A stretch of 38,131 nt of DNA from IMG/VR virus record IMGVR_UViG_3300027851_000071, positions 1 through 38,131 of that record. One strand, written 5' to 3'. Made by a program: the position numbers and the translations under genes. This DNA comes from a virus. Numbering within the stretch: the stretch's first letter is position 1; every line of letters begins with the position of its first letter. This document shows, one piece after another, positions 1 to 38,131 of the stretch. Under the pieces are notes generated by a model. It saw only the letters and a list, made by a program, of their open reading frames with translations, had not been told where the DNA came from and did no database searches.

Positions 1-189
1 CACCCCATCCCCGCACCCGGCTTTCATCGCAACCCCGGCGCGTATCCTGACAAGATACCGCCGGGGACGAAGATTAGGGTGCAATTTGGAAACGGGTGCA
101 TTGACGACAAGCATACATATGAGCCGCACCAGCTACGCTGGAACCTGACGGGCGACGATTGGGATGTGGCGGCGATTGCGTTGGCGTGA
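1..189 (+). CDS. Hypothetical phage protein, 5' end missing
   Basis: The frame is open from base 1 to a TGA at 187-189 and gives 62 residues without a start codon. The segment IPPGTKIRVQFGNG followed by LRWNLTGDDWDVAAIALA has the pattern of small phage proteins with a short beta-rich body and a W...DDWD(I/V) ending; their function is unknown. If the two window ends are joined, the ATG at 38129-38131 supplies an in-frame start (M-HPIPAPGF). It lies 18 bases before the helicase gene and is probably co-transcribed with it. That it is coding is fairly sure; its role is not known. Confidence 0.6.
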   Translation, partial: HPIPAPGFHRNPGAYPDKIPPGTKIRVQFGNGCIDDKHTYEPHQLRWNLTGDDWDVAAIALA

Positions 190-207
190 AGTTCGGAGAG
201 TGAAGCT

Positions 208-2019
208 ATGACATTGCGCCCCTATCAATCCGAAGCAGTGGGAGCCGCGCAAGAGTGGATGCGGGCTAGTGTTGATCCGTGCTTGATCGAAGCGCCAACG
301 GGCGCGGGCAAGTCACACATTGTGGCGGCACTAGCAGATTGGCTGCACGGTATCAGCCGGGGCAAGCGGGTATTGTGCCTTGCCCCTCAAAAAGAGTTAG
401 TCCTGCAAAACGCGGCCAAGATGCGCGCTACGGGGGCCGATTGCTCGATATTCAGCGCCAGCGCTGGGATTAAGTCCACGCGGCACAAGATCATTTTTGC
501 CACGCCTTTGAGCGTCAAGAATTCCATGTCGCGCTTCCTTAAAGAGTTTTGCGCGGTGGTGCTGGATGAAGCGCACACACTTTCGCCTACAGTGCTGGCC
601 ATCATCGAAGCCATGCGCCGGGAAAACCCTAACCTGCGGGTCGTTGGCCTAACCGCCACGCCTTACAGGCTAGGTCAAGGATTTATCTATCGAGTAGACT
701 ATCGCGGCCATGCACACGGCGATGATGTGGCGCGCGCCCCGTTTTTCACAAAGCTGGTTTACCGGATAGACGCGCGGCACCTGATAGAAGCGGGGTATCT
801 TACGCCGCCGCGTATCGGTGCCATAAATTCAAGCGATGCTTACGACACAAGCGGCCTTGTGCTGCGGCCTAATGGCAAATTCGACGAGCGCAGCGTTGAC
901 GCGGCCTTTGTCGGCCATGGGCGCAAAACGGCGGGGATCGTGGCGGACGTAGTGGCGCAGTCGCGTGATAGGCGCGGGGTGGTGTTTTTCGCCGCCACTG
1001 TGCGCCACGCCGAGGAAGTGCTTGCCAGCCTGCCGCCGGAAATGTCTGCCATGATTACGGGCGATACGCCGAACCGTGGTGCGATTTTGAAAGCCTTTGA
1101 TGATCGCAAGCTGAAGTATCTCGTGAATGTCGGTGTGCTTACTACGGGATGGGACTGCCCCCACGTGGACGTTATCGCGCTATTGAGGCGCACTGAAAGC
1201 GTCGGCTTGATGCAGCAAATGATCGGACGCGGCCTGCGGCTATGCGAAGGCAAGGTCGATTGCCTTGTGCTGGATTATGCCGCCAACCTCGAAACGCACG
1301 CACCAGACGGGGATATATTCGCTCCCAAGGTTAAAGCCAGCGGCACCGGAGGCGGCGGCGAGCCGCTACAGGCGGTATGCCCCGATTGCAGCCATGTGAA
1401 CGAGTTTACCCGGCACAAGGATTATGCCGACTACCAGACTGACGAAAACGGCTATTGCCTAGACGTTTTTGGCGAGCGGCTCATGTCCGAATATGGCCCG
1501 GTGCCGGGGCATTACGGGCGGAGGTGCTTCGGGATGCTGCGCGTAGGCGAGCGGGGGGAGTATCAGCGTTGCAATCATCGCTGGACTTCGAAGGAATGCC
1601 CCCAATGCGGTGAAGGCAATGACATAGCCGCGCGATACTGCCACGCCTGCAAGGCAGAGATCGTTGACCCGAACGAAAAACTCGTGGCCGATTTTAAAGC
1701 TATGAAGCGCGACCCCAGCCGCCCGCAAACCGATGTTGTGGTGTCAATGACGGTTAAGGAAGGCGTATCGCAGCGCGGCAATCCTACGTTGCGGGTGGAT
1801 TGGGTAACGCCCTATCGGCAATTCAGCACGTGGTTTCAATTGCAGCCGACACATAGCCGCGCGATGGCTGACCTTAGCCGGTTTAGAGCCGCCACGGTTG
1901 ATGGGCGAGTGCCTGAGACTATCAGCTACGCAAAAGACTTGGACAGCGGCTTTTTCCGCATTCTAGGCTATGACTTGTCTGCGGATGTTGAACCGGAAAT
2001 GAGGAAGGTTGCTGCATGA
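208..2019 (+). CDS. DEAD/DEAH-box superfamily 2 helicase with zinc ribbons
   Basis: A 603-residue superfamily 2 helicase, expected to use ATP to unwind or translocate on nucleic acid during phage replication or recombination. Visible motifs are Walker A APTGAGKS at residues 29-36, DEAH near residue 120, motif III GLTATP, and motif VI QMIGRGLRL in the second RecA-like domain. After residue 390 come CxxC pairs (CPDC; CPQC with CHAC), which look like zinc ribbons, and then a C-terminal beta-rich region of unknown role. The start follows GGAGAGTGAAGCT. The stop overlaps the ATG of the VRR-NUC nuclease gene (ATGA), so helicase and nuclease are translationally coupled and may act together. The family call is firm; the exact substrate is inferred. 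Confidence 0.9.
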   Translation: MTLRPYQSEAVGAAQEWMRASVDPCLIEAPTGAGKSHIVAALADWLHGISRGKRVLCLAPQKELVLQNAAKMRATGADCSIFSASAGIKSTRHKIIFATPLSVKNSMSRFLKEFCAVVLDEAHTLSPTVLAIIEAMRRENPNLRVVGLTATPYRLGQGFIYRVDYRGHAHGDDVARAPFFTKLVYRIDARHLIEAGYLTPPRIGAINSSDAYDTSGLVLRPNGKFDERSVDAAFVGHGRKTAGIVADVVAQSRDRRGVVFFAATVRHAEEVLASLPPEMSAMITGDTPNRGAILKAFDDRKLKYLVNVGVLTTGWDCPHVDVIALLRRTESVGLMQQMIGRGLRLCEGKVDCLVLDYAANLETHAPDGDIFAPKVKASGTGGGGEPLQAVCPDCSHVNEFTRHKDYADYQTDENGYCLDVFGERLMSEYGPVPGHYGRRCFGMLRVGERGEYQRCNHRWTSKECPQCGEGNDIAARYCHACKAEIVDPNEKLVADFKAMKRDPSRPQTDVVVSMTVKEGVSQRGNPTLRVDWVTPYRQFSTWFQLQPTHSRAMADLSRFRAATVDGRVPETISYAKDLDSGFFRILGYDLSADVEPEMRKVAA

Positions 2020-2435
2020 ACATCAAAAACATCACCATCCCCATTTATGGCGACCAGACATATCGCGGGAAGTGCCCAAAAGAGGCGACTGAACAAGCCA
2101 GCTTCTTCGCCAAGCTGCGGCGCGAATATCCGGACACGTTCGGGCGGATCGCGCTGCACCCTCGGAACGAGGGACTGCTTATTAATGGCCAGTTTCAGGC
2201 GGTGGTGAAGCACCAGTTAGAAGGCATGGCGAAAGGCGCTGCGGATGTTGTGATACCGGGGGCGCGCACCTTTATCTGCGAATTAAAGCGCTGCGACCAT
2301 ACTTTATCGAAGTGGCAAGACGGGCAGATCGCTTATCTTGAAGCCGCCGCAAGCGCAGGTGCATTTGTGTGTGTTGCTCTAGGCGCTGCGGCGGCTTGGG
2401 AGGCTTTTGAGGATTGGCTTTCAGGGGCTAAATAG
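2016..2435 (+). CDS. VRR-NUC domain nuclease
   Basis: A 139-residue protein matching the stand-alone VRR-NUC family, PD-(D/E)xK nucleases often found beside phage helicases. The motifs are an early Glu (KEATEQASF), KGAADVVIPG, then FICELKRCDH carrying the E-x-K pair, and a downstream Gln in WQDGQIAYL. Length is normal for the stand-alone phage form. It overlaps the helicase by four bases. The likely role is cleavage of branched or structured DNA during replication, with the helicase; this is inferred from the family and context. Its TAG stop abuts the TGA of the opposing GcrA-like gene with no spacer, so the two transcription units converge exactly here. Confidence 0.85.
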   Translation: MNIKNITIPIYGDQTYRGKCPKEATEQASFFAKLRREYPDTFGRIALHPRNEGLLINGQFQAVVKHQLEGMAKGAADVVIPGARTFICELKRCDHTLSKWQDGQIAYLEAAASAGAFVCVALGAAAAWEAFEDWLSGAK

Positions 2436-2777
2436 TCACCGCGCCTGCGCCCCCAAGTCGTCACGGATAGCCCGAAAAGCCGCGCACACCATAGGCCAAG
2501 GCACTTGCAGCCGCCCGCAAGCCGCTTGCAATTCCACGCCGTCAGACAGCAATTCTGCCAGACGCTGCTTAATATCCACCTTCCGGCGCTTCGATGCGTT
2601 TGACCACGCCGGGGCTGCGGGCATGGTAAATTCGCCATTCTTGCGCATCCGGCTGATGACGCCAGAAATGCAATTACGGGACACGCCGAAATGATCGCCA
2701 ATCTCAGACATGGACGCGCCGCTTTCAAACATCCGTATGACGGTTTGCTTGCTTTGCTCAGACCACTTGCCGGTCAT
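2436..2777 (-). CDS. GcrA-like / HTH DNA-binding regulator
   Basis: A 113-residue protein. Its first ~45 residues (KWSEQSKQTVIRMFESGAS, then MSEIGDHFGVSRNCISG) match the N-terminal helix-turn-helix of GcrA, the alphaproteobacterial cell-cycle regulator that works with sigma-70 and senses CcrM GANTC methylation. The C-terminal half (KVDIKQRLAELLSDGVELQ) is helical and differs from the sigma-interacting domain of host GcrA as I recall it. It is translated from an ATG overlapping the stop of the upstream HTH gene, so the two form one leftward unit. It may steer host or phage transcription. An alternative is a generic homeodomain-like HTH protein. Confidence 0.6.
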   Translation of the reverse strand: MTGKWSEQSKQTVIRMFESGASMSEIGDHFGVSRNCISGVISRMRKNGEFTMPAAPAWSNASKRRKVDIKQRLAELLSDGVELQAACGRLQVPWPMVCAAFRAIRDDLGAQAR

Positions 2778-2956
2778 TGGTTACTCTCCATAGCGTCGGC
2801 CAGCTTGGCCATTGTGAGAGGGCGCATTGCAGCACCGCCTTTCCACCTGTAGAACGCGGAAGGCGCAACGCCCGCATCGCGTATAAATTGCGTGAGAGGC
2901 TTGCGGGCTTTAACTGCCGCCGCCTCGACCTGTTGAGGTGTGAGATCGTTTTGCAT
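2774..2956 (-). CDS. Small Cro/CI-like HTH regulator
   Basis: A 60-residue, single-domain DNA-binding protein. The core LTQFIRDAGVAPSAFYRWKG, followed by a helix ending in LADAMESNQ, fits a lambda-repressor-like helix-turn-helix. There is no dimerisation or peptidase domain, so it is Cro-sized. It is transcribed away from the early operon, and a perfect TATAAT on its strand sits about 60 bases upstream, beside the rightward -35. This arrangement suggests that it controls its own unit and the early promoter. ATGA overlap couples it to the GcrA-like gene. Which operator it binds is not known. Confidence 0.7.
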   Translation of the reverse strand: MQNDLTPQQVEAAAVKARKPLTQFIRDAGVAPSAFYRWKGGAAMRPLTMAKLADAMESNQ

Positions 2957-3017
2957 GGCACTTCGATACCTGAGCCGATGCGATAGCGCAAGCGCGATTA
3001 TTTGCTACCTGTTGCGA

Positions 3018-3023
3018 ATTATA
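3018..3023 (-). promoter_or_regulatory. Leftward -10 box for the regulator unit
   Basis: A perfect TATAAT on the minus strand lies three bases from the -35 of the opposing promoter. No good -35 is seen 16-18 bases upstream (the hexamer there is GC-rich), so it may need an activator. Nearby, GCGC-AA-GCGC at about 2986-2995 is a short dyad that could be an operator. Confidence 0.45.
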
Positions 3024-3025
3024 GC

Positions 3026-3054
3026 TTGACCGCCACCCCATCGCGCGCTTATCA
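3026..3054 (+). promoter_or_regulatory. Rightward early promoter with dyad
   Basis: TTGACC (3026-3031), a 17-base spacer and TTATCA (3049-3054), about 30 bases before the ATG at 3087. CCACCC (3033-3038) and GGGTGG (3055-3060) form an inverted repeat around the -10, suitable as an operator or a leader hairpin. The -35, CCACCCCA and downstream GGGGCAACGCAA recur at a second promoter at 30011-30039 on the other strand, which strengthens the call. Confidence 0.6.
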
Positions 3055-3086
3055 GGGTGGGGCAACGCAACAAAGGAGAGCTTGCA

Positions 3087-3332
3087 ATGTCAACTTCAAT
3101 TATGATCCACAACGTCGAGCGGGTTTCAGCTAGCGCTGTATCCTACAGCAACGCGAACTCAATTACGCTTTATGTCACTACGCAGAATGAGAGCTATTCA
3201 ATTACTCTGTTCAATCTGCCCGCCGAAGCCGCCGATCATATTGCACGGGGGCTTGGCGATTACCCACGCATGAATGAAGATGAAATCCGCGCCGACGAAC
3301 GCCGCAAGATCGCGGCCAAGTTGGGGCTTTAA
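3087..3332 (+). CDS. Hypothetical small early protein
   Basis: An 81-residue protein of no recognised family. The start is the ATG at 3087, preceded by AAGGAGAG with a 7-base gap; an upstream in-frame GTG at 3057 lies within the promoter and is unlikely. The N-terminal half is predicted beta-rich (SITLYVTTQNESYSITLFNL). The C-terminal half is charged and helical (EDEIRADERRKIAAKLGL). It is the first gene after the early promoter, so it should be made early and strongly. Confidence 0.65.
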   Translation: MSTSIMIHNVERVSASAVSYSNANSITLYVTTQNESYSITLFNLPAEAADHIARGLGDYPRMNEDEIRADERRKIAAKLGL

Positions 3333-3387
3333 TCCTGCGGCCTAGGTAAGCCGGAAAACTGCCTAACCCCACACACAGGAGAGTGAC

Positions 3388-3669
3388 ATGCGACAGCTTA
3401 CCGATACAGAAACCACCGCAATGCAGACCTTCTGCGAAACGCGCGATGATGTGTGCTTTGCCGAATGGACTGGCACTGAATACCGTGTTTTCCGCATCCT
3501 GTTCGATGGCAGTGAAAGCGAAGGCACGGGCGATACGCTTGAGGAAGCATATCTTGCAGGCGCGATGCTGCCACAGATTGCGCTTCCGGTCGATGTAACC
3601 GATGCGGATGCGTCCCCGAACATTGCAGAGGCTATCTTTTGGGCAACCCGTGATGGAGGCGAGGCATGA
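3388..3669 (+). CDS. Hypothetical acidic early protein
   Basis: A 93-residue acidic protein with no recognised domain. The pattern TEYRVFRILFDGSESEGTG then TLEEAYLAGAM resembles small phage proteins with a beta hairpin followed by a helix. The start has its own GGAGAG site (CAGGAGAGTGACATG), and the leader CCCCACACACAGGAGA is nearly repeated before the gene at 28818-28973 on the other strand. Its stop overlaps the next start (ATGA). Confidence 0.65.
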   Translation: MRQLTDTETTAMQTFCETRDDVCFAEWTGTEYRVFRILFDGSESEGTGDTLEEAYLAGAMLPQIALPVDVTDADASPNIAEAIFWATRDGGEA

Positions 3670-4019
3670 CTACGGACGCAACGCAGGTTGCGCAGCTTAA
3701 GGTGGCATCTGACAGGTGTTACCACGGCCTTCACTACATTGAAGGTGCGCCATTCCGCATTCCATTTTGGACGATAGCGACGAACATTGATCCAGTAGAA
3801 GGCGTTAGACGCTTGCGCTTTGCTGACGATTTAGTCGCCGCTTGGAACAATCGCACCACCACCGCCACCCTCACCGCGCAGGTAGAGGCGCTGACAGCCG
3901 AGAGAAACGCGCTGCGGGAGGCGTTGGAGCAGATCGCCAATAACAACTGGCGGGATCAGTCACGCGCCAAGCAGGTAGCCCGCGCCGCTCTCGCCAGCAC
4001 CAGCGAAGGGGAGGGGTGA
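3666..4019 (+). CDS. Hypothetical protein with C-terminal coiled coil
   Basis: A 117-residue protein. The N-terminal ~60 residues end in FADDLVAAWNNRT, a W-N-x-R ending that also occurs in Lar-type anti-restriction proteins, but the Lar zinc cysteines (CPxCG) are missing, so that name is not supported. Residues ~70-95 (LTAQVEALTAERNALREALE) form a heptad-like coiled coil of the kind seen in many phage early proteins. It overlaps both neighbours (ATGA, then TGATG). Function unknown. Confidence 0.6.
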   Translation: MTTDATQVAQLKVASDRCYHGLHYIEGAPFRIPFWTIATNIDPVEGVRRLRFADDLVAAWNNRTTTATLTAQVEALTAERNALREALEQIANNNWRDQSRAKQVARAALASTSEGEG

Positions 4020-4345
4020 TGGAGTTCTGGAGCGAAACCAAGCCCGTTGCCAAGGTCGCGCACAAGTGTGATGCTTGTGAGCATCCCATAGAAATAGGGC
4101 AACAGTATTCCCGCATGGCGGGAAAGGATGATGGCTATTTCTTCACCATCAAGCAGCACCTTGAATGCCGCGTCGCTGAGTGCGCCCTTGCTGACCTCAA
4201 GGATTTGATCGGCGGAGAAGAGTGGTGCCACCTTAACGACTTAGACGAACCCGATGATTTGTTTTGGCTTCAAGCTGAGCACCCTGTCGTCTTTGAGCGG
4301 ATCAAGGCCCGCTATGCCCGTTGGCTGGAGAACTCTAATGCGTGA
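4019..4345 (+). CDS. Hypothetical zinc-binding protein
   Basis: A 108-residue protein with probable metal ligands: HKCDACEHPI near residue 15 and later H and C residues in KQHLECRVAECAL. The spacing fits one treble-clef or zinc-ribbon site. The ATG at 4019 in a TGATG overlap with the upstream stop is preferred to the GTG three bases earlier. The gene overlaps the next by eight bases. It could be a nucleic-acid-binding early protein; no homologue is recognised. Confidence 0.6.
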   Translation: MEFWSETKPVAKVAHKCDACEHPIEIGQQYSRMAGKDDGYFFTIKQHLECRVAECALADLKDLIGGEEWCHLNDLDEPDDLFWLQAEHPVVFERIKARYARWLENSNA

Positions 4346-4493
4346 CCTCGCCCCCTTTTGCATCCGCGCCTACCGCCCCGCGCGCCCGTCAATGTGGCGT
4401 GATGTGCGCGCTATCCCGTTCGACCTGCGCGAAGGCATGGCCGTGATCGGCTCGCTGGCGATGTGGGCGATGATTTATGCGGTGTTTGCATGA
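4338..4493 (+). CDS. Small membrane protein
   Basis: A 51-residue protein with a basic N-terminus (RAYRPARPSMWRDVR) and one hydrophobic C-terminal segment (MAVIGSLAMWAMIYAVFA) ending at the last residue, so a single-pass or tail-anchored inner-membrane protein. It is linked by overlap at both ends (ATGCGTGA upstream, ATGA downstream). No family is recognised. Confidence 0.55.
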   Translation: MRDLAPFCIRAYRPARPSMWRDVRAIPFDLREGMAVIGSLAMWAMIYAVFA

Positions 4494-4624
4494 CGCCCCA
4501 CCACGCATGGACGCAATGGCTCGCCAGCGATGATGGATGGCCAACCTTGGACCTAGTGCCCGCTGCTGACCTTGCAGAATATGAGGCGGCGGCGAGCGAG
4601 ATTTTGGAAGGGATTGGATTGTGA
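4490..4624 (+). CDS. Hypothetical 44-residue protein
   Basis: A short ORF beginning MTPHHAWTQWLASDDGWPTL and ending AEYEAAASEILEGIGL, held in place by an ATGA overlap upstream and a GTGA overlap downstream. This double coupling is the main evidence that it is translated. No domain is visible. Confidence 0.5.
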   Translation: MTPHHAWTQWLASDDGWPTLDLVPAADLAEYEAAASEILEGIGL

Positions 4625-4953
4625 CTGAGCATACGAAAGAGCCGTGGGCCGTTAGCCGATACGGTGACATTCAAGGGCCTGACTGCGCAGACGGCGATGC
4701 TTTTGTCGCCATCAGGGTTTGCGGCTCGACGCGGCAATCTCGGCACGGCGTCGCTAGGTGCAAAGAGGCTGGAGCCAATCTCCAAAGGGCGGTCGATTGC
4801 GTCAACGCCCTCGCAGGCTTGAACCCGTCCGCCGTGGCGGCGCTGATCGAGGCGGCGGAGAATGCCGTTCTTGAAGCACCTTCAGAGGGGGGCGAGCCTT
4901 GGCTTTTGGCCTTGGAAACCGCCATCGCCAACATTCGGGGAGAGCAGGCATGA
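4621..4953 (+). CDS. Hypothetical phage early protein
   Basis: A 110-residue protein with a GTG start in a GTGA overlap. It begins TKEPWAVSRYGDIQGPD and contains GANLQRAVDCVNALAGLNP, a pattern I recognise from many uncharacterised phage and prophage proteins in which a W-x-v-...-G start is followed by N-x-xR-(I/A)-v-x-CVNA. It probably forms a small alpha/beta domain. Role unknown; co-translated with both neighbours. Confidence 0.65.
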   Translation: MTEHTKEPWAVSRYGDIQGPDCADGDAFVAIRVCGSTRQSRHGVARCKEAGANLQRAVDCVNALAGLNPSAVAALIEAAENAVLEAPSEGGEPWLLALETAIANIRGEQA

Positions 4954-5351
4954 CTGAACCGAAGCTGCTGACTGAGGCGGAGGCGCGCAATCTGTGGGCG
5001 CAGCCCCATGCCCGCGACCATTTTATTGAATTGCTCCGCGAGCGCGGCCTGATTGCTGAGGAGCCGGTTGATCCGTTGCTGATCGAGGCGCGGGAGATCG
5101 TGGCGCGGGTTGTCGGCGCAGGTGGGGCATCTTGGTTTGGCGGCGAATTTCGCAAGGGTAAATGCGACGACCATCAATCAATGCAAGTCGCCCTCGCCGC
5201 CCTCAAGCGTGGCCGTGAGATCGAGCGTGAAGCCGCCAGCCCGTTGACGCGGGACGACTGTAAGAGCGCACTTATCGTGGCAGGATACTGCGCCACACCG
5301 AATGGCGTCAACCGCCTCCACGCCGCCCTGACGAAACAGGTGCAGCAATGA
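4950..5351 (+). CDS. Hypothetical helical protein
   Basis: A 133-residue protein with the ATG at 4950 in an ATGA overlap; longer in-frame starts would intrude far into the upstream gene. The N-terminus (LLTEAEARNLWAQPH) and the segment DPLLIEAREIVARVV are helical; the segment LIEAREI is common in phage early proteins. The end NGVNRLHAALTKQVQQ is also helical. No catalytic motif is seen. It is coupled to the interrupted membrane gene downstream. Confidence 0.6.
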   Translation: MTEPKLLTEAEARNLWAQPHARDHFIELLRERGLIAEEPVDPLLIEAREIVARVVGAGGASWFGGEFRKGKCDDHQSMQVALAALKRGREIEREAASPLTRDDCKSALIVAGYCATPNGVNRLHAALTKQVQQ

Positions 5352-5530
5352 CGCCCCCTGACCTTGATCGCATCCTTGCCGAGCAGCGCGAACGCGAAGG
5401 CCCGCCGACCGAGTTTGACCACCGCTCATGCCTTGCCGTGCTGGGCCTGCTCGCCTGCTTTTAGATTGTCGCCGCCTTCGGTGTGGGCGTTTGGGATTGG
5501 GCAGAGCAGGCGTGGAACGTAAAACGATAG
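5348..5530 (+). pseudogene. Small membrane protein broken by in-frame TAG
   Basis: Starting from an ATGA overlap, this frame encodes 38 residues ending SCLAVLGLLACF and stops at a TAG at 5462-5464. The same frame then continues IVAAFGVGVWDWAEQAWNVK to a second TAG at 5528-5530, directly before the next ribosome-binding site. Across the TAG the two parts form one continuous membrane helix, so the intact gene probably spanned 60 codons. Either it is a nonsense mutant, the stop is read through, or the base is a sequencing error. TAG is used as a normal stop elsewhere in the window (2433-2435). The truncated 38-residue peptide may still be made. Confidence 0.6.
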
Positions 5531-5540
5531 GAGATTGAGC

Positions 5541-6458
5541 ATGGAAACGACCATTGAGAAGTTTGAAGTCCGCAACCGTTTCAGCGGTGCAGTGCAGTTT
5601 ACAGCGGAGATTAGCGTCACGCCAGATATGTTGCCGAGCGTGAAGCTGGGTCTGGCGGTGAAGTGGGCGCTGACCAATAATACCAACCTGCGCGGTGCCA
5701 ACATGAGCGGTGCCGACCTGAGCGGTGCCGACCTGAGCGGTGCCAACCTACGCTATACCGACCTGCGCGGTGCCAACATGAGCGGTGCCAACCTGCGCGG
5801 TGCCAACATGAGCGGTGCCAACCTACGCTATGCCAACCTGAGCGGTGCCGACCTGAGCGGTGCCAACCTACGCTATACCGACCTGCGCGGTGCCAACATG
5901 AGCGGTGCCAACCTGCGCGGTGCCAACATGAGCGGTGCCAACCTACGCTATGCCGACCTGAGCGGTGCCGACCTGAGCAATGCCGACCTGCGCGGTGCCA
6001 ACATGAGCGGTGCCGACCTGAGCGGTGCCGACCTGAGCGGTGCCAACCTACGCTATACCGACCTGCGCGGTGCCAACATGAGCAATGCCGACCTGCGCGG
6101 TGCCAACATGAGCGGTGCCGACCTGAGCGGTGCCGACCTGAGCCCGATCAAGGCTGACTTCTTCATGATCCTCGCAATGGGGCACACCGAGGTTCCGCAA
6201 CTCATCAAGGCGCTGCGCGATGGCAAGGTGAACGGTTCGACTTACGAAGGCGAGTGCGCTTGCCTTGTCGGCACGCTGGAAAACGGCGGCGCGAAGGGCA
6301 TCCCGCATCAACCATCCTCGCCTGCCGAGGTGTGGTTTGCCCCGATCCGCGAAGGCGACAAGCCCGGTGACGATACCGAAGGCGGTTTTCGCGCCAAGAG
6401 GGCGCTGGGGTGGGCGTTGGAATACGCGCGGCTGACGGGCATTGAGGTGCCCGCATGA
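5541..6458 (+). CDS. Pentapeptide-repeat protein with conserved C-terminal domain
   Basis: A 305-residue protein. Residues 48-202 are 31 consecutive pentapeptides of the A(D/N)LxG type (ADLSG, ANLRG, ANMSG, TDLRG, ANLRY), which should fold as a right-handed quadrilateral beta-helix. Some members of this fold mimic DNA and bind gyrase, but that role is not shown here. The C-terminal ~100 residues (EVPQLIKALRDGKVNGSTYE, then GECACLVGTLENG) form a domain I recognise from other phage pentapeptide proteins. The ATG at 5541 follows GGAGATTGAGC; a TTG six bases upstream is less likely. Repeats are nearly identical in DNA, indicating recent expansion. It overlaps the next gene by ATGA. Confidence 0.85.
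   Translation: METTIEKFEVRNRFSGAVQFTAEISVTPDMLPSVKLGLAVKWALTNNTNLRGANMSGADLSGADLSGANLRYTDLRGANMSGANLRGANMSGANLRYANLSGADLSGANLRYTDLRGANMSGANLRGANMSGANLRYADLSGADLSNADLRGANMSGADLSGADLSGANLRYTDLRGANMSNADLRGANMSGADLSGADLSPIKADFFMILAMGHTEVPQLIKALRDGKVNGSTYEGECACLVGTLENGGAKGIPHQPSSPAEVWFAPIREGDKPGDDTEGGFRAKRALGWALEYARLTGIEVPA
5682..6146 (+). repeat. 15-base coding repeats with higher-order 120-base period
   Basis: Thirty-one 15-base units. Bases 5716-5834 are identical to 5836-5954 (119 bases, period 120), and 5686-5783 are identical to 5986-6083 (98 bases, offset 300). Synonymous positions are conserved too (GGTGCC, AGC, CTG), so the units are homogenised at the DNA level rather than only constrained in protein. 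Confidence 0.95.
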
Positions 6459-6601
6459 ACACCGCAACGCAGGGCAACAGCCGCCCTTATCAATACCGCC
6501 CGAGCGCGGACAAGCTGGGCAACGCGCCTTATGTGCATGGCCCATTGCAGCCGATGGAAACGCCGCGTGGCCTGTTCGCCCGCCTGCTGGGGAGGGGGTG
6601 A
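6455..6601 (+). CDS. Hypothetical 48-residue protein
   Basis: A short ORF set between an ATGA overlap upstream and a TGATG overlap downstream. The product is basic and rich in Pro, Gly and Arg (SRPYQYRPSADKLGNAPY, then PRGLFARLLGRG), without a membrane segment or cysteines. The overlaps are the main support for translation. No family recognised. Confidence 0.5.
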   Translation: MNTATQGNSRPYQYRPSADKLGNAPYVHGPLQPMETPRGLFARLLGRG

Positions 6602-6870
6602 TGGGAAAGCTGACGATAGAAAAGTGGCAGTGTGACCGCTGCCGAACTTTGTTCGACGAACAGCCGAAAAGGGACAACGGATCGTGGGGTTCGGCACCGA
6701 CCTACTACTCTATTCGCGCGAGTGAAGATCATGGCGTTGCGGGCGGCGTAATAATGGACTGGCGCGAAATGTGCCACCCCTGCCAGCGCGCAGTCGGAAA
6801 AGAGATTGCTGCGATGCGGGCTTCTGCATTGGAGGCCCGCACCCCCACCCTACCCGCGACGGAGGATTGA
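6601..6870 (+). CDS. Hypothetical zinc-ribbon-like protein
   Basis: An 89-residue protein with CDRC near residue 10 and CHPC near residue 59, a CxxC...CxxC pair consistent with one structural zinc. Between them lies a beta-rich segment. The end (VGKEIAAMRASALEARTP) is helical. The start is the ATG inside TGATG at the upstream stop. Three bases separate it from the next gene. Role unknown. Confidence 0.6.
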   Translation: MGKLTIEKWQCDRCRTLFDEQPKRDNGSWGSAPTYYSIRASEDHGVAGGVIMDWREMCHPCQRAVGKEIAAMRASALEARTPTLPATED

Positions 6871-6873
6871 GAG

Positions 6874-7320
6874 ATGGAAGTGACGAACGGAACGGTCGAT
6901 CCCGCGCATTATGGCCCTATCGGCGATGCAGCTAGGCACGTGGCAAGCTATTGCGATGGGGCAGCCCGCGTCCATGTTTACACCGCCGCATTTACCGCCC
7001 TCGCCACCACCCGCGCCGAACTCGCGGCGTCCAAAGAGCGTGAGCGCGAAACGCTGGCAGTGCTGCAAACTGCGCATGAGAGCGAGGCTGCGCTGGTTGC
7101 GGAGCGTGACCGGCTGCGGGAGGCGTTGGCGGAGACGCGGGAAATGCTCGGCCTTTGCGAGCAAATCATCTGCGACGAAACGTGCCCGACAACTTGGCGC
7201 ACGGCAGATGGTCAGCCGCATGGGCAGATGCACAAGGACATTTGCGATGTGCTCGCTCGCCATGAGCATCACATCTACCCAGCCCGCGCAGCCCTCACGG
7301 AGCCGACCGATGAAGGGTGA
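6874..7320 (+). CDS. Hypothetical coiled-coil protein
   Basis: A 148-residue protein. Residues ~45-92 (TTRAELAASKERERETLAVL through RDRLREALAETREMLGL) are a continuous coiled coil. They are followed by a segment with C and H residues (LCEQIICDETCPTTW and later HKDICDVLARHEHHIYPA) that might bind metal. The start lies just after GGAGGATTGAGAG. It overlaps the next gene by 11 bases. Function unknown. Confidence 0.6.
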   Translation: MEVTNGTVDPAHYGPIGDAARHVASYCDGAARVHVYTAAFTALATTRAELAASKERERETLAVLQTAHESEAALVAERDRLREALAETREMLGLCEQIICDETCPTTWRTADGQPHGQMHKDICDVLARHEHHIYPARAALTEPTDEG

Positions 7321-7558
7321 GGGTCTGCCGCCAATTGAGGCCGTGGACATAGCCAATTCGCTCACTGGCAAGGAATCTGCCGCCGTGCGGGGGATTTACC
7401 GCTGGTCTAGCCCGTGGGAGCAAGAGGAAGGCGAAGGTGTGCTTTATGCCCTCGGCATTTGGAACCCGCAGGCAAAGCGCGGCGAAAGCATTCTCACCCC
7501 TCTCGGATTGGATGTCCGCCGCCACCTACTCGAAGGAGCCGACAATGCCGAAGGATGA
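7310..7558 (+). CDS. Hypothetical protein
   Basis: An 82-residue protein. The ATG at 7310 lies inside the end of the upstream gene, and longer starts would be buried in that coding region. Sequence features are WSSPWEQEEGEGVLYALG and a C-terminal TPLGLDVRRHLLEGA, which suggests a small alpha/beta or winged-helix-like fold; this is only an impression. It overlaps the next gene by 14 bases. Confidence 0.5.
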   Translation: MKGEGLPPIEAVDIANSLTGKESAAVRGIYRWSSPWEQEEGEGVLYALGIWNPQAKRGESILTPLGLDVRRHLLEGADNAEG

Positions 7559-7862
7559 ACTGATCGGGCGGCTTGAGAAGGCGGATGGGCCGGATCGGGA
7601 GTTGGATGAGGCGCTGCACGAGGCGTTCGGTCTGACGTTCGTGATGGAATACTACACCGAATACGCGACCGAACAAACTCGCAACCTGTCCTATGTTCCC
7701 GCCTACACCGCCAGCATCGACGCGGCCCTTACGCTGGTGCCGGAGGGGTGCGGCTTTGTTGTGATGGGTAAAGCCGCCAAGATCGGGCGTAAAATTGCTA
7801 CAGCAGCCACCCCCGCCCTCGCAATCTGCATCGCCGCCCTTCGCGCCAAAGGTGACGAATGA
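7545..7862 (+). CDS. Hypothetical protein of the phage RLEKADGPDRELD family
   Basis: A 105-residue protein. The opening LIGRLEKADGPDRELDEAL and the later AYTASIDAALTLVPEG are a conserved pair that I recognise from many uncharacterised phage and prophage proteins of Alphaproteobacteria. The end is a helix containing ALAICIAALRAKGD. The ATG at 7545 has GAAGGAGCC upstream. Function is not known for the family. Coupled by ATGA to the next gene. Confidence 0.7.
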   Translation: MPKDELIGRLEKADGPDRELDEALHEAFGLTFVMEYYTEYATEQTRNLSYVPAYTASIDAALTLVPEGCGFVVMGKAAKIGRKIATAATPALAICIAALRAKGDE

Positions 7863-8011
7863 CTGACCTAACCGAACGCCTGCGCAGTGTGGCAGTGGGT
7901 GAAGTAACCACTGAAGGCCTGCTAATGCGTGAAGCCGCCGACCTGATCGAAGCGCAGCGCGCCCGCATTGCGGAACTCGAGGCGACCGTGCGGGAGATGG
8001 TGGGGGTATAA
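7859..8011 (+). CDS. Hypothetical 50-residue helical protein
   Basis: A short ORF (MTDLTERLRSVAVGEVTTEG and MREAADLIEAQRARIAELEA) with the pattern of small phage proteins made of a short helix, a turn and a leucine-zipper-like helix. The start overlaps the upstream stop by four bases. It is the last protein gene of the rightward early operon. Confidence 0.6.
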   Translation: MTDLTERLRSVAVGEVTTEGLLMREAADLIEAQRARIAELEATVREMVGV

Positions 8012-8037
8012 GTAAACGAAACCCGCGTTTCCTTTAC
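8012..8037 (+). terminator. Imperfect hairpin at the end of the early operon
   Basis: GTAAA-C-GAAAC-CCGC-GTTTC-C-TTTAC reads as two 5-bp helices separated by a C/C mismatch with a 4-base loop, starting at the stop codon of the last early gene. There is no T-run, so it may be a weak terminator, a processing site or RNA 3'-end protection. It lies between converging operons. Confidence 0.45.
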
Positions 8038-8071
8038 ATATCGCGCGAACATGTTAAAGGAATTGCATAGA

Positions 8072-8135
8072 ACCTCGCTGGCCTCTCGATGCGAAAACCC
8101 GGACGCGGGCTAGTAGTGAAGCACACTAGCGAGGT
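8072..8135 (+). ncRNA. Possible three-helix structured RNA upstream of the tRNA
   Basis: Three helices can be drawn together. P1 is ACCTCG (8072-8077) with CGAGGT (8130-8135). P2 is CCCG-GACG-CGGG (8098-8109). P3 is CTAGT(A)GTG-AAG-CACACTAG (8110-8129) with one bulged A. P2, P3 and the closing strand of P1 abut without spare bases, while about 20 bases are unpaired between P1 and P2. No ORF of interest covers it. It could be a leader for tRNA processing or an independent small RNA. Only complementarity supports it. Confidence 0.4.
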
Positions 8136-8144
8136 CACTGATGG

Positions 8145-8221
8145 GACAGGGTGGAGAAGTCCGGTATCTCGCCAGCCTCATAAGCTGGAGAACGCAGGTT
8201 CGAATCCTGCCCCTGCAACCA
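8145..8221 (+). tRNA. tRNA-Met (CAT), initiator-like, with disturbed acceptor stem
   Basis: The cloverleaf is clear: D stem GAGA/TCTC, anticodon stem CCAGC/GCTGG with loop CTCATAA (anticodon CAT), T arm GCAGG-TTCGAAT-CCTGC and an encoded CCA. The body resembles bacterial tRNA-fMet, including a purine-pyrimidine 11:24 pair (A:T) and GCAACCA at the 3' end. Against an initiator, the anticodon stem lacks the three consecutive G:C pairs. In the acceptor, pairs 3-7 match but G1/A72 and A2/C71 do not. If GGA at 8144-8146 is ignored, TG plus CAGGG would pair perfectly with CCCTGCA. The gene ends one base before the stop codon of the opposing spanin gene. Confidence 0.85.
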
Positions 8222-8503
8222 TCACTCCCCCGCCGCATCCATCCAAGCGCGCAGGCCGTCCACTTTGGATCTGCAATCTCCCCAAGCCGAGCGCAGGGCA
8301 AGAATGTATTCTAGCGTCAGGCTATCGCGCACATCTTGTTGATCGCGACCGGGCAGGATCGGCGCAAGCGGTTCATCCGCGCAGGTCGCCAGATTAGCGG
8401 GTGGCAGCACCAGAACGGGCTTCTCGCCGCAAGCTGTCAAAAGCCCCGCGCAAGCGATCATCACCGCCAGCCTCGCGCGCACGTTGGTTTGCCGCTTCAA
8501 CAT
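8222..8503 (-). CDS. Outer-membrane spanin lipoprotein (Rz1-like)
   Basis: A 93-residue protein with a signal sequence and lipobox (IACAGLLTAC, Cys near residue 25), hence a lipoprotein. Its 5' end is nested in a different frame inside the upstream gene (overlap 8394-8503), the classical Rz/Rz1 arrangement. It would link through the periplasm to the inner-membrane spanin and fuse the membranes at lysis. At about 68 mature residues it is longer than lambda Rz1, and proline is not very rich. It is the last late gene; its stop touches the tRNA 3' end. Confidence 0.75.
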   Translation of the reverse strand: MLKRQTNVRARLAVMIACAGLLTACGEKPVLVLPPANLATCADEPLAPILPGRDQQDVRDSLTLEYILALRSAWGDCRSKVDGLRAWMDAAGE

Positions 8504-8723
8504 CGTTTTGCCCTTTCGTTACCCTGTCAGCCGCCGCCTGATCGGCCTTGCGTGCCTTCTCCAATGCCGACGCCCGCAATGCCGCGTGTTCGGCCTCAGC
8601 GGCTTCCCTGCCGCCCCTACGCCCGTCACAATAGGCCAGCGTGTGCGAGGCGATAAGCAATGCCACCACACCTAGCGCAATCTGCCAGCGGGCGAGGATC
8701 GCGGTTATCCATGACATAATCAT
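8394..8723 (-). CDS. Inner-membrane spanin (Rz-like)
   Basis: A 109-residue protein. The ATG at 8723 overlaps the stop of the holin-like gene (ATGA), giving MIMSWITAIL and one N-terminal membrane segment (WQIALGVVALLIASHTLAY). The rest is a periplasmic coiled coil rich in Ala, Arg and Glu (EAEHAALRASALEKARKADQ). This topology, together with the nested lipoprotein gene, identifies an i-spanin. A longer in-frame ORF exists upstream but would run through the holin-like gene. Confidence 0.75.
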   Translation of the reverse strand: MIMSWITAILARWQIALGVVALLIASHTLAYCDGRRGGREAAEAEHAALRASALEKARKADQAAADRVTKGQNDVEAANQRAREAGGDDRLRGAFDSLRREARSGAATR

Positions 8724-8932
8724 TCGGGTGCCTCTTCTTTGTCGCCGCCGCGCAGGCCAAGGCTGACGTTTTCGATCTTGCTCACCACTTCGCGCAGCGA
8801 GAGAAACCCCGCTGTCAGCCATCCCGCCGCCTCTAGGTTATCGCCTGACTGATACGCCAGCCAAGCCATGAGGCCCAACACGCCCGCACCTAGCAATGCC
8901 AGCGACAGCACGGCTAGGCGGCGCAGGCTCAT
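8720..8932 (-). CDS. Holin-like small membrane protein
   Basis: A 70-residue protein with a strongly hydrophobic first segment (LAVLSLALLGAGVLGLMAWL), a weaker second one (AAGWLTAGFLSLREVV) and a charged tail ending GGDKEEAPE. Two membrane segments, small size and placement directly between endolysin and spanins fit a class II holin. Two other small membrane proteins lie just upstream, so the true holin is not certain. It overlaps both neighbours by four bases. Confidence 0.6.
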   Translation of the reverse strand: MSLRRLAVLSLALLGAGVLGLMAWLAYQSGDNLEAAGWLTAGFLSLREVVSKIENVSLGLRGGDKEEAPE

Positions 8933-9768
8933 TGCCAGCCCGCCGCTTTAAGCGCATTCTGAAACAGCAAGGCATGACCTGCAATCTGCGCGGCCTTGTC
9001 AGTGCCGTTGATGATGCGCCTAGCCTGCCCGAACTGCGCTGCCGTCGCCTCGCCTTGCGGCAAATGGCTATGGAAAGCGTGCGAGGTGTAGCGGCCCGTT
9101 TCCATACCTGTCACCATCACGCGCGCTGCCGTGGCAGTATCAAGCAAGGCGTCTGGATCGGTTAGCAGGTCAATGCCGACCGCTTCACCAGACAGCCGGT
9201 AGTTACGCCGCCCGGTATCATGCGCCATGCCCCGCCCGCGATACGTCCAGCCATCATCCGGCATTGTGTTGCCGAGATTGGCGCGGCCCCATTCCCCGCC
9301 ATACAGAATGTTGGCGATGGCGCGTTGACGGGCAAGCGACAGCGCAGGTTCACCGGGCTTACGGCCAAGGCGTTCCGCATCCGAGCGGCTGATGCGGTGG
9401 CGACCGAACGTGTTAAGCAAGCCCGAGACGCTGTAATTAAGGCTCTCCACGTTTGGTTTCATGTTGCCGCCCGTTTCGTGCCAAGCGGTTGCGCAGGCAT
9501 AGGCCACCCAGCTTATCGGCAATCCGGCGCAGGCGTCTAGTATAGCTTCCGTGCCTGCCACTTGCGCAGGCGTGCGGTGCCGTAGCGGCCCTTCGCGCAG
9601 GCGGGCGAAGAATGTTGCACGGTCAAAGGATGGCTTAGGCGGCTCTTGTGCCAGCGCCTTATCGACCTCGATCATGGGATCGGGCTTTGCAGGTGGAACG
9701 TAGGGCCGCACATCCGCCGCCCTTGCGATGGCCTTAAACCGCCGTGCCAGACCAGACAGAAACGTCAT
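8929..9768 (-). CDS. Endolysin, GH19-like
   Basis: A 279-residue muralytic enzyme of the glycoside hydrolase 19/chitinase-like phage endolysin type, expected to cut peptidoglycan glycan strands. The catalytic-type motif is ATAWHETGGNM near residue 90, followed by YRGRGMAHDTGRRNY near residue 170 and RRIINGTDKAAQIA near the C-terminus. In the usual motif YRGRG is followed by (F/Y)-x-Q-(L/I)-T-G; here the Gln position reads H (MAHDTG), an unusual change. About 55 extra N-terminal residues without a signal peptide precede the domain. Coupled by ATGA on both sides within the lysis cassette. Confidence 0.8.
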   Translation of the reverse strand: MTFLSGLARRFKAIARAADVRPYVPPAKPDPMIEVDKALAQEPPKPSFDRATFFARLREGPLRHRTPAQVAGTEAILDACAGLPISWVAYACATAWHETGGNMKPNVESLNYSVSGLLNTFGRHRISRSDAERLGRKPGEPALSLARQRAIANILYGGEWGRANLGNTMPDDGWTYRGRGMAHDTGRRNYRLSGEAVGIDLLTDPDALLDTATAARVMVTGMETGRYTSHAFHSHLPQGEATAAQFGQARRIINGTDKAAQIAGHALLFQNALKAAGWQ

Positions 9769-10058
9769 TTCCCATGCGCCTTAAAGTCGCGGTCATCGTT
9801 AGCATCGATGCGCCCGCCGAGATCGCCTAGCCGCTGATTGGTGTCGGCCCTGTAGTAATCCAGCTTCTCATCAAGGTGCCGGATTTCTTGCAGCGCGATG
9901 CGGCTGTTTTCCGCCGCGTCGTAGACAAGGCTGAAAAACCAGCCCGTTCCTGCAATGATGAGCGCGGCGAGAATGCCCGCGAACCACTTGGCAGCGTTCG
10001 AAAGACACAACGCGAGCTTACCGTCTTGGCGCGTGAAGTAGATCGGCGGGTTAGTCAT
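9765..10058 (-). CDS. Single-pass membrane protein of the lysis cassette
   Basis: A 97-residue protein. The ATG at 10058 overlaps the upstream stop. A short N-terminus (TNPPIYFTRQDGKLALCLSN) is followed by one membrane helix (WFAGILAALIIAGTGWFF) and a charged coiled-coil-like tail (ALQEIRHLDEKLDYYRADT). The layout resembles phage proteins annotated as holin or DUF-type membrane accessory factors next to endolysin. It could be a holin, an antiholin or a superinfection factor. Confidence 0.6.
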   Translation of the reverse strand: MTNPPIYFTRQDGKLALCLSNAAKWFAGILAALIIAGTGWFFSLVYDAAENSRIALQEIRHLDEKLDYYRADTNQRLGDLGGRIDANDDRDFKAHGK

Positions 10059-10261
10059 CCTTGGTATTCCTCCATGCGCAGGCAATGGCTGTGTGCGATA
10101 GCATCGGCCCATGAGCCGGGGTCGCTTTCGGTGTCGATCATGCCAGTGCCGTCCCCGCCGAAACGTTGATAGAAAGCCCGCCGAAGTCGACCAGGAACAT
10201 GTGGCCGAGCGCGGGCGTCGTGGTGGTTGAGTTCGACAAGTTCTTTGATAGTCGGGGTCAT
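10055..10261 (-). CDS. Hypothetical lysis-cassette protein
   Basis: A 68-residue soluble protein. The segment PGRLRRAFYQRFGGDGTGMI followed by SWADAIAHSHCLRMEEYQG is mixed helical; neither a membrane segment nor a catalytic motif is seen. A ribosome-binding site (AAGGAC) precedes the ATG, and ATGA overlap couples it to the membrane gene downstream. Role unknown. Confidence 0.5.
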   Translation of the reverse strand: MTPTIKELVELNHHDARARPHVPGRLRRAFYQRFGGDGTGMIDTESDPGSWADAIAHSHCLRMEEYQG

Positions 10262-10274
10262 GGTCGGGGTGTCC

Positions 10275-10454
10275 TTACAGCAAGCGGGTCGCTTTGGCGG
10301 TTAGCGTTCCAGACGCCAGACCGGGTACGGTGCCCAGCTTGTCCATCAGCCAGCGCATAGCCGGGTTAAGTTCCCGACCACCCCTGCGCAGGATAAGGGT
10401 GGTCAGGGTTACATCGGCCACTTGCAGGGCGGCGAAGATAGCTAGGGCGATCAC
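10275..10454 (-). CDS. DUF5658-like small membrane protein
   Basis: A 59-residue protein starting from a GTG in a GTGA overlap with the tailspike stop. It opens with a membrane helix (MIALAIFAALQVADVTLTTL) and continues LRRGGRELNPAMRWLMDK, the ADxxTT...G(A/G)RE(L/A)NPxMR pattern of DUF5658 proteins. The family function is unknown; the position between tailspike and lysis genes could mean a holin accessory role. A longer reading from an ATG at 10493 would extend into the tailspike gene and is not preferred. Confidence 0.6.
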   Translation of the reverse strand: MIALAIFAALQVADVTLTTLILRRGGRELNPAMRWLMDKLGTVPGLASGTLTAKATRLL

Positions 10455-12556
10455 TTGATGGTCCCCCAAGTTGTCCCGCCGTCTAGTGTCCAAAACACAG
10501 TATTTGCTACAGATGCGTTATCTTTTGTCACCAGAACCCCGCGATCAGTTGCTCCGAAATAGCCAGACTTGCACTCAAACAAGGCGTATCCGCTGGAACC
10601 GAGCGCGCCGGGTGGATTTGTAATTGTGCAGGACGCAAGATCAGCCGTGAACTGACAGCCGACTTCCATCGCGTTGACCGCAAACGTCCAACTCGTGAAC
10701 ACGTCGCGGTAGCCTTCATTGTTGCGAACCATGAACTTTTCGACTGCCGCAATCGCGGTCCCGGACAAGTTTGTGAATAGTCGCGCCGACGATGATGCTC
10801 CAAGAGTGTTCCTCAAGTCGCGCACCGACCATGATAACTTGGCCGTCAAAGCTCCACCGCCGTATGAGGTATATCCAATCGCGGAACAGCCAAGCGGGCC
10901 GGAAACCCTGTCAACTTCGATGCGCGTTTTCTTTGCGCAGGCTTCGATCTGGCTTCCATCGAATTCAACAATTGCGCGCGAAATGGCCGCAGCAGCAAAT
11001 GAGCCAACCGGCACGATTGTCAGCCCTGTCACAATGGTCGTGCCGGACTCCGCCGCCGCGCCCGAAACATGAAGCCCGATGCGCGGGATGCTCACGTTAG
11101 TCCGCAGGGTTCCGCCAACCATGCGCCCCACGCTCGGAACGTCCGTTATCAGGTGCTGGAAGGAGGCGACAGAATGCGATGACCCAAGGGGGCTGGTCGC
11201 GCCATTGGCCAGATACTCAATATCCGGCTCAATGACTACGCCGCCGCCAGCCTGGAAGTCAAACTCGCTTGAGTTCGTGATCGAGACAACCATCTTCCGG
11301 CGAACCGTAGGACGTATCAGTGTGACATTGCTGCACTGCGCCTTGAAGCTACGACCCTGACAGTCAACAAAGGTTCCGCCATTGATGACAACATAACCCT
11401 CTGTGCGGACTTGGCTGGCGGCCCATCCAGCGGCAAAGGCCGCAATCCCGTCTCCATCCGCGCCTGCGCCAACGGTAAGGACGTTTGCAACATATGGATT
11501 GTCGATTGTAACGTTTCCACTGAACCCAGAAATGCTAATTGCCTTGCAAGCCCCGGATGCATTTGTCCGCTGCACTCCATCAACGCGCGGAGAATTAAGG
11601 TAGATTGTCTCGTAATCACCAATGATCTGAATGCCAGCATTTTCCGATGTTGATGCAGCGTCGTTATTCTTCGCATTCTTGATCGTGATCGGCGCAGTGA
11701 TGTTGCACACGCCGCCGCGTGATGCCGCAAGGTGCCGAATATAAAGGCCATTGGCGCACTTGTTGTTTAGCTCAACTGTCAGAGAGCCGCCAAAAATCGA
11801 AAAGCTGTTAATTGCAGTAGTTTGGATAAAAAGCAATTGGTCAAAGATAGTTGCCGCAGAATCGACAGTAATTGAACAGTTGCCGACCAACTCAATGTCC
11901 ACTGACCCGGCAGCCACAGTTCCGATTGTCGAAATCGGCCCTGAAACAACATAATCGCCTTGCAGTCGCACAGCACGCCTATTTGCCAGCGCTTCATCAA
12001 AGCACTTCTTTAGCGAGTTCGTATCGTCCGCATCCGCAACCAATTTAAATTCCGCCGGGGATAGCGGTGAGCGTTTAAGTTTTTCTTCAACAGTTCCAAG
12101 CACCGCCCCGGTGCCAGCCTGAAGGAACCCGACAAGCGCCGATCCGCCCGAAGCCGCCAGCGTTGCGGAAGTGGGGCGCGCATTCAATGCGTCCTGCACC
12201 GTCCCGCTGCCCTCAGTGGCAACCAGCGACGCGCCCTTGCCCGCGTCATTCGACGCAAGGTTCGCCGTGTTGGCCGCATCCGCCCCGAACATGGCGACAA
12301 ACCGTTGGGCGCGCTGAAATTCGCCCTCGCGGTTGAAGAATTGCAGCGTATAGGTGCCGCTCGGGACAAAGAAGTCATAATTGCCAAAATCGTCCGCCAC
12401 TGCGCGATTGGGAATGCCTGAAACTGTCTCAATAGGCGCGCTGTTTTCATCGGCAAAAATCATCACATTCATGCCGTTAAGGTCAACTAGGCCCACTTGC
12501 CAACCCGGCAGGGAGTCCCCGCGTGTGTTTTGGACTACGCCGAACCAATGAAACAT
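10451..12556 (-). CDS. Tailspike / receptor-binding protein, beta-helix type
   Basis: A 701-residue virion protein and probable host-recognition spike. The first ~120 residues (FHWFGVVQNTRGDSLPGWQV and YDFFVPSGTYTLQFFNREGE) look like a carboxypeptidase-regulatory-like or Ig-like attachment domain. Then a linker with NARPTSATLAASGGSALVGF leads to a long region of short beta-strands (ELVGNCSITVDSAATIFD; TIKNAKNNDAAS), typical of a pectate-lyase-like right-handed parallel beta-helix. The end resembles a trimerisation or carbohydrate-binding tip. No catalytic residues can be assigned by eye. It follows the fibre-like genes and precedes the lysis genes. Confidence 0.75.
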   Translation of the reverse strand: MFHWFGVVQNTRGDSLPGWQVGLVDLNGMNVMIFADENSAPIETVSGIPNRAVADDFGNYDFFVPSGTYTLQFFNREGEFQRAQRFVAMFGADAANTANLASNDAGKGASLVATEGSGTVQDALNARPTSATLAASGGSALVGFLQAGTGAVLGTVEEKLKRSPLSPAEFKLVADADDTNSLKKCFDEALANRRAVRLQGDYVVSGPISTIGTVAAGSVDIELVGNCSITVDSAATIFDQLLFIQTTAINSFSIFGGSLTVELNNKCANGLYIRHLAASRGGVCNITAPITIKNAKNNDAASTSENAGIQIIGDYETIYLNSPRVDGVQRTNASGACKAISISGFSGNVTIDNPYVANVLTVGAGADGDGIAAFAAGWAASQVRTEGYVVINGGTFVDCQGRSFKAQCSNVTLIRPTVRRKMVVSITNSSEFDFQAGGGVVIEPDIEYLANGATSPLGSSHSVASFQHLITDVPSVGRMVGGTLRTNVSIPRIGLHVSGAAAESGTTIVTGLTIVPVGSFAAAAISRAIVEFDGSQIEACAKKTRIEVDRVSGPLGCSAIGYTSYGGGALTAKLSWSVRDLRNTLGASSSARLFTNLSGTAIAAVEKFMVRNNEGYRDVFTSWTFAVNAMEVGCQFTADLASCTITNPPGALGSSGYALFECKSGYFGATDRGVLVTKDNASVANTVFWTLDGGTTWGTIK

Positions 12557-12583
12557 TGAGGTTTCTCCCTGATTATGAAGGAT

Positions 12584-12940
12584 TTAGAGCAGGCTAATCC
12601 ACGTCAGCTGCACGGTAATGTCGCGGAAGGCTGTGGAGCCGACGCTATCCGTTGCGGTCACGCGCCAAGTCGCCGCGCTGATGCCGTCGGGGGTGTCGCT
12701 GTTGCCCCACGTCGGGTTTTGATCTGTGAATGACCCGCTAAGGATCGGGACAGACGAGCCGCTGCGATATTCCCAAGCATAGGTGTAGGGCGCGATGCCG
12801 CCCGACGCGGTTGTTCCCGGCGTTCCGGTCGTCACAGGCCCGCTAAAGGCACTGCCGCTATTCGACCCGCTGGCAGTGTTGGCGTTGACGGTCAGGCGAT
12901 CAGCGCCTTGACCCACCAGAAGCGCGGTAATGCCCGTCAT
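12584..12940 (-). CDS. Virion protein with Ig/PKD-like domain
   Basis: A 118-residue protein. The ATG at 12940 overlaps the upstream stop (ATGA). The central pattern GGIAPYTYAWEYRSGS followed by TWRVTATDSVGSTAF and a final strand ITVQLTW matches Ig-like or PKD-like domains common on phage surfaces, which bind carbohydrates or decorate fibres. Probably part of the tail tip or capsid surface. Confidence 0.6.
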   Translation of the reverse strand: MTGITALLVGQGADRLTVNANTASGSNSGSAFSGPVTTGTPGTTASGGIAPYTYAWEYRSGSSVPILSGSFTDQNPTWGNSDTPDGISAATWRVTATDSVGSTAFRDITVQLTWISLL

Positions 12941-13497
12941 GTCACGTTGCCCGTAATAACCCATTCGGTCGCAGCAACCTTAATCAATGTCGCCAAGCCT
13001 CGTTGCGCAAGCGAGCGCGTGCCAGTGCTGGCAGTTCCGGCAAGCCGAAGTGTATCGGTGTTGATTGCGATATTTTGCGGCGATCCACTGTTGTTATAGA
13101 CCGCAATGGTCGCGCCAACCGGGAATGCCGTCACCGCGTTTGCGGGGACAGTCAGCCCGCCTGTCGAGAGCGTAACAAGGCCGCCCTGATCGGCCAGTGC
13201 AAGCGTGTAGGCCCCGGCCTGAATATTTAACGGCAACCCGCGATAACCAAGCGTAGTGGCAGTAACCGTGCCTACCGATGTAATCGTCACAGACTGACGG
13301 AGCGATGTAATGTCAGCGTTAGCACCAGACGCGGCAACACCTGCCGGAACGGGCACATTATCATAAAAAACGCGCACATCCGCCATTAACTGCCGGATCG
13401 CGTCATTGATGCCAGCGGGCGAGCATCCCTCGGCAATGTTGATGCCGCTAATCGTGGTGTTCAGTCCCGGCGTGGTCGAATAGTCGGTGACGGCCAT
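12937..13497 (-). CDS. Tail fibre-like protein
   Basis: A 186-residue protein. The N-terminus (MAVTDYSTTPGLNTTISGIN, then AEGCSPAGINDAIRQLMADV) is the attachment motif I recognise from many phage tail fibres and appendages of Alphaproteobacteria. The rest is a run of beta-strands rich in Thr, Ala and Val, ending in QRGLATLIKVAATEWVITGN, a common fibre ending. Probably the adaptor between nozzle and the tailspike or Ig-like protein. Confidence 0.65.
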   Translation of the reverse strand: MAVTDYSTTPGLNTTISGINIAEGCSPAGINDAIRQLMADVRVFYDNVPVPAGVAASGANADITSLRQSVTITSVGTVTATTLGYRGLPLNIQAGAYTLALADQGGLVTLSTGGLTVPANAVTAFPVGATIAVYNNSGSPQNIAINTDTLRLAGTASTGTRSLAQRGLATLIKVAATEWVITGNVT

Positions 13498-13508
13498 TTG
13501 GCTTTTCC

Positions 13509-16127
13509 TTATTGTTGGTTGAGGCCGACGACAGCCCCGCCGGAACCGAACAGCCCTGCGCGGCGTCGGAAGCCTTGCCCGATCTGCTGCGCGGCCTGCG
13601 GGCGTGTAATCAGAATTTGCTCAAGCACTCGCTGCCCGCCACGCGTCCCTAGCAATGCAGCCAATCCACCAATCGTTGCAACGGTGCCCACCGCGCCCCC
13701 GCTCCCCTCAGCCGCACCTTGCGCCGTTGGGTTGCTGGCAAAACCGGCCATACCCCCAAGCGCGCCCACGCCGGTCAGCATTTGCGCGCCGAGCATACGG
13801 TCAGCCGTTCCGCTGTTGGGAACTGTAGAGGGCAAGACCTCTTGCCCTTGCTCACCTAGCGAGCGCAGGCCGGGCAAGCTACCATAGCCGCGCCGCTCTG
13901 AGGCGCGAAGCGACTGCAATAATTGCGCGGGGGTAAAGATATTCGGTGCACCAGCTTGAGTGCCAACCGCCGCCCGATCAAGACCTGCGTTTTCGATTAC
14001 ATTCAGGCCACGGTTCGCCATGTTTGCGCGCTGCAAGCCCTCAACAACGTTTTGCCCACCTGCGCGCGTCATTGCGCCTTCGAGTGCGTCAATTGTTTGG
14101 GTTGCCGCCTTGCGCAACGTATTGGCCGAATTTGGCATAGCGGTTTTTGCGTTAGACCGCAGAGCCTTCAGGTTGCTAATGGCGTCTTGGAACTGTTGCG
14201 GTGTGATCGCTCCCGCGTCGGCAGGAATCTGCACTGCATCGCGCAACGTTTCCGCAAGCTGCGCGCGGTTTGTCTGGTTCATGTTTTGCGCCATCCGGCG
14301 AACCGGAACCATGTCACGCAAGAATTGGCGATCCAACGGCGCGGTCACGCCCTGAACAGCTTGATTATAGGCCTGCCCAACAGCTAGGCCCATCTCTTCA
14401 GCACCCGCCCGCCCCGCTTCGGTCGGCACAAAACCAATCGGTGCGCCAGCTTCTTCAAGCGCGGCCCGATTAAAGCCTTCGAAGCTTTCCAATTGGCGAG
14501 CGCGTGAAACATCCCCCACAATGGGAACGGATTGCGCCAAGTCTTCAACTCGGCCCATGCCAATCTGGCGCGCAACAGAAATAGGAACGCCGCGATCACG
14601 CAATGCCTGTGCTGCTTGAGTGCGCTGCAAACCCCCAACGCCAGCGCCAATGCCGCGCGCCAACCCCTGCCCGCCGATAGAGCCAACAGCGCCAAGCGCG
14701 GCCCCTGTCAGCGGGTCGCCTTCCGTCACGCCGCCAAAAATGCCTCCGAACGTAGCATCCGCGCCCACATTGCGAGCGAATTGGCCGCGCCCACCGCCCT
14801 GCAAAAGCTGCGGAGCCACGCGGGATGCAACGCCGCGCCCGAGAGCGCCAATCGCGCCAGTGCCCCCAATGGCACCGCCAATTTCCCCGACAAGCTGAGA
14901 ACCGGGCTGCGCATCGCCAAGTGCCATGTATTGGCCCGGAGCAAGGGCCTCAACAGTGCCGAAACTTCCGGTGTTCGCCGCGCCGATCAATGCCGCGCCA
15001 AGCGGATTGTTCACAAGATTATTTGCGGCGGTTTCACTTGCCGACATGATCTGACGCTGGGTCAAGTCTGTGGGGATCGTGCGTCCGCCAGCGTCAAGAT
15101 ACTGGTTTACAGCATTGGCCCAACCTATTGCCCCCTGCATATCAGCGCCGGGATCGGGCAACGCAACGCCAAACTCGCGAGCCAATTCCATGCGCCCCGC
15201 TGCATATGCTTGAGGGTCAAGCCGCCCCCCACCTTGCGCAAGAAGCCGCTGCACAAGGTCATCATGCGCCCTCGACATAACGGGGTTGCGGATCGTCCGG
15301 AATTGTTCAGTGCCAACAGGCGCGAGCGGAACCGCCTCAACCGCCCCGCCCCCCGTATCGGATGTGCGGATTACATCAAGCGCACTACCGGGGATGGTAG
15401 GCTCTTCCTGCTTGGCCAACTGTGTAATTTGCTTGCGCTCGTCCGCAGTCGGGCCAGTCCAACCGCTCAGCGTTCCGTATTGCTCATAATATTTTGCAGA
15501 ACTCTCTTTTGCAATCGCAAGCTCACGCAATTGATCGCGTTGAGACTCAATGCGCTCGATGTTGACTTCTTCTTGTTGCGTAGGGTCAAATTCACGTTGC
15601 AATACCTGCTGGCCTTCGAGCATGGCAAATTGCCCGCCCAAAATCTGGCGAAGGCTTTGGGAAACAACGCGCTCCACCTGATCTTTTACATTAGGCCCAC
15701 GCGGGTCCACCATTTGCTGGATGAACTTGGGCAAGCGCCCATAAATCGGCCCCGAAATATTGTCAGACGATTTGAGTATCTCAATCGCTTGATCAAGTTG
15801 GGCTAGGTTGCGTTCAAGCCCAGCGTATCCGCCAGCCGCGCGCCAGTCGACATATTCAGCCGCAAATTTTTTATCAACTTCAGCCTGCGCCGTGGTCAGG
15901 GATGTTGAAGGAGGTGCACCTTCCGCCGTCGGGATACGCATTTTACCAAGCCGGGGGTTGGTCGGATCAATCCACATTTCGCCGGGGCCAAGCCCTTCAG
16001 TAGCAGCGCCGCCCGGAGTGCGACCGGGCGCTTGCGGCGGCGGAGGGGGGAGTTCCGGCAAGATCGTGCCGACTGGGGCGCGCTGCTGACCGCCGATAAG
16101 GTCGGCAAAGGGATTTTGCTGTGCCAT
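13509..16127 (-). CDS. Large internal/ejection virion protein
   Basis: An 872-residue protein and the longest product here. The ATG at 16127 overlaps the upstream stop (TAATG). The N-terminus is Pro- and Gln-rich (GTILPELPPPPPQAPGRTPG). The middle is helical and Gln-rich (residues ~120-230). Glycine-alanine-rich stretches (LGQGVASRVAP-like segments around residues 400-500) could span or perturb membranes. The size, composition and place before the fibre genes fit a DNA-ejection protein of podoviruses. No lytic transglycosylase motif is obvious. Confidence 0.6.
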   Translation of the reverse strand: MAQQNPFADLIGGQQRAPVGTILPELPPPPPQAPGRTPGGAATEGLGPGEMWIDPTNPRLGKMRIPTAEGAPPSTSLTTAQAEVDKKFAAEYVDWRAAGGYAGLERNLAQLDQAIEILKSSDNISGPIYGRLPKFIQQMVDPRGPNVKDQVERVVSQSLRQILGGQFAMLEGQQVLQREFDPTQQEEVNIERIESQRDQLRELAIAKESSAKYYEQYGTLSGWTGPTADERKQITQLAKQEEPTIPGSALDVIRTSDTGGGAVEAVPLAPVGTEQFRTIRNPVMSRAHDDLVQRLLAQGGGRLDPQAYAAGRMELAREFGVALPDPGADMQGAIGWANAVNQYLDAGGRTIPTDLTQRQIMSASETAANNLVNNPLGAALIGAANTGSFGTVEALAPGQYMALGDAQPGSQLVGEIGGAIGGTGAIGALGRGVASRVAPQLLQGGGRGQFARNVGADATFGGIFGGVTEGDPLTGAALGAVGSIGGQGLARGIGAGVGGLQRTQAAQALRDRGVPISVARQIGMGRVEDLAQSVPIVGDVSRARQLESFEGFNRAALEEAGAPIGFVPTEAGRAGAEEMGLAVGQAYNQAVQGVTAPLDRQFLRDMVPVRRMAQNMNQTNRAQLAETLRDAVQIPADAGAITPQQFQDAISNLKALRSNAKTAMPNSANTLRKAATQTIDALEGAMTRAGGQNVVEGLQRANMANRGLNVIENAGLDRAAVGTQAGAPNIFTPAQLLQSLRASERRGYGSLPGLRSLGEQGQEVLPSTVPNSGTADRMLGAQMLTGVGALGGMAGFASNPTAQGAAEGSGGAVGTVATIGGLAALLGTRGGQRVLEQILITRPQAAQQIGQGFRRRAGLFGSGGAVVGLNQQ

Positions 16128-16888
16128 TAAGTAACCTTCACACCCCAAGCCCGAAGGCGTTGAAAGACTTCTTCAATCGGCGCGCCCTGTTCAACAGCCC
16201 TGCGACCTTGCTCAAACAATTGATCGTCAGTCATACCTTGAGGGCGCGGGGCGAGTGGACGCGGGGGGCTAACCGATGGCGCAGGGACGCCCTGACCGAG
16301 AGCCGCCGCCATGCCAGACCTAGGGCCAGCGTAAGTCCCGCGCCCCGGAATGGGCACAACCACGAACTCGTCGTTAGGATCGCGCGTCATGCTTTCGGCA
16401 CGCTGGCGATAAAGCGCCATACCTTCAGGGCTACTCGCATCAATTCCAGCGCCCGCCAACGCACGATCAAACGCGTCTTTTTCAGCGGGTGCAAACTCGG
16501 CCTTAATCTGCTCTTTGGCGCGAAAATCCGCCAAGTCCGCCGCGCGCTTCCGCTGTTCAGCCGCCATAGCCATCGCCTGCTGCTCTGGTGCCATACGGCT
16601 TGCCATAAGCCCCTCAACCGCCCCCGTAGGCCCGCCAGCCCAACCGCGCAAGCCGTCGCCAATCGCAGCCAAAGCGCCAGCAATTGCATCGCGGCCCGTA
16701 AACTTGCTGCCACCCCGCCAAAAACTCTGGCGCGGCATTTGCTGCTGCGGCATCGGATTGCCGAACCGCCCGCCTGCCGTGGTAGGAATGGATGCCATAT
16801 CGGGCAATGATCCGTCCATGTTGAACGTCCCGCCACCGAAGCCGGTAATCGGCCCCGGCATGGAACGACCAAAAAGCCCGCGCATCAT
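16127..16888 (-). CDS. Probable internal virion protein
   Basis: A 253-residue protein, Gly-, Met- and Pro-rich at the N-terminus (MRGLFGRSMPGPITGFGGGT), then helical with MAMAAEQRKRAADLADFRAK and ending in EEVFQRLRAWGVKVT. Its place between two other presumed ejection proteins and its length suggest a small ejection or core protein. It starts at an ATGATG overlapping the upstream stop, with GGAGG a few bases before. No domain recognised. Confidence 0.5.
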   Translation of the reverse strand: MMRGLFGRSMPGPITGFGGGTFNMDGSLPDMASIPTTAGGRFGNPMPQQQMPRQSFWRGGSKFTGRDAIAGALAAIGDGLRGWAGGPTGAVEGLMASRMAPEQQAMAMAAEQRKRAADLADFRAKEQIKAEFAPAEKDAFDRALAGAGIDASSPEGMALYRQRAESMTRDPNDEFVVVPIPGRGTYAGPRSGMAAALGQGVPAPSVSPPRPLAPRPQGMTDDQLFEQGRRAVEQGAPIEEVFQRLRAWGVKVT

Positions 16889-17742
16889 TGCAGCCTCCCC
16901 GGGATAATAGTCATAAAGCCATTAATGACAGGGCCGAGGGCTTCCGGCTGCAAGATTGCGACCTCTTGCGCCATCGGCCCGACCACATTACGCGCACCAC
17001 CGATATAGTCGAAGCGATACAGCGGCACGCCTGCCGGGGTTTCACCGATCCGCTGAACATTCTCCTTCAGACGCGCATCGCAAGCCATAATGGCGGCGGA
17101 ACCCAACTGCGCGCCTGCGCCAAGAATGCTCCCCAGCAAGCCGCCCGATTGCGTAGTGCGCCCGCGCACGTCCTGATACTGCCCAAGCAATCCACCGACG
17201 CCCGCGCTGTTCGCAAGCGCAGCCTGAAGCGGGAGCATGGCCCCTTGCGTGCCAAGTTGCGCCCCCATTTCCAGCGGCAGGAACGATCCTTGCAAAAGCG
17301 AAGGGGCCAAGCCTGCGGCCTGCAAACGACGCGCCTGCGCTTGATTAAAGTCACCGAACCGCGCTTCCGTTTCATTGCGCGCCAAAGCGCGGGCGATAAG
17401 ATTGGCGTAATCACTACCGCCTGTAGCGCCGCGCCGACCAAGCTGCGCTTGAAGTTGGTTGCGCACGCTGCTGTTGGTCTGGTCAATCATTTGCTGCAAA
17501 TACGGGTTTTCGCCGCCCGCCATCAGGTCTTGCGCCGTCTGCTGCGCCATCTGAATAGTCGGATCGCCGTCGCGCCAGTTTTGCAGCAAGTCCATCGAGG
17601 CGCTGCCAAGGTTGTTGGAAACCTGATTAATCATCGGCTGCGCCTGCCGATATGCGTCAGCCTGTTGAGCCGCCGCGCCCGTGATCTGCGGGGCGTAAAT
17701 CGGCTTGTTGGTCTGCTCGCTTGTGCTTTTCCGCTTGCCCAA
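16885..17742 (-). CDS. Internal virion protein with S74-like C-terminus
   Basis: A 285-residue protein. Residues 1-220 are helical and rich in Gln, Ala and Gly (MINQVSNNLGSASMDLLQNW; NSSVRNQLQAQLGRRGATGG), like ejection proteins. From about residue 222 the sequence CDARLKENVQRIGETPAG, LYRFDYIGG and VVGPMAQEVAI matches the peptidase_S74 intramolecular chaperone motif, but Cys replaces the catalytic Ser before Asp and only ~60 residues remain. It starts at a TTG after AAGGTGTAAGAAC; the next Met is 37 residues in. The rare start should lower expression. Confidence 0.6.
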   Translation of the reverse strand: MGKRKSTSEQTNKPIYAPQITGAAAQQADAYRQAQPMINQVSNNLGSASMDLLQNWRDGDPTIQMAQQTAQDLMAGGENPYLQQMIDQTNSSVRNQLQAQLGRRGATGGSDYANLIARALARNETEARFGDFNQAQARRLQAAGLAPSLLQGSFLPLEMGAQLGTQGAMLPLQAALANSAGVGGLLGQYQDVRGRTTQSGGLLGSILGAGAQLGSAAIMACDARLKENVQRIGETPAGVPLYRFDYIGGARNVVGPMAQEVAILQPEALGPVINGFMTIIPGRLQ

Positions 17743-17746
17743 GTTC

Positions 17747-18106
17747 TTACACCTTCAAATAAAGCACGTCATCACGACGTTCCCAATGCGGCAATAGCCT
17801 TGCCCAGCCCCTGCGCCCTTCGATCCGGAGCGTTAAACCCTTATGCGCAGGCTCGTTCCGCATTGCGGTTTCCCACGGGCCAACACACTTTCGAGCCTCA
17901 CGCCCACCTGCGAGCAATACCTCAATTTCGCCTTCGGTGTTTACCATAGTAAAGACCCAAGATAAACTACCGCAATTCCAGATTGCCCAGCCATTGCCGC
18001 GCATAATCTCCAGCACGTCTGGCCATTCGAAGTTAGCGCGGACAACCGCTGGCCCTAGCGCGCGGAACGCCGCTTCGGTCAGCTTGGGTTCGCGCCGGAC
18101 AATCAC
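17747..18106 (-). CDS. Hypothetical tail-module protein, possibly GNAT-like
   Basis: A 119-residue protein with a GTG start in a GTGA overlap. The ending RIEGRRGWARLLPHWERRDD and the Trp-rich middle (GNGWAIWNCGSLSWVFTMV) recall acyltransferase-like small proteins seen in the tail modules of some podoviruses, but no clear acetyl-CoA motif is visible, so this is a guess. Position between nozzle and ejection genes suggests a virion or assembly role. Confidence 0.5.
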   Translation of the reverse strand: MIVRREPKLTEAAFRALGPAVVRANFEWPDVLEIMRGNGWAIWNCGSLSWVFTMVNTEGEIEVLLAGGREARKCVGPWETAMRNEPAHKGLTLRIEGRRGWARLLPHWERRDDVLYLKV

Positions 18107-18390
18107 ACCGTGATCGCCGCCACCCCGTCGCCGGGGTTAATCGCAATATGCCGCTCGGTATTGGCTGGCACATACATGGAATTGCTCGCCGCTGCCGTAA
18201 CCGATGCCTGCGGGTCAGTGTTGACGTAATGCGCAGCATCGGAAAAATCGACCGCGATTGCAGCGCCATCAGGTGCCGCTACGGCGGTTTTAGCAGTTGA
18301 ACCGCTAGTCGTGACAGTCACAGTGGCCAAAGGGTCTTTGGCGACACCGAACTGGACGCCGCTGAGATACGAAACGTAAAGGGTCGCCAT
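18103..18390 (-). CDS. Hypothetical structural protein
   Basis: A 95-residue protein of short beta-strands (ATVTVTTSGSTAKTAVAAPD; TVTAAASNSMYVPANTERHI) ending in NPGDGVAAITV, typical of small jelly-roll or Ig-like virion decoration proteins. It lies among tail genes. No specific family recognised. Confidence 0.5.
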   Translation of the reverse strand: MATLYVSYLSGVQFGVAKDPLATVTVTTSGSTAKTAVAAPDGAAIAVDFSDAAHYVNTDPQASVTAAASNSMYVPANTERHIAINPGDGVAAITV

Positions 18391-18401
18391 CGTTTAGCCT
18401 T

Positions 18402-18917
18402 TCAAGTGATCGGGATTGCTATAACATTCAGGAACGAAACTGTCACGTCAGTGCTTCCGGTATTGTTTTGCACCCACACTTCAACGTAATCGCCGTCGCT
18501 CATTTCGATTACGGCCTGAATGACGAAAGTGCTGGAACGCCCCGAACTATCGCTGGTTATGGCCTTTTCGCTCTCAACCACCTTCACGCCGTTCTTGTAG
18601 AACGAAAAGGCATATTGATGGTTGTTGCCGCCAACAACCTCGTTTCCAACCCCTGTGAATTGGAAAAGCCGCGTGCGCCCCGCGAGATATGTCAGGCGAT
18701 TGTTGCCGTTGGAAAAGCGTTCAATCTTCGCCCCGGCAGTGGTTGAGCCTGCAACCTTCACGCCAACGCCCGTTGTCACTATGTCCGTGGCGACGGCGTT
18801 GCCAATCATGCTATAACTTCCAACCGCGACTTGCAGGCGGTCAATAATCAGGTTGACTGTCTGTGCGATAAGGCGCGGCCAATCCTGCCGATTATAGGTT
18901 TCAGGAACAATTCTCAC
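18402..18917 (-). CDS. Hypothetical beta-rich virion protein
   Basis: A 171-residue protein with a GTG start in a GTGA overlap. After a helical opening (ETYNRQDWPRLIAQTVNLII) the rest is beta-rich (GAKIERFSNGNNRLTYLAGR; HQYAFSFYKNGVKVVESE; DGDYVEVWVQNNTGSTDV), with the strand pattern of a TNF-like or C1q-like jelly roll. Probably a tail or head surface protein that follows the nozzle. Confidence 0.55.
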   Translation of the reverse strand: MRIVPETYNRQDWPRLIAQTVNLIIDRLQVAVGSYSMIGNAVATDIVTTGVGVKVAGSTTAGAKIERFSNGNNRLTYLAGRTRLFQFTGVGNEVVGGNNHQYAFSFYKNGVKVVESEKAITSDSSGRSSTFVIQAVIEMSDGDYVEVWVQNNTGSTDVTVSFLNVIAIPIT

Positions 18918-20326
18918 CGCATCGCCCCCGGATCGGCCTCAATAACCATCCCGTTTACATACGACCAGTTATTGTCCTGAATGCGCAGCCTCATATTCAG
19001 AAACTTGCCACGATGCTGCAAAGGAACTCGCCCGCTATCCTGCAAATTGCTTGCCGAACGCGATGAAACCACATCACCTTGCCGTTGCGCCGCGCGGACT
19101 GTCACGGTCAGCCCTGAAACAGCATCGGTATCAGGCCAAAGCGCCCGAATGCGAGCGCCTTGCGCGCCGAACATGGCGAATTGCGCGGTTTCCAGATCGG
19201 CGGTCAACAATGTGGGGGAACCAAGCACCCCAACTGCGCCGCCCTGAACAACATAAAGCGAAGGCGCACCACCCTTAAATCGCGGATCATCCAAGCTAAT
19301 CGGCATGGTGTCGATATTAGGGAACTCAACCGCGACTTGCTCAAGCGTGTCGCTGTTTTCAAAGCCCGCAAAAATGCCATCCACGTTCAATTCAAGCACG
19401 GTGGCGCGATCCAGCACCCAATTATAGACCCAAATCTGCCCCGGAACGCCGGGGATTGCCCAGCACACTTGCGTTCGCTGCGAATCAATAGTCGCATAAA
19501 TGCGCTCAAACTCGTCGCCCACAGCCGCACGGAACGTCTGGTCGAACTTCTCATTGCCGATAGGCCGGACAGCCTGCCCGTCATCAATGGCGATAAAGCC
19601 ACGGTCAGAATAGCAGAAAATTGTGCGCCCCGCCTTGGCAATTGAGCCTTTGGAAGCGCAACCAAAGTTAGGAGTGATTTCATCAAACTGGAACGGCAAG
19701 GAACTATCGCCAGTGAGCGACATTCGCACAAGGCGCTGGCGTTGCAAGATCACGCCGTATTCGCCCCCGGCAATGCCCATGACCTCACCGCCCGTAAGCA
19801 TCGGCTGTTCGCCAGCTTGGTTGCTGCCAAGCGTGTTTCCATTCTGATCCTCAAATGCCGACCAACGGATCATCAGAATATCGCCGTTCGCCTGCGCGTA
19901 AACAACGTGCGGGCCAACAACATCAACGTCAATCGCAGTGGGAGCGCCAACCAATGCGGACGCGGTTCCAGCGGACAGGTCAACCTGTTGAGTTGCGCCA
20001 CCGTTAACCGCAATCACAAAGTCACCGAACTGCGCGAACCGCCACCGCCCCGTTACGGTCAGGCCGGTCAAAAGGTTAGTCCATGCGCCCGCCGCAAGCC
20101 GCGACAGCGTTGAAGTCGTTCCCGCGAGCAAGTATGCCGTGCCATCGGTCGCAATGGCGCTGTAGCCACCTCTAAACGGCGCGGGAAGTGCGTTTGATAC
20201 AGGCGTGAATGCCGGAACTGCGCGATAACCATTAGGAGCGGGCAAGACATTGCGCGCCGTCACCAGCTTATCAGCGCCTACAGGCAACTGATCGGGCAGA
20301 AACGCCCCGAAGGCTAGAGGTTGCAT
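18914..20326 (-). CDS. Nozzle-like tail protein (beta-propeller type)
   Basis: A 470-residue protein. The ATG at 20326 shares its A with the adaptor stop (TGATG); a longer frame begins inside the adaptor gene. Repeating WRFAQFGDFVIAVNGG- and VWVYN-like blades are interleaved with short loops, matching the podovirus nozzle or packaged-DNA stabilisation proteins that close the tail below the adaptor. The N-terminal LPDQLPVGADKLVTARNVLP is typical for this group. Position right after the adaptor supports the call. Confidence 0.65.
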   Translation of the reverse strand: MQPLAFGAFLPDQLPVGADKLVTARNVLPAPNGYRAVPAFTPVSNALPAPFRGGYSAIATDGTAYLLAGTTSTLSRLAAGAWTNLLTGLTVTGRWRFAQFGDFVIAVNGGATQQVDLSAGTASALVGAPTAIDVDVVGPHVVYAQANGDILMIRWSAFEDQNGNTLGSNQAGEQPMLTGGEVMGIAGGEYGVILQRQRLVRMSLTGDSSLPFQFDEITPNFGCASKGSIAKAGRTIFCYSDRGFIAIDDGQAVRPIGNEKFDQTFRAAVGDEFERIYATIDSQRTQVCWAIPGVPGQIWVYNWVLDRATVLELNVDGIFAGFENSDTLEQVAVEFPNIDTMPISLDDPRFKGGAPSLYVVQGGAVGVLGSPTLLTADLETAQFAMFGAQGARIRALWPDTDAVSGLTVTVRAAQRQGDVVSSRSASNLQDSGRVPLQHRGKFLNMRLRIQDNNWSYVNGMVIEADPGAMR

Positions 20327-20985
20327 CAAATGCGCGAACCCGGCACTTGGGTAATCAACATCGGCGAGAGTGGCGCACTGCCCCAACGCGCCTTGCGCCC
20401 CGCGCTGTTGACTTGCTCAATCAATGCGCTGGCAATCGCAAGGTTTTCTGCCCCGCGTTCACGGTCGCCAATTTTCGCGAACAAGATTGCCAGCACTTGA
20501 TGCAGGTAAAGGTCGGGATAGTCGCGCAACAACCAATTCGTCGGGTTTGCCTCAGTAAGTGGCAAAATCTTGGCATAATACAGCACCGTCAGCATTGCGT
20601 TGCCAACAGGCCCCACCACCAGACGCATATTTTCCAACGCGTAGGCCTGAGGCGTCCCCGCCCGCCCGCGATATTGCGAGCGCAATCCGTTGGGTGACAT
20701 CGAACGCAGCGGGTTATCGGGGTTGCCTTCCGAATATACCGCGCGCAATGCGAGAAAATCAATCGGCAGATCGGTCGCCTCTTGCGTCACTGCAAGGTCA
20801 ACCTCCGTCTCCATCTGCGGAACGCGGATCATGCGATTGAACATCGCTTCCGCTCTGGCGATGGCGCGATAAATCTTCACCAGCGAATAACCGGTGTCGT
20901 CCATCTCATCGCGAATTTCGTCAACAAGCTGCGAAAGCGTTGTGATGTAGCTGTTCGGATTGGTGGGGAACGCAATGCTAGTCAC
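20326..20985 (-). CDS. Head-tail adaptor protein
   Basis: A 219-residue helical protein with GTG start (GTGA overlap). The pattern LSQLVDEIRDEMDDTGYSLV, KIYRAIARAEAMFNRMIRVP, then LPIDFLALRAVY is characteristic of SU10/P22-type podovirus adaptors, which form the ring under the portal. The C-terminus (RWGSAPLSPMLITQVPGSRI) may reach the portal or nozzle. Context between capsid and nozzle agrees. Confidence 0.7.
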   Translation of the reverse strand: MTSIAFPTNPNSYITTLSQLVDEIRDEMDDTGYSLVKIYRAIARAEAMFNRMIRVPQMETEVDLAVTQEATDLPIDFLALRAVYSEGNPDNPLRSMSPNGLRSQYRGRAGTPQAYALENMRLVVGPVGNAMLTVLYYAKILPLTEANPTNWLLRDYPDLYLHQVLAILFAKIGDRERGAENLAIASALIEQVNSAGRKARWGSAPLSPMLITQVPGSRI

Positions 20986-21317
20986 AGTCTAATTCTCCCC
21001 ATGCCGGGAACCAGATAGCGATAGTCGCTGTCCATCAATTTCGCCATGACGCGCTTGCGCATTTCAGGGCTTTGCGACCACATATCAATCCCCTCCTCAA
21101 CCAGCCATTTCATGCCGACCGAAGCGGGGATATGCCCGACGTGCCAAACGTCCTTGCTGACCTTGTGCGTTTCGGCGCGCTTGTTTTCTTCAACAATAGC
21201 GCCGCCCGAAACATCCTGATATTTTACCTGCACCGCGTCGGGATCACTGGGATCACTTCGCAGCAGCTTGCGCAAGCCGTTCCACGATCCGTCATCAATG
21301 ACCTCCCACGCGCTCAT
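20982..21317 (-). CDS. Hypothetical head-module protein
   Basis: A 111-residue protein (VKYQDVSGGAIVEENKRAET; SKDVWHVGHIPASVGMKWLV), mixed alpha/beta, without a recognised domain. It is coupled by overlap to the gene before and the adaptor after. A head completion or chaperone role is possible from position alone. Confidence 0.5.
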   Translation of the reverse strand: MSAWEVIDDGSWNGLRKLLRSDPSDPDAVQVKYQDVSGGAIVEENKRAETHKVSKDVWHVGHIPASVGMKWLVEEGIDMWSQSPEMRKRVMAKLMDSDYRYLVPGMGRIRL

Positions 21318-21583
21318 TCGGCGAAGCCTCGTGCAATCAACGCGGCTTCCGCAGCGTCGTCCACCGCATCAAACTTCGCGCCAACAGGGAGAAAACCGCC
21401 GCGCCCATCGAACACGGTATCGGCCTTCAATACCTTGAGCCGCCCTTTGGCTTGGGCTTTGGCTTCATCGCGGGTTTCGTCTTGGGCTTCATCAGTTTTC
21501 ACCTTTGCGGGGCGACCGCGCTTGGCTTTCGGCAGACTGCCACCTTTGCGACCGTCGCCATCATGATCGAGGGGATGCGTCAT
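21314..21583 (-). CDS. Hypothetical Lys-rich head-module protein
   Basis: An 89-residue protein with a basic, AT-hook-like start (KGGSLPKAKRGRPAKVK), then an acidic/basic helix and a C-terminal segment VFDGRGGFLPVGAKFDAVDD that looks like a small beta unit. The GRP in a basic context could bind DNA. It lies below the terminator-like hairpin at 21604-21626 and is probably made at lower levels than capsid. Confidence 0.5.
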   Translation of the reverse strand: MTHPLDHDGDGRKGGSLPKAKRGRPAKVKTDEAQDETRDEAKAQAKGRLKVLKADTVFDGRGGFLPVGAKFDAVDDAAEAALIARGFAE

Positions 21584-21603
21584 TTAGCCAACTCCATTGA
21601 AAA

Positions 21604-21626
21604 CAGGGGGCCATTATAGCCCCCTG
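21604..21626 (-). terminator. Rho-independent terminator after the decoration-like gene
   Basis: On the minus strand CAGGGGGC-TATAATG-GCCCCCTG is followed by TTTT. An 8-bp GC-rich stem and a T-run five bases after the stop of the gene at 21631-21801. It should reduce transcription from capsid into the adaptor and tail genes. Confidence 0.75.
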
Positions 21627-21630
21627 CCCG

Positions 21631-21801
21631 TTAGGTGGCAATTACGCCAGCGTTGCGGAGAGATACAAGAAGAGCGTCAAATTCCGCCTTGGTCGGATTT
21701 GCCCCCGCAGCATTGGGAACTGCAACACCCTGAAAGACAGCACCACGCTGTGTGGCGCTCGGGCGAGAGTTGGAAAGCGCAACCGGGATACCAGCAGCCA
21801 T
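21631..21801 (-). CDS. Head fibre/decoration-like small protein
   Basis: A 56-residue protein with start AAGGTTAAGAAC-ATG. The ending NPTKAEFDALLVSLRNAGVI matches the C-terminal pattern (F-x-x-LL-x-x-LR-x-AG) of small phage head-fibre proteins, here without the fibre stalk. It lies directly after the major capsid gene, between two strong hairpins, so it should be abundant. It probably decorates the capsid; this is inferred from the pattern and position. Confidence 0.6.
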   Translation of the reverse strand: MAAGIPVALSNSRPSATQRGAVFQGVAVPNAAGANPTKAEFDALLVSLRNAGVIAT

Positions 21802-21821
21802 GTTCTTAACCTTTCAGTTAT

Positions 21822-21848
21822 GGGGCGGGAGCATTACACCCCCGCCCG
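21822..21848 (-). other. GC-rich hairpin downstream of the capsid gene
   Basis: GGGCGGG (21823-21829) and CCCGCCC (21841-21847) form a 7-bp stem, extendable past one mismatch, just after the capsid stop. No T-run follows on the minus strand, so it may stabilise the capsid mRNA 3' end or act as a partial terminator. Confidence 0.6.
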
Positions 21849-21856
21849 CGTGACGA

Positions 21857-22807
21857 TTAGAGAAGGTCGGCAACCACGCCCGACGCGGCCTGATTAAGAC
21901 AGCGAAGCGCGACTTCAGCCCGCATCAGGCGGCGCTCTGCAAGGCCGGTCTTGGCAAGCGGCTCAATCTTGAGCGCGTCACCGATGCCGACATCCCAATA
22001 TTCGGGATCAACCACCAGAGCATCGCGGGCCGTGGCAAAGCGGTCAGGCACGAACTGAAGTTCGCCAAAGTCAGACACGTAAATATCTGCGCCTGCAACA
22101 ATGCGGATACGACCCCGCCCAGCATCAACACGCTGGTCTGCAAGGCCAGCAAAGCCCGCAGCGACCTGCTTCTGCGCACCGTTAGTGATAACCATCGCGG
22201 GATTACCGCCATTCGTCCAGATCGACTGGAGAACGCCCTTCAGCAGCTGCTCGGTGTAATTGCGCTGCGTGCCGGGGGTTGGTGCCGCCACAATGCCATT
22301 ACTAAACCCACCGTTAGCACCGCTACCGCCGCGCGACACGTTCGAGGTAAGCCATGCCAGCGCACCAGCAGTCTGACCGGCAACCGAAGCCGTAGCGGCG
22401 ACCGAAGCCGAACCACTAAGGAAGCGAGTTTCCATGTCGCGGCGAATTTCACGACCCGCCTTCATGGTTTCACGCGCCAGTTCCGAACGACGACCAGCCT
22501 TATTCGTCCACTCAACAGTGGTCGATGCGCTGATAACCTTCGTGAAAATCTGCGTGTGCGTGCCGACACGAACAGTGTTCGGACGGTTCTGGTTGGGGGT
22601 ATCATCACCCTGCACCGCCGCGTTGTTGCCATTGGCCTGAACCAGACTATCAGTCTGCCATTCGGTGTAGGTGTTGTTAACCGGCGAAGTGCCGATTGCG
22701 TTCATGAACGGGGTTTCGTCCGGAAACAACTCGGCAATGCGGTCGGACAGGTCTTCGCGGACGCCAACGCGCCCGACATTCTGGATGGTATCGGCAGGAA
22801 CAGCCAT
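21857..22807 (-). CDS. Major capsid protein, SU10 type (DUF5309)
   Basis: A 316-residue HK97-fold capsid protein. The N-terminal pattern VGVREDLSDRIAELFPDETP, FMNAIG, then YTEWQTDSLVQANGN is the signature of SU10-like (DUF5309) capsids, and the C-terminal LVVDPEYWDVGIGDALKIEP with a Leu-Ala-rich end agrees. The length is normal. It has its own GAAGGA site and follows the scaffold gene. The assignment is firm by pattern and place. Confidence 0.85.
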   Translation of the reverse strand: MAVPADTIQNVGRVGVREDLSDRIAELFPDETPFMNAIGTSPVNNTYTEWQTDSLVQANGNNAAVQGDDTPNQNRPNTVRVGTHTQIFTKVISASTTVEWTNKAGRRSELARETMKAGREIRRDMETRFLSGSASVAATASVAGQTAGALAWLTSNVSRGGSGANGGFSNGIVAAPTPGTQRNYTEQLLKGVLQSIWTNGGNPAMVITNGAQKQVAAGFAGLADQRVDAGRGRIRIVAGADIYVSDFGELQFVPDRFATARDALVVDPEYWDVGIGDALKIEPLAKTGLAERRLMRAEVALRCLNQAASGVVADLL

Positions 22808-22883
22808 GTGAAAAATCCTTCTTGGTTACACTCCCCCGCAGGGGTGTGGGGATGGGCGCGTCTCTCGACGTGCAATGTGAAAC
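22808..22883 (-). other. Leader between scaffold and capsid genes
   Basis: 76 non-coding bases. On the minus strand ACACCCC-TGC-GGGG...GTGT forms a small hairpin about 30 bases before the capsid ATG, and GAAGGATTTTTCAC is the ribosome-binding site. No confident promoter hexamers are seen. Confidence 0.4.
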
Positions 22884-23888
22884 TCAGTCGATAAAACCAG
22901 CCTTCAAAAGATAGTCCTCAACCGCTTTGGCTTTCAGGGAATTATCCTTCGTGCCTCGAACGGCCTTCAGCCTATCAAAAGCCTTCGCCGCGCTTCCGTG
23001 CCTCGTGTCACCGTGGGGCGCGGAACCCGGCATAATCGAGCGAAACCTGCCAGTGCTCTTGTCCCTGACACGCTCCTTCGATTTAGCCCTAATCCGGGCA
23101 AGCTCCTCGCTGTCGGCCCTCCACTTGGCGGCTTGAGCGAGAGCCTTAAGGTCGCCTGCATCCATGTTTTCCGCCAAGTCCGCCGTATCGTAACCCAATT
23201 CCTTGGCAATCTCGAAAGCGCCTTGGATGTAAGCGTCACGCGTAGCCGGATCGGCAATCTCAGGGATGGTAAGAAGCTGCTGGTCGCGCGCCTGAATACG
23301 CGCAGCCTTTGCTTCCGGGGTTTCCTTGCCAACCGTCAAAACTTGCTGCTCAAATTCCATGTGCTGGGCAAGTTGATGGTCGAATACAGCTTTGGCGTGC
23401 CTGTATTGCTCGATTGAAGCGTATTGCGAAGGGTCAGGTTCAACTGGCCTGAACGCCGCCGCCACGGCCTTCAATTGTTCGGCGAATACCGCCTCGGCTT
23501 GCGCATTGGCTTGGGCTGCTTTGGCTTCCGCTACTCGCTGGGCCTCACTTGCGCGGGTGGTGGCTTCTTGCACCTGCTGATTGCGGCGAGTTTCACTTGC
23601 TGCCCATGCCTGCTGGGCTTCCGGGGGAAGCTGCGCAAAGACGGCTTTTTCGTCCGCATTAAGGCTAACGGGCGGTTCGATGGCAGGCTCGGCCTGTTCG
23701 TCGTCCCCATTATCCTCAAGTTCTTCTACATCATCATCGCCCAATTCGTCAATCTCGTCGTCGGATTGGGCTTGTTCTTCTTCTTCATCTTCCAAATCGG
23801 GGATGAAGTCCCCCAATTCGTCTGCAAATGCCGCCGCCTTTTCCGCAATGCTTACGGGTGGGCTTCCGACTTCACTAGGATGGGCCAT
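22884..23888 (-). CDS. Scaffolding protein
   Basis: A 334-residue acidic, helical protein. Residues ~25-70 are almost all Asp/Glu (LEDEEEEQAQSDDEIDELGD), followed by a long Ala/Gln/Glu coiled coil (residues ~90-150) and a basic C-terminus (ARIRAKSKERVRDKSTGRFR). Acidic N-terminus, helical middle, basic capsid-binding tail and location just before the capsid gene are the standard scaffold profile. It would guide procapsid assembly and then leave. Confidence 0.75.
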   Translation of the reverse strand: MAHPSEVGSPPVSIAEKAAAFADELGDFIPDLEDEEEEQAQSDDEIDELGDDDVEELEDNGDDEQAEPAIEPPVSLNADEKAVFAQLPPEAQQAWAASETRRNQQVQEATTRASEAQRVAEAKAAQANAQAEAVFAEQLKAVAAAFRPVEPDPSQYASIEQYRHAKAVFDHQLAQHMEFEQQVLTVGKETPEAKAARIQARDQQLLTIPEIADPATRDAYIQGAFEIAKELGYDTADLAENMDAGDLKALAQAAKWRADSEELARIRAKSKERVRDKSTGRFRSIMPGSAPHGDTRHGSAAKAFDRLKAVRGTKDNSLKAKAVEDYLLKAGFID

Positions 23889-23922
23889 TCGCTCTTTCCT
23901 TTACTATGCCACTAGGGGCGGG

Positions 23923-24279
23923 TTAGACACTCTTTTTCGGCATGGGCAGGCTTTTAACCTGCGCCCTGCGCGCCTCAATTTTGCCCGTCTCAATCACAGT
24001 GCGGACGCGCTGATCAAGCCTGCGCAGGTTGCGGTCTGCCGTTGCCCAATAATAAATCTTGTCGGTGTCGTTCGGGTCAAGTTCCGCCGCGACTTCGAAC
24101 GCCTCCAAGCGCAGCGCCTTAATCATGTCAGCTATGCCGCCCTGCTCATGGTAAAAGGCTTCCCACCGCTGCCCACGGGCGATGGCATCGGGCGATGCGA
24201 ACTTGCGGGCTTCGTCGATCAGCACGATGTCGAACACGCGGCACAGCCACAGGACAAGGCGGACGGCGAGGTTACGCAT
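23923..24279 (-). CDS. Hypothetical protein between portal and scaffold
   Basis: A 118-residue protein. The ATG at 24279 lies in an 8-base overlap (ATGCGTAA) with the upstream gene. The N-terminus has a hydrophobic stretch (NLAVRLVLWLCRVFDIVLID); the rest is helical with KIYYWATADRNLRRLDQRVR. It could be membrane-associated or a small virion chaperone. No family recognised. Confidence 0.5.
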   Translation of the reverse strand: MRNLAVRLVLWLCRVFDIVLIDEARKFASPDAIARGQRWEAFYHEQGGIADMIKALRLEAFEVAAELDPNDTDKIYYWATADRNLRRLDQRVRTVIETGKIEARRAQVKSLPMPKKSV

Positions 24280-24451
24280 TGATAAACCTAGCAAGCGCCG
24301 TGCGCTTGATCTGCATCACCCGCTTGACGACCATGTGATACTCGAAAGTGTCGCCATAAGCCGCGCGGGCCGTGCGGAGCACCTCGGCAACCCAATTCAG
24401 GACATGGCGGCGCGCGAAAAAGCGGGGCGGCACGATCGACGGCTTACGCAT
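24272..24451 (-). CDS. Hypothetical 59-residue basic protein
   Basis: A small ORF (MRKPSIVPPRFFARRHVLNW; VVKRVMQIKRTALARFINA) filling the gap after portal. It overlaps the portal stop and the next start by the same 8-base string ATGCGTAA. It is very basic and helical, so it may bind DNA or the portal. Double coupling supports translation. Its role is unknown. Confidence 0.6.
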   Translation of the reverse strand: MRKPSIVPPRFFARRHVLNWVAEVLRTARAAYGDTFEYHMVVKRVMQIKRTALARFINA

Positions 24452-26495
24452 CCAACCTACCCCCGCTGCGGCTGTCGGCCATGTTGACCTTCAGCCGCGC
24501 CTCGATCTGCGCCTTCATCACCGCAAGCCGCGCCTCGGTTTCCGCCTTGAACTGCGCCAAGTCCAGATTGCCCGCGATCTTCGCCGCCTCAAGCTCCATG
24601 CGGCGCTCCATCTCAAATACGCGCAGTTCAGCGTCGAATGCCGCCTGTTCACGCTTCAGCGCGGCCTCTTCCTGCACCTTCATCACTTCCGGATCGACCT
24701 CAGGCCCTTCCATCGCCTGCTTCTCGGCCATCTGATCGGGCGTAAACATAAAGTCATCGCCCTGCCCAATGCCAGTGTCGCGCGCCACGCCATCCAACCA
24801 CTTAAACGCGTGTTCAGGCCCTGCAAGCCCTTCAGACATGGCCTGTGTCAGCGCCGGATAAAGCGCCATGCGTGCCTGAATGCGCTTGTCTTTGCTACCA
24901 GTCCCTAAGCCAACACGAGCGCGCACGTGCATCTTGTCAGGCCATTGCGACGGATCAACCTGTCGTGCTTTACCATCAACGCGGATCACAAACGGATAGC
25001 CGTCTTCACGCATCATGCGATAAATCTTGATTGCCAGACGCCCGAACGCCTCCGCCATTTGCTTGGCGATAGCTTCTTCCATTTGCTGGCCTGACGCCAT
25101 CATAAGCGCAGTGCCAGTAGCGGTCTTGTTGATCGCGTCCGCATCAAGACCTTGGTTCATGGCCGTGATACCAGTGCGCTTTTCACCCTCACCCGTAGCC
25201 CACTCAAGCACACTCAGCGATTGACCAACGTTGAAGCTGTTTTGCAGCGGCACAACAGCGCCCTGCGAACGCACGCGGATAGGAGCGCCGGGGATCGGGT
25301 TTAGAATATCATCAAGCGTTTCATCCGTGCTGCCGTCTTCCGCGACAATCGGGCGCGGCAGGTTAGAGAACGCCATGCCGTCGTTCATCTGGCGCGCGAC
25401 CATTGAACGTAAATACTGAATGTCCATCACCTTATCGGCAAGCGAATAGCCAACCATCTTGTGTGGGCGCGGGAACGGGGTAAACACAGCGAACGGTTGA
25501 TAATCGACCGTCTCAACCGCCAATTCACCCTCTTCGAACATCGGCTCCCCAAAGCCGTCAAGCGCCTGCTCGCCAGTTTCAGGATCAACAATCGGTGCGC
25601 CCTGATAGCGCAGAATATCACCACCGCAGCGGAACACCTTCACGCGCTCGGCAATGCCGTCACCATCCACATCAATGCGCGCATATTCCTCGCACAACTC
25701 GACATACTCGACAGCGGGAGAGGTTTCCTCATTGTCGTAAAAATCTAGATTGTTGCTCTCATAGTTTTCCAGATCGGTGTCATTGAACCGGGGCAAGTCA
25801 TAAACCTGCGCACGGTCAAAGCCCATTTCGACCAATTCACCGCGCGTTAGGGCCGCGATGTGCGCCACATAGTTTGCGGTGTCCTCATGCTTGGCGCGCG
25901 GGCTAAATCGAAACTCATTTAGCGGCACCGCATGGCCGGTGAAGCAGGTTTCAACCCTAACCGTCTTGAGGGTGGCACGAGCGGTGCCATCGCCGTTTTC
26001 CGTAACGTCCTCAATTTCGGTATCGTCGGGCAACATTCCCAGCGCCTCGACGGTTATGATCACCTCCTCCCGAATTACGCGCTCGCGTTTTTCAGCAACC
26101 GCCTTGAACACACCCATCTTGCGCAACAAGCCATCGTTCAGAACATCATAAAGTGTCCTGTAACCATCCTGCTTGCGCATGAAGTAATAATCGACCGCCG
26201 CCGTAGCATCCACAGCCGATTGTTCATCGCCTTCGTCCTCGGCCTCGAACTCAATCACCCGGTCACCGCTAGTAAACGTGCGCAGGATGCTTTGCGTCAT
26301 GTGGTCGATTGCGGTCTGCACATCCGGCAAGACTATTTGCGAACGACCATCCACCTCATTACCGAACGGTTTGGCCTCGTAATAGTCGAATGCCTGCTGG
26401 TGCAACTCCTCCAGCATTTCAGCATAGCTGTCCGCGTTATCCTTTTCGCGCTGCAAAATGGCGGCAAGCTGCTCGGGCGTGATCGCGGGTTCCAT
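24444..26495 (-). CDS. Portal protein
   Basis: A 683-residue portal, the dodecameric ring through which DNA is packaged and ejected. The N-terminal FDYYEAKPFGNEVDGRSQIV then IDHMTQSILRTFTSGDRVIE is typical of podovirus (SU10/P22-like) portals. A long helical region (residues ~410-500) and a C-terminal coiled coil rich in Glu, Arg and Met (REQAAFDAELRVFEMERRME) could form the barrel. The start shares bases with the upstream stop (TAATG). Position after terminase supports the call. Confidence 0.85.
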   Translation of the reverse strand: MEPAITPEQLAAILQREKDNADSYAEMLEELHQQAFDYYEAKPFGNEVDGRSQIVLPDVQTAIDHMTQSILRTFTSGDRVIEFEAEDEGDEQSAVDATAAVDYYFMRKQDGYRTLYDVLNDGLLRKMGVFKAVAEKRERVIREEVIITVEALGMLPDDTEIEDVTENGDGTARATLKTVRVETCFTGHAVPLNEFRFSPRAKHEDTANYVAHIAALTRGELVEMGFDRAQVYDLPRFNDTDLENYESNNLDFYDNEETSPAVEYVELCEEYARIDVDGDGIAERVKVFRCGGDILRYQGAPIVDPETGEQALDGFGEPMFEEGELAVETVDYQPFAVFTPFPRPHKMVGYSLADKVMDIQYLRSMVARQMNDGMAFSNLPRPIVAEDGSTDETLDDILNPIPGAPIRVRSQGAVVPLQNSFNVGQSLSVLEWATGEGEKRTGITAMNQGLDADAINKTATGTALMMASGQQMEEAIAKQMAEAFGRLAIKIYRMMREDGYPFVIRVDGKARQVDPSQWPDKMHVRARVGLGTGSKDKRIQARMALYPALTQAMSEGLAGPEHAFKWLDGVARDTGIGQGDDFMFTPDQMAEKQAMEGPEVDPEVMKVQEEAALKREQAAFDAELRVFEMERRMELEAAKIAGNLDLAQFKAETEARLAVMKAQIEARLKVNMADSRSGGRLDA

Positions 26496-26845
26496 TAGGC
26501 CACGACCCTCTCAGCGTAAGGAATCAATTCTAGCGGCCATTCATCGGTGCGCACGAAAGGCGCGTCCCCGCCCGGTGCCAAGTGGCCTAGAACCAGACAC
26601 GCTCCGCGATATTCCTTCATGGATTCTTGTGCCTCTTGCTTGAACAGCTTGGCCAATTCAGGCTCGCGCATCACACCCGCCTGCTTTTGCAACGCCAACA
26701 TTTCGTCACGCGCTTTAATCGCGGCCTTGCGCTTAGCGTCAACCTCGCCAGCGCCGGGGGCGAAGTAGAACAGGCGGCGCGCACGCGCGCGCAATGCGGC
26801 AATGCGCGCTTCTTCATTAAGCTGTTCGTATTCCTCTTGTGTCAC
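26495..26845 (-). CDS. Hypothetical protein between terminase and portal
   Basis: A 116-residue protein with a GTG start (GTGA overlap with terminase). It is charged and helical (QLNEEARIAALRARARRLFY; ELAKLFKQEAQESMKEYRG) with a C-terminal PLELIPYAERVV. No domain recognised. Its place suggests an accessory packaging factor. Confidence 0.5.
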   Translation of the reverse strand: MTQEEYEQLNEEARIAALRARARRLFYFAPGAGEVDAKRKAAIKARDEMLALQKQAGVMREPELAKLFKQEAQESMKEYRGACLVLGHLAPGGDAPFVRTDEWPLELIPYAERVVA

Positions 26846-28119
26846 GCAACAGCCCTCTTGAGATTGGATAGGTCCAGCTTGCGGCTGGCGCGCGGCTCCT
26901 GATAGTCAATCGCCGCCAAACCGAAGGCATCCGCGCTATGGCTCGACCAGTCGTGGTTAGGCCCAACACCATATCCGCCATCGTTCTTCTTTTCGTGATA
27001 CCAGCCCAATGCCTTCAGCCCCTTTGCGCACTTGGCTTCATCAAACCAGAAACGATTAAAGCGAGCGCGGGCGGCTTCGATGCGCTTCATGGCAGCGCCC
27101 TTCCCCTGATTAGGAACGGTGCGAACCGTGAAACCAGCATTGCGGATGTGATCCTCAAAGCGCACTGCCGTCACCGCATCCTGTTTTGCGCCGTCATGCG
27201 GCAAGACTTGCTCTGCGCCTTCATATCCGTTTTGCCGCATCCACACAAGATGCGCGGACAAGTCCTGCCCAACCGCCTCGTAGTGATCAATGAAGCGCAA
27301 GTCGCTCCCCTTTTGCTGCACAATCCAGATGGCTGTGGCGTCTCTTACACCAATATCCCAATACGCTCTCAGCGATAGCAGCTTATCTTGCGCCAGCATC
27401 CCGATCCGGCCTTGTTCACGGGCCTCTGCCAAAGCACGCGCAAAATACGCGCTCTCGACAGCCGTGACATAACCGCCCTCCCATATATGATCATATTGTT
27501 CGGGCTGCATTCGGATGCAATCCAATCGCTCTTGCTCAAGTTCGGCAGGAAACCAAGGATTGTCGCACCAGTTGGCGCGAACGACTATTGCCCCGCTAGG
27601 ACTTTCAGAGCCTCGGAGCATTTCATCAACAGCGTCGGTGTCAAAGCGCGGGTTCCAGCTAAACCATAGCTCCGATCCGGGCTTGCGGATTGTAGGGCGC
27701 AACAGGTTCAAGCTGCGCTGCGATACGGTCTGCGCTTCCTCAACCCATGCCACATCAAAGCCCTCATAGGACTTGATGCTTTCGCTTGTGTGATCCTGCA
27801 AGCCAGCAAACGCGATAAGCCCGCCACCCGGCGTCCGAATTTCCGCCGACTGAACGTCGAACAAAGTGCCTAGACCGTATTCCTCGATCTTGCTTTCGAT
27901 CAGCCGCTTTGCCGACTCCTTCAGCGACTTCTGGATTTCGCGGCAGGCCAGAACACGCAAGCCGGGTTCACTTAGGCAGCGGATGATGATTGCGTCGGCA
28001 AAGAATTGTGACTTCCCAGAGCCGCGCCCCCCCCATGCACCTTTGTAGCGCGAACGATCAAGCAATGGCTCGAACACTGGCGCAACCTCGATGGGGAGCC
28101 TATCGCTTGATGACAACAT
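26842..28119 (-). CDS. terL: Terminase large subunit
   Basis: A 425-residue DNA-packaging motor. Walker A is GGRGSGKS at residues 30-37, Walker B lies around FDVAWVEEAQTVS near residue 125, and the C-terminal RNase H-like nuclease carries YWDIGVRDATAIW, LPHDGAKQDAVT and HDWSSHSADAFGLAAIDYQ with the expected acidic residues. The length is normal for this family. Its start lies 20 bases inside the small terminase gene. It translocates and cuts DNA with the portal. Confidence 0.9.
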   Translation of the reverse strand: MLSSSDRLPIEVAPVFEPLLDRSRYKGAWGGRGSGKSQFFADAIIIRCLSEPGLRVLACREIQKSLKESAKRLIESKIEEYGLGTLFDVQSAEIRTPGGGLIAFAGLQDHTSESIKSYEGFDVAWVEEAQTVSQRSLNLLRPTIRKPGSELWFSWNPRFDTDAVDEMLRGSESPSGAIVVRANWCDNPWFPAELEQERLDCIRMQPEQYDHIWEGGYVTAVESAYFARALAEAREQGRIGMLAQDKLLSLRAYWDIGVRDATAIWIVQQKGSDLRFIDHYEAVGQDLSAHLVWMRQNGYEGAEQVLPHDGAKQDAVTAVRFEDHIRNAGFTVRTVPNQGKGAAMKRIEAARARFNRFWFDEAKCAKGLKALGWYHEKKNDGGYGVGPNHDWSSHSADAFGLAAIDYQEPRASRKLDLSNLKRAVA

Positions 28120-28423
28120 CCAGCCCCTTGAATGAGTGCTGGTTATCAGTCGGCTGCACTGGATTGCCTAGGCCGCGATCCTCGGCGTCTTTAAGCAGCT
28201 TGAGCATGGCCGCATCAACGTAGCTTTCAAGCACTTCATCGGTGGAGAGTTCGTTTAGCTTGGCAAGCGCCGCGTGCAAAACGCGCTCCCGGATTGCCAT
28301 AGCCATTTCAGCGTTGCGCATTTCGAGGCGCTTTTGCTCGGAAGTCTTGCCGCCGGGGTTCGCGGCTTGGCCCTTCTTGAATTGCGTATGCTTCGGGGGC
28401 TTCTTGTATCCGACCTCTGACAT
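28100..28423 (-). CDS. Small terminase-like protein (DUF5681 type)
   Basis: A 107-residue protein beginning GYKKPPKHTQFKKGQAANPG, the hallmark of DUF5681 proteins, which sit beside large terminases and are taken as small subunits. The remainder is helical (RNAEMAMAIRERVLHAALAK). It overlaps terL. It probably recognises the packaging site, as small terminases do; DNA binding is inferred. Confidence 0.75.
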   Translation of the reverse strand: MSEVGYKKPPKHTQFKKGQAANPGGKTSEQKRLEMRNAEMAMAIRERVLHAALAKLNELSTDEVLESYVDAAMLKLLKDAEDRGLGNPVQPTDNQHSFKGLDVVIKR

Positions 28424-28473
28424 CGCAATTCCCTACTTTCTGGGATTCCCTTTCTTCCCTAGGCACCCTGCGA

Positions 28474-28506
28474 TGCCGCCCGCCCTTAATAGCGTTGAAC
28501 GGGCGG
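28474..28506 (-). other. Inverted repeat between accessory and late genes
   Basis: Plus-strand GCCGCCCG at about 28474 and CGGGCGGC at about 28499 form an 8-bp stem with a ~17-base loop, in the ~100-base gap before the small terminase gene. It could end the accessory transcript or mark the late leader. No T-run follows. Confidence 0.45.
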
Positions 28507-28527
28507 CGCGGCAAGGTTAGACTTTAA

Positions 28528-28821
28528 TCACCGGCACACCTGCTGCCAAGCGCATTGACCGCCGTTGCAGATGTAACGCGGCTGACAGACCCTTGTGCCA
28601 AGCGGCGGAAGCGCAGGCGGCAGGATCGGGCGGATTGTCGGCGCGGGGATCGGCGGAAGCTCAATCGGGCGGATCGGCGGCAGGTCGATAGGATTGCGGC
28701 AGATCGGCACTTGGCGACATTGCCCGCTGGTGCAGTCCCATGTCCATGTGCATTGCGCGGCAGCGGGTGAGGATTCGGCGGCAGTCAACGCGGCCAGCGC
28801 CATTGTGACAGCGCGGATCAT
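28528..28821 (-). CDS. Secreted Pro- and Cys-rich protein
   Basis: A 97-residue protein with an N-terminal signal peptide (MALAALTAAESSPAAAQ, cleavage probably after AAA). The mature part has eight Cys in two clusters (CTWTWDCTSGQCRQVPIC and CQPRYICNGGQCAWQQVC) flanking a long Pro/Ile run (IRPIELPPIPAPTIRPILPP). The two cysteine clusters are similar to each other. This layout occurs in uncharacterised proteins of Alphaproteobacteria, so it may be a host-derived cargo gene. It would act in the periplasm or outside. ATGA coupling to the upstream gene. Confidence 0.7.
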   Translation of the reverse strand: MIRAVTMALAALTAAESSPAAAQCTWTWDCTSGQCRQVPICRNPIDLPPIRPIELPPIPAPTIRPILPPALPPLGTRVCQPRYICNGGQCAWQQVCR

Positions 28822-28973
28822 GCTTCCAACTCCGCAGCCATGCTGTCAAAGGCGTTAATCATAGCCTCGCGGGCAATGGCGAGGCTTTCGTCTTGCTCAA
28901 ACATACGCTGCGCCAATTCGCGGGCAGATTGCTCAATCTCGTCGCGGTATCCGTCGCTCAAATCTTTGTGCAT
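28818..28973 (-). CDS. Hypothetical 51-residue helical protein
   Basis: A short ORF (MHKDLSDGYRDEIEQSAREL and ARQ-like helix ending DSMAAELEA) with a strong site (CACAGGAGACGACAATG). It overlaps the secreted-protein gene by ATGA. The leader CCCCACACAACACAGGAGA nearly matches the leader of the gene at 3388. Acidic, fully helical. No known family. Confidence 0.6.
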   Translation of the reverse strand: MHKDLSDGYRDEIEQSARELAQRMFEQDESLAIAREAMINAFDSMAAELEA

Positions 28974-29121
28974 TGTCGTCTCCTGTGTTGTGTGGGGATT
29001 GTCAGGTCAAGCTACCATCCCCTGAGTAGCCCAACGGTCGGAGAACAAGCGCGAACGCTCGGACATGAAACCCGCCTGCAAGACTGTGTTAGCCTATGCT
29101 GGCGAGGTTTGCAAGGTGAGG
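28974..29121 (-). promoter_or_regulatory. Non-coding leader upstream of the secreted-protein unit
   Basis: 148 bases without a supported gene. On the minus strand TTGCAA, a 17-base spacer and TAACAC could be a weak promoter; GTAGCTTGACCTGACAA also holds a TTGACC but no matching -10 at the right distance. The ribosome-binding site and ATG follow directly. Confidence 0.35.
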
Positions 29122-29274
29122 CTATTTCCGCTCCCGCGCGATCTGTTCGCGGGCCTTTTGCATCGCGCCCCAATCATCCCACTCGCCTGCGTCGATAGCA
29201 GGCCAGTGAGCGCGGTTGTTTGCGGCCTTTACCACTTCACGAGCTGCGAGGTTGTCGGCTTCGGTTTAGGTCAT
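29122..29274 (-). pseudogene. Small gene with stop at codon 3
   Basis: An ATG in an ATGA overlap with the upstream gene is followed by ACC and then TAA, after which the frame stays open for 47 codons (TEADNLAAREVVKAANNRAH; EWDDWGAMQKAREQIARERK) to a TAG. The coupling and the well-formed sequence suggest a real small gene killed by one base change. An internal GTG (codon 14) could still start a shorter protein. A sequencing error is possible. Hydrophilic and helical; family unknown. Confidence 0.55.
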
Positions 29275-29627
29275 CCGTTGCGGCCCTTTTCAATGCCCAT
29301 GAGGTAAAGGCGCTTGGCGGCGGTGAAGTTGCCGCCAGTGTCAAGTTCGCCATCCCTTGTCCGTCCGGCTAACAGGCCATAACCCGCTTCATCATACGCC
29401 TTCGCCAATTCCTCCCGCACAATCGCATCCACCGGATCAACCAGAAGTTCGGGATGGTGGCGCTGGATTAGGCGGGCCAACATGATCAAACGGCGCGCCC
29501 AGCTCCAATGCCGGACATCGCTGCGAACGTCCGATACGCTTTCGCCATTACCGCCCTCCCGCAACACCCACTCAATCGCGGCGTCGCTTACGTCCTCGGT
29601 ATTCTCGAAGTCAGTTAGGTTGTCCAT
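29271..29627 (-). CDS. Hypothetical accessory protein
   Basis: A 118-residue protein (DAAIEWVLREGGNGESVSDV; ARRLIMLARLIQRHHPELLV; AKAYDEAGYGLLAGRTRDGE), mostly helical, no recognised domain. The start follows CTTCGGAGAGTGACATG; the 13-base GGAGAGTGACATG is the same as before the gene at 3388 (+). It is its own translation unit after the hairpin at 29645-29662. Confidence 0.6.
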   Translation of the reverse strand: MDNLTDFENTEDVSDAAIEWVLREGGNGESVSDVRSDVRHWSWARRLIMLARLIQRHHPELLVDPVDAIVREELAKAYDEAGYGLLAGRTRDGELDTGGNFTAAKRLYLMGIEKGRNG

Positions 29628-29644
29628 GTCACTCTCCGAAGGGT

Positions 29645-29662
29645 GGGGGCGCTATGGCCCCC
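29645..29662 (-). terminator. GC hairpin between accessory cassettes
   Basis: GGGGGC (29645-29650) and GCCCCC (29657-29662) form a 6-bp stem with a 6-base loop, in the 42-base gap after the gene at 29670. No T-run. Either a partial terminator or an mRNA 3'-end structure; similar in form to the one at 21604. Confidence 0.5.
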
Positions 29663-29669
29663 GGTTGGG

Positions 29670-29984
29670 TTAGGCGGCGGTCAGGGTGCTGTTCTGCGTT
29701 GCCAGTTGGATAAAACGCGCCGTCCATCCGGTTGGCTTAAACCAGCAAGCAAGCTGACAAGTGAAGGTCGGCTGATTGCCGAAGCGCCCGCGCTCGGTTG
29801 CGCCAGTGAAAGCCTTCTTCGGGAACCAAGCGTCAATCACCTTGCCGCTCTCAAGTTCAGCTTCAACGTGCCACGCCTTTTCGGTTTCACCGATAATGTC
29901 GAACGAAAAACCAGCGCAGCAAAGCGAACCGCCCGAAGTGATAGCGCCTGCGAGGGGGATGGAAACGATAGAACCGATTTGCAT
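29670..29984 (-). CDS. Hypothetical accessory protein
   Basis: A 104-residue protein. The ATG at 29984 sits five bases after AAGGAGAG; a GTG six bases upstream is less well placed. A beta-rich N-terminal half (MQIGSIVSIPLAGAITSGGS; AWHVEAELESGKVIDAWFPK) resembles a small barrel. The C-terminal half is Thr- and Phe-rich (PTFTCQLACWFKPTGWTARF). It is driven by the promoter at 30011-30039. No family recognised. Confidence 0.6.
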   Translation of the reverse strand: MQIGSIVSIPLAGAITSGGSLCCAGFSFDIIGETEKAWHVEAELESGKVIDAWFPKKAFTGATERGRFGNQPTFTCQLACWFKPTGWTARFIQLATQNSTLTAA

Positions 29985-30010
29985 ATTCACTCTCCTTGCG
30001 TTGCCCCTTT

Positions 30011-30039
30011 TCCCTACGCTGGATGTGGGGTGGTGTCAA
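30011..30039 (-). promoter_or_regulatory. Leftward promoter, copy of the early promoter leader
   Basis: TTGACA (30034-30039), 17 bases and TAGGGA (30011-30016) on the minus strand. CCACCCCA after the -35 and GGGGCAACGCAA with GGAGAG before the ATG match the promoter at 3026-3054 on the plus strand. The -35 and spacer form the last codons of the upstream gene, and its TAG stop is part of the -10. Confidence 0.6.
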
Positions 30040-30190
30040 CGGCCTTTTTTCGTTTACGCCACTTTTCATGTCGCGCCAGTGCTTGCAGGTGTTCGATGCG
30101 GGCATTGATGGGCGCGATCTCGGCGCGGTGCCGTGCCTTCATCTCAGCCTTCATAGCTTTGAGTTCATCTAGCGTGTGGTGGGTTAGCAT
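30014..30190 (-). CDS. Hypothetical 58-residue basic helical protein
   Basis: Start at the ATG of GGAGAGACAAATG; a TTG 12 bases upstream is in frame but lies within the ribosome-binding site. The product (MLTHHTLDELKAMKAEMKAR; INARIEHLQALARHEKWRKR) is one long basic helix, perhaps a coiled-coil dimer, ending VDTTPHPA, which is encoded by the promoter of the next gene. Confidence 0.55.
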   Translation of the reverse strand: MLTHHTLDELKAMKAEMKARHRAEIAPINARIEHLQALARHEKWRKRKKAVDTTPHPA

Positions 30191-30202
30191 TTGTCTCTCC
30201 AA

Positions 30203-30388
30203 TTAATCCGCTCGTTTAATGCCGACAACATCCCCCGGATGATCCTCGAACGTCCACCGGGTTGTTCGTATATCCCACGGCCCGGACGCAACACCGCAGC
30301 GCAGTATCACCATCACGCGCTCGCCCCATATGCTTGCCGAAGGGGCGCGGCCACGGGCAGGCGTAAAACCGGGCGGCAAGTCAGGCAT
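30203..30388 (-). CDS. Hypothetical small protein of phage accessory type
   Basis: A 61-residue protein (MPDLPPGFTPARGRAPSASI; WGERVMVILRCGVASGPWDI; RTTRWTFEDHPGDVVGIKRA). The W-x-I-R-T-x-RW...DHP-x-D-(I/V)-V pattern occurs in many uncharacterised alphaproteobacterial phage proteins. It overlaps the upstream gene by 8 bases. Probably a small beta domain. Function unknown. Confidence 0.6.
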   Translation of the reverse strand: MPDLPPGFTPARGRAPSASIWGERVMVILRCGVASGPWDIRTTRWTFEDHPGDVVGIKRAD

Positions 30389-30671
30389 TGCGATATTTCC
30401 CGCGCTCGATCATATCCGCCGCAGTTTCAATGATATCGGCCTGCAATTCAGCCCTGGCGGTATCATAACCCTCGATGCTCGTAATTACGCCAATGACCTT
30501 TGCGGCTTCGGCGCGCAGCCAATCCGCTATCTCCCCATCCCGCGCGGCCAGTTGGGAACGTAGCTGCTCGATCTCGGTGGCGGCTAGTTCGGCAGTCTCC
30601 ATCAGTGCATCATATCCATCATATTGCGCGATGTGCGCCTTATCTCGCAGCCTGTCCGTAATATCATCCAT
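30381..30671 (-). CDS. Hypothetical helical protein
   Basis: A 96-residue protein; the ATG at 30671 follows TAGGAGGGCGTG, and the GTG three bases before it is less likely. It begins MDDITDRLRDKAHIAQYDGY and has a central coiled coil (ELAATEIEQLRSQLAARDGE), the plan of many phage early proteins with a short helical start and a leucine-rich helix. The last part (ARAELQADIIETAADMIERG) is helical. Nine bases after the three-Cys gene. Role unknown. Confidence 0.55.
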   Translation of the reverse strand: MDDITDRLRDKAHIAQYDGYDALMETAELAATEIEQLRSQLAARDGEIADWLRAEAAKVIGVITSIEGYDTARAELQADIIETAADMIERGKYRNA

Positions 30672-30680
30672 CACGCCCTC

Positions 30681-31409
30681 CTAAAATACCTGCGGGCGCG
30701 CGAAGTAAGTTTCGCCGTCCAATGTGTGCCCGCCCTTGTTGGCAGAACGTCCGCCGACTTGCTTGAAATTGAACACGCGCCCGAGTTCTGCGCTCTGGCG
30801 ACGTATCGACCTTGCCCAATTGAGGTTCATGGGCCGCGCGTTCGGGCCGCTCTCGCCGCCCACAATGATCCAGTCAGGCGCGTTGCTGTCTAGAATGATC
30901 GGGCCAATGAGAGGTTCAAAGCTGCCAAATGTGAAAGCAGGCCCCAATTCCCGCTTCACTTCCGCAAGCGGAATGCGCCCTCTGTCATATTCCTTTTGAT
31001 TTACCATCGTGTGCCCTATGGCAACATTGTTAGGCAGGCCGTATGGCGCCATCTTCAGAACATTACCGATACGCTTGGTAAGAAGCAGCCATACAAGATT
31101 GGAGGTCTCTGCTATCAGTGCGTAAAGGTCGTGCCGCCAAAGCGGATCGACCTCATTGTCAAACACATCCGCCAGCGACGAGCAGAACACGAAGGCTCCC
31201 GGCGTGTCGCGGTTCCACTTGCGCGGCTTGGCCCAATTGCTCGTGCTGGTGCGAACACGCGGCTTGCCTGCGCCCCATTCGACGCGGCCATAACGGGTGT
31301 CCATGAGGGCTTCAGCGTAGCAGTTGTCGCAACCGGGGCCGACTTTGGTGCAGCCCATCCACGGATTGAACGTGTGGTCTGCCCATTCAATTTTCGTATT
31401 CTCCGCCAT
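30681..31409 (-). CDS. PF07505/DUF5131 (Gp37/Gp68) three-Cys protein
   Basis: A 242-residue protein. MAENTKIEWADHTFNPWMGC with the following TKVGPGCDNCYAEAL gives C-x6-C-x2-C, the three-Cys motif of PF07505 phage proteins, which resembles iron-sulfur binding in radical SAM enzymes but is not proven to be such. Downstream motifs (FVFCSSLADVFDNEVDPLWR; WLLLTKRIGNVLKMAPYGLP; DWIIVGGESGPNARPMNLNW) are typical of the family. Its frequent partner TcmP is not in the window. The ATG at 31409 follows AGGAGAGTGTG. Function unknown. Confidence 0.8.
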   Translation of the reverse strand: MAENTKIEWADHTFNPWMGCTKVGPGCDNCYAEALMDTRYGRVEWGAGKPRVRTSTSNWAKPRKWNRDTPGAFVFCSSLADVFDNEVDPLWRHDLYALIAETSNLVWLLLTKRIGNVLKMAPYGLPNNVAIGHTMVNQKEYDRGRIPLAEVKRELGPAFTFGSFEPLIGPIILDSNAPDWIIVGGESGPNARPMNLNWARSIRRQSAELGRVFNFKQVGGRSANKGGHTLDGETYFARPQVF

Positions 31410-31474
31410 CACACTCTCCTACCTGCCGCCCGCTTGTTTGCCTGCGCGATGATATGGCGGCGGCGTTTGGCAGG

Positions 31475-31693
31475 TCATGCTAAACGCCAGACACGAAGCC
31501 CGCCACATTCCATCCGGGTCGTGTAATTACCCCTCCCGAAGTGTTGCGATGCGGAAGCCCTGATTGCGCTAGGGCCGCTGGGCGGAAAAGCCTCCTCAGG
31601 AATGAACACGCTTTGCCCCGGCAAGATCATATGCAGGCCATACCGGCCAGCAACTCCAACAGGGGGTGGGATGTTATCCTCTATTTTGAACAT
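31475..31693 (-). CDS. Hypothetical small phage protein
   Basis: A 72-residue protein (MFKIEDNIPPPVGVAGRYGL; HMILPGQSVFIPEEAFPPSG; SAIRASASQHFGRGNYTTRM) with the pattern of small phage proteins that have a conserved G-(R/S)-Y...M-x-x-G-x-S centre and end in an Arg-rich strand (GLRVWRLA). Such proteins often bind nucleic acid weakly or are of unknown role. A site AAAGGGAAATTT precedes the ATG. 65 bases of spacer follow before the three-Cys gene. Confidence 0.6.
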   Translation of the reverse strand: MFKIEDNIPPPVGVAGRYGLHMILPGQSVFIPEEAFPPSGPSAIRASASQHFGRGNYTTRMECGGLRVWRLA

Positions 31694-31786
31694 AAATTTC
31701 CCTTTCCGGGCTTATGTAATTCACCAAAATAATTTTGCAACATTTTTATTTTCAGGCCCCAAGCGCATTCACCTTATTGCGAGCCG

Positions 31787-31942
31787 TTATCGTTGCCAGA
31801 ATTGCTTAAGGGCTTTGGCGCGTCCGGCCTCGCGTAATTCAATAGAGAGAGAGGGATTTTCTATATACTCACGCGTAAGCAACGTGGGCAACTTTTGAGG
31901 CCAAAACTGGCCGAAAATTCGTTGACAGCGTAGACGGCCCAT
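31787..31942 (-). CDS. Hypothetical 51-residue protein
   Basis: A short ORF eight bases after the primase stop: MGRLRCQRIFGQFWPQKLPT, then LTREYIENPSLSIELREAGR, then AKALKQFWQR. Balanced composition and helical C-terminus suggest a real gene, although its ribosome-binding site is weak. The 93 bases downstream are AT-rich and hold only a 20-codon ORF, so they are probably leader for the gene at 31475-31693. Confidence 0.5.
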   Translation of the reverse strand: MGRLRCQRIFGQFWPQKLPTLLTREYIENPSLSIELREAGRAKALKQFWQR

Positions 31943-31950
31943 TCATAAAA

Positions 31951-34347
31951 TCACTCACTTTCCTTAACGGCGTCTGCTATAAGCGCCTTGACCTCATGCC
32001 TGCGGACGCGTTCCGCCTCGGCTTTCGCTGCGTATTTTTCGTGAACCTCGGGCCGCACAATCCACTTTTTTGCGTCCTTTCGGGTGGCCTCAGCAGGTTC
32101 ACACCAGTCAAAGCCGCATAGCGTTTTCATGGCTTCTTCGCGCTTGATCGGATCGGCGTTGCGGTATGCCCTTACGCCGCGCTGTAAGTCGCCCTCGCTG
32201 AATTGAACGGTCTTGTGCGCCAATATCCAAGCGCCGACTTCCTTGACCAGATCGTCATATTGCGAGACGCCCAAAGCGTCGATGTAAAACGCCATGCTGT
32301 GCCTGCGGATATAAGTCGTCAGGAAAGCCGCTACGCGCCGCGCGGTGCCTTCTGACACCTCTAGGGGGAGGTCGATGCCCAAGGTTTCCACACAATGCCA
32401 GATCACGCACAAGCGCACGAACAAGCCATCAAACTTGCCGATATGCGTGGCGAGCTTGCTGTTCATCTGCTCCATGACCAGCACAAACCGATAATGATCG
32501 TCAGCTAGTGCCTCCCGCACCGCGCGCGCGCCTTCGCTGAACGTGAGCGGTTGAACCCCGAAAAAATTGCGCGGCGGCTCAAGATTGTGCAGCGCCTCCA
32601 CCATGTCGCCAAATTCATCCGCAACCGGCGGCGTGGCAATATCCCTGTCGCGCTCGGCCTTTTGCAGCAGAACCGGGATAAATCGCTGGATAAGACCGTC
32701 GTCTTGCGCCTCGGAAACCAGCGACCGCAACGGCCCCGGCTGGATGCCGCCAAGCATCGTGACCGAAAGGTTATCAATCAAGAACGACCCGCGCCCGATG
32801 CGGTTTACGGCATACTGCCCGCCACCATATGCTTGCAGCCAAAACGAGCGATCCGCACCGCCTGACTTGCCGCCATATTTCTCGATGCGCCCAAAAAACC
32901 CGGTCAATTCATCCTGCAAAACCATGATGCCGTTGGGACTATCCTTGCATATTTCTTGCGCGGCCTCTGTGGTGGCGTCCTCAATGCGCAAGCGCGGCGT
33001 GGCAGGGCGCGGGTCGCCGGACTTGGGGCCGCCATTATCCTGCCAATCGGCAAGCGCCTTGTTGGCCCCGTAGAGCATCGCAGCGTCCAGTTTCTTGATG
33101 CGAGCCACGGTGCGAGCCATCATCGGGCTTTTGCGCGTGGAAGGCGTGCCGATAAGCATAACCCATATGCGGGCGCTCTCCGTCCAGCTTTCATGCTGCT
33201 TAGGCTTCAAGACAATGCTGTCCTTGATCGCTACCGAACAAGCCGCCAGTGCGCTCATGGCAAAGCCTGCGGGGTCTGTGCCCATTTGCGCCGCGCTCTC
33301 GAATGCAAACCGCTCGATAATCGGCGGCAATAGCCCGCGCGGTAATTCTGGCACCGGGGGAGCGGCCCATAGATCAACCGGGCCGCTATCGCCATCGGGC
33401 GCACTTTCCCGCATGGCCTTGGCCTCGGCATAAGCCTTAAGCGCCGCACGAAATGAAGCCGCCACCGCATCCACACCAGCCGCCGCGGCAAGGTCGTTAA
33501 AGTCATTGCCGCCATTGGGCAGATCGGGCGGCACGACTACCGGCACATCCAATTCACGGCCAAGCGCCGTCATTCGCGCAGCCGCATTGCCACCATCACT
33601 GGCTAGCACGATAGCGCGGCCCTCGGCGTGAAGTTCGCGCGCAAGGCGTTCCATGTTGTTGAGGCTGTAGGCGATGCAAACCTGATCGGGGATAGCCTCA
33701 TAAATGCTGGCCCCTGTAGCAAAGCCTTCGCACACAATCGTGCGGCCCATGTTAATCCCGATGTAAGCCCTGCCCCCGCCTGTTGGCGCGCCGGGGGTGA
33801 ATTTCTTGCCGCCATCATCCGCGATGAATTGCACGGAAATTATCTCGCCTGCCGCGTCTAGAATTGGCAAGAGCAACCGCCCGTCGCCATGCTGGCGCGC
33901 CATGTGCGGCTCGACCTGTTTGCGAACAAGATAAGGATGATGCGGGTCTGCGCGGCCAGCAGCTTCCCATGTCGCGCGCGCCTCGGCTGTTGCCATATCG
34001 CGGCGGATGCGGTCGGCCTCGGCGCGCTGTTCCATGATGACTGCGCGCTGGGCTGCGGCTTCAGGGCTTTCATCGCGGGCATATTGCGCCCCGCCATTTG
34101 TGAGCATGGCAACGGCCTCGCTTGGCGAGACTTTTTGATAGTCGCGGATGAAGTCAACAATGTCTCCCCGCCAACCGCAGCCATAGCAATAAGCAAATTG
34201 CTTGTCGGGAATGACGTAAAAGCTAGGCGTCTTCTCGTCATGGAAAGGGCAGCAAGCCTTCCATTCGCGGCCTGACTTTTGCAGCTTTATCGCCTGCCCG
34301 ATAATGTCAGCTATCGGGTTGGCCTGCTTGATCGCGTCCCAGTTCAT
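31951..34347 (-). CDS. Primase with DUF3987-type helicase-like domain
   Basis: A 798-residue replication protein. A CHC2-type zinc finger is seen at the N-terminus (CCPFHDEKTPSF, then YCYGCGWRGD). Around residues 200-270 a Toprim-type region (RTIVCEGFATGASIYEAIPD, then AIVLASDGGNAA) provides the primase core. From about residue 335 a DUF3987-like domain follows (WVMLIGTPSTRKSP near residue 390 serves as the P-loop, and GIMVLQDELTGFFGRIEKY as Walker B), so it probably primes and may load or unwind DNA. It overlaps the Cro-like gene by ATGA. Firm as primase; helicase activity inferred. Confidence 0.85.
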   Translation of the reverse strand: MNWDAIKQANPIADIIGQAIKLQKSGREWKACCPFHDEKTPSFYVIPDKQFAYCYGCGWRGDIVDFIRDYQKVSPSEAVAMLTNGGAQYARDESPEAAAQRAVIMEQRAEADRIRRDMATAEARATWEAAGRADPHHPYLVRKQVEPHMARQHGDGRLLLPILDAAGEIISVQFIADDGGKKFTPGAPTGGGRAYIGINMGRTIVCEGFATGASIYEAIPDQVCIAYSLNNMERLARELHAEGRAIVLASDGGNAAARMTALGRELDVPVVVPPDLPNGGNDFNDLAAAAGVDAVAASFRAALKAYAEAKAMRESAPDGDSGPVDLWAAPPVPELPRGLLPPIIERFAFESAAQMGTDPAGFAMSALAACSVAIKDSIVLKPKQHESWTESARIWVMLIGTPSTRKSPMMARTVARIKKLDAAMLYGANKALADWQDNGGPKSGDPRPATPRLRIEDATTEAAQEICKDSPNGIMVLQDELTGFFGRIEKYGGKSGGADRSFWLQAYGGGQYAVNRIGRGSFLIDNLSVTMLGGIQPGPLRSLVSEAQDDGLIQRFIPVLLQKAERDRDIATPPVADEFGDMVEALHNLEPPRNFFGVQPLTFSEGARAVREALADDHYRFVLVMEQMNSKLATHIGKFDGLFVRLCVIWHCVETLGIDLPLEVSEGTARRVAAFLTTYIRRHSMAFYIDALGVSQYDDLVKEVGAWILAHKTVQFSEGDLQRGVRAYRNADPIKREEAMKTLCGFDWCEPAEATRKDAKKWIVRPEVHEKYAAKAEAERVRRHEVKALIADAVKESE

Positions 34348-34499
34348 TGGGCGCGCTCCTGTAGAATTGCCTTAATCTGAAACACGCGAAGCTCAGGGAT
34401 TGTATCGCCCCATTTTGATACTGCCTGCTCGGTAACGCCTATCGCCTCGGCCAGCGCGCGCGCCGTGCCGAATGCCTCTATCGCTTCGTTCTTTGTCAT
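34344..34499 (-). CDS. Cro-like regulator upstream of primase
   Basis: A 51-residue protein: MTKNEAIEAFGTARALAEAI, then GVTEQAVSKWGDTIPELRVF, then QIKAILQERAQ. This is the pattern of Cro/YdaS-type regulators (helix-turn-helix, VS(K/R)WGD(x)IPExR). ATGA couples it to primase. Start ATG follows AAAAGGTGAAAA. It faces the recombination operon across a 112-base gap with a palindrome at the opposing -35. It probably represses one or both promoters. Confidence 0.8.
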   Translation of the reverse strand: MTKNEAIEAFGTARALAEAIGVTEQAVSKWGDTIPELRVFQIKAILQERAQ

Positions 34500-34521
34500 T
34501 TTTCACCTTTTGGCTAAACCG

Positions 34522-34536
34522 GGGTTGACTTAACCC
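34522..34536. promoter_or_regulatory. Palindromic operator at the divergent promoter
   Basis: GGGTT-GACTT-AACCC is a 15-base palindrome that contains the TTGACT (34525-34530) of a possible rightward promoter. A -10 at the right distance is weak (CTAAGC or TAAGCA near 34548-34553). On the minus strand TTGCTT with a 17-base spacer to TAAGTC is a possible leftward promoter. A Cro-like protein is encoded beside it and is the natural ligand. Confidence 0.55.
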
Positions 34537-34611
34537 AGCTTTAGGCCCTAAGCAACCCCTGCCGCTGTTGATTGGTGTCGCGGCCACCGCCCTCAATGCA
34601 GGAGAATGAGC

Positions 34612-35421
34612 ATGAGCCTACTGGCGACTATTGCAAAGCCAGCGCCTCGCCCGCCGATCATTACGATCGTTGGTGAGGCCGGCACCGGCAAGACCAGCCT
34701 TGCCGCAACCTTTCCCAAGCCAATCTTTATCCGCGCCGAGGATGGCGTGGGCCGCATCAGCCGCAAGATTGGCGCGCCTGATGCCTTTCCGCCTGTCAGC
34801 AACGGCGAAGAATTGTTCGAACAGCTTATCGCGCTGGCGACTGAGGATCACGATTATTCGACACTCGTGATTGATAGCGTGACAAAGCTGGAGGAAATCT
34901 TCACCCGCGACATTCTGGAAAAGGATGGCAGGGCAAAAACCCTTGCAACGGCGTTCGGCGGCTATGGTGCGGGGTATCAGGCGCTTGCATCAATGCACGG
35001 GCGCGTCCGCAAAGCGGCGGGTGTGCTGAACACGAAAAAGGCAATGGCGGTTATCTTTATCGCTCATGCCGACCTGGAAACCATGCGCCTGCCCGACAAG
35101 GACGACTACCAGCGCCACAGTCTGCGGCTCAACAGCAAGAGCATTTCGCACTACGTTGACGATGTGGATGTGGTTGGTTTCGTGCGGCTTGCGGCGGCGC
35201 TGCGCGGCGATGAAGGCGAACGCAAGAAAGTCGTTAGCAATGGCGACCGTGAGTTCGTTTGCCATGCCACCGCTGCGAGCGTCAGCAAGAACGGGCTGGG
35301 CATTAACGAGCCACTGCCATTCATTGAAGGCACAAACCCGCTTGCCGATGCGCTGGGCATTACGGCGCGCGTCAAGGCAACCAAAGCCGAAAAGGCTGAA
35401 ACTATGGAGAATGCAGAATGA
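34612..35421 (+). CDS. Sak4-like RecA-fold ATPase (recombination)
   Basis: A 269-residue P-loop ATPase. The ATG at 34612 is seven bases from GGAG; an in-frame ATG at 34606 is too close to it. The motifs are GEAGTGKTSLAATFPK (Walker A), YSTLVIDSVTKLEEIF (Walker B), and AVIFIAHADLETM. The size and the following SSB and exonuclease genes fit Sak4-type phage single-strand annealing/recombination ATPases (AAA_24 type). It would pair or anneal single strands made by the exonuclease. It overlaps SSB by ATGA. Confidence 0.75.
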   Translation: MSLLATIAKPAPRPPIITIVGEAGTGKTSLAATFPKPIFIRAEDGVGRISRKIGAPDAFPPVSNGEELFEQLIALATEDHDYSTLVIDSVTKLEEIFTRDILEKDGRAKTLATAFGGYGAGYQALASMHGRVRKAAGVLNTKKAMAVIFIAHADLETMRLPDKDDYQRHSLRLNSKSISHYVDDVDVVGFVRLAAALRGDEGERKKVVSNGDREFVCHATAASVSKNGLGINEPLPFIEGTNPLADALGITARVKATKAEKAETMENAE

Positions 35422-35990
35422 GCTTCTGGGCAACATCGACCGGCGAAAACCTCGCCGCGCAATCGAAGGAACAGGCGGCGGCTTACACCCCGCCTGAAGG
35501 CGGCAACCTTGAGCCGATCCCCGGCAAGTCGAAGGTGCGCGCCTACGTCAAGGAAGCGGGCTGGGATAAGAACGACAAGGGCGACCGCTACATCAAGCTG
35601 CGCTGGGATGTAACCAAGCCGGACACTTATGCGCGGCGCGTAATTTTTCAAAAAGCGTGGGTGAAGGACCCGGACCCCAATGCCAAAAACCCGACGGACA
35701 AGCGCGATAAAGCGCTCCGTATGTTGGCGAAGATCGACGCTTTGGCTGGCGGGCGACTTGCAGCGAAGGGAACTGAGCCATCGGATGATGAATTGCTTAT
35801 TGCTCTAGCGAATAAAGAGATGGTTATCGCTGTCGAGCTTTGGGAGATGAAGGGCAGCGACGGCAATGTCATTACTGGGAATTGGATTAGGGACGTTTAC
35901 CCGCTTGAAGGCACCGCGCTTGTGATTGGTGAGGCCAAGGCGAAAGTGGATGATAGCCCGCGCGACTTGGGCGACGAAATTCCCTTCTGA
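35418..35990 (+). CDS. Single-stranded DNA-binding protein-like
   Basis: A 190-residue protein with an OB-like body (VRAYVKEAGWDKNDKGDRYI; KLRWDVTKPDTYARRVIFQK; VIAVELWEMKGSDGNVITGN) and an acidic end closing in LGDEIPF, which matches the SSB C-terminal peptide (D-D/E-I-P-F) that recruits replication enzymes. It lies between the Sak4-like and exonuclease genes, as in many recombination cassettes. It protects single strands during replication. Confidence 0.75.
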   Translation: MSFWATSTGENLAAQSKEQAAAYTPPEGGNLEPIPGKSKVRAYVKEAGWDKNDKGDRYIKLRWDVTKPDTYARRVIFQKAWVKDPDPNAKNPTDKRDKALRMLAKIDALAGGRLAAKGTEPSDDELLIALANKEMVIAVELWEMKGSDGNVITGNWIRDVYPLEGTALVIGEAKAKVDDSPRDLGDEIPF

Positions 35991-35996
35991 CGAATG

Positions 35997-36055
35997 CTTA
36001 CGCGGGCGGTTCCTCCCCCGCGTTGACCCCCGATGGCGGGCCGGGGCCGCGTAAG
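35997..36055 (+). ncRNA. Possible three-helix RNA after SSB
   Basis: CTTACGCGG (35997-36005) and CCGCGTAAG (36047-36055) are a perfect 9-bp inverted repeat. Between them GCGG-TTCCTCCC-CCGC (36006-36021) and CCCG-ATGG-CGGG (36029-36040) form two smaller hairpins. It follows the SSB stop in a ~190-base gap without a supported gene. It could be a transcription-control element, a small RNA or the insertion boundary of the endonuclease. Only complementarity supports it. Confidence 0.45.
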
Positions 36056-36066
36056 TAGCCCGCCAC

Positions 36067-36095
36067 TTGACTTAATGCTGCACGGATTTAGTGTA
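36067..36095 (+). promoter_or_regulatory. Weak promoter candidate before the endonuclease gene
   Basis: TTGACT (36067-36072), then 16-17 bases to TAGTGT or AGTGTA. The -35 is good but the -10 is poor. The rest of the gap to 36182 holds no other convincing signal apart from the GGAGG ribosome-binding site. Confidence 0.3.
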
Positions 36096-36182
36096 GTTGA
36101 CGCGCGGCTAGACCGGCCAGTCGAAAAGAGGGATACCCTCCTCCTGCCGCGCTTTCATATGGGTCAACCGGAGGGCGGTTCG

Positions 36183-36959
36183 ATGCAGATCATCACGCGA
36201 CAAGAAGCCAAAGCCAAGGGCCTTAAGCATTACTACACGGGCAAACCGTGCAAGCGCGGTCATGTTTACAAAAGGTTTGTGAGTACCTGCTTATGCGTAA
36301 AGTGCGCTAAACTTTTTGCGCGCCCCTCAAAGGGGATAAAGGCAACATATCATCCTTTTTGCAAAATTGTGAATGACGCGCTGGCCTCCACCGACAGAAA
36401 AGAATTTAGGATAAAATACAACAAATCTTACATGGCCGCATCTAAACGCGGAATTTTGGACCTGTTAACAAAAAGAATGCCTCCCCCGCAGACTAGAGGA
36501 AAGTGGGACCGGCGCGCAATCTTGGTTTGTGCGGCGAAATACAGAATGGCATCTGACTGGTGCTCAGATCACCCCGGAGCCTACGATGCGGCACAAAGGC
36601 TCGGCATTTTATCTGAGGCAACTGCCCACATGGAGCGCGATCTTTCAGACTATGACGCTGTTTACATTTGGGGGTGCAAGTCCGGAAACGAATGGCTTTG
36701 CAAAGTAGGGGTTACGTCCGTTCGACTAGGATATGAAAGGATAAAATCAGTTTCCAAAAAATCAGGCATAGCTTGTGAGTTCGCGATTATCGCAAAGTCA
36801 AAAAACGCTTTGCAAGCCGAAGCATTATTGAAAAAAATCGGGAAACAAGCGGGGTTTGGAGGCTTCAACGGTTCGACAGAGTTTAGGCTCTTAAATGCGA
36901 AAAATCTTAAAAACGCAAACGAGGTGATTTATGAGTATGCAGATACAGCAACGCACTAA
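36183..36959 (+). CDS. GIY-YIG-like homing endonuclease candidate
   Basis: A 258-residue protein; the ATG at 36183 follows CCGGAGG, and longer frames cross the intergenic structure. The N-terminus (HYYTGKPCKRGHVYKRFVST, then CLCVKCAKL) is a zinc finger found in HNH and GIY-YIG nucleases. The centre (GKWDRRAILVCAAKYRMASD, then WCSDHPGAYDAAQRLGIL) matches the helical module often paired with them. The C-terminus (YDAVYIWGCKSGNEWLCKVG and VTSVRLGYERIKSV, then EAEALLKKI) fits a T5orf172-type GIY-YIG domain. Base composition is AT-rich against its neighbours, and it separates SSB from exonuclease, overlapping the exonuclease start. Probably mobile. Confidence 0.7.
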   Translation: MQIITRQEAKAKGLKHYYTGKPCKRGHVYKRFVSTCLCVKCAKLFARPSKGIKATYHPFCKIVNDALASTDRKEFRIKYNKSYMAASKRGILDLLTKRMPPPQTRGKWDRRAILVCAAKYRMASDWCSDHPGAYDAAQRLGILSEATAHMERDLSDYDAVYIWGCKSGNEWLCKVGVTSVRLGYERIKSVSKKSGIACEFAIIAKSKNALQAEALLKKIGKQAGFGGFNGSTEFRLLNAKNLKNANEVIYEYADTATH

Positions 36960-37812
36960 AGAGTGGCATCAAGCCCGAACCGGACGGATTACCGCTAGCC
37001 GCGTCGGTGCTATTCTGGGGAATAGTCCGTTTCGCACGCGCGCCGACGTAATGCGAGAAATGGTGCGCGAGGCGCTAGGGGCTGAAAGCGAATTTCAAGA
37101 CAATGTGGCCGTGCGCTGGGGGCGGGACAATGAGGATGGTGCGCTTTTGGACTTCCGGCTTGATACCGGCCTTGCAGTGGAGCCGATTGGCTTTGTCACG
37201 CTAGAAGACTGGGCTGGCGTTAGCCCGGACGGCTTCACATCCGATGGCGGTGGAGTAGAACAGAAGTGCCCTTACTCGCTGCGCGCGGCTGTTGCGCCTG
37301 TTCCGTTCAAAACATTGGCAGAGCAGCCGCATTATCGCGATCAGGTGCAATTCAGCCTTTATGTCACCGGCAAGCCGCATTGGTATTTTTCGCAATGGTG
37401 CCCCGCCGGAACGAAAGTCGAAAAGGAATTGCCTTGCAAGGATTGGCAAAATCAGAATTTGCCGATTCTAAGGCAATTTTTTTCCGAATTCCTCGATGAA
37501 GTCGCCGGCAACGCCGCCGAGCATTTGGCCCCCAAGCGCGTGGAGATTGACACGCCGGAGGCGCACAAGATGGTGGCCGAATGGGATGAACTGCGCGAAC
37601 AGATTGCCAACGCGCAGGAGCGCCAGCGTGACTTACTGGACGCTATCGTAGATATGGCAGGCGGCAAGGATGCGCTGTTTGCAGGGCGCAAGCTGACTTG
37701 CGTGGAGCGCGAGGGCGCAGTGGCCTATGCGAAGGTTGTGAAGGAGCACCTGCCGACGCTCGACCTTAGCGGCTATCGTGGGAAGGCTTCGCGGTTTTGG
37801 AGGTTGGGGTGA
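36931..37812 (+). CDS. YqaJ/lambda-type exonuclease
   Basis: A 293-residue nuclease. QQRTKEWHQARTGRITASRV then GAILGNSPF is the YqaJ start motif. WGRDNEDGALLDF, AGVSPDGF and GVEQKCPYSL hold the catalytic D and E-x-K of the PD-(D/E)xK fold. It digests duplex ends to give single strands for the Sak4-like protein. The ATG at 36931 follows GAGGTG and overlaps the endonuclease 3' end by 29 bases. A TGATG links it to the next gene. Confidence 0.85.
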   Translation: MSMQIQQRTKEWHQARTGRITASRVGAILGNSPFRTRADVMREMVREALGAESEFQDNVAVRWGRDNEDGALLDFRLDTGLAVEPIGFVTLEDWAGVSPDGFTSDGGGVEQKCPYSLRAAVAPVPFKTLAEQPHYRDQVQFSLYVTGKPHWYFSQWCPAGTKVEKELPCKDWQNQNLPILRQFFSEFLDEVAGNAAEHLAPKRVEIDTPEAHKMVAEWDELREQIANAQERQRDLLDAIVDMAGGKDALFAGRKLTCVEREGAVAYAKVVKEHLPTLDLSGYRGKASRFWRLG

Positions 37813-38131
37813 TGTTAGACTGCGCGCATGGTATCCCGATGAATTTATTGTGTGGCGTATGTGAGGAGCAAGCAATGAACATTGAAGAAACTCTTGAAGA
37901 ACGCGGCAGCCGCTACGGTTCGTTTAATGAACACGCTCGTATCACGCAAAACATAAAATCCGCTATGGCGGATAGTCCTAATTGGACAGCGTTGCCACAT
38001 GACATGAAGGAGGCGCTTGAGATGGTGGCGCACAAGGTGGGGCGCATCCTAAATGGTGATCCGAATTATCACGACAGTTGGCATGATATTATCGGCTACA
38101 CAAAACTAGTGGCAGACAGATTGCCCCGATG
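37812..38131 (+). CDS. DUF6378-like protein, 3' end cut by the window
   Basis: The ATG at 37812 shares its A with the exonuclease stop (TGATG), giving an N-terminal CAHGIP...LCGVC that could bind zinc. A second in-frame ATG at 37875 (with GGAGC upstream) would start at MNIEETLEERGSRYGSFNEH. From there LEMVAHKVGRILNGDPNYHD then SWHDIIGYTKLVADRL matches DUF6378, a small phage family of unknown function. The frame ends CGA-TG at the last bases, so the stop (perhaps TGA) is not seen. An ATG for the next gene lies at 38129-38131. Confidence 0.7.
   Translation, partial: MLDCAHGIPMNLLCGVCEEQAMNIEETLEERGSRYGSFNEHARITQNIKSAMADSPNWTALPHDMKEALEMVAHKVGRILNGDPNYHDSWHDIIGYTKLVADRLPR

Follow-up and report, generated by a model that had tools for sequence, protein, structure and literature searches.

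What is to be made of an initiator tRNA gene whose acceptor stem does not close in the usual way? The acceptor stem of a bacterial tRNA is taken to be a clean run of seven pairs, an assumption built into annotation programs and identity rules. The gene considered here lies in a 38,131-base IMG/VR virus record, referred to as the window, and a first-pass annotation had described it as an fMet-like tRNA body with a CCAGC/GCTGG anticodon stem and G1/A72 and A2/C71 mismatches, all of which is correct; it had further proposed that the acceptor stem contained a three-base insertion, GGA. The gene call itself was confirmed with ARAGORN, which returned one tRNA-Met(cat) (Table 1), and the Rfam tRNA model matched positions 8145–8217 (55.7 bits, E 1.6e-9). 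The tRNA is of initiator type because it combines an A11:U24 pair (8155:8169 in the DNA), a CAU anticodon (8179–8181, in the loop CTCATAA) and a genome-encoded CCA (8219–8221), the 3' end reading GCAACCA with its last base at 8221, and the same three features bear out the initiator-like identity first assigned to it. The A11:U24 pair is present in 4,430 of 4,438 cellular initiators and in no elongator tRNA-Met (PMC5143459). There is no strong 1:72 pair, this position being G.A whether the 5' end is set at 8144 or at 8145, and such a mismatch is as expected for an initiator. The three G:C pairs with G at 29–31 that mark strict initiators are replaced by A:U, G:C and C:G, with G30:C40 retained, and for this reason the tRNA is classed as initiator-like, short of a strict bacterial initiator.

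Table 1. Positions in the window of the tRNA gene, its parts and other phage genes
Feature	Position	Strand	Basis or remark
Leader UGG	8142..8144	+	Complementary to encoded CCA; paired with 8219-8221 in the minimum-energy fold
Acceptor 5' strand, bulged register	8144..8151	+	G8144 opposite A72; G8145:C71; A8146 bulged; C8147-G8151 with 70-66
Initiator-type tRNA-Met(CAU)	8145..8221	+	ARAGORN boundaries; sole tRNA-Met(cat) call
Anticodon arm CCAGC-CTCATAA-GCTGG	8172..8188	+	A29:U41, G30:C40, C31:G39; stem strands 8172-8176/8184-8188
Acceptor 3' strand CCCTGCA (66-72) and discriminator A73	8211..8218	+	Sequence
Rz-like spanin gene	8222..8503	-	PHROG 456, E 1.8e-8; directly abuts tRNA end, convergent
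Major head protein	21857-22807		Window
Portal	24444-26495		Window
Terminase	26842-28119		Window

The window belongs to a podovirus-like phage which, besides the structural genes in Table 1, encodes a primase/helicase, a Sak4-like annealing protein, an SSB and a RecE-like exonuclease. The closest named terminases (54–57% identical) are those of EBPR podovirus 2, Sulfitobacter phage phiGT1 and Bradyrhizobium prophage ppBeUSDA76-2, in none of which is an initiator tRNA annotated. Two phages with related terminases have one annotated tRNA-Trp each (L185 31261–31343 and L187 6930–7000) in place of an initiator-like tRNA. A search for syntenic relatives through the window's 879-aa virion protein found none in IMG/VR and weak matches only among named phages, and an exact search of viral contigs with the tRNA core gave no match. 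The tRNA is the only one in the window and sits at the junction of converging rightward and leftward gene blocks. An attP-type tRNA fragment was ruled out, the tRNA being complete and no integrase being present among the window proteins scanned. Elsewhere, an Rfam int-alpA RNA (36101–36165, plus strand, 41.9 bits, above the cut-off) falls within an ORF of unknown function (36033–36959), the true start of which may be further downstream than called, and the window also encodes a pentapeptide-repeat protein and a DUF5131 protein (5535–6458 and 30681–31412).

With the 5' end at G8145, pairs 3:70 to 7:66 (CAGGG/CCCTG) all form, and G1.A72 and A2.C71 are unpaired. Leaving out G8144-G8145-A8146 lets T8142-G8143 pair with C71-A72; leaving out A8146 alone also regains a G:C71 pair, with the G.A mismatch remaining at 1:72. 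The simplest reading of the window has G8144.A72, G8145:C71, a bulged A8146 and C8147:G70, and its bulge score is 6/6 with a bulge against 5/6 without. Predicted folding energies were -22.5 kcal/mol for the three-base bulge, -24.3 for the one-base bulge and -24.4 for an open top, so that the three-base bulge falls some 1.8 kcal/mol short of the one-base bulge, which itself brings the window no predicted gain in stability over the open top. Formylation is aided by G2:C71, C3:G70 and A11:U24 (PMC7949028); C3:G70 is present in the window in any case, and G:C71 forms in the bulged register only. From the sequence, A8146 is probably surplus and bulged between acceptor pairs 2:71 and 3:70. The insertion first suggested survives as surplus sequence in the acceptor, best read as one base and not three.

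This odd acceptor does not appear to be private to the window. When IMG/VR was scanned for the initiator core, at least 100 phage initiator-like tRNAs turned up, the basis of an unselected sample of 89 unique sequences in which, among the matches listed, 76 were regular, 10 fitted a single acceptor bulge and three fitted neither. A one-base acceptor bulge was needed in 5/303 elongator tRNAs of the same contigs among the matches listed, part of which look like parsing slips; the difference between 10/89 and 5/303 gives a Fisher p of 2.6e-4 on these matches. As a control, regular stems were given artificial random double mutations, and a bulge rescued just 3.1% of them, against 10 of the 13 irregular tRNAs among the matches listed (binomial p 2e-13). 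G2:C71 is nearly invariant in regular phage initiator-like tRNAs (76/78 among the matches listed), and the exceptions are not random: they carry G-[U/C/A]-C at positions 1–3 and keep the 3' end G-C-A-A-C-C-A. Within the unselected sample, position 2 was unpaired solely in tRNAs with G1 (6/6 against 5/80 among the matches listed, Fisher p 1e-6), which is what pairing of G1 with C71 would lead to.

The surplus base lies most often between 2:71 and 3:70 (5'-N-G-[U/C/A]-C...G-C-A-ACCA). Scanning IMG/VR for this form returned 42 contigs, and together with genome matches and the window there were 41 distinct tRNAs (34 GUC, four GCC and three GAC), 36 of which have U before the G; when the 3' constraint was lifted, the acceptor ended in GCA or GCC and in nothing else. 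A further scan, in which a non-G at position 2 was the sole condition, revealed bulges elsewhere in the stem, namely UGCG[U]GGG/CCCCGCA (L190, L192, L193 and L201) and UGCGG[C/U]GG/CCCCGC(A/U) (L204 and L189). These forms lose three of six inner pairs in the unshifted register and none in the shifted one, and such variants, bulged at other positions, make a shifted register hard to deny. In five tRNAs (L041, L054, L058, L061 and L103) it is the 3' strand that bears the surplus base, e.g. CGCGGAG/CTCTCGCA-ACCA; L054, L061 and L103 fit such a 3'-strand bulge better than a 5' one. Where base 72 is C, pairing of G1 with C72 and an unpaired N2.C71 is as simple as a bulge. The window tRNA, whose G2:C71 pair and remaining stem are regained on removal of one surplus base, belongs to a recurrent acceptor-bulged variant of phage initiator-like tRNAs of which we found no description in the open-licence literature.

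The structure of these tRNAs is well kept. In the class with G-[H]-C at the 5' end (n=45) the five inner acceptor pairs are formed in 45/45, as are G1:C71 and C3:G70, bases partly fixed by the way the class was selected, and several pair types occur at 4:69, 6:67, 28:42, 29:41, 50:64 and 51:63. The D, anticodon and T stems of this class (n=45) have 0.13 mismatches per tRNA versus 0.12 in regular ones, and CCA is encoded in 46/53 bulged versus 53/91 regular phage initiator tRNAs among the matches listed. The nearest relative found (L156/L230-L232, in genome G397, IMGVR_UViG_3300032278_000027) shares the podovirus structural module of the window, with protein identities mostly of 43–67%, and carries its tRNA elsewhere in the genome. 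Comparison of the two tRNAs showed the same acceptor, GACAGGG/CCCTGCA, and three compensatory double changes at paired positions (13:22, 28:42 and 31:39). Because these differences are compensatory on both sides of the stems, they read as a mark of selection on structure.

A scan for the G[H]C...GCAA pattern in one genome per species (84,980 prokaryote species) matched 10 genomes, all of them alphaproteobacterial. Six contain a tRNA identical to one in an IMG/VR phage record, and in three more the tRNA adjoins terminase, portal, tail or endolysin genes; the matches appear mostly to be prophages. In a sample of Rhodobacterales, the order of Salipiger mucosus, the form was found in 4/393 genomes and is therefore rare in host genomes, and a chromosomal initiator of one matched genome (L221, downstream of an apparent 5S rRNA) has a regular acceptor. 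In the Salipiger mucosus genome (G002, L222, around position 1500), genes for Met, Ile and initiator-like tRNAs lie clustered; the final one, TGGCGGGG, may have the same bulge, its surplus base being G. Among isolated phages, the GUC form is carried by Sinorhizobium phage phiLM21 and Rhizobium phage RHph_TM3_3_3. In the phiLM21 record (NC_029046 21148–21224; L172 595–671) the strand annotated for the tRNA-Met is apparently the reverse of its coding strand. Initiator-like tRNAs are unannotated in the public records of Mesorhizobium phage vB_MseS-P1 (L171 1501–1573, where a called CDS overlaps) and of Erythrobacter phages R6L and ZS04 (L121 and L122 2001–2092).

Compared with alphaproteobacterial tRNA-fMet, the window tRNA shares A11:U24, the CAU anticodon, the CUCAUAA loop, A73 with CCA, a weak 1:72, C3:G70 and A29:U41, and differs in the surplus acceptor base and in having C31:G39 in place of G31:C39. 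The tRNAs of phiLM21 and RHph_TM3_3_3, with acceptor G-U-C...G-C-A-A-C-C-A, have the bulge at the same position but with U as the bulged base where the window has A, and differ at position 9 (GUAGAG). An acceptor 5' strand of eight bases recalls tRNA-Sec, with its 8 bp acceptor; unlike in tRNA-Sec, the extra base of the window is unpaired and the stem keeps six to seven pairs. The anticodon stem, whose alteration had been singled out in the first-pass annotation, has the combination AGC/GCU, which is missing, like TGG/CCA, from the cellular initiator table of PMC5143459 but is not private to this phage: AGC/GCT is found in 8/89 phage initiator-like tRNAs of the IMG/VR sample, AGG/CCT in 32/89 and TGG/CCA in 11/89, all among the matches listed. 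In cellular initiators AGG/CCU accounts for 522/4,438 (12%) (PMC5143459). More than half of the phage initiator-like tRNAs among the matches listed have U:A or A:U at 29:41, A:T being the commonest phage type there among these matches.

Given the gene with its determinants, a bulged register that recurs among homologues, and a conserved structure, we consider it probable that positions 8144/8145–8221 encode a functional phage initiator-type tRNA with a one-base acceptor bulge. A much less likely explanation is that G8145 is the mature 5' end and that G1.A72 and A2.C71 are simply unpaired, without any bulge, the U(-1) of most homologues being an RNase P signal and the open top of the helix an initiator-like trait. 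ARAGORN and Rfam both start the tRNA at 8145, and G.A at 1:72 is on record in 7/4,438 cellular initiators (PMC5143459). RNase P favours U(-1) (PMC9433436), and base 0 is U in 44/53 bulged tRNAs whatever base 72 is, staying U where 72 is C; a test for covariation between bases 0 and 72 in the bulged tRNAs found none, and the U may partly reflect the RNase P preference instead of pairing. However, two unpaired positions explain neither the retention of C71, nor the constant G1 when position 2 is unpaired, nor the UGCG[U]GGG forms, and an unpaired 2:71 should cost formylation.

That GGA is a three-base insertion, and that the stem is really topped by T8142:A72 and G8143:C71, seems very unlikely. 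The pairing is perfect on paper, and TG-GGA-CAGGG of the window corresponds to TG-AGA-CAGGG in the nearest relative, but the energetic penalty given above stands against it, members with a base 0 other than U (L129, L151, L172 and L080) lack a TG further upstream, and a three-base bulge is absent from the other tRNAs surveyed. Least credible of all is a decaying, non-functional gene, to which the irregular acceptor and a leader able to pair with CCA might point: the remaining stems are perfect, CCA is kept, the differences from the relative are compensatory and conservation is class-wide, and the dozens of distinct phage tRNAs that have a surplus acceptor base with their other stems intact speak against the inactivation by insertion that had been suggested.

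For the bulged tRNA we infer processing, charging, formylation and role as follows. The 5' end would be trimmed by host RNase P, with CCA already encoded. In the mature tRNA G8144 would face A72 unpaired, or no base would stand there should RNase P cut at 8144|8145, and an unusual 5' end, as envisaged at first, is possible; G8145:C71 would then be followed by the bulged A8146, C8147:G70 and an otherwise regular stem. Base 0 of the window is G, not U, and its leader dinucleotides are GG or UG, both of which E. coli RNase P handles poorly (PMC9433436). Processing may be slow, since the leader UGG can pair with CCA and leader-CCA pairing slows the E. coli enzyme (PMC9433436). Host MetRS would charge the tRNA and the host formylase would still read the weak 1:72 end together with G2:C71, C3:G70 and A11:U24. 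The phage tRNA would then supplement or replace the host initiator pool in infection, and the supply of initiator capacity during infection is its most likely role.

It is conceivable, if unlikely, that the bulge itself is selected and gives phages of alphaproteobacteria a semi-private initiator pool, poorly recognized by host enzymes and accepted by formylase, IF2 and the ribosome. The enzymes evaded might then be, with the same small likelihood, VapC-type RNases or toxins modifying the aminoacyl or 3' end, acting at the acceptor end or the anticodon arm. VapC RNases target initiator tRNA, including one from the alphaproteobacterium Bosea (PMC8522696), and phage tRNAs have been proposed as replacements for host tRNAs cut by such RNases (PMC10264068); that the bulge or C31:G39 helps escape from an enzyme is speculation. 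If initiator-like tRNAs repeatedly have a one-base bulge at the end that enzymes contact most, this would show tolerance by RNase P, formylase and IF2, and bulges at several positions of an otherwise perfect tRNA would supply natural variants for studying why initiator tRNAs occur in phages at all.
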